Shown piece by piece: positions 1 through 64,000 of a stretch of DNA of 64,000 bases. Position numbers and translations under genes: made by a program. The notes under the pieces were generated by a model that saw nothing but the letters and a program-made list of their open reading frames with translations, was not told the DNA's origin and did not search any database. Within the stretch, counting starts at the first letter, position 1. The number at the start of each line of letters is the position of its first letter. The stretch lies in the NCBI RefSeq assembly GCF_004803915.1, contig NZ_CP039396.1, positions 2,976,001-3,040,000 of the forward strand, given 5' to 3'. This DNA comes from Duncaniella dubosii. Lineage in GTDB: Bacteria > Bacteroidota > Bacteroidia > Bacteroidales > Muribaculaceae.

Positions 1-1
1 G

Positions 2-1570
2 ATTCTTGGAATGAATGCTACTCGTCTTTACTCGCTGAAGTATTCTTCACCTGGTAATGTTTTGTCAATCGGTCGTGTTCAGACTCCAACTCTTGCCCTC
101 ATAGTTCAACGGCATTTTGAAATAGAAAATTTTAAGCCGGAGGATTACTGGGAATTGAAAACTCTTTATCGTGGAGCGCTGTTCAACGCTACTTCTGGTC
201 GCTTCAAATCTCCTGAAGAGGCCGAAGCCGCACTCGAAGCGATAAAGTCTTATCCAATGGTCATAAAGGATGTGCAGAAAAAGAAGGGTAGGGAGGCTCC
301 TCCTCGTCTTTTCGACCTAACATCCATGCAGGTGGAATGTAACAAAAAATGGGGATGGACTGCAGATGAAACTCTAAGGCTCATACAGTCTTTATATGAA
401 AAAAAAGTGACGACCTATCCACGTGTCGATACTACGTATCTTTCTGAAGATATCTATCCTAAGGTGCCGGGTATACTTCGGAATATGACTCCTTATGCAA
501 CCTTGACATCTTCGATACTCGCTGATAAGTTGCCGAAAAGCAAGAAAGTATTTGATAACACTAAGGTGACTGATCACCATGCCATTATACCTACCGGTCA
601 GTCTCCGTCTGTGCTTGTTGGCAACGAACGGCAGCTCTATCATCTTATTGCGCTGCGGTTTATTGCTGCATTCTATCCCGATTGTAAATTCCTAAGCACA
701 ACAGTACTTGGCGAGGTAGATAAGACCGGCTTTAAGGCAACAGGTAAAGTGATTGAAGATGCTGGTTGGCGTATTGTATATGATAATACACAGTCGAATG
801 ATGATACCAAGGATGACGAAAATTCTGACGATCGTATTCTACCAGACTTTACGATAGGAGAGAGCGGCCCACATGAACCGTCATTACAGAAACGCACCAC
901 TCAGCCTCCCAAATATTATACTGAAGGAACGTTGTTGCGTGCGATGGAATCAGCCGGTAAGACCGTGGAGGATGAGGAACTTCGGGAAGCTATGAAAGAA
1001 AACGGCATCGGACGTCCGTCGACACGAGCTGCTATTATCGAGACGCTATTCAAACGTAAATACATTTATAGGAATCGAAAGTCCATCATGGCTTCTCAGG
1101 CTGGAATTGACTTGATTTCGACCATAAACGAGGATCTTTTGAAAAGTGCGAAACTTACAGGTCTCTGGGAAAATAAGCTGCGTCGAATAGAAAGAGGCGA
1201 TTATTCGGCCTCGGACTTCATTCAAGAACTTAAAATATTGATTAATGAAATTGTAATCAATGTTTTAAGCGATAATTCAAAATCAAAAATTATCGTAGAT
1301 AATACCTCAAGAGGTTCAGACAAAAGTGGTGGCGATGATAGCGATTTAAAAGAAGGCAACTCAGTAAAACCTACCAAGCCAAGAGCGCCTCGCACGACTA
1401 AATTCGAACAAGTAGAGTGTCCCATCTGTGGAAAGGGGCATATATTGAAAGGTAAGACAGCCTTTGGATGTAGCCGTTTTAGAGAAGGATGTTCTTTACG
1501 CCTTAGTTTTATAGACTATCCGGAATCTCTAACGCCAGCCAAGCTGAAAAAAATATTGAAAAAGAAATAA
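2..1570 (+). CDS. topB: DNA topoisomerase III (type IA), 5'-truncated by window edge
   Basis: This is the C-terminal part of a type IA topoisomerase, which passes single DNA strands through a transient phosphotyrosine-linked nick. The reading frame is open from base 2 (I-L-G before the first Met at 11), so the N-terminal Toprim part lies outside the window. Family motifs counted from that Met: SIGRVQTPTL (19-28), the active-site block VTTYPRVDTTYL with the catalytic Tyr near 136, and TDHHAIIPT near 186. A C-terminal zinc-ribbon-like module (CPICGKGH then C-x7-C) lies near residue 470. An acidic, Ser/Asp-rich linker precedes the zinc ribbon. A weak terminator-like hairpin follows the stop. Topoisomerase III is preferred over topoisomerase I because of the single C-terminal zinc module; a plasmid or ICE-type TopB paralogue cannot be excluded. 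Confidence 0.9.
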   Translation: MLGMNATRLYSLKYSSPGNVLSIGRVQTPTLALIVQRHFEIENFKPEDYWELKTLYRGALFNATSGRFKSPEEAEAALEAIKSYPMVIKDVQKKKGREAPPRLFDLTSMQVECNKKWGWTADETLRLIQSLYEKKVTTYPRVDTTYLSEDIYPKVPGILRNMTPYATLTSSILADKLPKSKKVFDNTKVTDHHAIIPTGQSPSVLVGNERQLYHLIALRFIAAFYPDCKFLSTTVLGEVDKTGFKATGKVIEDAGWRIVYDNTQSNDDTKDDENSDDRILPDFTIGESGPHEPSLQKRTTQPPKYYTEGTLLRAMESAGKTVEDEELREAMKENGIGRPSTRAAIIETLFKRKYIYRNRKSIMASQAGIDLISTINEDLLKSAKLTGLWENKLRRIERGDYSASDFIQELKILINEIVINVLSDNSKSKIIVDNTSRGSDKSGGDDSDLKEGNSVKPTKPRAPRTTKFEQVECPICGKGHILKGKTAFGCSRFREGCSLRLSFIDYPESLTPAKLKKILKKK

Positions 1571-1579
1571 GATGCTTTG

Positions 1580-1605
1580 ACGGACGGCGTGCTTACGTCG
1601 TCCGT
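1580..1605 (+). terminator. Hairpin after topB
   Basis: A ten-base stem (ACGGACGGCG pairing with CGTCGTCCGT, one G-T wobble) with a six-base loop begins 10 bases after the topB stop. There is no clear T-tract, so this is a weak intrinsic terminator candidate. Confidence 0.45.
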
Positions 1606-2258
1606 TGCCGATTTATCGAAAATCGTTCTGCGTATATAGCCCCAATAATAAATTCTGGTTTCATTTCCTGTAATAACAACGAAATAGGGCATCTTTCAGA
1701 AAAAGCCAAACATGCTATTTAACATAATCGCGATTATGAGACAAATAATCTCTATGAATTGTCAGAGGTTTTATTTATTGATATTATAAGTCCGACATTA
1801 TTATTAATCATTTTTTACTTAATATTCCCATGATTGTTTCTTGTAGTAGTTAAAACAGCTAATCATTTAGCCAATAAGCGTTAAGCTTATTGTGCATATC
1901 AATGTTTATGTCTAATTTTGCATCACAAAATAAGCACATGATTTCGTATATGTTCTAAATATTATGATTATACACAAAGAAAAGTTCCAACCCTTAAGCT
2001 AAAAGAAGAATATAAGATTATGAACCTATCATATCACTAAAAACATATCTTATCCTTTTCTGAATTAATTATTTACCGCTAATTTTCCTATTTCCTATCA
2101 ATTTAAGCAGTTATCACTCTGTAATGGATAAACTATATCCGAGACAGAATGAGTTTGAGAAAACGAATACCGATAATTAGAATTGATGATTATAATTTCG
2201 GACGTCACACTACGAGATGTAGCGGGCGTCCTTTTTATTTGGTTAATAGAATATGGCA
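1606..2258. other. AT-rich intergenic stretch, possible small-RNA locus
   Basis: About 650 bases with no credible coding region. A -7-like box TAATTTTG lies at about 1914-1921. A hairpin with arms GGACG/CGTCC followed by TTTTTATTT lies at about 2202-2240. Together they could bound a transcript of roughly 300 nt. A short open frame at 2183-2368 runs across the terminator-like hairpin and the inverted repeat, and is not convincing as a gene. Confidence 0.35.
2202..2240 (+). terminator. Intrinsic terminator-like hairpin with T-tract
   Basis: GGACG pairs with CGTCC, an inner CTAC pairs with GTAG around a GAGAT loop, and TTTTTATTT follows directly. No coding gene ends just upstream on this strand, so it may end a non-coding transcript. 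Confidence 0.5.
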
Positions 2259-2314
2259 TTTATAAATTTGATAATCACACCATTATAAGTACGCGTGATT
2301 ATCAAATTTATAAA
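2259..2314 (-). terminator. Perfect 20-bp inverted repeat behind rlmD
   Basis: Arms at 2259-2278 and 2295-2314 are exact 20-bp reverse complements separated by 16 bases. On the minus strand the hairpin starts 8 bases after the rlmD stop, so a transcription-terminator role is likely although the stem is AT-rich. Confidence 0.55.
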
Positions 2315-2322
2315 CGAGACTA

Positions 2323-3731
2323 TCATCTAAGTGTTAATGCCACTACATTCTCGACATGTTGGGTATGAGGGAACATATCGACAGGCTGTACAGCCTCAAT
2401 ATCATATTTTTCATGAAGGAGAGCAAGATCCCGAGCTTGAGTCGCAGGATTACAGCTCACATACACAATGCGTTTAGGGGCAGCATCAAGAATCACTTTA
2501 ACGACATCATCGTGCATACCTGCTCTTGGGGATCAACTATCATTACATCCGGACGCCCATGCTGAGAGATGAAATCAGAAGTCAGAACATTCTTCATGTC
2601 ACCGGCATAAAATTCAGTATTTTCCAGTTTGTTGACCGAGGCATTGACTTTTGCATCCTCGATTGCTTCAGGAACATATTCAATTCCTATGACATGGCTG
2701 ACATTTGGAGCGATGAAACAAGCGATGGTCCCTGTGCCTGTATACAAGTCATAGACCAGTTCATTACCAGTCAGTTTTGCAAAATCTCGCGCAACGCTGT
2801 AAAGTCGATATGCCTGTCGTGAATTTGTCTGGTAAAATGACTTTGGTCCGATTCTGAATTTAAGGCCCTCCATCTCTTCTTCGATATATTCGCGTCCTTT
2901 GAACAGCAATATTTCCTGATCGGCTATCGTATCATTAACCTTGGTGTTTATAACATATAGGAGCGATGTGATTTCCGGAAAGTTCTCAGCCACAGCAGTG
3001 AGCAACTCCCCTATCTTATCACTGTCATCCTCGCCAAATACCATGACCGCCATGACCTCTTCGGTAGAAGAGATACGTATCATAAGTGTACGCAAAAAGC
3101 CGTGCTGTTCCCGCAGATCATAGAAACTGTAATTATGTTCCATTCCGAATTTCTTAATGAACACGCGCAACCGGTTTCCAAGATCCTCTTGAAGATGACA
3201 ACGGTTTATATCGAGAACTTTGTCAAAAGCTCCTGAAATATGAAATCCGGCAGCTCTTCGTTCCGGGAAATCCGCACCCGAACGAAGCTGGTCAAATGTC
3301 AGCCATTTCTTGTTTGAGAAAGTGTACTCCATTTTGTTTCTATATTCCCAGATGTTCTCAGAACCAAGAATCGGAGTAAGTTCGGGAAATGGAATTTTGG
3401 CGATACGCTGCAAAGCATCCTCTACCTGTTTCTGCTTACATTTAAGCTGAAATTCGTAAGGAAGATGCTGCCAGCGACATCCACCGCATAGAGTGAAATG
3501 TTCACATCGAGGCTCTACACGTATCGGTGACGGCTTCGAAAGATTTTCTATATGACCTTCGGCATAGCTGCGTTTCTTTCGGTCTATTTTTATATCCGCA
3601 ATGTCGCCCGGAGCTCCAAACGGAATAAAAACGACCATCTCGTCGACGCGGGCAATTGAATTACCCTCGGCGGCCACATCAAGTATTTCAACATCGCTCA
3701 AAAGCGGTAGTTCTTTCTTTTTTCTTGCCAT
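2323..3731 (-). CDS. rlmD: 23S rRNA (uracil-C5)-methyltransferase RlmD/TrmA family, frameshifted in this sequence
   Basis: SAM-dependent m5U methyltransferase of 23S rRNA. An N-terminal TRAM-like region (about 10-65) is followed by an iron-sulfur cysteine cluster C76-x5-C82-x2-C85 with a fourth Cys in INRCHLQ. The SAM-binding [10 protein letters not shown] block comes later. The frame breaks at a run of four C (plus-strand GGGG 2528-2531), where the family motif DPPRAGM would need five. The 3' part (2323-2517) carries the catalytic-cysteine segment [13 protein letters not shown] in the next frame. Restoring one base gives a continuous protein of about 470 residues, normal for the family. An assembly indel is more likely than a real mutation. 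The upstream side is bordered by an IS element 36 bases before the ATG, which may have displaced the native promoter. Confidence 0.9.
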
Positions 3732-3767
3732 ATTGCACTCACTTTATAAGTTTGTGACTTGTTTTTT

Positions 3768-5138
3768 ACAATGATTCGGTAAAATTTGAGGTTGTTCAGC
3801 CTAGGCTAAGCCGCTAACTGAGCCAACCGATGATTTATTTTCTGAATTATTTTGAGATGCGGAGATTTTCCGCAAGTCGAAATAATTGTTGAGGCGAGAT
3901 AAGATTCAAACATAAGCCGTTTGAACTGTGCTAACGAAAGATCCGGATAATCTTTCCTTATGACCTCCTTGCAGACATTGAGTGCAGTGAAGGAAAGATT
4001 GAATGCGAAGTCAAGCCGGTCTTTGTCGCGTGTCTGTTGCGACTGGAGTCCTGTAAACTGTTTGGCATCGCGTATGCCGAACTCAATCTGAAAGCGGGTG
4101 CGGTAGAAACCGATGATCTTTTCAGACCTCATATTGGTGTCTGTAGAGAAGTAAAGAAGAGGCTCTGCGTTTTCAACCGGACAGACCACGATACGGATGT
4201 CGCGTTTCAATGCCCTCGAATGTACGACCGCCGTGTGACATCGGTTTTTGTTTCCTTTGGAATCCTCATATATGAATGAGGTGAACACGGACATATCAAG
4301 ATTGGAGAAATCCACTTTCTCTCCATACTTTTTCTTTCTGCCGCGTCTTCGCGGGGCGGAGGAATCCGGTATGGCCAGATACCTCAGATATGAGTTGGCA
4401 CGTAATCTCCCGACAAATCGAAATCCCATGCCAATCACTTCATTTACAAACTCATATTTGGAGAAAAAGGCATCGGCAACCAGAATATCCGTCAGTGAGA
4501 GCAGCTCTGTCGCCTTTGACCTGACAAGTGCCACATACCAGTCAAGCATTGACATTTGTTTCTCAGATTCAAGAGTCCTGAAGTTCGGTGACTGGACAGC
4601 ACCGAGCATCACGCATGTATGTTTACTCAGACTTATTGCCCCGATCGCCATTATCTCCAGACCGCGTTTGACACGTTGTGCCACCCCTGACCAGAAACGG
4701 CCTATGCCATACGTCAGTCTGCCTGCTTTTGAAATGAACGACGGATCGATTGCCACTGCCATGTCATCGGCCGGCCCAAAACAATCCTGCGCCATACCTA
4801 TGTTGACTTTCATCCAGTCTACGGATGTCTTGAAATTGGAGGCAAAGGTCTTGGCTGTACGACCGCCATAGCGCGACAGCCGGGTAAAATTGACTTTGCC
4901 CGGAATCAACGCTACAGTGCGTATTGTTAAAATCAGCCAGTTGAGGAACCTTTTGCTCATCTTGGTTGTAGTATTTTCAAATACCGACTTACACCGAAAG
5001 GTGAAGTCTTTGAGAATCGCCAATACGTTCATGGTATAAGTGTTTTATAATGAACGCTTTGGCGATTCATTTGTATTTGACAATTCGACATATTAACTTA
5101 AGTTTCAACTACTTCGGTAATTTTTACCGAATCATTGT
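3768..5138 (-). mobile_element. IS4-type insertion sequence (about 1.37 kb)
   Basis: A single transposase gene is bounded by near-identical terminal inverted repeats: ACAATGATTCGGTAAAA at 3768-3784 and its reverse complement at 5122-5138 (one mismatch near the inner end). I could not identify a convincing target duplication. The right end contains an additional internal palindrome (CGGTAATTTTTACCG). The element lies between rlmD and the CPBP protease gene. Confidence 0.75.
3806..5032 (-). CDS. IS4-family DDE transposase
   Basis: A 408-residue transposase catalysing cut-and-paste DNA transfer. The catalytic triad is visible: D96 (AIDPSF), D187 (VADAFF) and E317. E317 is within the IS4 signature Y-x2-R-x3-E-x6-K (Y310, R313, E317, K324). 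The first ~80 residues are basic and helical, as expected for end binding. The start is an ATG at 5032. The frame is intact, so the element may be active. It lies antisense to nothing and is the only gene of the element. Confidence 0.88.
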   Translation of the reverse strand: MNVLAILKDFTFRCKSVFENTTTKMSKRFLNWLILTIRTVALIPGKVNFTRLSRYGGRTAKTFASNFKTSVDWMKVNIGMAQDCFGPADDMAVAIDPSFISKAGRLTYGIGRFWSGVAQRVKRGLEIMAIGAISLSKHTCVMLGAVQSPNFRTLESEKQMSMLDWYVALVRSKATELLSLTDILVADAFFSKYEFVNEVIGMGFRFVGRLRANSYLRYLAIPDSSAPRRRGRKKKYGEKVDFSNLDMSVFTSFIYEDSKGNKNRCHTAVVHSRALKRDIRIVVCPVENAEPLLYFSTDTNMRSEKIIGFYRTRFQIEFGIRDAKQFTGLQSQQTRDKDRLDFAFNLSFTALNVCKEVIRKDYPDLSLAQFKRLMFESYLASTIISTCGKSPHLKIIQKINHRLAQLAA

Positions 5139-5163
5139 TTTAGGAATTTAAATAAAAAAGTTT

Positions 5164-5196
5164 CGTCGGCAATGACCGAAAGGTCATTAACCGACG
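5164..5196 (-). terminator. Strong hairpin between IS and CPBP protease gene
   Basis: CGTCGG/CCGACG and AATGACC/GGTCATT arms enclose a GAAA loop. Read on the minus strand the hairpin is followed by AAACTTTTTTA, so it likely terminates the trmN6-CPBP transcript. Confidence 0.65.
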
Positions 5197-5302
5197 AGGT
5201 TTTATGTATTTTCTCAGTAAGTTAGGTTAAGATGTCATTTCTCATATAATTTATGACAAAATTATATATTATTTCGATATTAATCAATTTTGCAGTATGG
5301 TT

Positions 5303-6232
5303 TTAATCATTATTAACTATATTGTTTTTCGCGTCATCTTTTGAAACCATCGAATATCGGAAGAGACATTTTAGGAGGAATGCTGTGAGGATTATTGATG
5401 TGATTACCTGCATCGGAGAATCCCCCCCAAGATGGTTTATTGTCTCGCTCTCTGGAATACCGGTTAAATTTTTATACCATAAAGTGAAAACTACAAGCGA
5501 ATTATTAAATACATGGAGTATTATCGGTAGCCATAAAGACTTAGACCAATAGAACAGATAGCCGAAATATGCTCCCAAAATCAGGCGTGGAAAGAATCCA
5601 AAAAACTGGAGATGAAAAGCACTGAATACAATAGCGGTTATCCAGATCGCACCATGTGGATTAATCTTGCAGCTAAACAAGATGCGTTGGAGCGCTCCGC
5701 GAAAAAACAACTCCTCGCTGAAACCTGCAAGTACACCGACTATCAATATATTTACAATGAGGGAACCTATGCCCTGATTACCAAGTAGTATGGATACCGA
5801 TGACTGAGCCTGTTCTTCAGCCTCTCGCATCCAGCGCTCCAATTCAGAAAATATTGATGGGAGAGTCATATTTTCGTTAAGTACGACAAGCGCATTCATT
5901 GCCGGTATTGACATCAACATGGCGGCAATAGCAAGGATTATTTGCATTAGAGTAAACCGCCTCTCTATTCCTAAAAATCGAGCCGGATATTGGCTTATCA
6001 GCAAAGCCGAGACGATAGCGGGAAGAATGAATATTATGCAATCCTGCAAAATGGTTGATATGCGCAACGACTGGGCACTGACTCCATTACGCATTATCAG
6101 ACCGATTATAACCGAACCGAAAATAGAGAACAGACATAATGCAACTATCAGCACTATGATACGCTGTCCGGGCAAAAAACGCAGGTTAATAAATTCAGGT
6201 TGTATATTCGAATCAGATTTACTATTATTCAT
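5303..6232 (-). CDS. CPBP-family intramembrane metalloprotease (CAAX protease-like)
   Basis: A 309-residue polytopic membrane protein with about eight hydrophobic segments. The CPBP/Abi motifs are present: EELFFR (E173, E174, R178), a second-motif His (H207 in FSAFHLQ) and HVFNN (H240, N244). Family members cleave substrates within the membrane or act as immunity or maturation proteases; the substrate here is unknown. The ATG at 6232 is 2 bases past the trmN6 stop, so the two are probably co-transcribed and translationally coupled. A strong hairpin follows downstream. Confidence 0.85.
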   Translation of the reverse strand: MNNSKSDSNIQPEFINLRFLPGQRIIVLIVALCLFSIFGSVIIGLIMRNGVSAQSLRISTILQDCIIFILPAIVSALLISQYPARFLGIERRFTLMQIILAIAAMLMSIPAMNALVVLNENMTLPSIFSELERWMREAEEQAQSSVSILLGNQGIGSLIVNILIVGVLAGFSEELFFRGALQRILFSCKINPHGAIWITAIVFSAFHLQFFGFFPRLILGAYFGYLFYWSKSLWLPIILHVFNNSLVVFTLWYKNLTGIPESETINHLGGDSPMQVITSIILTAFLLKCLFRYSMVSKDDAKNNIVNND

Positions 6233-6234
6233 CG

Positions 6235-6954
6235 TTATTTATCAAGATAAAAATCAGTTGTTAAGGATAGATATTGTGAGGTGAGATTATTGTCCATATC
6301 ACGGATGAAAAGTTCTTCACATACAATGCGTGCACATCCCGGGCATTCAAGACCAACCTGCCACAACGTGCGTATTGGTTCTTTCTCTTTTCGTGAAAAA
6401 ACTCTGCATCGTCTGCGTGGACTCAGCCTTTTTAGTGCCAACATAAATTCGATTTCGTCATCGCGTGATGCTGGTGCGATGAAAGCAAGGGAATCATTCA
6501 CTGACTTGAAGTGTGATGCCGCGATATCAATCAGCTCCCCGATTCCGAAATCCACTCCGTGTCTTGCCAAAGCTCTTGAAGAATCTGGCGATTTGAGTTT
6601 TTCGTTAAAAAAGGGAGGATTCGAAATTATAAGCATTGGATGGGAACATTGTGGAAAAAACTTCGTGATGTCAGCCTCCATGACCTCTACACTATTTTCC
6701 CACGGAGAATTAGCGATATTGTCCATCGCATCCAGACAAGCGTCATGATTAATATCCACCGCTATGATTTTAGTATTGTCATGGCTGCGTTGTGCTACCA
6801 TAAGAGATATGACACCAGATCCACATCCGGCATCGACAATCGCTGAAATTCCGTCAAGACAAGTCCACGCACCAAGTAAGACTGCATCTGTCCCGATTTT
6901 CATAGCACATCTGCCGTCTTCCACGCTGAATTGTTTGAACTTAAAAATTCCCAT
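6235..6954 (-). CDS. trmN6: tRNA1(Val) (adenine-N6)-methyltransferase TrmN6 family
   Basis: A 239-residue Rossmann-fold N6-adenine methyltransferase related to YfiC/TrmN6, which modifies A37 of tRNA1(Val) in E. coli. The SAM-binding loop is DAGCGSG (41-47) and the catalytic (D/N)PPY/F-type motif is NPPFF (112-116). The N-terminus FKFKQFSVEDGRCAMKIGTD matches the family's typical opening. It heads a two-gene unit with the CPBP protease. Exact tRNA target is inferred from family membership. Confidence 0.85.
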   Translation of the reverse strand: MGIFKFKQFSVEDGRCAMKIGTDAVLLGAWTCLDGISAIVDAGCGSGVISLMVAQRSHDNTKIIAVDINHDACLDAMDNIANSPWENSVEVMEADITKFFPQCSHPMLIISNPPFFNEKLKSPDSSRALARHGVDFGIGELIDIAASHFKSVNDSLAFIAPASRDDEIEFMLALKRLSPRRRCRVFSRKEKEPIRTLWQVGLECPGCARIVCEELFIRDMDNNLTSQYLSLTTDFYLDK

Positions 6955-7021
6955 AATACACCTGTCCTCTATTAAAACTTAGATTTGATTTTTGGTTATT
7001 CCTGAGGGAAAATCGAGAACT

Positions 7022-8014
7022 TTAATATTCAAATCCCACATTATCTATATAGAGAGTCAGTCCTTCTGTACCGACATACGGATCTCCGTTGCCTGCTGAG
7101 AACATTACTATGGCATGTGTCGGAACTGCATTTGCATCATCCCATCCTTCTTCTACGACAGGGACCATTTTTCCTTTGGAATTTCGGGCATAGTAACAAT
7201 TGCTGCTACTGCGCAATTTTAAATACGGTGCTACAGCTCCATGAGCACTCAAATCTCCATATATGATATTCACCTTATGGCCATTGGTCCATTGGGCTGA
7301 TTTTGAGAATAATTCTCCACCTGTACCGACACGTTTTGCATGCAGATTACCCTTTTCATCTTCCCAGCGACGCTGTAGATAGACAAATACCACAGCCTGA
7401 TCACGTCCCGGTAGCTTTTTCTTTGAACCGAATCCTGTAGACTTGATTCGATAGTCGACGTCTGGCATATCAACCTTATAATCAAAGACAAGCGCGTTCG
7501 GACGTTTTTTGAACGGAACACCCATCTCCATCTTTGAATATGGATTTTTTGTTGAGGTCACAGGCTCAAGCATTTCACCGAGAAACATTGATCCGGCGAC
7601 CATAACATCCATGTTTATGAGCCCCAAAACCTTTACTGTTTCAATTTGTGTACACAGTTTAGCGCACTTGTTTCCGGCCGAACGTTCTGCCGAATAAACT
7701 GCATTGGAGGTTTTTACGACTCCTGACACTTTTGCATATACATTGCTTGTGGCCCAAGGAGATCCTCCAAGATTACGGTAAGGGTTGTTGCCATTGAGTG
7801 TACAAGTAGGCCCGACCTCGTAGAGAGTCTTCTCTTTACCTCCTATTACCGCTGATTCTTTTAAGTTACGTGTCACCCAATTGGAAAAATCGCCATATTT
7901 GATTCGGTCGATATTCTGACCATTTGCCGACATTAGTCCTGCTATGACAAGAGTTCCGGATAATACGTTTGATTTTAGGCTCATAAGACAAATAGATTTA
8001 AGTGTGAGATTCAT
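7022..8014 (-). CDS. Secreted PCMD-type (putative carbohydrate metabolism domain) protein
   Basis: A 330-residue exported protein. The N-terminus has a basic start and a hydrophobic stretch ending near MSANGQN, resembling a signal peptide. The remainder is beta-rich. The C-terminal TLYIDNVGFEY ending, with an AIVMFSAGNGDPYVG block before it, resembles PCMD/jelly-roll proteins common in Bacteroidales surface systems. Its ATG overlaps the radA stop by 4 bases (ATGA), implying coupled translation, an unusual partner for a DNA-repair gene. Biochemical function is unknown, and the PCMD call rests on overall resemblance. Confidence 0.65.
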   Translation of the reverse strand: MNLTLKSICLMSLKSNVLSGTLVIAGLMSANGQNIDRIKYGDFSNWVTRNLKESAVIGGKEKTLYEVGPTCTLNGNNPYRNLGGSPWATSNVYAKVSGVVKTSNAVYSAERSAGNKCAKLCTQIETVKVLGLINMDVMVAGSMFLGEMLEPVTSTKNPYSKMEMGVPFKKRPNALVFDYKVDMPDVDYRIKSTGFGSKKKLPGRDQAVVFVYLQRRWEDEKGNLHAKRVGTGGELFSKSAQWTNGHKVNIIYGDLSAHGAVAPYLKLRSSSNCYYARNSKGKMVPVVEEGWDDANAVPTHAIVMFSAGNGDPYVGTEGLTLYIDNVGFEY

Positions 8015-9381
8015 ACAAATAGAGTCCGGAATGCTTCTTCAACCTTTGCCACTTCTATGATTTTTATATTCAGCCCGGACAAATCGATTCCTTTGAGGTT
8101 ATGACGTGGTATGATTATAGTTTCCATGCCGAGCTTCTCAGCCTCACGTATACGCTGTTCAATTCGCGTGACAGGTCTGACTTCTCCCGAAAGTCCGACT
8201 TCACCGGCCATACATATTCGTTTGGGTATTGTTATGTCGACATTCGACGAAAGTATTGCGCATATAACCGCAAGATCAAGGGCCGGGTCATTGACTTTTA
8301 GCCCTCCGGCAATGTTGAGAAACACATCCTTTGCTGCCAGCTTAAATCCTACACGTTTTTCAAGAACTGCAAGTAGCATATTCATACGCTTCGAGTCAAA
8401 TCCGGTGACAGACCGCTGGGGTGTTCCGTAGGCGGCTGTGCTGACCAACGCCTGTACCTCGATGAGAAAAGCTCTTATGCCTTCCATTGTGACACCTATG
8501 GAGATTCCGGAAAGATCATCGTTGCTCATTGAAAGGAACATTTCGGAAGGATTGGACACTTCTCGAAGCCCCCGCTGACACATTTCATATATGCCAAGCT
8601 CAGCTGTAGAACCGAAACGGTTTTTAATGGACCGAAGTATACGATATATGCCCTGTCGGTCTCCTTCGAACTGGAGGACAACATCGACGATGTGCTCCAA
8701 TACCTTCGGGCCTGCGATGCTGCCTTCTTTTGTTATATGACCGATAAGCATCACCGGGACAGCCGTCTCTTTGGCATATTTCAGCAATTGAGCCGCGCAT
8801 TCCCGAACCTGTGAGACACTTCCCGCGACAGATTCAATATCGTCGGAAGCTATGGTCTGGATAGAGTCAATGATTATAAGTCCCGGATTCACTTCTTCGA
8901 TGTGGTCACGGATATTCTGTAAAGAAGTCTCACATACAATGTACACATTGTCATTAGGCCGCCCGATACGGTCAGCCCTCATTTTAAGCTGACGGGCACT
9001 TTCCTCTCCTGACACATAGAGTATCCGACGTGAGCGAATCGACAATATGTTTTGCAACACAAGGGTTGATTTTCCAATACCCGGTTCTCCTCCAAGCAAC
9101 ACAAGACTGCCCGCAACGAGTCCTCCGCCGAGCACTCGGTTGAGTTCGGCAGACGGCATTTTTATACGTGGTTCTTCGTCGAGCTCTATTTCATGTATAA
9201 GCTGTGGACGAGTCCTTCGCGAACCGTGTGATACAGGGGTCAACGTTTTGGATTTTTTTTCACTCACGATTTTCTCCTCTACCATCGTGTTCCATTCGCC
9301 ACAGGCCGGACAGCGGCCTTGCCATTTTGGCGCCTGTGCCCCACAGCTTGAGCAAAACCATGCAGTCTTTACATTTTTCAT
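8011..9381 (-). CDS. radA: DNA repair protein RadA (Sms)
   Basis: A 456-residue RecA-like ATPase that promotes branch migration in recombination. It has an N-terminal zinc finger (C10, C13, C24, C27), the Walker A motif GGEPGIGKST (97-106) and the RadA-specific KNRFG motif near residue 250. A C-terminal Lon-protease-like domain follows (GFKLAAKDVFLNIAGG region). Length and order are standard. The stop overlaps the start of the downstream secreted protein. The SpoU methyltransferase gene ends 42 bases upstream, so an operon is plausible. Confidence 0.95.
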   Translation of the reverse strand: MKNVKTAWFCSSCGAQAPKWQGRCPACGEWNTMVEEKIVSEKKSKTLTPVSHGSRRTRPQLIHEIELDEEPRIKMPSAELNRVLGGGLVAGSLVLLGGEPGIGKSTLVLQNILSIRSRRILYVSGEESARQLKMRADRIGRPNDNVYIVCETSLQNIRDHIEEVNPGLIIIDSIQTIASDDIESVAGSVSQVRECAAQLLKYAKETAVPVMLIGHITKEGSIAGPKVLEHIVDVVLQFEGDRQGIYRILRSIKNRFGSTAELGIYEMCQRGLREVSNPSEMFLSMSNDDLSGISIGVTMEGIRAFLIEVQALVSTAAYGTPQRSVTGFDSKRMNMLLAVLEKRVGFKLAAKDVFLNIAGGLKVNDPALDLAVICAILSSNVDITIPKRICMAGEVGLSGEVRPVTRIEQRIREAEKLGMETIIIPRHNLKGIDLSGLNIKIIEVAKVEEAFRTLFV

Positions 9382-9423
9382 CTTTGTGTAAGCTTACATA
9401 TTTGTTAGACATTTGGTTGATCA

Positions 9424-10191
9424 TCACACATGCCTGAATTTTGCGAGTGTGATAGCTGTTGCGATTGCCGCGTTGAGCGATTCTCCTGTCACTTCTCCTT
9501 GTGGGTACGAGGGAATGAGCAGACGCTCGGTCACGACAGCCTCTACTTCTTTAGATATACCTTTACCTTCGTTACCTATGACTATAATGCCGTCTTCTCC
9601 AATCTTGGCCTCGCTGATACTTTCTCCATCCAGAAAAGTGCCATAGACCGCAGGCGCTTTAGTTTTGGATATCATATCCGGCAGATTGCCATAGTAGAGT
9701 TTTACCCTTGAGATTGATCCCATTGTCGACTGAATGACTTTTGGCGAAAAACAGTCGACAGTCTCGGCGCTACACAGGATTTCACGGACTCCGAACCAAT
9801 CGGCAACTCTGATGATTGTCCCGAGGTTGCCGGGATCCTGTATCGTGTCAAGAGCAAGGATAAGTCCGTGTGACAGATTGCTGAATTCAGGTTCTCTTTT
9901 GGGGATTTCATAAACAGCGATGACATCTGAAGGAGTGGTGAGACTCGACATCCTTGAAAGATCGTTGCGTGTCACCTTGACAACAGTCCCTATGCCGGAA
10001 AGCCGTTTCACTTGCTGCGAATGGGTTTCAAGCCATTCGTATGTCGCAAAAAGATAGCGAAGTGTAAAATGCCCCAATGTATCGAGCACACATTTTGTGC
10101 CCTCTGCCTTGAACGCGTTTTCCTTTCTGCGGGTTTTGCGCTCGTCAAGTGATTTTACGGTGCGATATAGATTCTTTGTCAATTCAGTCAT
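9424..10191 (-). CDS. TrmH/SpoU-family RNA 2'-O-methyltransferase
   Basis: A SPOUT-fold 2'-O-ribose methyltransferase. SpoU motifs are visible: motif 1 ILALDTIQDPGNLGTIIR, motif 2 IVIGNEGKGIS and motif 3 LIPSYPQGEVTGESLNAAIA. An N-terminal substrate-binding region precedes them. The frame opens at 10242, but the start is placed at 10191 (MTELTKNLYR). A -7 box TAACTTTG (minus strand, 10212-10219) lies between the upstream Met codons and this ATG, so those upstream codons would not be transcribed. The exact rRNA or tRNA target is not deducible. Confidence 0.88.
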   Translation of the reverse strand: MTELTKNLYRTVKSLDERKTRRKENAFKAEGTKCVLDTLGHFTLRYLFATYEWLETHSQQVKRLSGIGTVVKVTRNDLSRMSSLTTPSDVIAVYEIPKREPEFSNLSHGLILALDTIQDPGNLGTIIRVADWFGVREILCSAETVDCFSPKVIQSTMGSISRVKLYYGNLPDMISKTKAPAVYGTFLDGESISEAKIGEDGIIVIGNEGKGISKEVEAVVTERLLIPSYPQGEVTGESLNAAIATAITLAKFRHV

Positions 10192-10211
10192 AAATACGTT
10201 TTTAAGGAGTC

Positions 10212-10219
10212 CAAAGTTA
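10212..10219 (-). promoter_or_regulatory. -7 box (TAnnTTTG) of the SpoU methyltransferase gene
   Basis: The minus strand reads TAACTTTG. The predicted transcript would start about 10 bases before the ATG at 10191, which decides the start codon. Confidence 0.55.
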
Positions 10220-10282
10220 CATATTTTCATAAAAATAAACAAAAGGCCATCTGAAGGACGCGTACCGATTGGATATTTTGAC

Positions 10283-10290
10283 TACATTTG
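10283..10290 (+). promoter_or_regulatory. -7 box of the kinase/RapZ-C gene
   Basis: TACATTTG fits TAnnTTTG and lies 57 bases before the ATG at 10347. It is divergent from the SpoU promoter. Confidence 0.5.
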
Positions 10291-10346
10291 TAGCAAAGAA
10301 CATGATATAACATTGTTCCCCCCGATCTATAAACAGTCATATATAA

Positions 10347-11735
10347 ATGTTAAAGGATTTATACGAAAAAAAGTTCGGAGCAGCACCTGCCTCAATCATT
10401 CCACTGACTCCGGCAGGAAGCAATCGACAATATTTCAGATTAACCGGCCCTGAGACCGTAATCGGTGTCATAGGCTGTTCGGTTGATGAAAACAAAGCGT
10501 TTATTTATCTTGCACGCCATTTTAAGTCCAAGGGGCTTCCTGTTCCCGGTGTCATCGCTGTTTCGGACGACGGAACGGAATATCTTCAAGATGACTTGGG
10601 CGATTGTCTGCTTTTCGACTGCCGTGATTCTGTCGAACTGTTGAAAAAGACGGTAGCATTGTTGCCCGATTTCCAGTATCGTGGCGCGGAAGACCTCGAC
10701 TTTTCACGTTGTTATCCTGTCAGTGATTTTGACAGTCAATCCATTTTATGGGATTTGAATTATTTTAAATATTGTTTTCTGAACACGACAGGAATATCCT
10801 ACAAAGAAGAATTGCTGGAAGAGGATTTTCGCCGGATGTCATCACAGCTGTCTACACCAGACTGCATGACGTTTATGATACGTGATTTTCAATCTCGCAA
10901 TGTGATGATTCGTAATGGCAATCCATATTTCATAGATTTTCAAGGCGGACGACGTGGTCCTGCCGAATATGACCTTGTGTCATTTGTAATGCAAGCCCGT
11001 GCGGCATATCCGTTATACGTTAAGGAAATTCTTATTGAGACCTACATCAAAAGTGCCTCGCGATACACAGTCATTGATCCTGATACTTTCCGTCAGCGGT
11101 TCAGGTCGTTTTCATTACTTCGGACACTACAAGTGCTTGGAGCTTACGGATTTCGTGGCAAATTCGAGCGAAAGGCCCATTTTATAAAGAGCATTCCCGC
11201 AGCACTTGCAAATTTGGCAGAACTGCTGAAAGAACCTTTTGACGATTATCCGTATCTTTCGGAGACTCTGGCCAGAATGCTTGAGTCTGAACAGGCAAAG
11301 ACAGATATATGTGAGGAAAAGCCTAAAAGCGCGCTGACTGTAACAGTCACAAGCTTCTCATATAAGAAAGGTATCCCGGCAGACTTGTCTGGTAATGGCG
11401 GTGGATTCGTGTTTGACTGCCGTGGCATGGAAAATCCGGGCAGATATGACGAATATAAACAGATAACCGGACTTGATGCCCCGGTAATTGAATTTCTCGA
11501 ACGCAAGGGAGAGATTATAACTTTCCTTGACCACTGTTTCGGGTTGGTAGACCCTTCTGTTGATTGTTACGACCGTCGCGGTTTCACATCACTTGCCGTC
11601 AATTTCGGTTGTACCGGCGGTCAGCACCGCAGTGTCTATTCTGCTCAGAAAATGGCTGAACATATCAAAGTTCGGTTTCCACATGTGAATGTCCACCTTA
11701 TCCATCGAGAACAAAAAATAGATCTCACACTATGA
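10347..11735 (+). CDS. AmgK-like aminoglycoside/sugar phosphotransferase fused to RapZ C-terminal domain
   Basis: A 462-residue two-domain protein. Residues 1-300 form an APH/choline-kinase fold: a nucleotide loop near TPAGSNRQYFR (21-31), a Brenner-type catalytic segment MIRDFQSRN (D180) and the metal-binding Asp in YFIDFQGG (D197). Residues about 330-462 resemble the C-terminal domain of RNase adapter RapZ (SFSYKKGIP, FDCRGMENPG, GCTGGQHRSVY near 420). RapZ's N-terminal P-loop ATPase is absent. The gene overlaps the next one (MurU-like nucleotidyltransferase) by ATGA. AmgK and MurU act consecutively in cell-wall amino-sugar salvage in Pseudomonas, so this half is probably a MurNAc/GlcNAc-type anomeric kinase. 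The RapZ part may sense an amino-sugar phosphate (inference). Confidence 0.85.
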   Translation: MLKDLYEKKFGAAPASIIPLTPAGSNRQYFRLTGPETVIGVIGCSVDENKAFIYLARHFKSKGLPVPGVIAVSDDGTEYLQDDLGDCLLFDCRDSVELLKKTVALLPDFQYRGAEDLDFSRCYPVSDFDSQSILWDLNYFKYCFLNTTGISYKEELLEEDFRRMSSQLSTPDCMTFMIRDFQSRNVMIRNGNPYFIDFQGGRRGPAEYDLVSFVMQARAAYPLYVKEILIETYIKSASRYTVIDPDTFRQRFRSFSLLRTLQVLGAYGFRGKFERKAHFIKSIPAALANLAELLKEPFDDYPYLSETLARMLESEQAKTDICEEKPKSALTVTVTSFSYKKGIPADLSGNGGGFVFDCRGMENPGRYDEYKQITGLDAPVIEFLERKGEIITFLDHCFGLVDPSVDCYDRRGFTSLAVNFGCTGGQHRSVYSAQKMAEHIKVRFPHVNVHLIHREQKIDLTL

Positions 11736-12499
11736 ACGCCATGATTTTTGCAGCCGGTCTAGGCACGCGCCTTGGCGCAATAACTTCGGCAAAGCCCAAG
11801 GCTTTGGTCGAAGTAGGAGGCGAACCGATGTTGAAACGAGTGATTCTGAAACTAAAAAATGCAGGTGTCAGCCGTATGGTAGTCAATGTCCATCATTTTG
11901 CCGATGCCATCGTATGCTATCTCAAGGCAAATGATAATTTCGGAATTGACATCAGAATCAGCGATGAACGTGCGCTTTTGCTCGATACCGGCGGAGGATT
12001 GCTCAAAGCCCGTCCATTTTTTGATAGTAACGAACCGATAATAGTTCATAATGCCGACATTCTGACAGATTTCGATATTTCACAAATGCTTGATTCTCAT
12101 ATAGAATCTAAAGCCGACGCGACTCTGCTCGTGGCAGACCGCCGCACATCACGCTATCTGCTTTTTGATGCCGACAGGCGTATGAAGGGTTGGAAAAATG
12201 TCACGACCGGCGAAATCCGCAGTCCTTGGCCTGATATAGTTTCCGCTGAAGGGATTATTCCTCTGGCATTTGGCGGTGTTCACATAATCAAACCTTCCAT
12301 ATTTTCTAAGCTTGAAAGATATAGTGATTCCTCGAAATTCTCAATCACGCCATTCTACACGGACCAATGCGCCGATTTATACATAAAAGGCTACACTCCG
12401 AAAGAAGTTTTTCACTGGATTGACATTGGTAAGCCACAATCGCTTATTGAGGCTGAAAATATTGTTTCAGAACTGCGGCCGACTCCTCTGCCGGAGTGA
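11732..12499 (+). CDS. MurU-like sugar-1-phosphate nucleotidyltransferase
   Basis: A 255-residue NTP-transferase. The signature FAAGLGTRLGAITSAKPKAL lies at the N-terminus (residues 6-25). A metal-binding Asp follows in IVHNADILTDFD, and a C-terminal HWIDIGKPQSL segment is typical of the family. It belongs with MurU/RmlA-like proteins that make NDP-sugars. The 4-base overlap with the upstream kinase supports a paired function, most likely uridylylation of the kinase product. Its 3' end overlaps the convergent menD coding sequence by 56 bases. Confidence 0.85.
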   Translation: MNAMIFAAGLGTRLGAITSAKPKALVEVGGEPMLKRVILKLKNAGVSRMVVNVHHFADAIVCYLKANDNFGIDIRISDERALLLDTGGGLLKARPFFDSNEPIIVHNADILTDFDISQMLDSHIESKADATLLVADRRTSRYLLFDADRRMKGWKNVTTGEIRSPWPDIVSAEGIIPLAFGGVHIIKPSIFSKLERYSDSSKFSITPFYTDQCADLYIKGYTPKEVFHWIDIGKPQSLIEAENIVSELRPTPLPE

Positions 12500-14132
12500 A
12501 TACCGCAAGAATTGACGGACGGTCTGTGACCGCAATGAATTCGCTGAATGATTGAGCCAATTCCTCCGCAGAGCTGGCTTCATGATATGAAAATCCGTAG
12601 CCGTCTGCAAGCTGGCGCAGAGGGAGACGTGTCCCTACTGCAAAATATCTGTCAAGCTCAGGAAGCGATGATGTGGATGAGATAAAGCGGAATATCCCTC
12701 CTCCGCCATTGCAGATTACGATTATTTTAAATCGTGGAGTGACAATCATTGACGACAGTGCAGCAATATCATACTGGCAACTCATGTCGCCGGTTATAAG
12801 TAGGGTCGTGTCCTTATAGACAGATGATGCACCAAGGGCTGTTGATGTACATCCGTCAATACCGCTGACACCTCTGTTGCAGTCGCAACGATGGATATGG
12901 CTGCAATCCATCAATTGTGCATAACGTACAGGCGTGCCGTTTGACAGATGTAAATTCCATCGTTGCGGAACGTGCGGTATGATATAAGCGAAAACACTCA
13001 TGTCCGACCACGGAACTGAATCGACATATTTTTCATGAAGTTTGGCGGCTTTAGATGCGAGATTATGCCAGCGTACGGCATAATCAGAAGACGCTTTATG
13101 AATCTGCAATGCAGATGCAAGCTGCCGGAGGAAAACAGCCGGCTGCATTTCCACTCTCAGAGCCAGATGGCGGAAGCAATCGACAGTTGTATGTGTGATC
13201 CCTATATGCCAGTGCTCAACTTCGGTGTCGAGCGAACGCAACCATTCTTTTACAAATCGTGACACGAGCGCTCCCCCGGCAGTTATAACGACATCCGGGG
13301 CCATTTCAATGCGTTCTGTTTCTGTCATTCGGCATAATGTCGAATCAATACGGCTGACGAACAATGGGGAGTGGAGATTTGCTATTGTCTCAGTCATAAC
13401 TGCGACGTTCGGGAGACGAGCAAGTTTTACCAGCGCCCGGTTTAATTTTTCATCAGGTTCGTGAAACCCTACTATGATAAGCACCTTGCGCGGAGATGCG
13501 ATGTTCTCCCCTATCCGCCGAGCCTCGGCTGTCGGCAGCTCGACTGAAGGGGCAACCATTCTGACAACCCGGCTTCGGCCATCGTCGAAATCAGATATGC
13601 GGTCAAGCGGAGCGTCTATCCGTATGTTTATATGCACCGGGCCTTTCCGCCCTGCAAGAGCTTCAAGCAGCAAGTCATTGACAAGTCTGTTGCATACCCA
13701 TTCTCCGTTTGGAAAATCAGTATGAGCCGGCAGGTCACAACTGCGTTTGACATACGGCGCGAGAGCATCCTGTTGCCAGATGGTTTGCGAATCATCCTGA
13801 TCAATCCATTCCTGTGGCCTGTCAGCAGAAATCACTATTAGCGGGCAGCAACGATAGAAAGCTTCGGCAATTGCCGGAGCATAGTTAAGCAGAGCAGAAC
13901 CACTTGTGCATACTATTGCCACAGGCTCTCCGCTTTGGACAGTCATGCCAAGCGCGATAAATCCCGCAGAGCGTTCATCAATGACCACTTGCGTAGCCAA
14001 TTCTTTACGACGAGAGAGAGCGACTATCAATGGCGCGTTTCTGCTTCCCGGTGATAGAACGACATGCCGCACACCATGAGCGACAAGGAGATCTGCGAGG
14101 ATGTTACATGAGAGTTTATCGGTTGTAAGCAT
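12444..14132 (-). CDS. menD: 2-succinyl-5-enolpyruvyl-6-hydroxy-3-cyclohexene-1-carboxylate synthase (MenD)
   Basis: A thiamine-diphosphate enzyme of menaquinone synthesis joining isochorismate and 2-oxoglutarate. The N-terminal Pyr-domain motif is HVVLSPGSRNAPL, followed by the conserved glutamate segment (DERSAGFIALG) and the CTSGSALLNY loop. The C-terminal PP domain contains GDMSCQYDIAAL and CNGGGGIFRF, the ThDP/metal-binding region. The ATG at 14132 is preferred because the longer frame to 14159 opens with TTG and adds residues not seen in the family. No other men genes are in the window. The 3' end overlaps the convergent nucleotidyltransferase gene. Confidence 0.93.
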   Translation of the reverse strand: MLTTDKLSCNILADLLVAHGVRHVVLSPGSRNAPLIVALSRRKELATQVVIDERSAGFIALGMTVQSGEPVAIVCTSGSALLNYAPAIAEAFYRCCPLIVISADRPQEWIDQDDSQTIWQQDALAPYVKRSCDLPAHTDFPNGEWVCNRLVNDLLLEALAGRKGPVHINIRIDAPLDRISDFDDGRSRVVRMVAPSVELPTAEARRIGENIASPRKVLIIVGFHEPDEKLNRALVKLARLPNVAVMTETIANLHSPLFVSRIDSTLCRMTETERIEMAPDVVITAGGALVSRFVKEWLRSLDTEVEHWHIGITHTTVDCFRHLALRVEMQPAVFLRQLASALQIHKASSDYAVRWHNLASKAAKLHEKYVDSVPWSDMSVFAYIIPHVPQRWNLHLSNGTPVRYAQLMDCSHIHRCDCNRGVSGIDGCTSTALGASSVYKDTTLLITGDMSCQYDIAALSSMIVTPRFKIIVICNGGGGIFRFISSTSSLPELDRYFAVGTRLPLRQLADGYGFSYHEASSAEELAQSFSEFIAVTDRPSILAVFTPAEESAAVLKQYFQPQ

Positions 14133-14207
14133 GATCAGATTGATTGAAATTTCGTGCAAAAATACAAATATTGGCGCAACCTCACATCAAATTATTGTGG
14201 AATGTGT

Positions 14208-14215
14208 TAATTTTG
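14208..14215 (+). promoter_or_regulatory. -7 box of the DUF4924 gene
   Basis: TAATTTTG fits TAnnTTTG and lies 49 bases before the ATG at 14264, in the divergent gap to menD. Confidence 0.5.
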
Positions 14216-14263
14216 TATGACGGAACTTCAAATCAGTCTTTGAATTTATAGTTACAGCATATT

Positions 14264-14818
14264 ATGTATATAGCATCTAAGAAACATAAGGAAAATATTG
14301 CGGAATATCTGCTTTATATGTGGCAGATTGAAGACCTCATACGTGCCAACGGACTTGACATCGATCGTATCAAAGCTAATGTCATTGACCGTTTTAATCT
14401 CGACCCGTCTCAAGAAAAAGAGATGGTTGAATGGTATGAATCGCTGATTGACATGATGCGACGTGAGAACGTGGAAAAAAGCGGACATCTGCAACTGAAC
14501 AAAAATGTCATAATACAGCTAACCGACCTGCATCTCGCCCTGCTGAAAGATCCACGTTTCCCGGAGTATACCGCTGAGTTCTATAAGACACTACCTTTCA
14601 TTGTCGAGCTTCGGGCTAAAGCCGGAGATAAGCCTCTCGGTGAGATAGAGACATGTTTCAACGCCCTCTACGGAATGCTCATGCTTCGTCTGCAAAGCAA
14701 GGAAATCACTCCTGAAACAAAGAATGCAATCACACAGATTTCCCGTTTCATCGCCCTTCTGACCAAGGACTATCATCTTGATCGTGAAGACAAGCTGTTC
14801 CCGCCTGAAGAGCAGTAA
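14264..14818 (+). CDS. DUF4924 family protein
   Basis: A 184-residue soluble, largely helical protein, conserved in Bacteroidales and without a known activity. The opening MYIASKKHKENIAEYLLYMWQIEDL and the internal KPLGEIETCFNALYG segment match my recollection of the DUF4924 family. No signal peptide, membrane segment or catalytic motif is apparent. It has its own -7 box upstream and a terminator downstream, so it is probably monocistronic. Confidence 0.75.
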   Translation: MYIASKKHKENIAEYLLYMWQIEDLIRANGLDIDRIKANVIDRFNLDPSQEKEMVEWYESLIDMMRRENVEKSGHLQLNKNVIIQLTDLHLALLKDPRFPEYTAEFYKTLPFIVELRAKAGDKPLGEIETCFNALYGMLMLRLQSKEITPETKNAITQISRFIALLTKDYHLDREDKLFPPEEQ

Positions 14819-14874
14819 TCTGAACAAACAGTCATATCAATACCCATTGCTGTTGTAATGACGCAAGGAAGCCA

Positions 14875-14926
14875 AGTGTCATTTCCGGCTACGGGGTTTA
14901 TCGTAACCAAAAATGACACTATGTTT
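14875..14926 (+). terminator. Terminator after DUF4924 gene
   Basis: AGTGTCATTT (14875-14884) pairs exactly with AAATGACACT (14911-14920). An inner GGTT/AACC pairing extends the stem, and ATGTTTTTT follows. It lies between two convergent genes. Confidence 0.7.
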
Positions 14927-14981
14927 TTTACCCGAATAGCTTTAATGGCAGTAGGAGTATATGGCAACAAAGATTGTGATA

Positions 14982-15041
14982 TCACCTGACTGACATTCCT
15001 TTTTGAATATCCACAATCTCTTTTTTACCGTTGACCATAAG
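14982..15041 (-). pseudogene. 3' remnant of small secreted-protein gene cut by the IS4-type element
   Basis: Joined to the 5' piece across one copy of the target duplication, this stretch encodes 19 more residues (LMVNGKKEIVDIQKGMSVR) followed by TGA at 14982-14984. The frame is maintained exactly, showing that the IS split a functional ~110-residue gene. Confidence 0.8.
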
Positions 15042-15050
15042 AATTACTTT

Positions 15051-16486
15051 TATTGCTGTCCGATAAAACTTTTTGAGGCAAAACAAAATTAGGACTGGCA
15101 CCTATTGCAGGAGTCAGTCCTTTTAGTTTAGTTTGTGTTGGTCAAAACATATTCTAAACTATGCCCAAAAGTAGTCATTTTAGCGGACAGCCGCTCTATG
15201 GTCAGGTAATAAAACTGCTTGACAAGTCGAAAATTCTTCAGTTTAGCCGCGAATACGGAGGAGAGAGATATACCAAACGGTTTAACTGCTGGATTCATCT
15301 GGTGGTAATGCTCTATGCCGTGATAATGCGATTCGACTCATTGCGTGAGATAACAGCCAGTTTGCTTGCCGAGACGCGTAAACTGTCTCATATAGGTATT
15401 ACTTTCAAAATCGGGCGCAGCACACTTGCGGATGCCAACAAGAGGCGCCCCGAAGCTATATTTGAGGCTATATATCGTGATCTATATGCCACTTACCGCC
15501 ACGTTCTTTCCTCGGACAGCCACAGCCGCAAGACTCCAAAATGGATGAAACGACTGCAGATTATCGACTCCACGACTATTACTCTGTTCTCCAACCTGCT
15601 GTTCAAGGGAGTCGGACGCCATCCAAAGACCGGAAAAAAGAAAGGCGGAATCAAGGTTCATACCGTCATACATGCCAACGAAGGTGTGCCGTCGGATATA
15701 AAGTTCACATCAGCGGCTACAAACGACTCATTCATGCTCAAGCCAACAACATTGAGTAAAGGCGACATAATGGCAATGGACCGCGCATACATCGACTATG
15801 AGAAGTTCCAACAACTGACGGAGCGTGGCGTAACATACGTCACCAAGATGAAGAAGAACCTGAAATACAGCATATTGTCGGACACTATGTATCAGACTCC
15901 TGACGGACTGATGGAGGTCAGGATACAGCAAGTGGAGTTTGTAAAGCAGGTTAAAGGCGGAGAGGTCATTCGACATAAATCACGCATAATCACTTATGTG
16001 GATGTCAAGAAGCGCAAACTGATATCGCTGCTGACCAACGATATGGAGTCCGACCCGGAGGAAATCATCGCGATATACCGACAGAGATGGGAAATTGAGC
16101 TGCTGTTCAAGCAGATGAAACAAAACTTTCCACTTAAATACTTCTATGGCGAGAGCGCCAATGCCATCAAGATCCAGATCTGGATCACACTAATCGCCAA
16201 TCTACTGCTGATGGTTATGCAGAAGGGGCTGAAACGCCAGTGGAGCTTCTCCGGGCTGGCAACAATGGTCAGAATTACCCTGATGTACTACGTTGACTTC
16301 AACAGCCTGTTTAACAACCCGGAAAAAGAGTGGGAAATCATCCTTTCCGAGGCCTCCGGAGCGCCTCCCGAACCGTCATTGTTTGACTGAGGGGGCTTGT
16401 AAGGTAAAAAAGAAGACTCGAACACCGTAAAATCAGCGTTCGAGCCATACTTTATTGCGCTATTTGAGTTTTATCGGACAGCAATA
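15051..16486 (+). mobile_element. IS4-family insertion sequence (1436 bp) with 9-bp target duplication
   Basis: Perfect 20-bp terminal inverted repeats begin TATTGCTGTCC, at 15051-15070 and 16467-16486. The flanks carry the direct repeat AATTACTTT at 15042-15050 and 16487-16495, the target duplication. Just inside the left end a GGACTG/CAGTCC hairpin plus TTTTAG (15092-15125) would block read-in transcription. A CTCGAAC/GTTCGAG hairpin lies at 16417-16444. Perfect ends and an intact transposase indicate a recent insertion. Confidence 0.93.
15161..16390 (+). CDS. IS4-family transposase (DUF4372-type N-terminus)
   Basis: A 409-residue DDE transposase. The N-terminal ~75 residues (FSGQPLYGQVIKLL, RFNCWIHLVVML) match the DUF4372 type seen in Bacteroidetes IS4 elements. 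Catalytic residues are D136 (IIDSTT), D207 (AMDRAY) and E313, within Y306-x2-R309-x3-E313-x6-K320. It differs in sequence from the transposase at 3806-5032. The coding frame is intact and starts 110 bases inside the left repeat. Confidence 0.92.
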   Translation: MPKSSHFSGQPLYGQVIKLLDKSKILQFSREYGGERYTKRFNCWIHLVVMLYAVIMRFDSLREITASLLAETRKLSHIGITFKIGRSTLADANKRRPEAIFEAIYRDLYATYRHVLSSDSHSRKTPKWMKRLQIIDSTTITLFSNLLFKGVGRHPKTGKKKGGIKVHTVIHANEGVPSDIKFTSAATNDSFMLKPTTLSKGDIMAMDRAYIDYEKFQQLTERGVTYVTKMKKNLKYSILSDTMYQTPDGLMEVRIQQVEFVKQVKGGEVIRHKSRIITYVDVKKRKLISLLTNDMESDPEEIIAIYRQRWEIELLFKQMKQNFPLKYFYGESANAIKIQIWITLIANLLLMVMQKGLKRQWSFSGLATMVRITLMYYVDFNSLFNNPEKEWEIILSEASGAPPEPSLFD

Positions 16487-16759
16487 AATTACTTTGCAAT
16501 TTTTGAAGACGGTAAGACGCTTGAACTTCAATCTGTATATCGCCACGCCGTTAATGATGTTGCATCTGATTTGTGTGGCAATATATTTCTTACCGTTGTT
16601 GGATAACACTGCTTCGGTAATTTTAATATCTGAGGGCGCTTGCTTATCAATCAGAACTATGTTCGTCCCTTCGATATTATTGATACTTTGATAGGAAATC
16701 TTAGCATGGCTTACGAATGCGCACAGACAGAGAACTGCCAGTAAAAATAATCTTTTCAT
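16460..16759 (-). pseudogene. Small secreted protein, C-terminus replaced by IS sequence
   Basis: The frame encodes a signal peptide (MKRLFLLAVLCLCAFVSHA) and a short beta-rich domain. The first 91 codons (16759-16487) are native; the last eight residues (YCCPIKLK) come from the IS right end. Removing the IS and one target duplication joins the native part in frame to 14982-15041, giving about 110 residues. Function is unknown. A -7 box TAATTTTG lies upstream at 16788-16795 (minus strand). The truncated product could still be secreted. Confidence 0.8.
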
Positions 16760-16787
16760 ATATTACCTGTTTTTGAGTTTGATGTGA

Positions 16788-16795
16788 CAAAATTA
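16788..16795 (-). promoter_or_regulatory. -7 box of the interrupted secreted-protein gene
   Basis: The minus strand reads TAATTTTG, 28 bases before the ATG. Confidence 0.5.
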
Positions 16796-16922
16796 GTCCT
16801 AAAAACAAGTAACAGCAAGAGAATACGGACTGGAATTGTCCTCATTTAAGCAGCTAAGCCGTTGATAATCAGTAGATGGGAACAATCAATAATTCCTCAT
16901 ATTGATTATCAATAGTTTAGTG

Positions 16923-18557
16923 TCACATTTTAGACACGAAATATTCCTTATCCAGTGCGTCAGAGGCAAGAATACGATCCTTGAGCCGACTTCTTCGATT
17001 ATAAAAGTTTTTTATTTTTATGTTAGTGAAAATACATACGGCTCGCGGGGAAAATCCGGCATAAAGATATGTAAGGAATATCCGATCGTTTTTATTTAAT
17101 TCCGGCAACTGTTCTCTGATTCTGATCAATATGTTGTCGAGAAATGTATTGACTATTCCTTCAAGTTCGGCAATACTTTTCGTGTCCCGTAATGCAAGAA
17201 TATGTTTCTCTACTTCATTATAGAGTGTAAGTTTCAGCTTATCCGATTCGCTCTTTTCAAAATACTCATTGCATAACATATTGAGTGTGTCAAGGCGACT
17301 TCCATACAAAGCATCTACCTTGGCCTCAAGTTCGAGGTTTCTATCTGTTCTTTCAGCAATAAGCAATGACAGCTCCTCAATTTCTCTGTGTTTCTGGACA
17401 AACCGACGATGGACGATTACAAAAACGGCACCTCCGACAGCAATGACTCCTGTCAAGACCATGACTAAAATATTCCATGCCATGCGAGAGCTTTTCTTTG
17501 AAGTGTCTATCTGCATCTCGTAATCATTGGTAAGAATCTCTATTGTCTCTCTCAATTGTCCTTCTCTTGATGTCGGACATCTTATGATTCCTCTGTCGGT
17601 ATAAAGGATTAAAGTATCATATTCATCAAATATACTACTGAAAGGGAAGTCAAGAGTTATATGCCATTTTGTATTTTTACCTGTCGACTCATTTGTCTGG
17701 GCAATGAGAGAGAATGGTTCCATTGGTTCATACATACTGTCACAATGTTGCCATTCCGCTTTATAAATAGTGAATGGAGCATTGGTACTTTGTAGTTCAA
17801 AGGACATTCGGACTCTGTTGTCCGCGTTAGACAACCACTTAAACAGCATCCTAAGCTCTTCGGATGAAGAAGTCGGGATACTATCTGAAACAGAATATGT
17901 GACGATATTTACAGCATTAAGAGGAACGCATAAAAAGAAGATTGCAACCAAGCAAATTAACAGCCGGTTACAAAATTTTTGTGATATTTCAATAATTGCG
18001 AAATTTTCATTACTGGCATCTTTAGCAAGAGCGGTAACACGTCTTACAAATTCAGTCTTGGCTTCGGTATACTTGTCCCTGTCATGACTGTATTGTGGCA
18101 AAAGAGACATTTTAAGCAATTCATATTCATGAGCTACATCCGGATTCTCTCTCAGATAGTCACGAAAAATAATTTCGTCATTGTCACCTTTCAGATGAAT
18201 GTGTATATGAAATACGCGTTCGGCATACCCTGCAGATGTGTAACCCTTATTAAAACTCAGTCTGCTTGATGACGACGACATGCAGATATAGCCTGCATTT
18301 TCCATTGTATTCCTAAGGCGTGACAGATTTTCATTATGTGTGATTTCCACCAGAATATCAACAATCGGCTTTGCCTTGATATCAGGGATTGCCGTACTTC
18401 CTATATGATGGATTACTGGTGAACAATCTGATAAAAGTCTTTTAAGTTGATCTATTTCATCATCGGCCCACTCTTTCCAGCATGGGTTATTAGGAACGAG
18501 AACTATGGGAAACAATTGCCACAGTTCATCCAATGTCATATCTTTGAGATTTTTCAT
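16923..18557 (-). CDS. GrpB-like protein apparently fused to a membrane-anchored HTH regulator
   Basis: The 544-residue frame contains two proteins. Residues 1-~180 are a GrpB/UPF0157 nucleotidyltransferase-like domain (HHIGSTAIPDIKAKPIVDI). The second starts with a signal-peptide-like stretch and an extracytoplasmic beta-rich region. It then has a transmembrane helix (ILVMVLTGVIAVGGAVFVIV), a coiled coil, and a C-terminal segment (NDRIFLTYLYAGFSPRAV, then NRRSRLKDRI) like the HTH end of Bacteroidales regulators. An ATG at 18010 (minus strand) lies in another frame. Adding one base to the A/T run at 17972-17980 would let that ATG read M-K-I-S-Q-L-L-K-Y-H into the signal peptide. The same base would give the GrpB frame its own stop shortly after. 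The fusion is therefore probably an indel artefact joining two overlapping genes. Confidence 0.72.
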   Translation of the reverse strand: MKNLKDMTLDELWQLFPIVLVPNNPCWKEWADDEIDQLKRLLSDCSPVIHHIGSTAIPDIKAKPIVDILVEITHNENLSRLRNTMENAGYICMSSSSSRLSFNKGYTSAGYAERVFHIHIHLKGDNDEIIFRDYLRENPDVAHEYELLKMSLLPQYSHDRDKYTEAKTEFVRRVTALAKDASNENFAIIEISQKFCNRLLICLVAIFFLCVPLNAVNIVTYSVSDSIPTSSSEELRMLFKWLSNADNRVRMSFELQSTNAPFTIYKAEWQHCDSMYEPMEPFSLIAQTNESTGKNTKWHITLDFPFSSIFDEYDTLILYTDRGIIRCPTSREGQLRETIEILTNDYEMQIDTSKKSSRMAWNILVMVLTGVIAVGGAVFVIVHRRFVQKHREIEELSLLIAERTDRNLELEAKVDALYGSRLDTLNMLCNEYFEKSESDKLKLTLYNEVEKHILALRDTKSIAELEGIVNTFLDNILIRIREQLPELNKNDRIFLTYLYAGFSPRAVCIFTNIKIKNFYNRRSRLKDRILASDALDKEYFVSKM

Positions 18558-18582
18558 CTTGACAGTTAAGCTATAGATATAA

Positions 18583-18625
18583 GCCTACGCTACCCGTACT
18601 AATTATATCGACAGATAGCGTAGGC
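18583..18625 (-). terminator. Terminator of the glycine-cleavage operon
   Basis: GCCTACGCTA (18583-18592) pairs perfectly with TAGCGTAGGC (18616-18625), 24 bases beyond the lpdA stop on the minus strand. Confidence 0.6.
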
Positions 18626-18648
18626 ATTTTCCCGTGTAAGCCCCGGTA

Positions 18649-19976
18649 TCACATTGCTGCGGCCATAACCACTTCTCCTAAGGTCGGATGGGCATGGACT
18701 GCGGAACTGATAGCTGAGACACCGAGTCGCGCCTGCATTGAGGTTGCGATTTCCTGAACGAGATCTGCGGCATGAGCACCACAGATATGACATCCGAGCA
18801 GTTCGCCGGTTTTTGCATCAGATATGATTTTGACCAGACCGTCGGGCTCACCCATTGCCAATGCTTTTCCGTTGGCTCTGAATGTCGCTTTCCCGACTTT
18901 TATGTCGCGCCCAAGCTCAAGACATTTTTCCTCAGTGAGACCCACCATCGCACATTCAGGCACAGTGAAGACAGCCGAAGGAATCACATCAGTCAGTTCG
19001 CGAAGTCCGAGGACGACTTTCCCTTGCATTGTGGCTGCGTGAGCGAGCATGCAACGTCCGTTGACATCTCCTATGGCATAAAGCCTGACATCTGACGGCT
19101 CTTGCCCTTCATCAAACATAACAGACATATCATCGTTGACAGCAATGGCATTACGATTGAACTTCACTCCAAGTTCAACAAGCCCATCGGGTACTACCGG
19201 CCTACGTCCGACAGCCATCAGGACAACTTCAGAAGCGATTGACTTCTCTTTCTCCTTGACAATGTAATTTACGGTCGGGCCGGCTTCGATTGATTTTACT
19301 TCTGCACCGGTGATAATGTTTATCCCTCGTTTTTTGAGAGACATGCGCAGACGTTTGGCAATTTCTGCATCGAAAGGAGGAAGAATCTCCTTGCAATACT
19401 CGACAACTGTCACTTCGACACCTAATGCAGAGAATATTGAGGCAAATTCCATACCGATAACCCCCCCCCAATAATGCACATTGATTCAGGGAGCGTTTCA
19501 AGCGAAAGAATTTCATCGCTGGTCATCGCCAGTTCTTTTCCATCTATCGGTAATAAGGTGGGCGCGGAGCCTGTAGCGATGATGATTGTCGGTGCTGTAT
19601 ATTCAGTGCCGTTCACATCGATGACTGACGGTGAAATGAAACGAGCCTCACCATTGACTACATTGACATCCTTAAGCAATGTGGCCACTCCTTCGCGAAG
19701 CTCTGCTACAACCCGGTCTTTACGCTGCATGACTGCCGGAAAATCGAGCGATGCAGTTGTCTCAGCGAAACCATAGTTACGGGCTTCTGCAAAATCAAGG
19801 GCGATTTGGGCGGTACGGCATAAAGCCTTCGTCGGAATACAACCACGGTTGAGACATGTCCCCCCAAATTTATCACGCTCGATAAGAGTCACGCTTTTAC
19901 CGAGAGCTACGGCCTCGACGGCTGTTTCATAACCGCCGGGGCCAGCTCCGATAATTATTAGATCAGACTTTTCCAT
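18649..19976 (-). CDS. lpdA: Dihydrolipoyl dehydrogenase (glycine cleavage L protein), frameshifted in this sequence
   Basis: An FAD flavoenzyme that reoxidises the dihydrolipoyl arm of GcvH. The FAD motif is GAGPGG (10-15), the redox disulfide is C41-x4-C46 (GGTCLNRGCIP), and the C-terminal active-site motif is HAHPTLGEVV. The frame breaks within a run of nine G (plus-strand C 19461-19469). The family motif CIIGGGVIG needs ten, so one base is missing. The two pieces (19976-19422 and 19479-18649) then join to about 442 residues, near normal. Last gene of the gcv operon and followed by a terminator. Poly-G slippage in vivo is possible, but miscalling is more likely. Confidence 0.92.
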
Positions 19977-20015
19977 ATCGTTGGATTTGGTATAGAACAG
20001 TGATTTCTGTATCTG

Positions 20016-21497
20016 TCAGTCAAGTTCGGCAAAAGTAACCACAGGATTAAGAGCGGCGGCAGTGTCGTCTGGCTTTCGGATTGGAGTCTCAAGTGGAGCG
20101 TTCTTAACCGTTTCGGGATCTTCTGCTGCTTCACGGGCTATGTCGCGCATAACCGCGATGAACTCATCAAGAGTCTCCTTGCTTTCCGTTTCCGTAGGCT
20201 CTATCATGAGAGATTCATGGAATAGAAGCGGGAAATAGATGGTCGGTGCATGGAAGCCATGATCAAGAAGACGCTTGGCCACATTCAGAGTGGTGACCCC
20301 GGTCGATTTATTGGCAAGTCCGTCGAACACAAACTCATGTTTGCACACACGGTCAATCGGCAGAGCATAAAGGTCGCGCAATGATTCCTTGACATAATTC
20401 GCATTTAATGTCGCGAGTGTGCCGGCAAGTTTCAGACCGTCGCTGCCGAGTGAAAGGATGTAGGCAAGCGCACGCAGTTCGACTGCGAAATTTCCGAGCC
20501 ACGATGATATGCGCCCGAGCGCGTGTGGGGCTTTCTCTGTGCCGAAATCAAGATGGAAAAGTGGATCGTCGTCACCGCTGTGTTTTACGACACGGGGATT
20601 TGGCAGGAACTGTTCGAGCCCTGCACGTACTCCGACAGGCCCTGCACCCGGACCGCCTCCGCCATGAGGTGTGGAGAAGGTCTTGTGAAGGTTGATGTGC
20701 ATCACATCAAATCCCATGTCCCCCGGACGTGCCACTCCGAGGAGCGGGTTGAGATTTGCACCATCATAATAGAGAAGTGCGCCACAGGCGTGGACTATCT
20801 CGGCTATTTCCGGTATATTATGTTCGAAAATCCCGACTGTATTGGGATTGGTCATCATTACAGCAGCAATAGTGTCGTCAAGCAACGGGCGGAGAGCATT
20901 GACATCGACAGTGCCGTCCGGCAGACTCTTGACTTCGACAACCTTGAGTCCGGCTACAGCAGCTGATGCGGGGTTAGTTCCGTGAGCTGAATCTGGGACT
21001 ATCACTTTTGTACGCTTCGTGTCTCCACGGCTTTCATGATAGGCACGTATGACCATCAGGCCTGTCAGTTCTCCGTGTGCACCGGCATAGGGATTGAGGG
21101 TAAATTCGGCCATACCGCCTATTTCACACAGCATCCGCTGTAAGGTGTAGTAGGCTTCGAGCGCACCTTGTACAGTCGCTGACGGCTGGAAAGGATGAAG
21201 CGACGTGAAAGCCGGAAGAGAAGCCATTTCCTCGTTGATCTTCGGATTATACTTCATGGTGCATGAACCAAGAGGATAGAATCCGGTGTCAACGCCAAAA
21301 TTATTGGTCGACATGTTGTTGTAGTGTCTGACTGCTGTCAGTTCGTCTACTTCCGGAAGCTGCGGAGCGTTTTGGCGCAACAGTCCGGCAGGGAGTGTGG
21401 GAAGCACGTCGTCACAACCGTTTGACGGCAGACTATAGCCCTGACGTCCCGGACGTGAGAGCTCAAAAATTACTTTTCCGTAATATTTCTTATTCAT
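20016..21497 (-). CDS. gcvPB: Glycine dehydrogenase (decarboxylating) subunit 2
   Basis: The PLP-binding half of the split P protein, which decarboxylates glycine and transfers the aminomethyl group to lipoyl-GcvH. The PLP lysine is K272 in HINLHKTFSTPHGGGGPG. The N-terminal block NMSTNNFGVDTGFYPLGSCTMKYNPK is characteristic of subunit 2. The 493-residue length is normal. It lies 15 bases after gcvPA on the same strand. Confidence 0.95.
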   Translation of the reverse strand: MNKKYYGKVIFELSRPGRQGYSLPSNGCDDVLPTLPAGLLRQNAPQLPEVDELTAVRHYNNMSTNNFGVDTGFYPLGSCTMKYNPKINEEMASLPAFTSLHPFQPSATVQGALEAYYTLQRMLCEIGGMAEFTLNPYAGAHGELTGLMVIRAYHESRGDTKRTKVIVPDSAHGTNPASAAVAGLKVVEVKSLPDGTVDVNALRPLLDDTIAAVMMTNPNTVGIFEHNIPEIAEIVHACGALLYYDGANLNPLLGVARPGDMGFDVMHINLHKTFSTPHGGGGPGAGPVGVRAGLEQFLPNPRVVKHSGDDDPLFHLDFGTEKAPHALGRISSWLGNFAVELRALAYILSLGSDGLKLAGTLATLNANYVKESLRDLYALPIDRVCKHEFVFDGLANKSTGVTTLNVAKRLLDHGFHAPTIYFPLLFHESLMIEPTETESKETLDEFIAVMRDIAREAAEDPETVKNAPLETPIRKPDDTAAALNPVVTFAELD

Positions 21498-21512
21498 GGT
21501 TTCGGGACATCA

Positions 21513-22958
21513 TCAGTTTGACATTTCATTAGCTGCAACACCACCGTTCATCGCAGGAACGGTCGCTTTTGAGAAAGTTTCAGCGCGCCAGACATAGCGG
21601 TCGATTTCTTCCTTTGTACGTGTTTCGGTAACGCAGACAAGAAGTTCGTCTTCCGATATCATCACTCCGGGCAGACAACCGCAGGAATTACATACCTCTA
21701 CAAAATCAGCGAGTTTGACCTCTCCCTTGAAACGCACCACAAATTCATTTAGGAACGGTCTGTCGGGATATTTGAGCTCAAATGCTCCCGTCTCGACAAG
21801 CCGGGATGCGAGATAGTGCGCACCGGCAGCCGACAGTTCGTTGACTTCACGCAAACCTTTTGCACCCATCAGAGAAAGATACATGGCCACATAGAGCGCC
21901 ATCAGACCTTGGTTCGAGCAGATATTGGATGTGGCTTTGTCACGACGGATATGCTGCTCGCGGGCCTGAAGTGTGAGCACAAACACGCGCTGTCCGTCAG
22001 CATCGGTTGTAGCTCCGACTATACGGCCGGGTAGTTTGCGGATGAGAGCCTTGCTGCAACAGATGTAACCCAGATAAGGACCTCCGAAATTAAGGGGCAT
22101 GCCAAGAGACTGAGCCTCACCTGCGGCAATGTCAGCACCCCATTCTCCGGGAGTACGTATGACACCGAGTGTTGAAGCGGGAGCGGTCATGATGAGCAGA
22201 GCTTTGGCTGCGTGAACCATGTCGGCAACACCTGTGTAGTCTTCAAGGATTCCATAGAAATTCGGAGTTGCGACAATCACTCCGGCCACATCACCATCGG
22301 CAAGCATTTCTCGCATGGTATCGAGGTCGGTGACACCATCCTTTTCTGCGATAGTATCCACACGGACTCCGTGGTAACGTGCGTATGTGTCTATGACTTC
22401 GCGGTAAATCGGATTGAGTGTCGCCGAAACGAGCACACGGTTTCTTTTGCGTGCGTGGCTTATCGCCATCAGCATTGCTTCGGCCACTGCAGTCGTGCCG
22501 TCATACATCGAGGCATTCGAAACTTCCATACCTGTCAGCTGTGTCATCATTGACTGGTATTCGAAGATGTATTGCAGTGTGCCTTGTGAAATTTCCGGCT
22601 GATATGGAGTATAGGCAGTCAGAAATTCAGAGCGCGATGCGAGTGACTGGACGACGGCAGGTGTATAATGGTCGTAGAAGCCCGCGCCGGCAAAGCATGT
22701 CAAAGGCTGGTTTCGGACTGCAAGTTCCTCAAAAAAATCGCGGACCTCTTTTTCGCTCATCTGAGGCTGAAGGTCATAATCGCGCTTCAGTTTCAGACTT
22801 TCAGGGACATCGCTGTAAAGCTCGTCGAGGCTCTTCATATTACAGCGTTCGAGCATTGCAGCGATATCCTCGGGAGTATGGGGGAAATATCTGTGGGTCA
22901 CTTTATGATAGTTCGTAAATTGTAAGACAGAATTTTTCTTAACCGATACAAAATGCAA
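21513..22958 (-). CDS. gcvPA: Glycine dehydrogenase (decarboxylating) subunit 1
   Basis: The N-terminal half of the split P protein. Family blocks include HRYFPHTPEDI, TCFAGAGFYDHYTPA, SQGTLQYIFEYQSMM and NASMYDGTTA. The frame extends to a TTG at 22958 that abuts the gcvH stop (TGA-TTG), and no ATG precedes the conserved HKVTHRYFPHT start. The start may be the TTG with coupling to gcvH, a non-ATG codon, or obscured by a sequence error. Length of about 470-481 residues is normal. It must pair with GcvPB as an alpha2beta2-type enzyme. Confidence 0.93.
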   Translation of the reverse strand: MHFVSVKKNSVLQFTNYHKVTHRYFPHTPEDIAAMLERCNMKSLDELYSDVPESLKLKRDYDLQPQMSEKEVRDFFEELAVRNQPLTCFAGAGFYDHYTPAVVQSLASRSEFLTAYTPYQPEISQGTLQYIFEYQSMMTQLTGMEVSNASMYDGTTAVAEAMLMAISHARKRNRVLVSATLNPIYREVIDTYARYHGVRVDTIAEKDGVTDLDTMREMLADGDVAGVIVATPNFYGILEDYTGVADMVHAAKALLIMTAPASTLGVIRTPGEWGADIAAGEAQSLGMPLNFGGPYLGYICCSKALIRKLPGRIVGATTDADGQRVFVLTLQAREQHIRRDKATSNICSNQGLMALYVAMYLSLMGAKGLREVNELSAAGAHYLASRLVETGAFELKYPDRPFLNEFVVRFKGEVKLADFVEVCNSCGCLPGVMISEDELLVCVTETRTKEEIDRYVWRAETFSKATVPAMNGGVAANEMSN

Positions 22959-23336
22959 TCAGTGCTTTTCAGCTTCGCAGTGTGCGCGATAAGCTTCTTC
23001 GTCCATAAGATTTTCAAGTTCAGACGGGTCAGTCAGCTCAATTTTGACAATCCAGTTGGCCATTGCATCCTCGTTGATAAGACGCGGGTTGTCAATTAGC
23101 TGTTCGTTTGACTCAATAACAGCACCGCTTACCGGGGCAAACAGGTCGCTGGCAGCCTTGACACTTTCCACTGCGCCGAATTCCTCGCCTGCTTCAAGGT
23201 CATCGCCTTGCTCCGGCATGTCGACATAAACGACATTTCCAAGTGCATGCTGTGCGTAATCGCTGATGCCGATATAACCGATGTTACCGTCAACCGTTAC
23301 ATATTCGTGGGTAGGAGAATAATATGTCTTGCTCAT
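22959..23336 (-). CDS. gcvH: Glycine cleavage system H protein
   Basis: A 125-residue lipoyl carrier shuttling the aminomethyl group between P, T and L proteins. The lipoylated lysine is K60 in GAVESVKAASD. The N-terminal YSPTHEYV and C-terminal MDEEAYRAHCE match the family. The neighbouring lipoate ligase could supply its cofactor. Confidence 0.96.
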   Translation of the reverse strand: MSKTYYSPTHEYVTVDGNIGYIGISDYAQHALGNVVYVDMPEQGDDLEAGEEFGAVESVKAASDLFAPVSGAVIESNEQLIDNPRLINEDAMANWIVKIELTDPSELENLMDEEAYRAHCEAEKH

Positions 23337-23383
23337 AATTGTAGTTTTAAGAAGTGGGAAAATAATTTATTCTGTATTTGGGA

Positions 23384-24481
23384 TTATTTTTTATATGATT
23401 TCTTATAGAACTTTTTAGCTACGACTTTTGCCGGGAAAGTTTTGCGGCGGATGCGTACTTTAAGTTCATTGTCCTTGACGGCATACTTTGTTTCAATCAA
23501 TGCGGCAGCAATACTCTTGTCAACCGAAATTCCACGATAGCCGGTTGTGACATAGCCTATCACTTCGTCATCAGCATTGAGCACTTCATAGCCGTGGCGT
23601 GGAATAGCGCGATCCAACAGTTCCAGTCCAACAAGTTTACGTGGAGCTCCTTCAGCCTTCTGACGTGCGATGACATCACGTCCGATAAATTCAGGTTTAT
23701 CAAGCTTGACAAACATAGACAGACATGCCTCGACAGGTGTTATATCGTCAGCAAGCTCATCGCCATATAGAGGCAGTCCTACTTCAAAACGAAGAGTATC
23801 ACGGCAGCCGAGGCCACAAGGAGTAACCTTGCCTGAATCAATGAGTTTATCCCATAGCTTTCGGGTTGTCTCATGATCGGTATAGATTTCAAATCCGTCT
23901 TCGCCTGTATAACCGGTACGACTGACAATCATGGGAGAACCATTATAGTCAAGTTCTTTAAAAGTATAAAATGAGAGTTCCTTGCATGGAATGTCCAATA
24001 TGTTTTCAAGCGCCGCTTCAGCCTCTGGCCCTTGCACGGCAATTTCGCCTGTCGTATCGCTTACATTTTCAACATTGGCATCAAAAGCCTTGGCCTGTTC
24101 CTCAATCCATGCCACATCCTTGGCTATGTTCGAGGCATTTATAACAAGGAGGAAACTGTTTTCTCCACGTTTATAGACAAGGAGATCATCAACGACTCCA
24201 CCCTCGTGATTCAGCATCATTCCATACAGGATACCACCTTTGTCAAGCGGGGCGACGTCATTTGAGAAAATATAATTTACGAATTTCTCGGCCTCCGCAC
24301 CTGTAACGGTCACTTCGCCCATGTGAGAGACATCAAAAACACCGCAGGCCTTACGGACGGCGTTGTGTTCTTCGACAATACCGGAATACTGGATTGGCAT
24401 GTCGAAACCTCCAAACGGGCTCATTTGAGCGCCAAGACTGACATGTTTGTCATGAAGGCATGTTTTTCTTAATTCTTCCAT
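23384..24481 (-). CDS. gcvT: Aminomethyltransferase (glycine cleavage T protein)
   Basis: A 365-residue folate-dependent enzyme that releases ammonia from aminomethyl-GcvH and forms methylene-tetrahydrofolate. Motifs: GGFDMPIQYSGIVEEH, the folate-site region GVFDVSHMGEV, SRTGYTGEDGFEIY and the C-terminal barrel (GYVTTGYRGISVDKSIA). Start ATG at 24481; 52 bases after lplA. Confidence 0.95.
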   Translation of the reverse strand: MEELRKTCLHDKHVSLGAQMSPFGGFDMPIQYSGIVEEHNAVRKACGVFDVSHMGEVTVTGAEAEKFVNYIFSNDVAPLDKGGILYGMMLNHEGGVVDDLLVYKRGENSFLLVINASNIAKDVAWIEEQAKAFDANVENVSDTTGEIAVQGPEAEAALENILDIPCKELSFYTFKELDYNGSPMIVSRTGYTGEDGFEIYTDHETTRKLWDKLIDSGKVTPCGLGCRDTLRFEVGLPLYGDELADDITPVEACLSMFVKLDKPEFIGRDVIARQKAEGAPRKLVGLELLDRAIPRHGYEVLNADDEVIGYVTTGYRGISVDKSIAAALIETKYAVKDNELKVRIRRKTFPAKVVAKKFYKKSYKK

Positions 24482-24533
24482 TTGCGGATTAGTATTTTAA
24501 GGTTGTTATTTATCTTTGATTTATATCTAAATT

Positions 24534-25514
24534 TCAGAAAATCAGAGTGACGAATTTGTCGATTGTCATTCCGGGGATAAGAGCGTTGAGATCTATCTCC
24601 CTGAGTGCGGCCCTTACAGGCTCTCTTTCATAGGCTATCCCGACAAGAGCTTTCGATATAGCAGCTTCCGCTTCGGAATTTTCCAAAAAGTCACCGGTGA
24701 GAACAATTGTTTCAATAAGACCCTTAGACACCGACATATTAACGTTTATCTCCCCTATTACGTCCATCCTCTCGCTGTGCTCTACAGTTCCTCTTGGATT
24801 TTTACCTGCGAGCCATGTCGGAACATAGTATTCCTGTTCGATTTTTTCAATGGCCCGGATGTCGTCATCAGTAAGGACAAGAGTATTTCCGTTGCTGGCC
24901 ACTGTTTTCAGTATATGGTCAAGGAAATCGGAAATAGAAAGATCAGGTAAATGTTCTTTTATGGTAGTCACTCTGCTTCGGGTTGACTGAACACCGTGTG
25001 ACGCAAGTTTTGTTTTAGATGGCCGGAGAGTATTTGACATCAGAACAGGGTCATAATCATAGAGCATTGTCCCATGTACTATGCTTCGTCCCGGAAGGTG
25101 ATAATAGGCATTGCCCGACACTTTGCGGTCACCTATCAGTATGTCATTTCGAGAATTATCGGAAGCATCAAGCCCAAGATTCCTGAGAGCGGTCGCTACC
25201 ATCGAAGTATATTCGCTGAAAGTGCTACAGACATCATCAGATGATGTCACATAGGAGAACATGATGTTATTCATGTCGGCGAGCACAGCCCCTCCGCCAC
25301 TTTTTCGACGGAAAATTTCCACACCGTTGTCATGGCAATAGTCCACGTTAATCTCTTTTTCGAGCAACTGGTTTCTACCGATGATGACAGAGGGATTTAC
25401 CTGCCATGCAAAGAAAAAATCCCTGTCAGGATAACGTCGAGCCAGATATTCCTCCTCTGCAAGATAGAAAGCAAGCTTGCGTGGGTGCAAGTCATTTATT
25501 ATGACTAAGTCCAT
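24534..25514 (-). CDS. lplA: Lipoate-protein ligase A family protein
   Basis: A 326-residue lipoyl/octanoyl-AMP ligase family enzyme. The lipoate-binding signature is RRKSGGGAVLAD, with DILIGDRKVSGNAYYH carrying the conserved lysine. A C-terminal accessory domain follows (residues about 240-326, FLENSEAEAAISKALVG). As the first gene of the gcv operon it is likely to lipoylate GcvH. A strong promoter lies upstream at 25566-25595. Confidence 0.9.
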   Translation of the reverse strand: MDLVIINDLHPRKLAFYLAEEEYLARRYPDRDFFFAWQVNPSVIIGRNQLLEKEINVDYCHDNGVEIFRRKSGGGAVLADMNNIMFSYVTSSDDVCSTFSEYTSMVATALRNLGLDASDNSRNDILIGDRKVSGNAYYHLPGRSIVHGTMLYDYDPVLMSNTLRPSKTKLASHGVQSTRSRVTTIKEHLPDLSISDFLDHILKTVASNGNTLVLTDDDIRAIEKIEQEYYVPTWLAGKNPRGTVEHSERMDVIGEINVNMSVSKGLIETIVLTGDFLENSEAEAAISKALVGIAYEREPVRAALREIDLNALIPGMTIDKFVTLIF

Positions 25515-25565
25515 ATTGATAAATAGATGTATGGTTAACTTGACCTGAAAGATTTCCGGTCACTG

Positions 25566-25595
25566 CAAAAGTAATAAATTTTGTATAAATACAAA
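25566..25595 (-). promoter_or_regulatory. Promoter of the lplA-gcv operon
   Basis: Minus strand: -33 box TTTG (25592-25595), then 18 bases, then -7 box TACTTTTG (25566-25573), about 50 bases before the lplA ATG. No glycine-riboswitch-like structure is seen in the short leader. Confidence 0.65.
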
Positions 25596-25740
25596 CGAAA
25601 CATCAAAAAAATCAGTAAAAATATTTAGAATTAAAACCCATGACAATAAAGCGCCCGTGGCAAGCGTTAATGAGATAAAACAAGCACCTTCCATTGCGAC
25701 ACATTATATTTCGGTATTATTTTTCGGTATTATTTTTCGT

Positions 25741-25908
25741 ATGCCTATGAATAAAAATTTTACTCCTGAATCCACGTTTACTCACGTTATCGCCGAAACA
25801 AAGCAGCGTCCGAAAAAAATCACGCTCGCTAAAATCCGCCAGTTTGCACGGGCATATACTTTTGCCCCTGTAGAAATTCCGGCGCTTGGAAATATTGTGG
25901 CTAATTAA
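25741..25908 (+). CDS. Small hypothetical protein (55 aa)
   Basis: The ATG at 25741 gives a 55-residue basic peptide with the segment RPKKITLAKIRQFARAYTFAP and a C-terminal VAN. Short proteins with a comparable RP..TL..IRQFARAY pattern are common in Bacteroidales as far as I recall. No export signal is present. The leader has a direct repeat (TTATTTTTCGGTA-like, twice) just before the start. The gene is divergent from the gcv operon and 29 bases before rmuC. Confidence 0.55.
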   Translation: MPMNKNFTPESTFTHVIAETKQRPKKITLAKIRQFARAYTFAPVEIPALGNIVAN

Positions 25909-25937
25909 TTGACCGTTCTATCCCCTCCTGATTTCAC

Positions 25938-27341
25938 ATGGTAATCTCAATTGTTTTTGCATTGGCCATGACGGTCATTGCAGCTATCGAATTCTTATAT
26001 TTACGTAAATCGTTGCTGAAAATTAATGAACTCAACGCAGAGAATATGCGTCTGCAACTGGAGTCGGAAAAAGCACGTGCTGAAGTGCAGAGCTCTATAG
26101 CCTCACTCACGGCTAGCCTTACAGAATCACGTAAGAACTGCGACAGCCTTACAGAACGGCTGAACATCTCAACAGACCAGCTGGCTTCATCGCGCGAAGA
26201 GAATTCATCTCTACATACGCGCCTTGAGCTTCTCGATAAGGAAATCAGCCGGAGAGAAGATGAGGCCATAAAGCAGGAGGAAAAACGCAGAGAACAAGAG
26301 GCGTTGCTCGAAAGCCGTTTCAAAAATCTGGCTAACGATATCCTGCGTCAGAACACCGCAGACCTTAAGACCCAGAATGAGGAACGACTCAGCGAGATTC
26401 TTGCCCCGTTGCGAATGAATATCGACGAATTCCGCAAAACAGTCTCAGACACCTACAACAATGAAGCCCGTGAGCGTTTCTCATTGTCAGAACGAATCAA
26501 GGAACTTGTCGATCTGAACCAGTCTATCTCGCGGCAGGCCCGTGAACTCTCTGAGGCTCTTCGTGGCGACAGCAAGGTGCAGGGCGACTGGGGCGAAATG
26601 GTGCTCGAATCAATACTTGAAAATTCCGGATTGCAAAAAGGTGTAGAATATTTCACGCAGGCGACAACCGACAGTGACGGCAATGTGCTGCGTAATGAGG
26701 ACGGAACTATGTTGCGTCCGGATGTCGTAGTTAAATATCCCGACGGACGTTTCGTAGTGATTGACTCAAAAGTCTCATTAACTGCATTTGTCGATTATGC
26801 CAACGCTGACAACGAGGAGATTCGCGACGGTGCGGCCATGCGCCACGTCCGTTCCGTCAAGAAGCATATTGACGAACTTGCCCGCAAACGCTATCAGGAA
26901 TATGTAGGAGATGCAAAACTTGATTTCGTCATGATGTTTATTCCGAATGAACCTGCCTATATTGCAGCGATGCGTCTTGATCCGTCATTGTGGCAGGAGG
27001 CTTATGACCGTCAGGTACTCATCGTATCCCCTACACATCTCGTTTCCGGGCTTAAACTCATAGCGCAGCTCTGGAGTCGTGACCGCCATACGAAAAATGC
27101 AATCACCATCGCTGAAGAAGCCGGTAAGATGTATGACAAGTTCGCAGACTTTACAAAAGACATGGAACGCATTGAGAAAGCCATCGGATCTACGCGCAAA
27201 GCCTACGACGATGCCATGACCAAACTCACAACTGGCACAGGCAATCTCGTCAACCGCGCACTCAATCTCCAGAAACTCGGTGTGAAAGCCTCGAAGCAGC
27301 TCGCCGCTTCTACTCTCAAAGAGTCCAATACAGAGGAATAA
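25938..27341 (+). CDS. rmuC: DNA recombination protein RmuC
   Basis: A 467-residue protein with an N-terminal transmembrane helix (IVFALAMTVIAAIEFLYL). A long coiled coil follows (about 30-130), then the RmuC nuclease-like domain: GDWGEMVLESILENSGL, VIDSKVSLTAF and FVMMFIPNEPAYIAA. RmuC limits inversion and recombination at repeats. A 12-bp hairpin starts immediately after the stop. Confidence 0.93.
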   Translation: MVISIVFALAMTVIAAIEFLYLRKSLLKINELNAENMRLQLESEKARAEVQSSIASLTASLTESRKNCDSLTERLNISTDQLASSREENSSLHTRLELLDKEISRREDEAIKQEEKRREQEALLESRFKNLANDILRQNTADLKTQNEERLSEILAPLRMNIDEFRKTVSDTYNNEARERFSLSERIKELVDLNQSISRQARELSEALRGDSKVQGDWGEMVLESILENSGLQKGVEYFTQATTDSDGNVLRNEDGTMLRPDVVVKYPDGRFVVIDSKVSLTAFVDYANADNEEIRDGAAMRHVRSVKKHIDELARKRYQEYVGDAKLDFVMMFIPNEPAYIAAMRLDPSLWQEAYDRQVLIVSPTHLVSGLKLIAQLWSRDRHTKNAITIAEEAGKMYDKFADFTKDMERIEKAIGSTRKAYDDAMTKLTTGTGNLVNRALNLQKLGVKASKQLAASTLKESNTEE

Positions 27342-27381
27342 CGCATACTGCAATTGATTTCCCATTTCTTTGCAGTATGCG
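27342..27381 (+). terminator. Hairpin directly after rmuC
   Basis: CGCATACTGCAA (27342-27353) pairs perfectly with TTGCAGTATGCG (27370-27381). No T-tract follows, so it may be a partial terminator or an RNA-stability element before the bPH2 pair. Confidence 0.5.
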
Positions 27382-27425
27382 ACACTGCAAGAGATTAAAA
27401 ATTTCAAATAGAAACGTTGATTAAT

Positions 27426-27932
27426 ATGTATGAGCAATCCCCGGATAGAGACCAAATTAACAGACCTATTGATGAGCTTCATTACGAGCCGGTGAATCCG
27501 AGATTCAGGTCGGTGCAGATTGTAAGTGCGGTAATCGCATACTCTCTGTTGGCTGTCCTAGCGTTGCTGCTGCTCCTTGTCGACACCTATTGGTGGTGCA
27601 TCGCTGCCGAAATAGTGATTACTGTATCGTTCATCATCAATCTTAAAATACTCAGGAAAGCATATAAATTTAAGGGATATGCACTCCGCGAGCATGACAT
27701 CACATATCGTGGAGGAGTGATATTTCCAAAAATTACAACAGTGCCGTTCTCCAAAATACAACAGGTCAGCATTAAGCAGAACCCCGTGTCAAAGTATTTC
27801 GGTCTATCCGCAATAGATATAGTCAACGGGGCACAAGTTTTGTCGTCGCTTGCCATCCAAGGTCTCACCAAGGAAAAGGCCGATGCAATCAAGAATGTCA
27901 TAACACAAAGGCTGAATAATAATCATGACTGA
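27426..27932 (+). CDS. bPH2 (YdbS-like) PH-domain membrane protein
   Basis: About 168 residues with two adjacent transmembrane helices near the N-terminus (VIAYSLLAVLALLLLLV and IAAEIVITVSFIINL). A bacterial PH domain of the YdbS type follows (LREHDITYRGGVIFPKITTVPFSKIQQV). The ATG at 27426 is chosen over the in-frame TTG at 27417. It overlaps the following YdbT-like gene by 8 bases. The pair resembles B. subtilis YdbS/YdbT membrane proteins, whose role is poorly defined. Confidence 0.85.
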   Translation: MYEQSPDRDQINRPIDELHYEPVNPRFRSVQIVSAVIAYSLLAVLALLLLLVDTYWWCIAAEIVITVSFIINLKILRKAYKFKGYALREHDITYRGGVIFPKITTVPFSKIQQVSIKQNPVSKYFGLSAIDIVNGAQVLSSLAIQGLTKEKADAIKNVITQRLNNNHD

Positions 27933-29391
27933 CTTCTCCGTTCCTCAAAGGATGGGCTTCGGCGCGTTCGTCATCTATTTTCTGAAGTTCTTCAGACTTA
28001 CCTTTAACGCCTCGATCATCTACATGGCATACACGCTATTTCAATCAGACGGAGACTTAACCAAAACCATCCTGAAGATTGCAGCCATAGTCGGGTGTAC
28101 TACTATTTTTGCGCTGATTCTTGCTTCACTGGCAATTTTTCAGATGAAATTTCATGTCGAAGACGGTAATCTCATCTATCGTCACAACCTGATCAGCCGT
28201 GCCACCACCACAATTCCTCTTAGCCGCATACACACGTTGCGCACCCGACAGGGTCTTCTCTATCGACTCTTCGACCTCAGAGGCGTTCTTTTCGATACGC
28301 TTGCAGCCAAGGAAGAGGAAATAGAACTCGTTCTCAGCGAGTCAGACTGGCAAAGCTTGCTTACCCGGATTGAGCGACAAGAACTTACGCAGTCCGCTGT
28401 CTCCAACATGCCGCCTGCCTACAATCCATCATCCTTCATAGAATTCAGCAACAAGGACCTTGTGTTTGACGCGCTGTGTCAGAACCATTTGAAAGGGATG
28501 GTGATATTGGGTGGATTTGTATCTGTCATTTTCAACACTCTGTCGGACTTTTCTGAAAACAGCATTGAGTTAATCGAGGGCTATATCAAATCGCATTTCG
28601 ACCAATTCGCCTTGTCAGTGACAGGCGTAGCCTTGATTATGGCATGTACATACATAGTGTCGCTTGTGCTGTGGCTTGGAAAGGTGCTTCTGCGATACTA
28701 CAATCTTTCGCTTACCTACAACAGCAAAATGCTTACTTTCAGTCACGGGCTATTCTCTCGCCTTAGCAGCCGTTTCACCCGCGATAAGATATGTACGGTC
28801 TGGATCAAACTTAATTATTTCGAAAAGCGATTCGGTCTTTCCACCATCGCTCTGAGACAGGCACTGAACTCAAGCGCAAAGAAAGAGGATGATAACCTGA
28901 AGATTTACGGACGTGACCATTACGACTTTTTCCTCAGCTGGTGGCTCGGACAGGACTACGGTCAGGAGGCAGACATCGCCACTGCGAAATCCGGCAAAGG
29001 AGTAATATCACGCTCATTGTTATCCGATGTGCTTCTCTCCTCCGTAGCCATAGCGGTGCTTTGGCATTTCGGGCTATACGTCTGGACCATCCTTCCTGCC
29101 ACATACTTGTTGGCTGGCATACCCAAAGGAATCTTGACAATGCGTCACAGCCATATCACTCTTAAAGAGTCGTATCTCATTGTCAACAACGGATGCTTCG
29201 CCGAGACAAAGAATTATCTGAAATATGACAACATTGAGGTCGTGAGAGTTACCCGGACTCCCTTGTCGCGATTTACAGGCCGTGTTTCGCTCTCCATTTC
29301 AACAACAGGAACCACATTCACCGTCAGAAGTCTCAGACAGGAACAAGCCATGAATATCTACGAGCTTCTGCTCGCCAAGCCCCAAAAATAG
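27925..29391 (+). CDS. bPH2 (YdbT-like) PH-domain membrane protein
   Basis: A 488-residue multi-pass membrane protein with repeated bPH2 modules. Copies are seen at LIYRHNLISRATTTIPLSRIHTL, in the middle (KMLTFSHGLFSRLSSRFTRDKI) and at the C-terminus (YLIVNNGCFAETKNYLKYDNIE). About six hydrophobic helices separate them. It is translationally coupled to the smaller bPH2 protein and followed by a large palindrome. Confidence 0.85.
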   Translation: MTDFSVPQRMGFGAFVIYFLKFFRLTFNASIIYMAYTLFQSDGDLTKTILKIAAIVGCTTIFALILASLAIFQMKFHVEDGNLIYRHNLISRATTTIPLSRIHTLRTRQGLLYRLFDLRGVLFDTLAAKEEEIELVLSESDWQSLLTRIERQELTQSAVSNMPPAYNPSSFIEFSNKDLVFDALCQNHLKGMVILGGFVSVIFNTLSDFSENSIELIEGYIKSHFDQFALSVTGVALIMACTYIVSLVLWLGKVLLRYYNLSLTYNSKMLTFSHGLFSRLSSRFTRDKICTVWIKLNYFEKRFGLSTIALRQALNSSAKKEDDNLKIYGRDHYDFFLSWWLGQDYGQEADIATAKSGKGVISRSLLSDVLLSSVAIAVLWHFGLYVWTILPATYLLAGIPKGILTMRHSHITLKESYLIVNNGCFAETKNYLKYDNIEVVRVTRTPLSRFTGRVSLSISTTGTTFTVRSLRQEQAMNIYELLLAKPQK

Positions 29392-29436
29392 CAAGAAAGA
29401 GCCATAAAGATTCTTCTCTGCATTATGCAGAGTGTA

Positions 29437-29506
29437 AAATGACATAAACGACAGACTTGTTTTAGCCCGAATTTAGGCCGATGTAAGTCTGTCGTTTATG
29501 TCATTT
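29437..29506. terminator. Perfect 22-bp inverted repeat between convergent genes
   Basis: Arms 29437-29458 and 29485-29506 are exact reverse complements over 22 bp, with a 26-base loop that itself contains GCC/GGC pairing. It sits between the bPH2 gene (+) and the permease gene (-), so a bidirectional terminator is most likely. Confidence 0.6.
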
Positions 29507-29525
29507 AGAATTATGCACTTTATGA

Positions 29526-30806
29526 TTAGCCCTTCACTGCAAATCCGGCTGCATAGACCACATCCTTTATTTTATCAGAGGTAAAATTACCTTCGACAAT
29601 CAGTGTTCCGGCTGTATGGTCGACCGATACATTTTCAATTCCTTCGATTGCCGAGACTGCTTTACGCACTACTCCGGCGCAATGGGCACATTCCATGCCT
29701 TCGATATTAAATACCTGTTTCATATAATTTTCACTGTTTTTAATTTCCGATTCAGATAAATATTCATGACTGTGGTGAGATCTGTTTGATTTGATTGCAG
29801 TATAGGCCAAAAGTCCGAGCAAGACTACACTGCATAGAGTTTCAAACAATCCGAATTCTTCATGGCAGGAAGCCACATGGCCGGTTATGGCAGGCATGAA
29901 CCATTCGCGTGGAAGAAGATAGTCAATCATCAGTCCGAATACAAGCGATGTCACGATCACAGAACCTGCATAAATCAAAGTGCTGCGTCGTCCGATTGAT
30001 TTCGATAAAATCATCATCGAGGCAAAATTGGCGGCAGGCCCTGCCATAAGCAATACAAACCCGACTCCGGGAGTAAGCCCCTTGGCAATTAGCGACAGAG
30101 CGATAGGAATTGATCCAGTCGCACATACATACATCGGGACAGAAACCACAACCATCATCAGCATCGCAAGCAATGGATAATCCGCTAATCCAAGGAAAAG
30201 TTCGTCAGGGACGAGGACTGTTATCAGAGCGGCAATCACCAATCCTATGACAAGCCATTTGCCGACATTTCCGACCATATCAACCAGTCCGTAACGCAAT
30301 GCCTCAGTACATTTACGGCTGAACGGCACGTGAGATTCTGACATCTCTCTGTCACTGCATGCCGCAAGATTACATGCCTGTGGAACATCTTCGTCTGACT
30401 TATCAAATTTCTGCACACCGACACCACCGAGCATTGCTCCGAGAAGTGCGCCTACAGGGCGTAATAAAGCGAATGGCAGTCCCAACAAGGAATATGTTGC
30501 AGCTATGCTGTCGACACCGGTCTGCGGAGTGGCTATAAGGAATGATGTTACCGCTCCTTTCGATGCGCCCTGTCTGCGAAGCGATACAGCTGTTGGAAGG
30601 ACACCGCAAGAACATAACGGCAATGGTATACCGAGCAGAGCGGCCTTCACTACCGGCATGGTTCCTCCCCCGGCAAGATGGCGTGCCATCATCTGAGGTT
30701 TGACAAATACGTGCAGGAATCCGGCTATGATGAAGCCCAGTAGTATATAGGGCGACATCTCGTTTACTATGGAGAAAAGAGAATAGAAAAAATGTGAGAT
30801 ATTCAT
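29526..30806 (-). CDS. Permease of the SO_0444/DUF318 type with C-terminal heavy-metal-associated (HMA) domain
   Basis: About 426 residues. Residues 1-~310 form a polytopic permease of the YraQ/DUF318 class (ILLGFIIAGFLHVF, PLPLCSCGVLPTAVSLRRQGASKGA, TSFLIATPQTGVDSIAATYSLLG). The last ~60 residues are an HMA domain with metal ligands in GMECAHCAG (C-x2-C). The family is linked to copper/zinc export. The ATG at 30806 is used because the longer frame begins with TTG. A -7 box lies upstream (minus strand, 30851-30858), and the HMA-AraC regulator gene ends about 130 bases upstream. Confidence 0.85.
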   Translation of the reverse strand: MNISHFFYSLFSIVNEMSPYILLGFIIAGFLHVFVKPQMMARHLAGGGTMPVVKAALLGIPLPLCSCGVLPTAVSLRRQGASKGAVTSFLIATPQTGVDSIAATYSLLGLPFALLRPVGALLGAMLGGVGVQKFDKSDEDVPQACNLAACSDREMSESHVPFSRKCTEALRYGLVDMVGNVGKWLVIGLVIAALITVLVPDELFLGLADYPLLAMLMMVVVSVPMYVCATGSIPIALSLIAKGLTPGVGFVLLMAGPAANFASMMILSKSIGRRSTLIYAGSVIVTSLVFGLMIDYLLPREWFMPAITGHVASCHEEFGLFETLCSVVLLGLLAYTAIKSNRSHHSHEYLSESEIKNSENYMKQVFNIEGMECAHCAGVVRKAVSAIEGIENVSVDHTAGTLIVEGNFTSDKIKDVVYAAGFAVKG

Positions 30807-30850
30807 TTTGTATAAAAATTTTACAATCTTCAATTGCTTTAATTTCTATG

Positions 30851-30858
30851 CAAAATTA
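30851..30858 (-). promoter_or_regulatory. -7 box of the permease gene
   Basis: The minus strand reads TAATTTTG, 45 bases before the ATG at 30806, giving the permease a promoter separate from the upstream regulator gene. Confidence 0.5.
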
Positions 30859-30934
30859 CAATCTCACCGTCCTTTGACTGTTATACGATTATGGGATTTG
30901 TTTATATAATTTTTTTGCGTACACACGTCTCCGT

Positions 30935-31492
30935 TTATATGTCATTCAGGTCTTTCCTTTCACGCGGACCGCGAAGATATTCGGTCGGTGTCATACCTGT
31001 GACCGATTTAAACTGCCGTGATAGATGTGCCACACTTGAATAGTCAACCATGTAGGCTATCTCGGAGAGAGTATATTCGTCATGCTGCAGAAGTTCCTTT
31101 ACTCTCTCTATTTTTTGAGCGATATGATACTTTTCAAGAGTGCGTCCCTCGCGTTGTGAGAATATACGGCTTACAGTGTCGTAGCTGACATTGAGATTCC
31201 GCTCTATACAATCTGATAGATTGTGGTGGTGTCCCTCTTCCTCCCGGATATGACGCATGACCAGATGCTTGGTTCTTTCTATCAGCCGAGTCTCGGGATC
31301 AGTGAGCAGCTCGAATCCAAGTTCACGCAGCGATTGATCAAGTTCTTCGAGTTGACGGCTGTCAATGTTTTCACTAATGACGGCTTTTCCCAGTTCGACT
31401 TTGATAATTGTATATCCTAAATCTGAAAGGTGTTTTTCTACAGCCTGTTTGCAATGCTGACACACCATATTTTTTATGAGCAGTTCAGTCAT
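30935..31492 (-). CDS. AraC-family regulator with N-terminal HMA-like metal-binding domain
   Basis: 185 residues. Residues 1-~65 resemble an HMA fold with a metal-ligand pair C11-x2-C14 (NMVCQHCKQ). Residues ~85-185 are an AraC-type double helix-turn-helix (YTLSEIAYMVDYSSVAHLSR, FKSVTGMTPTEYLRG). The intervening HHH (HHHNLS) is a possible additional ligand site. It is 2 bases after the tilS stop and upstream of the HMA-tagged permease, so it probably senses metal and controls that permease. Confidence 0.85.
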   Translation of the reverse strand: MTELLIKNMVCQHCKQAVEKHLSDLGYTIIKVELGKAVISENIDSRQLEELDQSLRELGFELLTDPETRLIERTKHLVMRHIREEEGHHHNLSDCIERNLNVSYDTVSRIFSQREGRTLEKYHIAQKIERVKELLQHDEYTLSEIAYMVDYSSVAHLSRQFKSVTGMTPTEYLRGPRERKDLNDI

Positions 31493-31494
31493 GT

Positions 31495-32862
31495 TCAGTT
31501 TTGTTTATCAGAGATGACAGGATTATATGTCAGGCAAAGGATTTCCGCAGTATTTTTACCGACACTATACAGGTTTGCCGCACGAAGTTCGACGACCCAT
31601 AATATGTCTCCATTGCGTGTAAGGATTCGGACTTTCCGTTTGTCAGCCAATGACATTTTTTTGTCCGACAGCAAGTCGCTGACCAGTTTGCTCCCATTCA
31701 TGCCAAAAGGCGTAAACCTGTCACCCTTCCGCCACGATCTGAGTTCGAATACAGGATTTCCGTCAAGCACCCGGCTATCAAGATAAATCGCATCCCGACG
31801 CAGAGACTTGTTTGTCTTTAGCCTGTCGAAAGCTTCAGATGTCAACCGTTCCAATTGGAATGGAGCATTTAAAATATCGACAGGTTCGCAAAATTCATCT
31901 TCGGAGCTGTCGACAGGGATAAGCTGTCCACGGTTTAGCAGGTAGCTGACATTCGGTGTATGAAACAACTTTCCTGATACATTGCATGCTCCGTGACCGT
32001 TGAACGATGAAAGAATATTATCGACCTGCGTCATATTTACTCCGGCATTGGATAGAATCTCGAAAAGCACCATTCTCGCATTCTTTTCCGACGTGACGAT
32101 TTCGCTTAGATGCACTATTCCATCAGAACCGACATATTTTCGCCGCAATTCAGACCGATAGTCAGAATACAGTTTATAATTATCGTAGAGATACGATATA
32201 CTGGTCGCAATAGCATCCATAGCTCCGGGAAATTCCTTTTCGAATCCGGGAATCACAATATTGCGCAGCCGGTTACGCTTGAACTCATTGGATGAGTTGG
32301 TCGAATCGGTGACATAACCGAGGCCACGCGAATCAAGATAGTCGACAATATCACTTTTGGTCGTGTCAAGGAGTGGCCTGATTATATTGAACGAACGGGG
32401 CTGCATGCCTTTTAACCCGACAAGACCGCTCCCACGCAGAAGATTGAGAAAGAAAGTTTCAACATTGTCTTCTCTGTGATGACCCACAGCAATAAGATTG
32501 CCGATACCTTTATTGAGAAGACCGTTCCACCAGTCGTAGCGCAATCCGCGGCACGCCATTTCGACCGACTCACCAGTCTGTTTGCATCGTGCATTCACGT
32601 CGAAATCCACCGTGAGCAATTCGACCGATAATCCATGACAGAGTTCTCGGCAGAAATTTTCATCACGCATGCTTTCATCGCCACGAAGATGAAAATTACA
32701 GTGCGCGGCCACACACTCATATCCAAGTTCAAGCATGACAGAAAGCAGTGCCACTGAATCGGCACCGCCACTAAGTCCGACAATTATTTTGTCGCCGTGT
32801 GAACTGACGAGATAATTGTCAGCTATGAATTTTCTGACTTTATCACAGAATTTATCCGCCAT
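31495..32862 (-). CDS. tilS: tRNA(Ile)-lysidine synthase
   Basis: A 455-residue ATP-pyrophosphatase-family enzyme that converts C34 of tRNA-Ile(CAU) to lysidine. The P-loop is SGGADS (31-36). The family motif GHHREDNVETFFLNLLRGSG follows. A C-terminal TilS domain is visible (FELRSWRKGDRFTPFGMNGSK). It is essential in most bacteria. Coupled to the downstream HMA-AraC gene. Confidence 0.95.
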   Translation of the reverse strand: MADKFCDKVRKFIADNYLVSSHGDKIIVGLSGGADSVALLSVMLELGYECVAAHCNFHLRGDESMRDENFCRELCHGLSVELLTVDFDVNARCKQTGESVEMACRGLRYDWWNGLLNKGIGNLIAVGHHREDNVETFFLNLLRGSGLVGLKGMQPRSFNIIRPLLDTTKSDIVDYLDSRGLGYVTDSTNSSNEFKRNRLRNIVIPGFEKEFPGAMDAIATSISYLYDNYKLYSDYRSELRRKYVGSDGIVHLSEIVTSEKNARMVLFEILSNAGVNMTQVDNILSSFNGHGACNVSGKLFHTPNVSYLLNRGQLIPVDSSEDEFCEPVDILNAPFQLERLTSEAFDRLKTNKSLRRDAIYLDSRVLDGNPVFELRSWRKGDRFTPFGMNGSKLVSDLLSDKKMSLADKRKVRILTRNGDILWVVELRAANLYSVGKNTAEILCLTYNPVISDKQN

Positions 32863-32965
32863 AACCGGATAGAGTTAAATTTGTTGTAGCATTGGCAGAT
32901 GATTCAATCGTATCGAATCATCGAAGAAAGTATCTGCAAAATTAATGAAAATCCTGATATAAAAT

Positions 32966-33004
32966 AACACGGTCATGCCAATTCTCGGATGGCACGACCG
33001 TGTT
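32966..33004 (-). terminator. Terminator after the OmpA-family gene
   Basis: AACACGGTC/GACCGTGTT and TGCCA/TGGCA arms form a long stem. The minus strand continues ATTTTATATC. It separates the OmpA gene from tilS. Confidence 0.7.
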
Positions 33005-33026
33005 AAGATTTATATGAATCACAAAT

Positions 33027-33743
33027 TCAGACGTTGACATGAATCTCAGCCCTGCGGTCCTGTACTGCTGACGGATAAGCATGAGTCTGTCCCATACCCT
33101 TTGTTCTCACATGATCACGGGGAACTCCGTGGGCTATAAGATATTCACCGACACGTTTTGCCCGTCGTTCGCTCAGACGTTGATTGTATTCAGCATTTCC
33201 GCTCTCGTCAGTATAGGCTACAACAGAAACATATGCTCCGCTTGCAGCTACCTTTTTGGCAAGATCATTGAGGGTTGCATCGTCTGGAATCTCCGAACCG
33301 TCAAGCGGGAAGAGATAGACCACATCGTGAGGCACTGCCGAAGCATCGGTTTTTGTCACATCAGTGGTTGAAAGCGATGTTTTTACAGCCATAGGCTGTC
33401 CCTGCTGAATGTCTGAGGCATCGGCTTTACCATAAACGGAAGCTCCCTGAAGATTTTGCGACGCATATAGGCTGTCTGTATCTTTATCATGGTCCGAGAA
33501 CCAATAGATAGATCCGACCAGAACGCCTATGGCGAGGACTGTGAGCCAAGCCCATCCCAAAAAGCCCCCTCCACGGCGGTTGTGTCTGTCAATAGCGGTA
33601 TGAGCCATCTGAGGCTCTTCCACCGGAGGAATCGGGGTCGCTTTTTCCTCGTAAGCGCCCAATTCCAAAGGTTCCGGATGCTCCGGCAACCTATTCTGAT
33701 AATCTTTTTTTGTTTCCATAAGCGATAGCTTTGAGTTATACAT
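33027..33743 (-). CDS. OmpA-family protein with N-terminal membrane anchor
   Basis: 238 residues. The first ~60 are cytoplasmic and proline-rich, a single transmembrane helix follows (FLGWAWLTVLAIGVLVGSIYWF), and the C-terminal ~110 residues form an OmpA-like peptidoglycan-binding domain. The OmpA motif is SVVAYTDESGNAEYNQRLSERRAKRV. The single helix makes it an inner-membrane-anchored periplasmic protein rather than a barrel. The ATG at 33743 is used; an internal Met at residue 9 is an alternative. Confidence 0.85.
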   Translation of the reverse strand: MYNSKLSLMETKKDYQNRLPEHPEPLELGAYEEKATPIPPVEEPQMAHTAIDRHNRRGGGFLGWAWLTVLAIGVLVGSIYWFSDHDKDTDSLYASQNLQGASVYGKADASDIQQGQPMAVKTSLSTTDVTKTDASAVPHDVVYLFPLDGSEIPDDATLNDLAKKVAASGAYVSVVAYTDESGNAEYNQRLSERRAKRVGEYLIAHGVPRDHVRTKGMGQTHAYPSAVQDRRAEIHVNV

Positions 33744-33867
33744 AGTTGAGACCTATGGGTTATTTAATAACAAGCATATCAGCGGTAAATATGGTTAAAT
33801 ACTCTAAAGATTATCGTTAAAAATGTTATCAGGCTTCACAATCCGACATAAATCCACCTCAAAAGTT

Positions 33868-34839
33868 TCAGAATTGCACTCCGGGCTGCGATGCAATTCG
33901 GCTGATGCAATCCAGTTCTTCTGACGTGAAACCTTTTTGATTCAATGACCCAATGTTGGCTTTAAGCTGTTCAACCGATGAAGCGCCGACTATCACAGAA
34001 GTGACACGCCTGTCGGCCAGCAGCCAGTTTATGGCCATTCCGGCAAGAGATTCACCTCTACGGCCGGCGATTTCGTTGAGACGGCGCGCGGCTTCGACCC
34101 TCTCAGGGCTGACCTGTGACATCTGAAGAAACCCGGACTCGCGTGCGACACGGCTTCCAGCCGGAATACCTTCAAGATATTTATCGGTAAGAAGCCCTTG
34201 AGCCAATGGAGAAAAGCAGACGATTCCACTTCCGTTTTCATCGGCTATGCCGAAATTCAGGTTAATGGATTTCGTGTCAAACATCGATGCGCGATATTGG
34301 CTGACAAGACAAGGAACTTTGGCCTCGCGAAGTATTTTATATGCCATCTTCTGTTCTTCCGGCGGATATTTCGAAATTCCTGCATATAGAGCCTTTCCGC
34401 TTCTCACAATGTCAATCAAAGCCTGCATCGTTTCCTCGACAGGAGTAACTCCATCGTAACGGTGGCTATAGAACACATCGAAGTATTCAAGCCCGGTTCT
34501 CCACAGACTTGCGTCGCACGAAGCAATCAGATTCTTACGTGAAGATCCGTCACCATATACACCGGGCCACATCCGATGCCCGGCTTTTGACGCAATAAAC
34601 ATTTCATCGCGGTGAGCCGACAGGTCATGTTTGAGAATCTTTCCAAAATTTATTTCGGCTGCTCCGGGCGGAGGTCCGTAATTATTTGCAAGGTCAAAAT
34701 GGCAGATTCCATTTTCAAAAGCAAACAGAATCATCCTCCGCGATTCGTCAAAACTATCGACATCTCCGAAATTATGCCATAATCCGAGTGAGATTTCAGG
34801 AAGCAGAATCCCGCTGCTGCCACATCGTCTATATTCCAT
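33868..34839 (-). CDS. Aldo/keto reductase
   Basis: A 323-residue TIM-barrel NADPH oxidoreductase, close to the YghZ/L-glyceraldehyde-3-phosphate reductase group. The catalytic tetrad is seen as D49 and Y54 (CHFDLANNYG), K in FIASKAGHR, and H in VFYSHRYD. The cofactor-binding region VTSVIVGASSVEQLKAN is C-terminal. Substrate uncertain. Its leader contains a duplicated 20-base unit. Confidence 0.88.
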   Translation of the reverse strand: MEYRRCGSSGILLPEISLGLWHNFGDVDSFDESRRMILFAFENGICHFDLANNYGPPPGAAEINFGKILKHDLSAHRDEMFIASKAGHRMWPGVYGDGSSRKNLIASCDASLWRTGLEYFDVFYSHRYDGVTPVEETMQALIDIVRSGKALYAGISKYPPEEQKMAYKILREAKVPCLVSQYRASMFDTKSINLNFGIADENGSGIVCFSPLAQGLLTDKYLEGIPAGSRVARESGFLQMSQVSPERVEAARRLNEIAGRRGESLAGMAINWLLADRRVTSVIVGASSVEQLKANIGSLNQKGFTSEELDCISRIASQPGVQF

Positions 34840-34841
34840 CC

Positions 34842-34881
34842 TTATTATTTATGATTGATCGTTATTATTTATGATTGATCG
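34842..34881. repeat. Two tandem copies of a 20-base unit
   Basis: TTATTATTTATGATTGATCG is repeated exactly at 34842-34861 and 34862-34881, just upstream of the aldo/keto reductase start. It probably arose by replication slippage. Confidence 0.9.
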
Positions 34882-34914
34882 TTAACAGTATTAGTCATTC
34901 CACACCGGGAAAAA

Positions 34915-35331
34915 TCATCTGTCTCTTCCAAGCTCTTCGCCCTGCATGTCTCTTAGCCTGTTGAAATTGGGAATTGAAGACATCGATTCGCCAGATTCCA
35001 TATACCATTGCATCACCGGTCTCATCTTTTCTAAAAATGGTTTCCATTCGTCACTATCGAGTCTCATCATTTCATACCAGTAACTTTCTGTCGATGCCTT
35101 GCAGAATTCTGACTTTTTCAAACTGTCGGCATCGACATAGCAATCCAGATACTTACCTAAAATTTCATTAGCTTTGTCTGGCTTGCCATCTTTCAGACAG
35201 GTCATAGCCTGATACATCATTTCCTGCCCGTCTGCTACAGGATTGCTTCCGATTGATGATGAAGTCTGGCATGAGCATGTAAAAATCAGCACGCATAACA
35301 ACGGAAACAGATACTTTTTCATAAGATTCAT
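34915..35331 (-). CDS. Small lipoprotein, unknown function
   Basis: About 138 residues with a lipoprotein signal (KKYLFPLLCVLIFTCSC) whose lipobox Cys is followed by QTSSS. The mature part is helical and acidic. The ATG at 35331 is preferred because the longer frame opens with TTG; a Met three residues later is also possible. I do not recognise a family. Confidence 0.7.
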   Translation of the reverse strand: MNLMKKYLFPLLCVLIFTCSCQTSSSIGSNPVADGQEMMYQAMTCLKDGKPDKANEILGKYLDCYVDADSLKKSEFCKASTESYWYEMMRLDSDEWKPFLEKMRPVMQWYMESGESMSSIPNFNRLRDMQGEELGRDR

Positions 35332-35455
35332 ATTTTTCAAGGTTAATATTGCAAAGATAAAAAACCAATGGATTATCCTTAAAAATTATCAATCTTTTTT
35401 ACACAAAATCGTAACTATGATTTCACCGATATACTACAAGAAGCCTATAAACCAG

Positions 35456-35503
35456 AATGACAGACGGAATATCGCATAGCACATGTGTATTCCATCTGTC
35501 ATT
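35456..35503 (-). terminator. Terminator after PepSY-like gene
   Basis: A 16-base inverted repeat with one mismatch (35456-35471 with 35488-35503), located about 40 bases beyond the stop of the PepSY-like gene on the minus strand. Confidence 0.55.
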
Positions 35504-35540
35504 CTTGCTCACAAGCGAGCCGTGCTGTTGTCGCTATAAT

Positions 35541-36044
35541 CTAATCTTCGATAGCAAGAAATACACCATCTACATCAAAGACATACGTGTCAGGTCCGGC
35601 AATATTAAGATCAACTTCGTAAACCTTGCCACGGTTTAACTCGATTGTTTCAACCATGCCGGCCAAACCATCTTTTTCAAGTCGCCCGTATGCCTTTCGT
35701 GGCATCACATCCTTGACTACTGCAATCGGGAGGACAGTGTTGTCAGGAGCATCGACTTCGATCAAATCACCCTTTGTGTTGAATTCAAGATCGACGCCAT
35801 TGCGCAATTCAACCTCATATTTGCCTTTGGCGAAATATTTTTCACATTTCATCACACCGGCATCCTTGAAATGCTTTTCAATGAATGCCTGAGCCTTTTT
35901 TGGCAGTTGAGCATAGTTTGCAGAACCCGAAATTGCAATACCGGGATTACCGCCATTACCAACCAGAATCTGGGCCACTGCGTCGGCAGCCCCAAACAGG
36001 ATAGCCAATGAAGCTATTCCCGAGATTAATGCCTTAGGTTTCAT
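35541..36044 (-). CDS. Secreted PepSY-like domain protein
   Basis: 167 residues with a signal peptide (ALISGIASLAILFGAADAVAQ) and two PepSY-like repeats. The first is ALPKKAQAFIEKHF-like (LPKKAQAFIEKHFKDAGV); a second copy begins IAVVKDVMPRKAYGRLEKDG and ends in YEVDLNIAG. Such proteins are common in Bacteroidales periplasm and have no established ligand. Confidence 0.8.
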   Translation of the reverse strand: MKPKALISGIASLAILFGAADAVAQILVGNGGNPGIAISGSANYAQLPKKAQAFIEKHFKDAGVMKCEKYFAKGKYEVELRNGVDLEFNTKGDLIEVDAPDNTVLPIAVVKDVMPRKAYGRLEKDGLAGMVETIELNRGKVYEVDLNIAGPDTYVFDVDGVFLAIED

Positions 36045-36221
36045 AATTGGAAATTTATGGTTGTCTATTTAAAAGATATTTAATGATATAACCATTTGAC
36101 TGTCTGGAAAGTTTTCTTATTATCAGATGGTTAATAATCCAGCTCTCAAACAATAAAATCCCTATTGTATATTTAAAGATTCTTATATACTGTTTAGTTT
36201 CAACTATTGCCGATTTTTTCA

Positions 36222-36229
36222 TAATTTTG
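36222..36229 (+). promoter_or_regulatory. -7 box abutting the mutS2 start codon
   Basis: TAATTTTG ends 4 bases before the ATG at 36234, so transcription would begin at or next to the start codon (leaderless). Confidence 0.5.
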
Positions 36230-36233
36230 CAGT

Positions 36234-38696
36234 ATGATTTACCCCGAACGAATTGAAGAGAAAATAGGATTTAGCGGAGTCAGAACCGAAATATCCGCTC
36301 GTTGCCACTGTGAAGGATCACGTACACGCTGCGAAGAAATGGCTTTTCTCGCCGACTTTAATGCCATACGCACGGCACTCACTGCTGTCAACGAGATGCT
36401 TTCCGCTAACCATAGCGACGAGACTGTCCCGCTCGAAGGAGTGAGTGACATCGACCGAAACCTTGCTGTCATAAAAATTCCCGGAACATTCCTTGAAATA
36501 AAGGATCTCGTGAGAGTGCGCCGTATGCTTGACTGTTTCGGTGCTGTAGCTACATTTCTCCACCGCCACAAGACAGATGGCCGTACCCCCTACCCTGTAT
36601 TGACAGATATTGCCGAGGAACTGTCATATATTCCACCATCACTCGGGATGCTTATCGACCATGCCATCGACACTACTTCAGGGCTTGTCAAGGATAATGC
36701 CTCACCGACACTGGCTGAAATCCGTTCACGGCTGCGCGGAATGTCTGGCCGTGTCAATTCGATACTCCGTCGAGTGCTAAGTTCGGCAATCTCACAGGGC
36801 TGGCTCGAACCTGACACGACTCCGGCCGTACGTGACGGACGACTTGTGATACCGGTTCCTCCGATGAACAAACGTAAGATACAAGGTATCGTCCACGATG
36901 AATCCGCTTCCGGCAAGACTCTTTTTATCGAGCCGGCCGAAGTTGTGGAGGCCAACAACCTTACCCGAGAGCTTCAGCTCGAAGAACACAGGGAGATTAT
37001 ACGCATACTTACTTCCATCGCCGACCAGCTTCGTCCGCACATTCAGGAAATGCAGACGGGAGCATCCATAATATACCATCTCGACTTCATCAACGCCAAG
37101 GCACACTATGCGGATGCAGTCGGAGGCACTATGCCCAATCTCCACGACAGCGCGGAGATGGAATGGTACCATGCCTGTCATCCGGTACTGAAATTGTCAC
37201 TCGAACGACATAACCGTGAAATTGTCCCGATTGACATCCGGCTTGACAAAAATGAACGCATACTTGTCATTTCAGGTCCTAACGCCGGAGGTAAATCGGT
37301 TTGTCTTAAAACTGTCGGCACTCTGCAATACATGCTCCAGTGTGGCATACTTCCGCCAGTCTACGACAACTCACACTTCGGAGTGTTCAAGGACATGTTT
37401 GTCGACATCGGCGACGACCAGTCGTTTGAGGATGACCTGTCGACCTACAGCAGTCACCTGCGCAGCATGAAATTCATGCTCCAGCGCGGACGCAAAGGGT
37501 CTTTATTCCTTATTGACGAAATGGGATCAGGAACAGAACCGCAAATCGGTGGAGCACTCGCCCGCGCGATTCTCGAACAAATGAATGCAAAAGAGATGTG
37601 GGGTATAGTCACCACCCACTACCAGATACTCAAACAATTTGCCGAGGATACACCCGGACTTATTAATGGCTCTATGCTCTACGACAGGCATCTTATGCAA
37701 CCGATGTTCAAGCTGTCGATAGGCAATCCCGGTTCGTCGTTTGCGGTCGAAATCGCACGCAAAATCGGTCTCCCGTCAGAAATCATTTCTGCCGCGGAAG
37801 ATATAGTCGGGAAAGAATATGTGAACCTCGACAACTATCTTCTTGACATCACACGCGACAAACGCTATTGGGAAAATAAGCGCACGGCCATCCGCCAGAA
37901 GGAAAAGAAGCTCGAACAGATGCTTGCACAGTATTCCGAAGATGCCGAACAGCTCCGCAGCAAACGCCGCGACATCATCGAGGAGGCCCGCGCCGAAGCC
38001 CGGAAGATTCTCGACTCGTCAAACGCGGCAATCGAGCGCACCATAGCCGACATCAAGCAGGCAAATGCCGAGCGAGAACGCACTCTCGAAGCACGACGTA
38101 AGCTTAAAGAAGAACGTCTTGCCCTTGAGAAAGATGCCAGAAACCATCGTGACAACAACGCCATTCTCTCAAAAGCGCCAAAGAAGAAAAAAGGCAACAG
38201 TGAGCCAAAGCCTTCCGGGCAGACTATAGCTAAATCGGAAATCGTAATCGGTACAAACGTAAAGCTCGACGGAGCAGGAACGGTAGGAACAGTCCTTGAG
38301 ATTTCCGGCAAGAATGCCATCGTGGCTTTTGGCAATCTCAAAACCAATGTCAAGCTTGACCGCCTTACAGCTACAAACGCTCAGCCTAAATCCAACGCGA
38401 AATCAACCGTCTCGATGCAGACAATCGATTCGGGTTATGAACGTCAGCTAAACTTCAAACAGGAAATTGACCTGCGAGGCATGCGTGCCGACGAAGCGAT
38501 TCAAGCAGTTACCTATTTCATTGACGATGCTATTCGTTTCAGCATAGCCCGTGTGCGGATTCTACACGGAACAGGGACAGGCGCATTACGTCAGGCCGTC
38601 CGCGCACTGCTCTCCACCACCCCCGGTATCGAGTCGTTCCATGACGAAGATGTGCGTTTCGGCGGTGCAGGCATTACGGTCGTAAATCTGAAATAA
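36234..38696 (+). CDS. mutS2: Endonuclease MutS2
   Basis: An 820-residue MutS2 protein. The start MIYPERIEEKIGF is typical of the family. A clamp/lever region precedes the ABC ATPase (Walker A GPNAGGKS 348-355, Walker B LFLIDEMGSGTE near 425). A charged coiled coil follows (about 540-640), and the C-terminal Smr nuclease domain starts near 742 (EIDLRGMRADEAIQ, RILHGTGTGALR). MutS2 acts in recombination suppression or ribosome rescue in other bacteria. Single gene, followed by a strong palindrome. Confidence 0.95.
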   Translation: MIYPERIEEKIGFSGVRTEISARCHCEGSRTRCEEMAFLADFNAIRTALTAVNEMLSANHSDETVPLEGVSDIDRNLAVIKIPGTFLEIKDLVRVRRMLDCFGAVATFLHRHKTDGRTPYPVLTDIAEELSYIPPSLGMLIDHAIDTTSGLVKDNASPTLAEIRSRLRGMSGRVNSILRRVLSSAISQGWLEPDTTPAVRDGRLVIPVPPMNKRKIQGIVHDESASGKTLFIEPAEVVEANNLTRELQLEEHREIIRILTSIADQLRPHIQEMQTGASIIYHLDFINAKAHYADAVGGTMPNLHDSAEMEWYHACHPVLKLSLERHNREIVPIDIRLDKNERILVISGPNAGGKSVCLKTVGTLQYMLQCGILPPVYDNSHFGVFKDMFVDIGDDQSFEDDLSTYSSHLRSMKFMLQRGRKGSLFLIDEMGSGTEPQIGGALARAILEQMNAKEMWGIVTTHYQILKQFAEDTPGLINGSMLYDRHLMQPMFKLSIGNPGSSFAVEIARKIGLPSEIISAAEDIVGKEYVNLDNYLLDITRDKRYWENKRTAIRQKEKKLEQMLAQYSEDAEQLRSKRRDIIEEARAEARKILDSSNAAIERTIADIKQANAERERTLEARRKLKEERLALEKDARNHRDNNAILSKAPKKKKGNSEPKPSGQTIAKSEIVIGTNVKLDGAGTVGTVLEISGKNAIVAFGNLKTNVKLDRLTATNAQPKSNAKSTVSMQTIDSGYERQLNFKQEIDLRGMRADEAIQAVTYFIDDAIRFSIARVRILHGTGTGALRQAVRALLSTTPGIESFHDEDVRFGGAGITVVNLK

Positions 38697-38741
38697 ATTC
38701 TATTACCTGTTTTTGCATTATCGCACCTTTTTCGACATAAT

Positions 38742-38781
38742 AGGGGCTTAACTTTGTTGCATCAAACAAAGTTAAGCCCCT
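38742..38781 (+). terminator. 17-bp perfect hairpin after mutS2 that includes a -7 box
   Basis: Arms 38742-38758 and 38765-38781 pair perfectly around a six-base loop. No T-tract follows. The left arm holds TAACTTTG (38749-38756), which fits a -7 promoter box for the next gene. Confidence 0.55.
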
Positions 38782-38786
38782 TCCCA

Positions 38787-39349
38787 ATGAAAACGACACC
38801 ATTCACTCCGTCCACAGCAACTATGCCACGTCAGATTTCAAAAAATTCCGTAGCTATATCATCGCACGGCTGGCCGAGACATGCGGACTGTTGACCAATG
38901 GCGATGCAATCAAATCGGCAACCCTATCAGCCATCGAAAAATACATTTCAGAAAGCATTATTCCCACCAAATCATTGCCTCGGGAAATTCTGCTTATATT
39001 CACGATCCTTCGCCCTGAAATCGACCGTGCCATTGAACGCTCTGCCAAAGCCCGATGCCGCGTCAGGAAGCATCCGTCAGCGCCGGAACAGTCCGTTCCG
39101 ACACCTGTGCCGTCAAATACAGACAGCACAAACGGACCGAGACGTTTCAATCCGAACGGTCCGCTCATGCACAACGATAACCTGACATCAATTTCTTCAT
39201 CAATCTCATCAGCTCTATCCGCAACGATCAGGCCAGACGAAATTGATGAAGAAATAACCGATGAAATCGTTGACGAATATATTCGGAATATACCGTTTCT
39301 CAATCGTAGCCAACGCCGGTTCATACAGCAGAAATGTAAGCGGAGATAA
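38787..39349 (+). CDS. Unknown protein, frameshifted in this sequence
   Basis: The ATG at 38787 begins MKTTPFTPSTATMPRQISK. The long downstream frame (to 39349) has no ATG of its own. Adding one A to the A6 run at 38840-38845 joins them as QISKKFRSYIIARLAE and gives about 187 residues. The middle is helical and basic (LPREILLIFTILRPEIDRAI). A Ser/Pro-rich linker follows, and the C-terminus is acidic, ending DEYIRNIPFLNRSQRRF. No family recognised. A -7 box TAACTTTG sits in the hairpin just upstream. Confidence 0.55.
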
Positions 39350-39418
39350 AATGCTGTCTTGTAACCGAACTTACACACATGATGGCGCGTTTAAAGTTAT
39401 AATAATAGTTCCATCAAT

Positions 39419-39649
39419 ATGACTGATATTCTTATATATGGAGGGCTGTCGCTGCTTCTCATAGGATTGACATTTATATTGATTGCTTCAATCAAAGGGG
39501 CAGTCTATACAAAGGGGTTGTCACCGACTGATTTCACGGAATTTAATGAGATAAAAAAACGGCTTCGGAAATATAGTCGTCCGGGATTTGTTCTCATAAT
39601 TGCAGGGGCAATTATAACAGGAATTGGAATTATAATCGGATTAAATTAA
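39419..39649 (+). CDS. Small membrane protein (76 aa)
   Basis: Two hydrophobic helices (LIYGGLSLLLIGLTFILIA and FVLIIAGAIITGIGIIIGL) flank a charged loop (FNEIKKRLRKYSR). No family recognised. Adjacent to a similar small membrane protein 29 bases downstream. Confidence 0.65.
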   Translation: MTDILIYGGLSLLLIGLTFILIASIKGAVYTKGLSPTDFTEFNEIKKRLRKYSRPGFVLIIAGAIITGIGIIIGLN

Positions 39650-39678
39650 CCACGAAAAAAATTCATATAGTCAAGACT

Positions 39679-39888
39679 ATGAATCTCTACTGGATTGGAA
39701 TAATCGTTTTTCTGATAGGATTTGGTATCAGAATTGTGAGCAGACTCAAATATGCACATTTAAGAATGGCAAAAGGCACACCGTCCGACCGGACTCTTGC
39801 CGATAAGTATAAACGCTATATCCATATCGGCAGCATAGTTGCTATCATTGGCCTTGTCATAAACATCATCGGACTTTGCATTGACTGA
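39679..39888 (+). CDS. Small membrane protein (69 aa)
   Basis: Two hydrophobic helices (YWIGIIVFLIGFGIRIV and IVAIIGLVINIIGLCI) separated by a basic loop. The architecture matches the upstream 76-residue protein, suggesting a duplicated pair. Function unknown. Confidence 0.65.
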   Translation: MNLYWIGIIVFLIGFGIRIVSRLKYAHLRMAKGTPSDRTLADKYKRYIHIGSIVAIIGLVINIIGLCID

Positions 39889-39983
39889 TATCTATTCTCT
39901 TAATTTTGGTGCAATTACAAAATTTGAGTCAACAACAATTGCAAATATTCACAGTTAGCAGCAGTCAAAAATTCTGCTATTAT

Positions 39984-40014
39984 TTTGATTATAAAAATAT
40001 ATTATTTACATTTG
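39984..40014 (+). promoter_or_regulatory. Promoter of the BspA-like gene
   Basis: -33 TTTG (39984-39987), exactly 19 bases, then -7 TACATTTG (40007-40014): a full Bacteroidetes consensus. It predicts a ~335-nt leader before the ATG at 40358. Confidence 0.7.
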
Positions 40015-40022
40015 CGGATATT

Positions 40023-40076
40023 GGACGAAATATTTAGAATAGAGTTTCTAACCCTATTCGTCCTGTATTTTTATTT
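40023..40076 (+). terminator. Attenuator-like hairpin at the start of the leader
   Basis: GGACGA/TCGTCC and TTAGAA/TTCTAA pairings form a hairpin (40023-40063) followed by TGTATTTTTATTT. It lies a few bases after the predicted transcription start and could end transcription early. Confidence 0.5.
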
Positions 40077-40205
40077 ACTGTGCGTTTACTTGCGCTTATT
40101 CTTGATTTTCTGAAACTTCGCAAATTTCAAAATCACAATCATGAATTCAGCAGCGGTAGATGCCTTACTCGTTATGAAACATTCCGAAAAGGATTGGTTC
40201 CTATA

Positions 40206-40299
40206 ATGCGTGGGTCTCTGCGTTGCTCGTTTCTATTCTGATTGGGCAATGCGAAGGCCTCAGAAAGTGGGAACGAGTGATAGTATGGTTTCCACGCAT
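40206..40299 (+). ncRNA. Structured segment in the leader of the BspA-like gene
   Basis: Nested pairings: ATGCGTGG/CCACGCAT (40206-40213 with 40292-40299), GCTCGTTT/GAACGAGT (40225-40232 with 40271-40278, with G-T pairs), and TTCTGA/TCAGAA (40236-40241 with 40260-40265). Internal loops carry unpaired sequence. No known riboswitch class was recognised. The surrounding 39889-40357 region holds no gene. Confidence 0.45.
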
Positions 40300-40357
40300 A
40301 TTTCTTATTCCTCCAAAGTGTCTAACGAGGGAAACCCGAAGGCTAAAAAATTAACCC

Positions 40358-43102
40358 ATGAATCTTAAATTTAAGAAATTGTTATGTGTGCTTTCAATGC
40401 TTTGGGTTGCACAGTTATCCATTCATGCACAAACGACAAAGGAAGTAGTAGAAATTAAAGTTCCCGGTACTTTGCAAAAAGTAATCGATGACCTTGAATC
40501 GTCGCGGTTTGAATCCTTGACCATCAAAGGAGGACTGAACGCAGTCGACATCGCCTATCTCACCAGTGGAAAGAATAAGGTTGCTATGATTGAAACACTT
40601 GATTTGAGCGATGTCACACTTATCCCCAGTGATGAATCCTACAAAACTATACGTGTCGGTAGTGCTCCGGGTGGAGCTTACGGTTATAGTTACAACATTT
40701 ATTACATCTCCAATACTTATAAAACATTCACCGAAAGTCGTAGCAATGGATTGGGCGGAAGTAATGTCTATGACCACATCTTCTGCAATGATTTGTCGGG
40801 AGCATTTTATGGAAATAGCTCATTTGAGAAAATTATTCTTCCGAAATCGCTGACAAATATAGGGGAATATATTTTTTCCGGTAATTCCTATAATACAACA
40901 CTTAAAGATGTAATATTACCTCAAAATGCAAAAATTATTGGCAAACAAGCTTTCAAAGATTGTAGATCTCTTGAAATAGTGAACTTGCCATCCAGCCTAA
41001 TAACCATTGAATCTCAAGCTTTTTATTATACGGCGGTAAGAAATATGTCACTACCGTCAACCGTCAGAAAAATTGGAGACGGAGCTTTTAATGGCTCTGC
41101 CATTAAAAGTATCAATCTTGATAATGTGGAGTCAATCGGCAAAGAAGCGTTCGCTTATGCCGTGAATCTCGAGTGCGACATAAATCTAAATAAACTTGAT
41201 ACTATTCAATATGGAACATTCCGTGGCACGAACATAGCATCCATTATTTTATCTCCACATCTTAAAATCATAGGAGAGTGTGCATTTAATGGTACTAAAA
41301 ATGCATATCCTAAATTTAAAGAACTTATATTTCCTGAAAGTTTGGAAAGAATTGGAAGCTCGGCTTTCAGTGATTGTCGTAATGTGACAGATGTCACGAT
41401 TCCAAATTCAATACAGCAAATAGGAGCATATGCGTTTTATGGTACACCTTGGATCGAAAGCATTAGAAGTGAAGATGGAATTACATACATCGCCAATATA
41501 GCTTACAAATATGATTCATCATATAAGCATGAAGGAGATACTTTTTCTTTTCGTGAAGGCACAATTGCGATAAGTGATGGTTTTGGTTACGCATTCCCGA
41601 ATGAGTTAAAGGAAAACATAAAGACATTACAATTACCCGAATCACTTTTGGAAATTGGCAACGAGGTGTTTAGTGGCTTCAAGTTATTGGGTGAGGTGAA
41701 ATTACCGTCATCACTAAAACGAATCGGACAAAAGGCATTTTCCGAATGCCCTAAATTCTGGTGTACATTGCCTAAAAGTTTGGAGACTTTGGAATATCAG
41801 GCTTTTTATAATTGCTCAACACTCTCAACGGTAACACTCCCTGAAAATCTACGTTTTATAGGAGGTGAGGTATTCAGCAATAGTGCAGTTGGTACAGTAT
41901 ATATTTACAGTCGTAGTCTTCAATATCAATTATTGAATTGGGAATTAGGAGTCACGAAATCTATTTTCGGTAACCATTCTTCTTTGAAAAAGGCTATAAT
42001 TGGGCCACAAGTCACCAGATTATATGATAATATATTTTATAATACATCAACTTTGAAGACAGTGGAATTTGAAGATCCTGAAAATTCAGAATTAGCTTAT
42101 ATCGGTGAAAATTGTTTTTCAGGGACATCTACATTGTCAGCACCCTTGACTTTTAAAAATTTTCCCACAAAGTTGACTCATATTGGGAAATACGCTTTTG
42201 GCGGATGTAAATTCAATTCTGAGCCAAAATTAGAATTTGTAAAATATTTGGGGTCGGAAGCCTTTACTTTTTGTAGTGGTTTTGAATCTATCGTAATTCC
42301 AGAATCAGTTGATACAATTGGTGCTAGTGTTTTTGGGTATTGTCCTGATCTGAGATTTGTAGAATACAACGCCAAAAACTCATTCCCTCTTTTAGAATAT
42401 CGCGGAACATCTTTCGGTGGTAATTATTTTAAGTCCGCCTTTATATTTGAGCGTTGTGACTCTCTGCAAGCAGTCACAATTGGCCCCAAAGTCAACAAAA
42501 TCCCGTATTGTATGTTTATTGGTTGCCGAGAATTAAAGGAGGTAACGTTCAGGCCTCGCAACATTAGCTCTCGTTCTACAGGCGAAGATGCAGAGCGTCT
42601 TTCAATAGGTGAATCTGCTTTTACCGGATGTCTGAATCTGAATGACATCCATCTACCGCTGGGAACTGATTCTATTGGCGCAGAAGCCTTTAGTTCTACA
42701 GGTTTAATTACCATAAATATACCTTCTTCCTCTCATTATTTAGGTAATTTGGTCTTTGACTGGTGTAATTCATTAAATGCAATCTACTTCAATTCTATTG
42801 AGCCTCCTGCATTTGATGGTCCATTGACTAATCGGGAACGGCCATTTGCCCAGAAATTGTCGATATATGTTCCAGAGGAATCATACGACCTTTACCAAAG
42901 TCAGTCCGATTTGTGGATGTATAATGTAGTCGGTATACCTACATCAGCTATTGAGGATATTTTATCTCCTCAGCAAAAAGCTTCAATAATCTCAGTTTAT
43001 GACATCAACGGCAGATTAGCCTTCGACCGATGGATAAACAGAACAAAAGGCGTCTACATTATCAAAATGTCGGATGGCTCTGTCCGTAAAGTACGTCGAT
43101 AA
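40358..43102 (+). CDS. BspA-like leucine-rich-repeat surface protein with C-terminal sorting tail
   Basis: 914 residues with a signal peptide (LLCVLSMLWVAQLSIHAQ). About twenty LRR_5/BspA-type repeats follow the pattern I..-aF..C..L..v.lP.sl..Ig..AF (for example LPSSLITIESQAFYYTAVRNM). The C-terminal ~50 residues (ISVYDINGRLAFDRWINRTKG, ending KMSDGSVRKVRR) resemble a type IX secretion sorting domain. BspA proteins mediate adhesion or host and co-aggregation contact. AT-rich relative to neighbouring genes, which may reflect transfer. A long structured leader precedes it. Confidence 0.85.
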   Translation: MNLKFKKLLCVLSMLWVAQLSIHAQTTKEVVEIKVPGTLQKVIDDLESSRFESLTIKGGLNAVDIAYLTSGKNKVAMIETLDLSDVTLIPSDESYKTIRVGSAPGGAYGYSYNIYYISNTYKTFTESRSNGLGGSNVYDHIFCNDLSGAFYGNSSFEKIILPKSLTNIGEYIFSGNSYNTTLKDVILPQNAKIIGKQAFKDCRSLEIVNLPSSLITIESQAFYYTAVRNMSLPSTVRKIGDGAFNGSAIKSINLDNVESIGKEAFAYAVNLECDINLNKLDTIQYGTFRGTNIASIILSPHLKIIGECAFNGTKNAYPKFKELIFPESLERIGSSAFSDCRNVTDVTIPNSIQQIGAYAFYGTPWIESIRSEDGITYIANIAYKYDSSYKHEGDTFSFREGTIAISDGFGYAFPNELKENIKTLQLPESLLEIGNEVFSGFKLLGEVKLPSSLKRIGQKAFSECPKFWCTLPKSLETLEYQAFYNCSTLSTVTLPENLRFIGGEVFSNSAVGTVYIYSRSLQYQLLNWELGVTKSIFGNHSSLKKAIIGPQVTRLYDNIFYNTSTLKTVEFEDPENSELAYIGENCFSGTSTLSAPLTFKNFPTKLTHIGKYAFGGCKFNSEPKLEFVKYLGSEAFTFCSGFESIVIPESVDTIGASVFGYCPDLRFVEYNAKNSFPLLEYRGTSFGGNYFKSAFIFERCDSLQAVTIGPKVNKIPYCMFIGCRELKEVTFRPRNISSRSTGEDAERLSIGESAFTGCLNLNDIHLPLGTDSIGAEAFSSTGLITINIPSSSHYLGNLVFDWCNSLNAIYFNSIEPPAFDGPLTNRERPFAQKLSIYVPEESYDLYQSQSDLWMYNVVGIPTSAIEDILSPQQKASIISVYDINGRLAFDRWINRTKGVYIIKMSDGSVRKVRR

Positions 43103-43150
43103 TATTAAAATTCTACGCATTCAACCTCAACATCCGAGAAGCTAAATTTA

Positions 43151-43226
43151 GTATGCGCTTGCGCAGGTCGGGTAAATCATATGGATTAAATAAGAATATG
43201 GCTTACCTGCTGCCACAAGCGCATAC
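43151..43226 (+). terminator. Terminator-like hairpin after the BspA-like gene
   Basis: GTATGCGCTTG (43151-43161) pairs perfectly with CAAGCGCATAC (43216-43226). Inner GGTAA/TTACC pairing extends the structure. Confidence 0.5.
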
Positions 43227-43311
43227 CTCTCTTATACTTAACTCTAATCTGTCCAACCTAAACGACTCTAAACTTTTAAAACTTTTCGCTTGCCGTTTGA
43301 AATTAAGTTTG

Positions 43312-43319
43312 TAAATTTG
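43312..43319 (+). promoter_or_regulatory. -7 box of the fumarase gene
   Basis: TAAATTTG fits TAnnTTTG and lies 60 bases before the ATG at 43380. Confidence 0.45.
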
Positions 43320-43379
43320 TCATCCAAAGAAACCCTATGGGGTTTCCCAAGTGTAAAATCATCAAATTTTAATTTCATA

Positions 43380-45037
43380 ATGGCAACCAAACCTTTCAAG
43401 TATCAGCCAATGTTCCCGCTTGGCCCTGATACGACCGAATACTACAAACTCACCTCCGATTACGTGAAGGTTGAAAACTGGGGCGGTCATGAATTTCTCG
43501 TCATTGACCCAGAAGCTCTGACAGTGCTTGCACGTGCATGTACCCACGACAACGCATTCATGCTTCGTCGCGAGCATAACGAAATGGTAGCTAAAATTCT
43601 TTCAGACCCCGAAGCCTCGGAAAACGACAAGTTTGTAGCCCTCACAATGCTCCGCAACGCCGAAGTAGCAGCCAAGGGCGCTCTCCCCTTCTGTCAGGAC
43701 ACAGGCACAGCTATCGTGCATGGTGAAAAAGGCCAGAATGTCTATACAGGCTGTGACGATGAAGAAAAAATCAGCAAAGGTGTATATCTGACTTACACTA
43801 CCGACAATCTCCGCTATTCGCAGAACGCACCTCTTACTATGTATGACGAGGTAAATACCGGCTGCAACCTTCCCGCGCAGATTGACATCCACGCCGGCGA
43901 AGGTGACGAATACAAATTCCTTTTCGTTGCCAAGGGCGGTGGCTCGGCCAACAAGACATATCTCTATCAGGAGACCAAAGCAATTCTCAACCCGAAAACT
44001 CTCGTGCCCTTCCTCGTGGAGAAAATGAAGAGCCTCGGAACTGCAGCCTGCCCTCCTTATCACATCGCATTTGTCATCGGAGGTACTTCCGCCGAAAAGA
44101 ACCTTGAAACAGTGAAGAAGGCATCTGTCAAATATTATGACAATCTTCCTGACCACGGCAACGAACTCGGCCATGCTTTCCGCGACAAAGAACTCGAAGC
44201 TGTCTTGAAGAAAGAAGCCGAACGTCTTGGTCTTGGCGCACAGTTCGGAGGTAAATATTTCGCTCACGACATCCGTGTGATCCGTCTTCCCGCCACGGTG
44301 CATCCTGCCCCGTAGGGCTCGGCGTTTCTTGCTCGGCTGACCGTAATATCAAAGCAAAAATCAACCGTGAAGGTCTCTGGGTCGAGAAACTCGACAGCAA
44401 CCCCGGCGAACTCATCCCCGAGGAATACCGCAAGCAGGGCGAAGGCAACGCTGTGAAGATTGACCTTAACCGTCCGATGTCTGAAATTCTTGAAGAGCTG
44501 ACAAAATATCCTGTTGCAACACGCCTGTCGCTTAACGGCACCATTATCGTTGGACGTGACATCGCACACGCAAAGATTAAAGAGCGTCTTGACAAGGGCG
44601 AACCTATGCCTCAGTACCTCAAAGACCATCCCATTTATTACGCAGGCCCGGCCAAGACTCCGGAAGGAATGCCTTCAGGCTCATTCGGCCCGACAACTGC
44701 GGGTCGTATGGACTCCTATGTTGACCAGTTCCAGTCGGCAGGTGGCTCTATGGTGATGATTGCAAAGGGCAACCGCAGCAAGCAGGTGACCGACGCATGC
44801 CATAAGCATGGCGGTTTCTATCTTGGCTCAATCGGTGGCCCGGCAGCAATCCTTGCGCAGAACAGCATCAAGAAAGTGGAGCTTCTCGAATATCCCGAAC
44901 TCGGCATGGAAGCGATATGGAAAATCGAGGTGGAAGACTTCCCCGCTTTCATTCTTGTCGACGACAAGGGCAATGATTTCTTTACTGAAATTTCAAACCG
45001 CTGCTCAGGTTGTCCCGTAGTCGACGATAAGCATTAA
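43380..45037 (+). CDS. fumA: Fumarate hydratase class I, frameshifted in this sequence
   Basis: An iron-sulfur fumarase interconverting fumarate and malate. The N-terminal part contains [14 protein letters not shown] and [14 protein letters not shown] (cluster cysteines). The C-terminal part contains [31 protein letters not shown] and [13 protein letters not shown]. The frame breaks near 44289-44291: [16 protein letters not shown] requires CCCC where CCC is present. Restoring one base gives about 552 residues, normal length. The ATG at 43380 ([10 protein letters not shown]) is chosen over an upstream in-frame Met. A terminator follows. Confidence 0.93.
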
Positions 45038-45081
45038 TCAGATGCGTTCATTCCGGTGAACCACATTATGATATAAGATTT

Positions 45082-45140
45082 GACAAGTTGTCTTGAGGTG
45101 CGCGCACACAACAATTGTTGCATATCCTTGGCAACTTGTC
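45082..45140 (+). terminator. Terminator after fumarase gene
   Basis: GACAAGTTG (45082-45090) pairs with CAACTTGTC (45132-45140), and TTTTCTTCT follows. Confidence 0.65.
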
Positions 45141-45196
45141 TTTTCTTCTATTTACCATTTTCTCATCACGTCTAAACTTTCATATCCCGTTTCAAA

Positions 45197-46413
45197 TTGG
45201 TCCGGAATATATATGACATCCGCCGTCGTGGCGTTATCGGATTCCTGCTGCTGTCTGTAGTGGTTGTCAGCGTATTCCTGTTTTACTCCGACTCGCTGGT
45301 CAAAGACCTTTCGCAACAAGAGCGCGAGCGCATGCAAATCTGGGCTGATGCCACCCGTGAACTTGTCAATCCCGTGAACCCCGATAGTCAGTCTGGTTCT
45401 AACGTCGATTTCCTTCTGTCGATTATCGAACGAAACCGCACTATACCAGTGCTTCTGACCGACGAGACAGGAGAAATCATCATGCAGCGCAACTTCTCGC
45501 TGCCGGAACCGCCTGATTCACTATCGCTGTCGCTCAGCGATGTGAACCGCAGTTTCCTTGACAAAAAACTTGACGAGCTGCGCAATTCCCCAACGTGATT
45601 GAAATTGACATGGGTGAAGCCGGAAAACAATGGCTATACTATGAGGATTCCAAAGTATTGAGAAGCTTGGGATTTTATCCCTACGTACAGCTGCTTGTGC
45701 TGTTGGCTTTCGTCCTGATTGTCTACTATGCGGTTTCTTCGACCAAACGAGCTGAACAGAACAAAGTCTGGGTCGGACTTTCCAAAGAAACCGCACATCA
45801 GCTCGGGACTCCTATTTCATCACTCATGGCTTGGATGGAACTTCTTGAAGAGTCCGGTGTAAGCCCCGAAACTGTCGCAGAGATGAACAAGGATGTCAAA
45901 CGGCTGTCGACTATAGCGTCACGTTTTTCAAAAATAGGGTCGCGCCCGTCGATGGAAATCTATGATATAAATGAAATCGTGAGCCATGCCTCCGACTATA
46001 TGTCATCGCGTATATCTCGGCGCATACGACTGACACTGATGCCTTGGCATGAACCATTGATTGTCACGCTGTCTCCCCCGCTGACCGAGTGGGTGATGGA
46101 AAATCTGATAAAAAATGCCGTCGATGCAATGGAAGGCAGCGGAAAAATCGATATTGCAATCAGACCGGAAAAAACCAAAGCGATTATTGAAATTTCAGAT
46201 ACAGGCAAAGGAATCGCACGCAAAAATCAGAAAGCGATTTTCAATCCCGGATTCACGACCAAAAGCCGGGGATGGGGACTGGGACTGACTCTCACAAAGC
46301 GAATAATAGAGGAATACCACGGAGGTCTCATCTATGTAAAAAAATCGGAAATCGGTGTCGGCACGACATTTGCCATCGAACTTCCGATGGCCGAAAACGG
46401 TTCTCTAAAATAA
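45197..46413 (+). CDS. Sensor histidine kinase, frameshifted in this sequence
   Basis: A membrane sensor kinase. Two transmembrane helices (VIGFLLLSVVVVSVFLFY and LGFYPYVQLLVLLAFVLIVYYAV) flank a ~115-residue extracytoplasmic sensor. The phospho-acceptor His is in ETAHQLGTPISS. The ATPase domain has an N box (NLIKNAVDAM), G1 (DTGKGIA) and G2 (WGLGLTL). The frame breaks at CCCC 45588-45591; five C would read RNSPNVIEIDMG. No response-regulator gene is adjacent. The start is uncertain: the frame opens with TTG at 45197 and no ATG precedes the first helix. Confidence 0.85.
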
Positions 46414-46477
46414 TGCTATTGTCATATTCTGAAAGCATTGTATATCCAATTGCTTGTATCTATTGATTAATATTATC

Positions 46478-47322
46478 ATGACTACTCTTCGACAATTATA
46501 CGACAGTACCTGTAAAAAACTCGCACCGATTTATGGTGACCGCGAGGCTCGTTGGTTATTCAGAACAATTATGGAACATATCAAAGGCTGGAATCAGGTT
46601 GAACTTGCCTTGCGTGCTGACAAAGAAGTTTCGGATTTTATTGTCGGACGTGTTGATGACGCAACCGACAGATTACTTGAAGGTGAACCTGTGCAGTATA
46701 TCTATGGAGATACTTATTGGCATGGCATGACGCTGAAAGTCAATCCCGCTGTACTGATACCTCGCCCGGAGACAGAAGAGCTTGTCGACATAATAGTCAA
46801 GGACAATACCAAGTCTGATCTCAAGGTGCTTGATGTATGTACAGGCTCAGGATGTATAGCTGTGGCACTGGCCAGATCGCTTGATTTTCCCGAGGTCTCA
46901 GGCTTTGATATTTCAGACGATGCGCTTGCCGTCGCCCGCGAAAATACGTCAGCCTTGAAAGTGGATGTCAATTTTTTCAAGGCCGATGCCCTTAATCTCT
47001 CCAAAGTGGAAAATGAGTTTGACATCATTGTCTCGAATCCTCCCTATGTGCTTGAAAGTGAAAAAGCAGGAATAGACAAAAATGTTCTTGACCACGAACC
47101 GCACGTAGCCCTTTTCGTCCCGATGATGACGGTCTTAAATTCTATAAAGCCATAGCTTCTTATGCCAAGACAGCTCTGATAGACAATGGACGGTTATATT
47201 TTGAGGTAAATCCACTAACGTCCTCTCAGCTAAAATCATGGATGGAAAGCGAAGGATGGAAGGACGTAAACCTTCTGCCTGACATGTATGGTAAGACCCG
47301 CTTCTTGATTGCAGAAAAGTAA
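46478..47322 (+). CDS. prmC: Peptide chain release factor N5-glutamine methyltransferase, frameshifted in this sequence
   Basis: Methylates the GGQ glutamine of release factors. Motifs: IPRPETEELV, DVCTGSGCIAVAL (SAM binding) and the catalytic VSNPPYVLESE. The frame breaks at CCC 47119-47121: the family's ALFVPDDDGLKFY needs CCCC. The remaining C-terminus (YKAIASYAKTALIDNGRLYFEV) follows in the next frame to a TAA at 47320-47322. Restored length of about 281 residues is normal. recX follows 28 bases later. ATG at 46478 preferred over an in-frame upstream start. Confidence 0.93.
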
Positions 47323-47350
47323 TCGGACAGCCAACTGACACGAACGAAAT

Positions 47351-47860
47351 ATGTTAAAGCGAAAAGCTCCTCTGACATTCGACAATGCACTTTCGAGGGC
47401 GGCAGATCTCTGTGCCCGCTGCGAACAATGTTCCCCCGACATACTTAAAAAGCTTGCTTCATGGGGAATCAACGCATCTGATTCAGCAAAAATCATCCGA
47501 CGGCTTGAGGAGCTTAATTTTCTTGACGATATGCGTTTTGCAAAAGCCTATGCCCACGACAAGCTCCATTTCAGCGGTTGGGGTCGACGTAAAATTTGTC
47601 AGGGACTTTGGGTAAAACGTCTTCCGCCGGATATTATTGACCATGCCTGCGATGACATAGACGAGGAAGAGGATGAATACAGAACAATCGCATTACGTGT
47701 CATGAAAGCGAAGATACGTCAGCTTAAAGAATGGCCGCTCAGCCGTGAGTCGAAACTGAAAGTGGTCAAATTCGCCATGACACGAGGCTTTGAATATCCT
47801 TTGATTGTCAATATCTTCAGGACGGAAATAGCCATGATGCTGACAGAAGAGAATCAATGA
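47351..47860 (+). CDS. recX: Regulatory protein RecX
   Basis: 169 residues, helical repeats typical of RecX, which inhibits RecA filaments. Signatures: LKKLASWGI, IIRRLEELNFLDDMRFAKAYAHDKLHFSGWGRRKI. The basic motif GWGRRKICQGLWVK is typical. No recA is in the window; it follows prmC and precedes comF. Confidence 0.88.
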   Translation: MLKRKAPLTFDNALSRAADLCARCEQCSPDILKKLASWGINASDSAKIIRRLEELNFLDDMRFAKAYAHDKLHFSGWGRRKICQGLWVKRLPPDIIDHACDDIDEEEDEYRTIALRVMKAKIRQLKEWPLSRESKLKVVKFAMTRGFEYPLIVNIFRTEIAMMLTEENQ

Positions 47861-47901
47861 TACATATCTTTACATCAACATAAAAGCTCAAATCTCTCTC
47901 C

Positions 47902-48624
47902 ATGAATCTCAGCCAGACAATCTCCACTGCCCGACTTTGGGTCGAAAGCTTCTTCAATCTGATTTTTCCCGACGTATGCACAGTATGCCAGCGGACACTT
48001 GTAAATGGGGAAAATGTGATGTGTCTTGACTGCCGACTGTCGCTTCCTCTCACCGGAATGCACAGAATACAGCCAAACGAGATACACGAACGCCTGTTCA
48101 TGATAGGACACCCTGTTAAACGGGCAACCTCATTGTTCTATTACTACAGGGAAAATGAATACGCACGTCTCATACATGATACGAAATACCGCAGCCGTCC
48201 TATCGTCGGACGCACTCTTGCAGCCGAACATGCCACAGAACTGGATGCCTGTGGATTTTTTGACGGTATAGACGCTCTTGTCCCGGTTCCCCTGCACTTT
48301 TTCAAACGTCTGCAACGTGGCTATAATCAGGCCACCGAGATAGCCGAAGGCATCAGCTCGGTTACCGGCATACCTGTTGCGGATACTCTATCTGCATCAT
48401 TCCACAGATCCCAAACACGTAAAAACGCCCACCAGCGCCTGTTGAACACCCGCAATATCTACAGTGTGGAAGACATCTCCTTGATTACAGACAGACACAT
48501 CCTTCTTGTCGATGATGTAATAACCACAGGCGCGACAATGCTTAGCTGCATCGAGGCAATAAAGAAAGCCTCGCCGACTTCAGAAATCAGTATTTACTCT
48601 CTGGCCATAACACGGCTCCACTGA
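47902..48624 (+). CDS. comF: ComF-family phosphoribosyltransferase-like protein
   Basis: 240 residues. N-terminal zinc-ribbon-like Cys cluster (DVCTVCQRTLVNGENVMCLDC) followed by a PRTase fold with the PRPP-binding loop ILLVDDVITTGATM. ComF proteins act in DNA uptake and recombination in competent bacteria. The role in Bacteroidales is unproven. Confidence 0.9.
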   Translation: MNLSQTISTARLWVESFFNLIFPDVCTVCQRTLVNGENVMCLDCRLSLPLTGMHRIQPNEIHERLFMIGHPVKRATSLFYYYRENEYARLIHDTKYRSRPIVGRTLAAEHATELDACGFFDGIDALVPVPLHFFKRLQRGYNQATEIAEGISSVTGIPVADTLSASFHRSQTRKNAHQRLLNTRNIYSVEDISLITDRHILLVDDVITTGATMLSCIEAIKKASPTSEISIYSLAITRLH

Positions 48625-48725
48625 AACTTATTTGCAGATTCCGGCGTTTCTAAATTAGACGAACATATTATCCATAGCTTCCAATCTTAGGGTGCCGGAT
48701 ATATTTTCGGCTATATTTATTTATG

Positions 48726-48733
48726 TAAATTTG
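48726..48733 (+). promoter_or_regulatory. -7 box abutting the outer-membrane protein start
   Basis: TAAATTTG ends 5 bases before the ATG at 48739, implying little or no leader. Confidence 0.45.
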
Positions 48734-48738
48734 CAGAC

Positions 48739-49919
48739 ATGTTTCGTCACGTTCAATATTTATTTATCATTTCACTTCTCACGGCATTTCCCCTACGTTC
48801 AGAGGAAATGCCGGAGGAGAATATCATTGTTACAGACTCTGCTGTTATAGAGGGCGCGTCGAAAGAGCATAAAGACATCGTATCACGTGTAATCGAATAT
48901 TTTCATCAGTCAAACAAACGACAGCTCACACGGCGCCCCAATTTCGCCCCGCTCGGAGGCCCTTATTATACAAGTGAGAAAGGATTTGGCATAGGTCTCG
49001 TCATAGCCGGTGATTACTCTACCTGTCCTTCTGACACTCTTCTGCCGACATCCAACGTCTCACTGACCGGCACTCTCGCTACAAAAAAATATTATTCGGT
49101 AGGCATAGAGGGAACTCACGTCTATCCAAGAGATAAACGCCGAATCAACTACAAACTCGACTTCATGTCGTTCAGCACCTACTTCTGGGGATTGGCTTCG
49201 CTATGGATAATGACGATGCAAACAAGACAAAATACGGTCTGTTTGACATAACCTTGTCTTCGGACTATGAATGGAGGCTTGCCCATAATCTTTTCGTAGG
49301 CCCTGCCATAGAGATGAGCTATACTAATGCCCACAGTATTACTGACTATGACCTTTGGGAAGGTGAACCGCTCAGATATTTTACAATTTCTGCAGGAGTA
49401 TTGCTACAATCAGATACACGCGATAATCTCACAGGACCTAACCGGGGCCATTTCTTTGAATTGATCCAACTTTTTTCGCCAAGATTTCTCGGAAACGAAG
49501 ATCACTCGTTTTCAAGTACGGAACTGAGCTATAATCTCTATCTTCCTCTCTGGAAAGGAGGAGTGCTCGCATCGCGGTTTCATGGCAAATGGACCTACGG
49601 TCATACTCCGTGGGGCAAAATGCCTACGCTCGGCGGAGCCGCAATGAGAGGCTATTACAAAGGCCGTTTCCGCGACAAGTGTGCGACTGATATCACATTT
49701 GAACTGCGCCAGCATGTATACCGCCGGTCCGGGATAGCTATATGGGGGAGTGTGGGAAGCATATATGAAAAATGGGCTGATATCTGTTTCAAACGCCTGC
49801 TCCCTGAGGTCGGAATCGGATATCGTTGGGAATTTAAAAAGAACACGAATGTCAGGCTTGACATCGGCTTCGGGAAGCATGGCTCAGGCTTCCTTTTCGG
49901 AATAAACGAAGCTTTCTAA
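48739..49919 (+). CDS. Outer-membrane beta-barrel protein (BamA/TamA surface-antigen-like), frameshifted in this sequence
   Basis: About 394 residues when joined. A signal peptide (YLFIISLLTAFPLRSEE) is followed by a barrel. The C-terminus has alternating strands ending FLFGINEAF with a terminal Phe, as in Omp85-type barrels. The GPNRGHFFELIQLFSPRFLG segment resembles the surface-antigen (D15) domain. The frame breaks at GGGG 49187-49190, where five G would read YFWGIGFAMDNDD. No POTRA repeats are evident, so it is probably a single-domain barrel rather than BamA itself. Confidence 0.75.
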
Positions 49920-50005
49920 ATAAGAGTCGAAATGGCACTAAATCTCTATTTGATATAGGGACTGTTGCCTTCAGGAGTTTCATAAATTTTTTAATCCGGT
50001 TCGTA

Positions 50006-51655
50006 ATGTTTAAGAATATTGTATTTTATATCTTCCTTCTTTCCTTGCTCCTGCCGAATATAATACTCTCGTTCACAGAGCAACTCACTCCACTCGGGGC
50101 GCTAACAAACATTGTTCTGCCCGGAGGAATCATGTATCTGCTTCTTAGTATTTCGCCCAAAATAGGGCGGTCGATATGGATGATGTTTCCTTTAGTCTTC
50201 TTCGCGGCATTTCAGATTGTTCTGCTGGCTTTATATGGTCGAAGTATAATTGCGGTCGATATGTTCCTTAATCTCGTGACGACAAACTCTTCGGAAGTCA
50301 CCGAGCTTCTTGGGAGTCTGGCACCAGTCATATCATTTGTCATGTTACTTTATGTCCCATCTCTGATTGCAGCCGGAATATTCATTCATAAAGGAACTCT
50401 ACTGGATGCACCATTCGTAAAAAGTAATTTCAGGGTAGCCTCGGGCATCTGCATAATCGGAATCGGACTACTCGTATGCTCCTTCACGTCTCCGACACCA
50501 TATTCAACGACAAGTAATCTTTATCCGGTCAACGTTGGTTATAATATCTATCTTGCGATTGACAGGACACGGCGTACAGGCAACTATCATCAAACGTCGG
50601 CATCATTCCGATATGATGCAGTACCCTCGCATACTGCGGGTGACCGAGAACTATACATGTTGGTTATCGGAGAGACTTCGCGGGCGGAAAACTGGCAGCT
50701 GCTCGGCTATACCCGTCCTACCAACCCTAAACTGACAGGTCGCCACGATATTATTACATCAACACGAGCCTATAGCGAAAGCAACACTACCCACAAAAGC
50801 GTTCCGATGCTGCTAAGCCCGGTCGATGCGACCAATTTCGATACAGATATTTATAAAGTAAAGAGTATTGTGACAGCGTTTAAGGATGCCGGTTTTTCAA
50901 CTGCATTTCTCTCTAACCAGCGTTACAATCATTCATTCATAGATTTCTTTGCCTTTGAAAGCGATACAACAGTATTCATCAAGGAGCTTGACAGAATCTC
51001 AAATCCGATTGAAGCAAACCGGAAACCGGATTCAGAATTATTGCCGGTGATTGACAATATAATAGCACAAGGCAACAAGAAACAACTGATTGTCGTGCAC
51101 ACCTATGGCTCTCATTTCAATTATATTGACCGATATAGCGATGCTGATAAGCGTTTCACTCCATGCGACTATAAAGAAGCCGTCAAGGAAGAACGCGACA
51201 AGCTCATCAACGCTTACGACAATACAATCGTAGCCACAGACCGTTTCCTCTCGGAGTGCATCGACCGTCTTGAGTCGCTTGATGATGTAAAATCCGGACT
51301 CCTATACACCTCGGATCATGGAGAAGACATTTTTGACGACGAACACGGACGCTTCCTCCATGCCTCTCCACGTCCGTCAATTCATCAGGTCCACGTTCCG
51401 TTTATAGCATGGCTATCTGAAAAATATCGGACCGCATATCCCGACAATAGTATAAGACTTCGCAAGAATGCACGCAAGCTACTTTCCACATCACGTTCTT
51501 TTACTCCGACGGCTCTTGATATTGCAGGGATAAAAGTAAGCGGCGATGCCCTTTCAGACACCACCGCTTCACTTGTTTCCTCAGATTATATGCCTCGCAA
51601 GCCTCTCTACTTAAGTGACCACAACATCGCAGTCAGACTGAAAGACATACTGTAA
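50006..51655 (+). CDS. Phosphoethanolamine transferase (EptA-type)
   Basis: 549 residues. Four to five N-terminal transmembrane helices precede a periplasmic sulfatase-fold domain. The catalytic Thr lies in VIGETSRAENW. Metal-binding motifs are HTYGSHFNY and TSDHGEDIFDDEHGRFLH. The family adds phosphoethanolamine to lipid A or other cell-surface glycolipids and is linked to polymyxin tolerance. Substrate inferred from family. The barrel gene ends 86 bases upstream. Confidence 0.9.
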   Translation: MFKNIVFYIFLLSLLLPNIILSFTEQLTPLGALTNIVLPGGIMYLLLSISPKIGRSIWMMFPLVFFAAFQIVLLALYGRSIIAVDMFLNLVTTNSSEVTELLGSLAPVISFVMLLYVPSLIAAGIFIHKGTLLDAPFVKSNFRVASGICIIGIGLLVCSFTSPTPYSTTSNLYPVNVGYNIYLAIDRTRRTGNYHQTSASFRYDAVPSHTAGDRELYMLVIGETSRAENWQLLGYTRPTNPKLTGRHDIITSTRAYSESNTTHKSVPMLLSPVDATNFDTDIYKVKSIVTAFKDAGFSTAFLSNQRYNHSFIDFFAFESDTTVFIKELDRISNPIEANRKPDSELLPVIDNIIAQGNKKQLIVVHTYGSHFNYIDRYSDADKRFTPCDYKEAVKEERDKLINAYDNTIVATDRFLSECIDRLESLDDVKSGLLYTSDHGEDIFDDEHGRFLHASPRPSIHQVHVPFIAWLSEKYRTAYPDNSIRLRKNARKLLSTSRSFTPTALDIAGIKVSGDALSDTTASLVSSDYMPRKPLYLSDHNIAVRLKDIL

Positions 51656-51678
51656 ATCCGACGTAAGTCCAATATGTC

Positions 51679-54279
51679 TTATCCACAGCGGGATGAACCG
51701 CAGGATGTGCATATAAGGCAACCTTCCTGATAGATGAGGGTTTCCTGTCCGCAATTCGGGCACTTCTGTCCGCCTGCAGGAGTTCCTGATGGCAGATATT
51801 TCTTTAAGGCTCTTTCAACGCCCATCTTCCATGTGTTGATTGACTGAGAGTCCAGTTCAAGACCGTTTACAAGCTTGATTACCTGATCAATCGGCATGCC
51901 GTAGCGCAATACACCTGAAATAAGTTTTGCGTAGTTCCAATATTCAGGATTAAATTTATCGGAGAGTCCTTCGATGGTAGTCTTGTAGCCACGTTTGTTG
52001 ATAAACTGGAAATCATACCGTTTGTTGCCCTTGTCATCGGTGGCCTTGATAATCTTACCCTTTGACACTGATTTAGGACAGAAAATACCGTCGTCATCAT
52101 CGGCAAGACCGGTGAAAATCTCATAAGGCTGACCGTTTTTCAAACCGACAAACGCAATCCACTTTTCCTTGTTGTTCTGGAAACGTACCACATCAGCCTC
52201 AAGCTCTATCGGTCGTTTTACCTTTGACATCGGAGCCGGCATATCAGCTGCGCCCGATGTTGATTTCACTTCGTCGGCAGAATTCTCATCTTTTTCCTCT
52301 CCGGCCTTTTCGCGATCCTTTTTCTTGTTTTCGCCAACAGAAATCAATACTCCCGACCGACATCCGTCGCGATAGATGGTACATCCTTTGCATCCGGCTT
52401 TCCATGCTTCCATATACAGACGGTCAACAAGTTCGACAGGTGTATCCGAGGGCAGATTGATTGTTACTGAGATTGAATGATCAACCCATTTCTGTACAGC
52501 TCCCTGCATCTTCACTTTTTCAAGCCAGTCAATATCATTGGCTGTCGCTTTGTTGTAAGGCGATCTGGACACGAGTTCATCGAGTTCTGCCTGTGTGAAA
52601 TCGCGACGCTGTTCAATCCCGCTGATCCGCATCCATTCAAGGAATTTAGGATGATAGACAATATACTCCTCGAAAGCATCTCCCGATTCATCCACAAAAT
52701 CCACATGAACGTCAACGTCGTTGGCATTCACTTTGCGGCGTCGCTTATATACAGGCATAAACACCGGCTCAATGCCGGAAGAAGTACGGGTCATGAGTGA
52801 CGTAGTACCGGTCGGAGCAATTGTCAGACACGCAATGTTACGGCGACCATGCTTCTCCATATCAGCTACGAGCTCAGGAGCGACTTCGCGCAAGCGGCAG
52901 ATGTATGGATTATTTCGTTCGCGGGCGGCATCGAATACTTCAAACGCTCCGCGTTCCTTTGCCATCTGAACCGATGAGCCGAAAGCCGCAAGAGCAAGTG
53001 CTCGGTGAACCTCCACAGATTTCTCAGTCGCCTCAGGTGTGCCGTAACGCAAACCGAGCGCAGCAATCATGTCGCCTTCACCAGTTGTTCCGAGTCCGGT
53101 GCGACGTCCCTTGAGCGTCTTTGCCTTGATTTTAAACCACAGGTTAAGTTCCGTTTCCTTAACCTCCATATTTTCCGGATCAGCTTTTATTTTCTCTATT
53201 ATAGTATCTATCTTTTCCATTTCGAGGTCTATAATGTCGTCCATCAGACGCTGAGCTTTGGCGACATGCTCACGGAACAGATCGAAATCGAAATAAGCTT
53301 CCGGTGTAAACGGATTTTTCACATAAGAGTAAAGGTTGATTGCAAGCAGACGGCAACTATCGTAGGGGCACAGAGGGATTTCACCGCATGGGTTTGTCGA
53401 TACAGTCTGAAAGCCAAGATCAGCATAGCAGTCCGGAAGAGATTCACGCAGAATAGTGTCCCAGAAAAGCACTCCGGGTTCGGCCGATTTCCATGCGTTG
53501 TAGACAATCTTTCCCCAAAGAGCTTTCGCGTCTATGTCGGTCTTTACTTCCGGATCATTGCTGTCAAGCGGGAACTGGCATGTGTAAGGACGTTCTTCTT
53601 CGACACAGCGCATGAATTCATCGTCAATTTTGACAGAGACATTCGCACCGGTGATTTTTCCTTGTTCCAGTTTCGCATCGATAAACCGTTCTGAATCCGG
53701 ATGTTTAATTGCTACAGTCAGCATCAACGCTCCGCGACGCCCATCCTGTGCCACCTCGCGGGTTGAATTGGAATAGCGTTCCATGAACGGAACAAGCCCC
53801 GTAGATGTCAAAGCTGAATTCTTGACAGGAGTTCCTTTCGGACGGAGATCACTCATGTCATGACCGACACCGCCACGACGCTTCATAAGCTGCACCTGTT
53901 CCTCGTCAATCTTGATAATACTGCCATAGGAGTCAGGATGTCCGTCAAGACCGATAACGAAGCAGTTTGAAAGAGAGCCGGTCTGGAAGTTATTACCTAT
54001 ACCGGCCATCGGGCTTCCTTGCGGTACAATGTAATCGAAATTGTCAAGAAGGCTGTAGATATCCTTCTCACTCATAGGATTAGGATAATGCGCTTCAATT
54101 CTTGCAAGTTCCGATGCAATGCGGTGGTGCATGTCGGAAGGGGTCAGTTCGTAGATATTTCCTTCTGAATCCTTAAGGGCATACTTGCTAACCCACACTC
54201 TGGCAGCGAGTTCATCACCACCAAAATATTTGACCGAAGCTTCGTATGCCTCCTCGAATGTGTATCTTTTTCTTTCCAT
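51679..54279 (-). CDS. nrdJ: Adenosylcobalamin-dependent ribonucleotide reductase (class II)
   Basis: 866 residues. Class II reductase converting ribonucleotides to deoxyribonucleotides with adenosylcobalamin. Family blocks are SNCFVIGLDG, MKRRGGVGHDMSDLRPKG, the active-site loop NPCGEIPLCPYDSCRLL and LTIAPTGTTSLM. A C-terminal zinc-binding/redox tail follows (CPNCGQETLIYQEGCLICTSCG, ending GSSRCG). Depends on B12. A -7 box lies at 54333-54340 (minus strand). No cobalamin riboswitch is seen in the 54280-54449 gap. Confidence 0.95.
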   Translation of the reverse strand: MERKRYTFEEAYEASVKYFGGDELAARVWVSKYALKDSEGNIYELTPSDMHHRIASELARIEAHYPNPMSEKDIYSLLDNFDYIVPQGSPMAGIGNNFQTGSLSNCFVIGLDGHPDSYGSIIKIDEEQVQLMKRRGGVGHDMSDLRPKGTPVKNSALTSTGLVPFMERYSNSTREVAQDGRRGALMLTVAIKHPDSERFIDAKLEQGKITGANVSVKIDDEFMRCVEEERPYTCQFPLDSNDPEVKTDIDAKALWGKIVYNAWKSAEPGVLFWDTILRESLPDCYADLGFQTVSTNPCGEIPLCPYDSCRLLAINLYSYVKNPFTPEAYFDFDLFREHVAKAQRLMDDIIDLEMEKIDTIIEKIKADPENMEVKETELNLWFKIKAKTLKGRRTGLGTTGEGDMIAALGLRYGTPEATEKSVEVHRALALAAFGSSVQMAKERGAFEVFDAARERNNPYICRLREVAPELVADMEKHGRRNIACLTIAPTGTTSLMTRTSSGIEPVFMPVYKRRRKVNANDVDVHVDFVDESGDAFEEYIVYHPKFLEWMRISGIEQRRDFTQAELDELVSRSPYNKATANDIDWLEKVKMQGAVQKWVDHSISVTINLPSDTPVELVDRLYMEAWKAGCKGCTIYRDGCRSGVLISVGENKKKDREKAGEEKDENSADEVKSTSGAADMPAPMSKVKRPIELEADVVRFQNNKEKWIAFVGLKNGQPYEIFTGLADDDDGIFCPKSVSKGKIIKATDDKGNKRYDFQFINKRGYKTTIEGLSDKFNPEYWNYAKLISGVLRYGMPIDQVIKLVNGLELDSQSINTWKMGVERALKKYLPSGTPAGGQKCPNCGQETLIYQEGCLICTSCGSSRCG

Positions 54280-54332
54280 TTATATTAGGTGTCTTTGAGG
54301 AGTGCAAAGTTGGTCAATAATTTCCTATATTG

Positions 54333-54340
54333 CAAAATTA
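54333..54340 (-). promoter_or_regulatory. -7 box of nrdJ
   Basis: The minus strand reads TAATTTTG, 54 bases before the ATG. Confidence 0.5.
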
Positions 54341-54449
54341 TCACCCCGAAGTTATCTACATCAGCGAATAAAATTGTAACTTGCGGAAAATTTCGGTTCG
54401 GGTCTAAAGACCGTAAATTTTAATTATTATAAACATCATTTTTATTTTA

Positions 54450-55202
54450 ATGGATACTTTGAATTATTTCTCAACACGCCGTACAATCCGCAGATATGAA
54501 CCATCGCGTACTGTCAGCATAGAACTTATTGATAAAATGCTTGAAGATGCCGCACGTGCTGCGAATACAGGCAATATGCAGACCTATTCTGTAATAGTGT
54601 CAACCGATCCTGAAGAAATCGCCCGGTTGTCCCCGGCCCATTTCAATCAGCCGGCCATCACAGGAGCAAAAGCAGTGCTGACATTCTGCATCGACTTCAA
54701 CCGATTCAACCATTGGTGTCGCATTAACAGCACAGAGCCGGGGCTAAATAATCTTCAAGGTTTCACATGGGGGGTAATAGACACTTCTATTTTCGCCCAA
54801 CAGTTTGTAACCATTGCTGAAATGAACGGTCTCGGCACATGTTACCTCGGTACTACAACCTATAACGCCGGGCAGATCGCCGAAACACTCGGATTGCCAT
54901 CCGACGTAGTGCCGGTTATAACTGTTACGGTAGGCTATCCAGCAGAATCGCCGGAATTGCAGGAACGATTACCCATCGGAGCAATTGTACACCACAGCAG
55001 ATATGTAAATCCGTCAGATGACGAACTGCGTGAAGTTTATTCAGAAAAAGAGAATCTTGAAAGTTCAAAACAATTTGTCAAAGAGAACAATAAGGAAAAC
55101 CTCGCGCAGGTGTTTGCCGAAGTCCGCTACCCGCGAGCAGCCAACGAACAATTTTCACGTGTATATAAAGAATATCTCAAAAATCAGGGTATAGCATTAT
55201 AG
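54450..55202 (+). CDS. Nitroreductase-family oxidoreductase
   Basis: 250 residues with the FMN-binding nitroreductase fold: FSTRRTIRRYEPSRTVSIE (FMN phosphate contacts), ARAANTGNMQTYSVIV, and NGLGTCYLGTTTYNAGQIAETLGLP. The C-terminal extension (~60 residues) suggests the NfsA/FRP-like group. Substrate unknown. A short intergenic palindrome follows. Confidence 0.88.
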   Translation: MDTLNYFSTRRTIRRYEPSRTVSIELIDKMLEDAARAANTGNMQTYSVIVSTDPEEIARLSPAHFNQPAITGAKAVLTFCIDFNRFNHWCRINSTEPGLNNLQGFTWGVIDTSIFAQQFVTIAEMNGLGTCYLGTTTYNAGQIAETLGLPSDVVPVITVTVGYPAESPELQERLPIGAIVHHSRYVNPSDDELREVYSEKENLESSKQFVKENNKENLAQVFAEVRYPRAANEQFSRVYKEYLKNQGIAL

Positions 55203-55530
55203 CACGGACTGAATAGAAACGCGACATACGTTATATAACGATTAGCCGTTCAAAGTAGACATGGTACTCCTTCCGGGAACTGCAACCATAGTTGTATATG
55301 CTTCCCCTCCTTCTCATTTCCAAACATAGAAGACAATTCAATGGTGGAGCGAATTTAGGTATTATCCGTAGTACCCAAACCCGCTCCAACCATTGGCCAA
55401 CCATTAATCATTACATCTGCCACAATGGTAAATAGCTTAAATATAAGATTTTATAAGCCTCTTCGCCAAGCAACGCTCCATAATCTTGGGAATATAAAAA
55501 TGACAATAAAACAAATGGATCGAAAAGACA
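55203..55530. other. Intergenic region with a hairpin, no gene
   Basis: About 330 bases between convergent genes. A hairpin at 55339-55395 pairs CAATGGT-GGAGCG with CGCTCC-ACCATTG (one bulge), with an inner GGTA/TACC. It probably serves as a bidirectional terminator. No coding capacity is apparent. Confidence 0.5.
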
Positions 55531-56007
55531 TTATTTCAAACTCCTCTGAATGGTCTTTACAATTTCTATATGGTTTTCACAACTGATTACATATTGCTTT
55601 TTATTTTTCAATTTAATGTATAGACATTGTCTTCTGTCTGCATAGTAACCAAAATATTGACCGATGAGAATATCGCTGAAATAGCCCCAGTAACCGAAGA
55701 ATCCGCCACTTCCACATAGCCTTAATCCACCTGCTGATGGATAGCAAGTATCGACGGCCTCAATATCTGAATACTTGAACGTCTTGCATCCCGATAGCAG
55801 TCGGTGAATTTTAACAGAGTTGGAATCTGTGCTCACACTCATCGGGCAGTAGAATAGACCAGCAAGCGTAGTGACAACTGCAATTACACTCAACCCTATA
55901 CATTTATCGGATTGATGACGTGTTGCAACTATTCCAATTAAGAATAGTGCAACCACCGCGACTGTTACGATAACACAGTAGGCGCTGAACCGAACTTTGC
56001 TTTTCAT
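55531..56007 (-). CDS. Hypothetical membrane protein with PH-like domain
   Basis: 158 residues. Two N-terminal helices (YCVIVTVAVVALFLIGIVA and LSVIAVVTTLAGLFYCP) precede a beta-rich region (VKIHRLLSGCKTFKYSDIEAVDTCYPS, then YIKLKNKKQYVISCEN) like a bacterial PH domain. A Gly/Tyr-rich loop lies between. Function unknown. It follows an HTH regulator gene by 21 bases. Confidence 0.65.
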   Translation of the reverse strand: MKSKVRFSAYCVIVTVAVVALFLIGIVATRHQSDKCIGLSVIAVVTTLAGLFYCPMSVSTDSNSVKIHRLLSGCKTFKYSDIEAVDTCYPSAGGLRLCGSGGFFGYWGYFSDILIGQYFGYYADRRQCLYIKLKNKKQYVISCENHIEIVKTIQRSLK

Positions 56008-56028
56008 TAATATAATTTTAGAGAGTTG

Positions 56029-56229
56029 TTAATCTGTATCTTCAAGGATAAATATTGTTTCGACCGGCTTTTCGAAGAACCGACTAATTTTGAGTGCAAG
56101 CGGTGTTGATGGCAGAAAACGATTCTTCTCGATAGCAACGATAGTTTGCCGACTAACCCCTACAGCCTCCGCTAATTGCTGTTGGGTTACGTCTTTTTCT
56201 GCCCTCTCAACCTTAATCCTGTTCTTCAT
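56029..56229 (-). CDS. XRE-type helix-turn-helix regulator
   Basis: 66 residues: KVERAEKDVTQQQLAEAVGVSRQTIVAIEKNRFLPS is a canonical Cro/CI-type HTH of the YozG type, with little else. It overlaps the membrane-protein gene upstream by 17 bases, forming a cassette with it. Probably autoregulates the unit. Confidence 0.85.
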   Translation of the reverse strand: MKNRIKVERAEKDVTQQQLAEAVGVSRQTIVAIEKNRFLPSTPLALKISRFFEKPVETIFILEDTD

Positions 56230-56626
56230 CCTCGCTCATTTTATTGTAACGATAAATTTCAAGGCGAAATACCACTACATATATAAGGGGCAATAACACA
56301 AGATTAAAGGTCATAAACTCAATGAAAGCAAGACCGTTAATCAGCAAAACAGCAGTTATCAGGATTACGCTATAAATATACAAGGCATTCAGTAACGATG
56401 CAAGCCGGATAGACTGTATCATCTCATCTTCATGCTTCTCTTTGGAGCAGACGATGAAGACAGAACCGACAGTGATGCCAATTATCACTGCATCGTTGAT
56501 GATGGTCTCGATTGTTCCTGAACAACTTATCACGCTACAATAAATAAGAATACCAAGCAGGATGGCTGGAATAAAGAACATCCATCCTACCATTTGGAAT
56601 TGCCTTGGAAAAAGTAGATTCTTCAT
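56213..56626 (-). CDS. Membrane protein coupled to the HTH regulator
   Basis: 137 residues with four hydrophobic helices (MFFIPAILLGILIYCSVI, IINDAVIIGITVGSVFIVC, IYSVILITAVLLINGLAFI, FNLVLLPLIYVVVFRLEI). The end is acidic (MSEDEEQD). Such membrane/HTH pairs recur in Bacteroidetes. Function unknown. A -7 box TACCTTTG lies upstream (minus strand, 56669-56676). Confidence 0.7.
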   Translation of the reverse strand: MKNLLFPRQFQMVGWMFFIPAILLGILIYCSVISCSGTIETIINDAVIIGITVGSVFIVCSKEKHEDEMIQSIRLASLLNALYIYSVILITAVLLINGLAFIEFMTFNLVLLPLIYVVVFRLEIYRYNKMSEDEEQD

Positions 56627-56668
56627 ATCTGATATTTATTGAGATAATGTCATGTGAACTGAACAGCA

Positions 56669-56676
56669 CAAAGGTA
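56669..56676 (-). promoter_or_regulatory. -7 box of the membrane protein/HTH cassette
   Basis: The minus strand reads TACCTTTG, 43 bases before the ATG at 56626. Confidence 0.5.
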
Positions 56677-56812
56677 TACAAACTTTTACAAATAGACAAG
56701 TATACTTTACATTAATCAAAATAGAATTTTCAAGAAAACTTATTCAAAAGCTCTTTATCCAAAGTAAGTAAAGACAAAAAATATGGAAAAACGACTAACA
56801 TTGGCGAATTAT

Positions 56813-56856
56813 AAACAGCCACAAAAAGTTTTTTGTCTAACCTTTTGTGGCCGTTT
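56813..56856 (-). terminator. Terminator after the SGNH esterase gene
   Basis: GCCACAAAA pairs with TTTTGTGGC (56818-56826 with 56843-56851), about 30 bases past the esterase stop. T-rich sequence follows on the minus strand. Confidence 0.6.
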
Positions 56857-56878
56857 AAGGATGTCGCGTTTTTAGATA

Positions 56879-57849
56879 TTAATTTCTACTTTGTAGACCA
56901 TCAATAATTTTTTTCAGTTCTTCTGCGACAATTGAGGCATTCAGGCGGGCACCAAGGATAGATGAATGTGTATGGTCACGCTTGAAATGTGCGTTGACTT
57001 TTTTCAGTCCTTCGTCATCAGCTATATGTTGGAGAGTCTGACCGGCAAGGGTGTTAAGGTCGATGCAGACAACCCCATAGCGTCGGCAACTTCTTTGGTC
57101 CATGCGCCAAAACTATCGGTATTACTTTCGATAAAACCGTTGTCAAACTTATTTCGCGGAGTGTGGGTTATCAAGACCGGGACAGCACCTTTCTCACGGG
57201 CATCCATAATGAATTTACGCATATACCAACCGAAAGTATAGACAACATGGTAACGCCCGGTACTCTGCATTTTGAACACCTTGCTTTCAGGTCCCGCCCC
57301 GCGAAGTTCAGCTCGCTCCTTACCTGTGTTTATTGGGCCGGCATCATTATGACCAAACTGTATAAGCAATGTCACCGGGCTGCAAAGCTTCATAAACCTT
57401 GTCCCAACGACCTTCATCAACAAATGTGCGGGCACTGCGTCCGGGCATCGCATGATTTTCGACAGAGACCTTTGTCGTGTCGAGATATTCGGCCAGCACG
57501 CTCCCCCATCCCCACATGCTGTCATCATCTGAATCTTCATTCTTGACCGTACTGTCACCGATAGTGAAAACGACAGGACGACCATTTGAGCGGGAAGAAC
57601 CTGTGACAGTATCAAGGCTCTCAGGCAGCAGATATTTGGCCAGCGTGGGATTCTTCACCCCCTCAGGCCTTCGACTGCTGACTTCGCATTGACCTTAGCC
57701 CCGAATTCACTTGTGTGGATACTGTCGAGATAAAACATAGTCTTCACCTTTTCTTTTCCATAACGTTCAAACTTACGTGCTGAGATCTCGTTTAAATCCA
57801 CAAACGGAACTTTTGTCTGTTTTGCAACCTGACGTGCCCACTTGCCGAA
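56879..57849 (-). pseudogene. 3' part of a tandem SGNH/rhamnogalacturonan-acetylesterase-like gene, IS-interrupted and frameshifted
   Basis: This is the end of domain 1 and all of domain 2 of a tandem GDSL/SGNH hydrolase. Domain 1 ends with MFYLDSIHTSEFGAKVNAKS (block V Asp/His). Domain 2 has GDST in VVFTIGDSTVKNED, FGHND and DHTHSSILGA. Three breaks are repaired by small additions. A sixth G at 57658-57662 gives GLRGVKNPTLAKY. TA added to TATA near 57362 gives GDIAYIQFGHND. A fifth G at 57073-57076 gives AMGVVCIDLNTLA. The 5' part lies beyond the IS66 element at 60428-61107. Rhamnogalacturonan acetylesterases remove acetyl groups from pectin side regions. Confidence 0.82.
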
Positions 57850-57872
57850 GTACAACCATCCGCGATAGCATA

Positions 57873-57904
57873 TTGACGAACTCCGAAAGAGAGTTGTATC
57901 TTTG
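57873..57904 (+). promoter_or_regulatory. Promoter of the IS66 tnpABC genes
   Basis: TTG at 57873-57875 and TATCTTTG at 57897-57904, just inside the left end and 16 bases before the tnpA ATG at 57920. Confidence 0.55.
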
Positions 57905-57919
57905 TCGACAAAAAGAATC

Positions 57920-58336
57920 ATGGGTTATAACAAGTCTTTGTCCGATGTCTATTCAGAGACATGGACGCGTTACAAGAATCAATGCGAGACAGACGGCTAT
58001 ATCGCATTGAACCGTTTCTGTGCCGGTACCGGCGTCAACGTCCAGCGGCTTTATGAGTGGCTTCGGCGCCGCAAAATCAGCATAAGCGATTATCAACGCA
58101 GTCTGCCGGAGAGACCGGATTCGTCGCGGGAAGGTGGCGGGCCGTTATTCCGGGAGGTTAAGGTTCCCGGTATTCAGGTTGCGGATGAGAGCCGGGATGT
58201 CGGTGCCACCAGTGTCGTGCGTGACGTGCACATCGAACTCGGTTGGGGCCGAGGCGTGAGTCTGGGAGAGATAAGCGCGGAGGGGCTGGCGCTTCTGGTG
58301 GATGTCATGACACGCAGGAGTGATGTGGAGTCTTGA
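57920..58336 (+). CDS. tnpA: IS66 accessory protein TnpA
   Basis: About 138 residues. The N-terminal half contains a DNA-binding helix-turn-helix-like region (IALNRFCAGTGVNVQRLYEWLRRRKIS). The middle is a Pro/Gly-rich linker and the C-terminus is a short beta/alpha domain (ISAEGLALLVDVMT). The ATG at 57920 is used rather than the TTG at 57902, which lies in the promoter box. It overlaps tnpB. Confidence 0.85.
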   Translation: MGYNKSLSDVYSETWTRYKNQCETDGYIALNRFCAGTGVNVQRLYEWLRRRKISISDYQRSLPERPDSSREGGGPLFREVKVPGIQVADESRDVGATSVVRDVHIELGWGRGVSLGEISAEGLALLVDVMTRRSDVES

Positions 58337-58679
58337 GGCGGATATGCGGCTCTGGGTATGCCGGCAGCCGGTATCGATGCGCTACGGCATCCGGGGTCTG
58401 GCCCAGATGGTGTGGTCGTGGAAGGGGCATTCTCCGGCATCGGGCGATGTGTATGTGTTTTTCTCAAAGGACCGCAAGACCATGAAGGCGTTGAAATGGG
58501 ATGGCGACGGATTTTTGATGTACACAAAAAGACTGTCGCGAGGCCGTTTCCGGGAGGTGCTCAAAAAGGGCGATGACGGCGTGCGCAGGCTCCAATGGGA
58601 CGATTTCTATATGCTGATGAGGGGCCTCACGCCTGTGAAGGTGATGGTCGAAAATCGCTTCAGAATGGCCGTAAAATAA
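58323..58679 (+). CDS. tnpB: IS66 accessory protein TnpB (Orf2)
   Basis: 118 residues with the Orf2-family signatures RQPVSMRYGIRGLAQMV and DVYVFFSKDRKTMKALKWDGDGF. The protein is needed for IS66 transposition with unclear biochemical role. It overlaps tnpA by 14 bases. Confidence 0.9.
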   Translation: MWSLEADMRLWVCRQPVSMRYGIRGLAQMVWSWKGHSPASGDVYVFFSKDRKTMKALKWDGDGFLMYTKRLSRGRFREVLKKGDDGVRRLQWDDFYMLMRGLTPVKVMVENRFRMAVK

Positions 58680-58757
58680 GGCTTAATAATTTGTTAATCA
58701 AATAAATAAATGGCGTGGAAAGTTGCAAATGTCAGATATTTTTTGTAACTTTACACC

Positions 58758-60359
58758 ATGAAAAAGAACGAGTTGATAGAGTTTCTGCAACGTCAGATCG
58801 AGTTCCTTCAAGGGCGGCTCGACGAGGCGTTGGCCTCTGTCAGCTCGCTTACTTTATCCAATGAAAAGCTGCAGTCGACCAACGAGAAGCTTGTGGCGAC
58901 TGTAGATGAACTGCGCAAGCAAATGGCCTCAATGGAGGAGGCTATGAAAGGCAAAAGTGCGGAACTGAGCAAAGAGAAAGCCGCGCGTCAGGCAGTGCAG
59001 CGTCTGCAGGGCTCGCCGTCGGAGCGTCAGAAGAAACCGGTGACGACTCCTGCCACATCCGAAACTCGACAGCAGAAGCCAGAGAAGAAACGTACCAACA
59101 ACGGCGCCAAAAGGAAGACGCATCCGGAGTGTGAGGTGGAGACCATTATAGTGGAGCCTGACAGTCCGGACTTCAATCCCGAGGCGGCGACGTTTATCGG
59201 CGAGTGCGATGTCGTGCGCTACGTCATGGAGCCGATGCGCTTCAAAAAAATTATCTACAAGGTCAGAAAATACGTGCAGGACGAGAAAATATACAAAGGT
59301 TCCGCACCCGCCACACCGCTGCTTAACTCGCAGTATACATCTTCCTTCATAGCCGGACTCGCCGAGCTACGCTATCTCCACTGCATGCCACTTGAAAATG
59401 CTGTCGAATACTTCCGTGCCCACGGCTTCGACCTTGACAAAGGCACCGCACAGAAGCTCGTAAGTAAGGTAAGGGTACATCTGGAAAATCTATACAAGGC
59501 GCTGGGTCAGGCAATAGTCGCGGACAATTATATCTGCGGTGACGAGACCTATCAGAAAGTGCGGCTGCAGGTGGCAACTCCTTCGGGAAGAAAGATCAAG
59601 AAAGGCTACATATGGGTGTTCGTCGGCATGACAACCGGGCTTGTGTACTTCTTCTATGACGACGGCTCCCGCTCGGCCGAAGTCTTCGAGCAACACATAA
59701 AAGGCTTCAACGGAGCCTTCCAGTGCGACTATTACTCGGGATACCGGCATATCGGAATCGGTGGGATGAGCGGGATAAAACGCTTGCCATGCCTGCAGCA
59801 CATCAAGCGAAAGTTTCTCGATCTGAAAGACAATCCAAAGGCGCAGGAAATAGCAAAGCTCTTCGGACTCCTTTACCACTTCGAGCATCAGCACCGCATA
59901 GGCAAAGACGGATGGACGGCGGGAAAGCACCTTGAGTGGAGACAACGATACTCCAAGGTGATGCTCGAGAAAATCCGCATGAGACTGACAGCAGTCAAAG
60001 ACCGCATCGGCGTGCCACCCGACGACCCGCTGCTCGCCGCCACCGAACATGCACTCAAACAATGGGACGAGATACCACGCATCTTTGCCTCACCCACCTA
60101 CAGACTCGACAACAACGAAGTCGAGCGAATCAACCGCTACATATCCCTGACCCGTCGCCGACTTACAATCGGCTCCCACTCCGGAGCCGAAGCCGCCGCC
60201 CTGTACCACTCTCTTGCGATCACCTGCCACCGCTGCGGAGTCAACGTCTTCGACTACTTCTGCGACATAATCGACCGATGTGCCGCATGGCCGCCAAACA
60301 CCCCGATCGAAAAATACCGCGACCTGCTTCCCGACCGCTGGAAACTCTCACAAAAATAG
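58758..60359 (+). CDS. tnpC: IS66-family transposase TnpC
   Basis: 533 residues. An N-terminal coiled coil (LIEFLQRQIEFLQGRLDEAL) and a basic linker precede the zinc-finger/DDE region (ADNYICGDETYQKVR with a catalytic Asp, then FQCDYYSGYRHIG). The C-terminal IS66 domain follows (YRLDNNEVERINRYISLTRR with the catalytic Glu). Full length and in frame, so the element may be active. Confidence 0.93.
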   Translation: MKKNELIEFLQRQIEFLQGRLDEALASVSSLTLSNEKLQSTNEKLVATVDELRKQMASMEEAMKGKSAELSKEKAARQAVQRLQGSPSERQKKPVTTPATSETRQQKPEKKRTNNGAKRKTHPECEVETIIVEPDSPDFNPEAATFIGECDVVRYVMEPMRFKKIIYKVRKYVQDEKIYKGSAPATPLLNSQYTSSFIAGLAELRYLHCMPLENAVEYFRAHGFDLDKGTAQKLVSKVRVHLENLYKALGQAIVADNYICGDETYQKVRLQVATPSGRKIKKGYIWVFVGMTTGLVYFFYDDGSRSAEVFEQHIKGFNGAFQCDYYSGYRHIGIGGMSGIKRLPCLQHIKRKFLDLKDNPKAQEIAKLFGLLYHFEHQHRIGKDGWTAGKHLEWRQRYSKVMLEKIRMRLTAVKDRIGVPPDDPLLAATEHALKQWDEIPRIFASPTYRLDNNEVERINRYISLTRRRLTIGSHSGAEAAALYHSLAITCHRCGVNVFDYFCDIIDRCAAWPPNTPIEKYRDLLPDRWKLSQK

Positions 60360-60427
60360 CCGCCCAAAACCTGGACGGCTATTTTTTTAAGCTATACCTG
60401 CTGTCGCGGACGGTTGTACTTGCCGAA

Positions 60428-61107
60428 CGTCTCGTCGACACGTTCTATGACAGTGCTGTCGGCATCTGCCCAAGCATTGCGCGGAGTTAGTGACATCAGT
60501 ATCGGGTATGCCCTTTGGATTTGACTTCATTGACAAACCGACGCATGTATTCCCCATACGTATATACAATCCGTTTCTCTCCGGTCTCCTTTATGGTGAC
60601 ATGAAGTGTATCTTTACCGATTCCGGGAATCGATGCCCGTGCTCGCCCGCTGTCATAAGGGCCGTTATCATTATGTCCAAGCTCAATTATCACCCAGTCT
60701 CCCTTACGGACTCCGGCAAGCACGTCGGGCCACAGACGTTCGTAGAACGTACGGCTGCTCGTGCCACCGAGGGCATGATTCTCAACAGTGATTTTTCCCG
60801 GATTGAAATAACTGTCAAGGAAACATCCCCAACCCCACTGGCCGTTGTTGCCATTGCCAAGAGTGCCGGTGCGCATGGTTGAATTTCCAACAAGAAAAAG
60901 CACCGGATTGTCACCTTTGCGCGAAGAACCGGCAATCGGACGGGCAAACTTAGCTTTGTTAAGGCTGTCAAGTGTATTGTCGACAACATTGTTCCTGTCA
61001 TCCATCGGCCTGGCAACTTTCGTTGAATGCTGCGCTATTGCCGAAGGGGATAATGCGAGTATGGCCGCACTTGCAGCGGCCATAAAAGATATGCGTAATG
61101 ATTGCAT
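60428..61107 (-). pseudogene. 5' part of the tandem SGNH/rhamnogalacturonan-acetylesterase-like gene
   Basis: Begins with a signal peptide (FMAAASAAILALSPSAIAQ). Domain 1 has the nucleophile block LFLVGNSTMR (Asn replaces the usual Asp before Ser) and block III IELGHND. The frame breaks at GGG 60511-60513; a fourth G continues KSKGAYPILMSLTPRNAWAD and runs to the IS66 insertion (DETFGK). Joining this to 56879-57849 across one TTGCCGAA copy gives about 550 residues. It starts 22 bases after the stop of the outer-membrane efflux gene. Confidence 0.82.
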
Positions 61108-61129
61108 TGGTGATTAATGATATTTTTAA

Positions 61130-62308
61130 TTATTCGTAACGCTGAAGACGCGCAACCGCTATATGATAACGATAATGCGCTTCAAGAAAATCACGACGAG
61201 CCGAAAGAAAATAATTCAGCTCCTGCATATAGGTCAGAAAGTTGATCTGTCCTGAATCCAAAGCCTTACGCAGAAGTTCGATATTTGAGTCATCGTTTAT
61301 AACTCCCCGGTATTCTCTCAAGAGTTCACGAAGTTCACAGGCCACATCATATTCTCCCTGAAGTTCAGATGCAATCTTGATTAATGACATTTCTTCGTCA
61401 AGACGCTGGGCATCGAGTCTGAGTGATGCTGCCTTTGTCTTGGACCGACCTGTGAGAAACGGCAGAGTAATTGACACAGAGAAGCCGTTGAAATTATCGC
61501 CCATTTCCCATTCGTGGAGATATGCTACGGAAAATCCGGGATACAGAGACCGTTTTTCCACTTTGACGAGTTCTTTCTGCGCTTCGACTGCTGCTCGCGA
61601 TGCAGCTACAGCAGGATCTTTTGCACGAAGGGTCTCCCGGTCCGGGCGCAGGGACTCAAGCGATCTGTGAGGATATTCCACTCCAAGTTTAATTATCAGA
61701 GGTGCTACATCGTGCCCACCGTTCATAGACTGGAGCGAAGAAGCAATAACAGCCGAATCAGACATGAGCGTCTTCAGTTCGCGGACAGCATTCACATGTT
61801 CTATTACAGCCTTGTTATAATCAAGGCGTGTTTCCTGTCCTTCTTCGGCCGCTTTTTTATAATATGCCACCATCGATGAAAGGCCATCGCAAATTTTCCG
61901 TGTTGTCGCTATGCGCTGACGGATGTTAATCATGTCAATCAAAGCCAGACGCACTTCCATGCGTGTTTCAAGAAGACTTGATTCACGCAGATATTGCATG
62001 GCATTTTCCGATTTTTTTATGGCCTTGCTTCGGGCAGCATAAACGCCGGGCCAGTCAAATGACTGCGAAATTGAAAAGTTGCGTTTATCACCGATCCCTT
62101 TTGCTCCCCATAGACTTTCGTAAGAAAACTCGGGAGCTTCGAGAGTATTCTCGGCCTTCATTTCAGCGACAGAAGCGATATCCGAGGCCAAAATAGATTT
62201 TTGAGTCAGATTATTGCCAACCACAGTGGACAGAACTTCGTCAAAATCAGAAGCGAAACTACCTATAGGGGAGAGACAGATTAGAAAAATGCTGAATTTT
62301 CGGAGCAT
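61130..62308 (-). CDS. TolC-family outer-membrane efflux protein (CusC/CzcC-like)
   Basis: 392 residues with a signal peptide (KFSIFLICLSPIGSFAS). Two helical repeats typical of outer-membrane channel components follow (for example SIAEMKAENTLEAPEFSYES-like N-terminal region, and QKELVKVEKRSLYPGFSVAYLHE later). It lies 20 bases after the RND pump gene. The pair suggests heavy-metal efflux; the membrane-fusion protein would be upstream, outside the window. Confidence 0.85.
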   Translation of the reverse strand: MLRKFSIFLICLSPIGSFASDFDEVLSTVVGNNLTQKSILASDIASVAEMKAENTLEAPEFSYESLWGAKGIGDKRNFSISQSFDWPGVYAARSKAIKKSENAMQYLRESSLLETRMEVRLALIDMINIRQRIATTRKICDGLSSMVAYYKKAAEEGQETRLDYNKAVIEHVNAVRELKTLMSDSAVIASSLQSMNGGHDVAPLIIKLGVEYPHRSLESLRPDRETLRAKDPAVAASRAAVEAQKELVKVEKRSLYPGFSVAYLHEWEMGDNFNGFSVSITLPFLTGRSKTKAASLRLDAQRLDEEMSLIKIASELQGEYDVACELRELLREYRGVINDDSNIELLRKALDSGQINFLTYMQELNYFLSARRDFLEAHYRYHIAVARLQRYE

Positions 62309-62327
62309 GTCTGTTTAATTTGTTATT

Positions 62328-64000
62328 TTAATTATTCGTATTTTCTTTTCGGTTGATATAGCGATAAACAAGAGGTACGATAAAGATATTGAGGACGGTT
62401 GATGTCAGCAATCCTCCAAGAATGACAATAGCCAGAGGAGACTGGATCTCATTACCGGGTTTATCCCCGTTGACAGCCAGCGGAATCAAAGCGAGAGCCG
62501 AACTTAGCGCTGTCATCAGAATCGGGTTGAGACGGTCGGAAGACCCGAGCATGACACGCTCACGCAGCACCATGCCTTCAGCACGCAGCTGATCATAACG
62601 CGACATGAGAAGCATGCCGTTGCGCGTCGTGATTCCGAGTAATGAGATGAAACCTATGATAGCCGGAATATTGAGTTCACCGCCGGTCACTCGCAGCAAA
62701 ATTACGCCTCCGATAATAGCCAAAGGCATGTTCAGAAGGATAACGAGCGACTGGCTGACGCTATGATACTGCCCGTAAAGAAGCAAAAATATGACAATCA
62801 GTGCGACGATCGACACAAGAGCGAGCGTTGCAGAAGCCTTGGCCTCATTTTCAAATTGACCGCCATAAGTAATGAAATAGCCTTCCGGAAGCGAAATGTC
62901 GGATTCTATTTCCTTTCGGATATCATCGACAGTGCCTCGAAGATCTCGTTCGGAGACATTGGCGGAGATGACGATTCTACGACTGACATTCTCTCGGTTG
63001 ATTGTGTTAGGACCGGTAGCGGAAACAATTTCCGCAAGTTCACTGAGAGGGACTTTACCCTTGGATGTATCAATCATGAGGTCGGAGATGTCATCTATCG
63101 AGCTTCGGCTGTCAGGAGCCATACGGAGTGTCAGGTCATAAGGAAATCCATTTTCATAGACCTGCGACACCTTTTCGCCGGCAAGCGCCACATTGATGAA
63201 ATCGGCAAATTCGCCTATGGTGACACCATAGTAGACAAGCATGTCGCGTTTCGGACGAATGTCGAGCTGCGGGCGTTCTACCTGCTGCTCGATATTGACA
63301 TCAACAACACCGGGCACATCCGAAATGAGATGTTTTATCCGATTGCCGATATTATATAGTTTGGCAAGATCATCGCCAAAAAGCTTTATTGCGATCTGAG
63401 CCTCAGTGCCGGAAAGCATAGCGTCAATGCGATGGGAAATAGGTTGTCCTATCTCTATATTGACTCCCGGCAGATGTGAGAGCTTATGGCGAAGGTCGGC
63501 AAGCAGCTCATTGCGCGAACGGCCGTTGTCAAGGGTATATGGAGCTTCAATTTCAGAGACATTCACACCAAGAGAATGCTCGTCAAGTTCCGCACGGCCT
63601 GTCTTTCGGGCCGTGAGTTCTATTTCAGGCATCGAGAGGATAATTTTTTCAGCTTCTCGTCCAAGCCTGTCGCTTTCTTCGAGCGATATGCCTGGCAAAG
63701 CGCTCACGTTGATGGTCAAAGATCCCTCGTTGAATGATGGCAGGAAACTTCGGCCGAGCGTGAAGAAAATGCCGACTGATATGGCAAAAAGAATCGCAGT
63801 CGAAATAAAAATCAGTTTTGCATGACCGAGCGACCATGAAAGAGCCTTTTCGTATGCGACACGGAGTGCCCGCGCAAATTTCGGTTCTCGGTCAAGAGCT
63901 TTCATCGCTTTTTTGCTTCCGAGCAGGAATGAACAGAGAACTGGTGTCACTGTAAGCGCCACGATTGTGGACGCGACCAATGCGACTATAAATGAAATTC
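62328..64000 (-). CDS. CzcA/CusA-type RND efflux transporter, 5'-truncated by window edge
   Basis: The C-terminal ~557 residues of a heavy-metal-type RND pump, open through the window edge (I-S-F-I-V-A-L before the first listed residue). Features: transmembrane segments (VASTIVALTVTPVLCSFLLG, IFISTAILFAISVGIFFTLG), porter-domain sequences (NVSALPGISLEESDRLGREA, MLSGTEAQIAIKLFG), and a C-terminal helix set ending MPLAIIGGVILL and GGLLTSTVLNIFIVPLVYR. The GTEAQIAIK block is typical of CusA/CzcA. Coupled to the TolC-family gene. Confidence 0.9.
   Translation of the reverse strand, partial: ISFIVALVASTIVALTVTPVLCSFLLGSKKAMKALDREPKFARALRVAYEKALSWSLGHAKLIFISTAILFAISVGIFFTLGRSFLPSFNEGSLTINVSALPGISLEESDRLGREAEKIILSMPEIELTARKTGRAELDEHSLGVNVSEIEAPYTLDNGRSRNELLADLRHKLSHLPGVNIEIGQPISHRIDAMLSGTEAQIAIKLFGDDLAKLYNIGNRIKHLISDVPGVVDVNIEQQVERPQLDIRPKRDMLVYYGVTIGEFADFINVALAGEKVSQVYENGFPYDLTLRMAPDSRSSIDDISDLMIDTSKGKVPLSELAEIVSATGPNTINRENVSRRIVISANVSERDLRGTVDDIRKEIESDISLPEGYFITYGGQFENEAKASATLALVSIVALIVIFLLLYGQYHSVSQSLVILLNMPLAIIGGVILLRVTGGELNIPAIIGFISLLGITTRNGMLLMSRYDQLRAEGMVLRERVMLGSSDRLNPILMTALSSALALIPLAVNGDKPGNEIQSPLAIVILGGLLTSTVLNIFIVPLVYRYINRKENTNN

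Follow-up and report, generated by a model that had tools for sequence, protein, structure and literature searches.

The window analysed here, a stretch of 64,000 nucleotides from Duncaniella dubosii, encodes on its forward strand a protein of 462 aa (10347..11735) in which an AmgK-like sugar kinase is joined to the C-terminal domain of RapZ (hereafter RapZ-C). The kinase part (approximately residues 1-320; 10347..11306, +) has an APH kinase fold with the catalytic Asp and Asn present, and is recognised by the APH-type kinase profile PF01636 (33.6 bits, cut-off 23.2). Its R-D-F-Q-S-R-N stretch (residues 179-185; 10881..10901, +), which we take from the APH family to be the catalytic loop, is invariant in 71 sequences at R179, D180, Q182, S183, R184 and N185 and conserved to at least 90% at F181. 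Within the D-F-Q stretch (residues 197-199; 10935..10943, +), Q199 and D197 are invariant in 71 sequences as well, D197 being presumably a metal ligand, again by analogy with the APH family. The best curated kinase model for the fusion is AmgK, yet the score of 37.7 bits compares with an NCBIfam equivalog cut-off of 550 bits; the corresponding fusion protein of Tannerella forsythia reaches 66.3 bits against the same cut-off.

RapZ-C occupies residues 330-456 (11334..11714, +), where it is identified both by profile (PF22740, 108.6 bits against a cut-off of 27) and by fold, which agrees with that of the solved RapZ-C from Escherichia coli (5o5s); a different fold for this part was rejected in the same comparison. 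The whole-protein RapZ model of NCBIfam stays below its cut-off (98.9 versus 244 bits), and the profile search found no RapZ P-loop ATPase domain (PF03668) in the protein. Compared with E. coli RapZ, the fusion hence lacks the ATPase domain and carries a sugar kinase instead. The domain contains the phosphate loop C-T-G-G-Q-H-R-S (residues 422-429; 11610..11633, +), which corresponds to residues 247-254 of E. coli RapZ and follows the pattern CxxGxxR[ST].

Through an ATGA overlap (11732..11735, +) the fusion gene runs into a gene for a MurU-like nucleotidyltransferase of 255 aa (11732..12499, +). MurU is the best-fitting model for this protein, although the scores remain below the cut-offs of both MurU equivalog models (124.7 versus 370 bits and 116.3 versus 250 bits). 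Its closest solved relatives by sequence are 4y7t (3.3e-22), labelled as a nucleotidyl transferase and in our assumption MurU itself, and 8hhd (7.4e-19), labelled as an N-acetylmuramate alpha-1-phosphate uridylyltransferase. Both window proteins differ from AmgK and MurU of Pseudomonas in lying far below the equivalog cut-offs, and for this reason "AmgK-like" and "MurU-like" are the names that can safely be given on sequence grounds. The original prediction, which had described a fusion of an AmgK-like kinase with RapZ-C but not with the ATPase, together with a RapZ-C fold and an overlapping MurU-like gene downstream, is confirmed on all these points. Besides, the MurU-like gene overlaps tail to tail, by 56 bases (12444-12499), with an ORF on the opposite strand (12444-14159) that we take to be MenD-like, and two ORFs of about 400 aa, presumably transposase-like, flank the fusion region at 3806-5032 (-) and 15161-16390 (+).

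Distribution of fused and separate forms

While the original prediction had implied an unusual fusion, the arrangement is typical of Bacteroidales. An even draw of 198 genomes over this order contained 159 with RapZ-C, for the most part in ORFs of some 480 aa, so that a rare or window-specific fusion can be rejected; in a draw over Bacteroidota as a whole, RapZ-C was found in 36 of 296 genomes. A protein search with the fusion returned at least 8000 candidates, all matching over some part, and both Pfam domains were present in 120 of the 120 matches listed. The nearest named relatives belong to Duncaniella and other Muribaculaceae; Phocaeicola vulgatus ATCC 8482 (L033) has the fusion as well. 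One contig titled Paenibacillus, with a fusion of 59% identity (L009), is probably a mis-binned Bacteroidales contig.

Among the 140 loci that we read, the window's own included, 136 were fused and four separate, in a sample that leans to fusions because 80 of the loci were the best matches to a fused query. The genome draws over order and phylum contained at least 17 places with a separate RapZ-C (frame below 200 codons), and the genes in the 17 places listed measured 129-144 codons. In 15 of these 17, an AmgK-like gene of the same strand immediately preceded RapZ-C; a MurU-like gene followed directly in 11 of the 17 and at a distance of about 3 kb in L155. As to the fused loci, a MurU-like gene was located at most 500 nt downstream in 79 of the 81 retrieved with the fused query, among them the window, and in 35 of the 55 from the genome draws, for which no more than about 1.5 kb of flanking sequence was covered. 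The order kinase, RapZ-C, MurU is thus common to fused and separate genes, and since it is kept in both kinds of locus, the three functions tend to stay together whether or not they are fused. When mapped onto a tree built from 52 kinase parts, separation of the genes requires four changes, two of which are forced by well-supported branches. Two separate RapZ-C genes (L147, L148) had neither a kinase nor a MurU-like gene within the 11 kb read (about 5 kb each way) and may act alone, and one fused frame of 736 codons (L158:5073-7283) carries an N-terminal B3/4 domain in front of kinase and RapZ-C. The RapZ ATPase domain (PF03668) was absent from all 80 genomes of the set described below, with positive controls in E. 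coli and five others; RapZ-C here does not represent one part of a divided RapZ.

Conservation of the ligand pocket and of RNA-contact residues

The loop C-T-G-G-x-H-R-S (C247, T248, G249, G250, H252, R253 and S254 in E. coli numbering) was identical in 154 of 154 places, 137 of them fused and 17 separate. It is located between a strand and a helix and in every place fits the signature CxxGxxR[ST], in which it resembles the cysteine-dependent tyrosine and dual-specificity phosphatases. The pocket residues C247, T248, G249, H252 and R253 were likewise kept in all 154 places, while H190 was replaced by Gly in 134 of the 137 fused and in all separate rows. An Asp is found at position 176 in 136 and at position 182 in all 137 fused rows, both of them candidates only for the general acid of a phosphatase, and the match of RapZ-C to phosphatase folds was weak, at noise level. 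A likeness of RapZ to tyrosine phosphatases is already noted in the literature: in work on E. coli, the pocket is described as resembling the loop of cysteine-dependent tyrosine phosphatases, RapZ-C is reported to bind glucosamine-6-phosphate (GlcN6P) by itself with a KD of 10 nM, C247S to abolish RapZ activity, and the putative GlcN6P site to be highly conserved in RapZ homologs. We infer that the loop of the Bacteroidales domain probably binds an amino sugar 6-phosphate, too.

The RNA side of RapZ is less well preserved. Seven basic RNA-contact residues have been named (K170, R184, K194, R196, R211, R238, K251; PMC9841335). Of the 137 fused rows, 134, 137 and 109 have a basic residue at K170, R184 and R196, and 78 have one at K194; the same is true of 117 rows at position 171 and of 135 at position 236. 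By contrast, R211 is basic in no more than 21 rows, R238 in 0 and K251 in 11. Tail positions 270 and 281-283, which we assume to belong to the RNA-binding set, are basic in only 0, 12, 21 and 12. Relative to E. coli RapZ, the fusion has hence lost three of the seven RNA-contact basics and the basic tail, and has a Gly at H190. The shared fold and the positions that stayed mostly basic would suit an RNA-binding adaptor linking the enzyme to a regulatory RNA in the manner known from E. coli; yet given these losses, the lack of the ATPase domain in 80 of 80 genomes, and a report that only Enterobacteriaceae have the RNA-binding part (PMC7073468), we regard such a role as very improbable. RapZ-C might also serve the kinase as a dimerisation or stability module with no ligand function. 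The E. coli domain is described as dimerising alone in a manner that requires D182, a residue that all 137 fused rows retain. However, neither the invariant ligand loop nor the observation that the domain is missing only where 6-kinases are absent (in few events) fits a purely structural part, and we consider it quite unlikely.

Co-occurrence with amino sugar kinases, MurQ and GlmS

For the co-occurrence analysis, 80 genomes were picked by hand: 47 with RapZ-C, chosen mainly for completeness and extended by T. forsythia, P. vulgatus and P. gordonii, as well as 33 that lack the domain (20 of the 39 such genomes in the order draw and 13 from the phylum draw). AnmK was present in 45 of the 80. 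MurQ was present in 40 at a threshold of at least 100 bits, set because many weaker matches were GlmS-sized frames; 37 of the 40 were also over the model cut-off. The genomes with AnmK were divided by MurQ according to RapZ-C: where RapZ-C was present, seven had MurQ and 21 did not, whereas without RapZ-C 15 had it and two did not (Fisher p 4.6e-5, ignoring kinship). AnmK-less genomes showed no such link (10 and 9 versus 8 and 8). The combination of AnmK with missing MurQ resembles the rule that was used to seek MupP in Pseudomonas (PMC5371407), and the 21 genomes in question would be expected to depend on a MurNAc-6P phosphatase if the AnmK product is to be used. A Gph/MupP-like HAD protein over the TIGR01449 cut-off was found in none of 26 genomes searched, which comprised the 21, another three from the family of the window and two with names. 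Weaker HAD matches occurred in 25 of the 26, which may therefore still have a MupP, and G398 was left without any match.

An AmgK-like kinase was found in all 47 RapZ-C genomes and in five others (G297, G313, G390, G392, G417), in which the kinase frames measure 344-384 codons and, in G313 and G417, directly abut or overlap the MurU-like gene. In two loci with kinase genes that lack RapZ-C (L176, L179), the kinase gene stands between the MurU-like gene and another gene directly upstream, which we take to be RNase Y-like. AnmK and MurQ were absent from all five kinase genomes without RapZ-C. With T. forsythia MurK as query, MurK-like genes were detected in 43 of the 47 (weakly in G013, 37.6 bits) versus none of the five. 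We had expected such 6-kinases to be absent from the five and to occur in those RapZ-C genomes without AnmK, an expectation that was written down after the result. AnmK or a MurK-like gene was present in 45 of 47 versus 0 of 5 (Fisher p 8e-6, ignoring kinship), and AnmK alone in 28 of 47 versus 0 of 5 (p 0.016). On the kinase tree, which has long branches and a bootstrap that did not settle, the absence of RapZ-C from the five genomes takes four changes, two of them forced by well-supported branches; the differing pairs (two on well-supported branches, four on all) all go in the expected direction, in numbers for which significance is out of reach.

GlmS, on the other hand, was unlinked to RapZ-C (42 of 47 versus 4 of 5; Fisher p 0.47), which does not support the idea that the domain is retained on account of GlmS or the supply of GlcN6P. 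Six of the 52 kinase genomes had no GlmS over the cut-off, and five of them keep the fusion: T. forsythia (G491), P. gordonii (G493), G230, G389 and G473. The lack of GlmS is known for T. forsythia and may be shared by the other four and by the sixth genome, G392. The original prediction had proposed that RapZ-C senses an amino-sugar phosphate, as E. coli RapZ does glucosamine-6-phosphate; in the 52 genomes, with only two to four independent losses, the domain follows AnmK and MurK-like kinases rather than GlmS. A sensor of GlmS-made GlcN6P that tunes recycling to de novo supply, as in E. coli, would agree with the known ligand of E. coli RapZ-C, the reported conservation of its site and the loop residues conserved in Bacteroidales. 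It is nevertheless unlikely in view of the independence from GlmS, the five genomes that keep the fusion without it and the exchange of the pocket residue H190, and retains some probability because GlcN6P can also be obtained from NagA.

Tannerella forsythia

T. forsythia ATCC 43037, for which salvage through AmgK and MurU has been proposed, carries the same fusion together with a MurU-like gene (L044). The respective papers state that this organism lacks glmS, glmU, murA and murB (PMC5790795), is thought to make UDP-MurNAc via AmgK and MurU (PMC7670621), and forms MurNAc-6P by means of MurK and K1058 (PMC10465942). Its genome encodes three APH-family proteins, of which the AmgK models match the fusion only; of the other two, one has no closer family and one is a Kdo-type kinase. 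Since MurNAc-6P comes from MurK and K1058 and only the fusion matches the AmgK models, it is the fused kinase that most plausibly acts as MurNAc 1-kinase in T. forsythia, ahead of the APH protein with no closer family, which may also do so. RapZ is not mentioned in the two Tannerella papers searched for that name, and in the literature searched, we found no report that treats RapZ together with AmgK.

Discussion

Homology, gene order and the comparison with Tannerella suggest that the fusion and the MurU-like protein very probably work in the salvage of peptidoglycan amino sugars. The N-terminal kinase would place a phosphate on carbon 1 of MurNAc (or GlcNAc), and this 1-phosphate would be converted to UDP-MurNAc by the MurU-like product. 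The link to wall-sugar salvage that had been drawn in the original prediction is supported. As in the AmgK-MurU recycling of Pseudomonas, a kinase is followed by a MurU-like enzyme, often in genomes with AnmK and without MurQ. In contrast to Pseudomonas, however, RapZ-C sits beside the kinase, and the 26 genomes searched had no Gph/MupP-like HAD protein over the cut-off.

The part that RapZ-C plays in this salvage may be catalysis as much as sensing, because the phosphate loop that it has kept also carries the signature of cysteine phosphatases. We consider it most likely that RapZ-C is a MurNAc-6P phosphatase in the role of MupP, with a probability of roughly 0.4. The domain would dephosphorylate MurNAc-6P through its invariant cysteine and arginine and so take over the step of the unrelated MupP in Pseudomonas, and MurNAc-6P would be turned via MurNAc into MurNAc-1P within one protein, possibly by channelling. 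MupP is a HAD enzyme; RapZ-C would share its reaction and its place in the pathway, yet with a different fold and the use of a cysteine loop. The phosphatase is ranked above a sensor because the cysteine is invariant, because such a step appears to be required by AnmK genomes that lack MurQ, and because the domain adjoins the enzyme that would use the product. The noise-level fold match and a general acid represented only by candidate residues speak against it, and so does the window's own genome, which has a MurK-like kinase but neither AnmK nor MurQ, so that a phosphatase may be futile there.

A close rival is a non-catalytic RapZ-C that senses salvage-derived MurNAc-6P, GlcNAc-6P or GlcN-6P and serves as an allosteric switch that activates or shuts down the kinase, so that direct UDP-MurNAc salvage is kept in balance with catabolism. 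Such a sensor would be in line with the tight GlcN6P binding reported for E. coli RapZ-C, with the position of the domain in or beside the kinase, and with its occurrence alongside 6-kinases, also in genomes that have a MurK-like gene but no AnmK and in which a phosphatase would be futile. It explains less readily why the cysteine does not vary in any of the 154 places, when phosphate binding alone would appear to need less, how the 21 AnmK genomes without MurQ obtain the phosphatase activity they seem to require, or what a RapZ-C with no kinase gene within about 5 kb on either side (L147, L148) would regulate. We regard this sensor as possible, if doubtful. Extending the phosphatase reading to the whole family, we would tentatively propose that RapZ-C was at its root a cysteine-dependent amino-sugar-6-phosphate phosphatase, that the Bacteroidota fusion is a two-step replacement of MupP, and that sensing by E. 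coli RapZ is derived.

If RapZ-C acts as a salvage phosphatase or sensor, the database label "RNase adapter RapZ", attached to some of the fusion proteins, would need correcting, and the domain would gain a role outside RNA control. The question whether E. coli RapZ hydrolyses GlcN6P would also become approachable by a simple assay on the fused enzyme. Either way, phosphatase or sensor, this would explain how the AmgK-MurU route is closed without a recognised MupP in a large group of gut bacteria.
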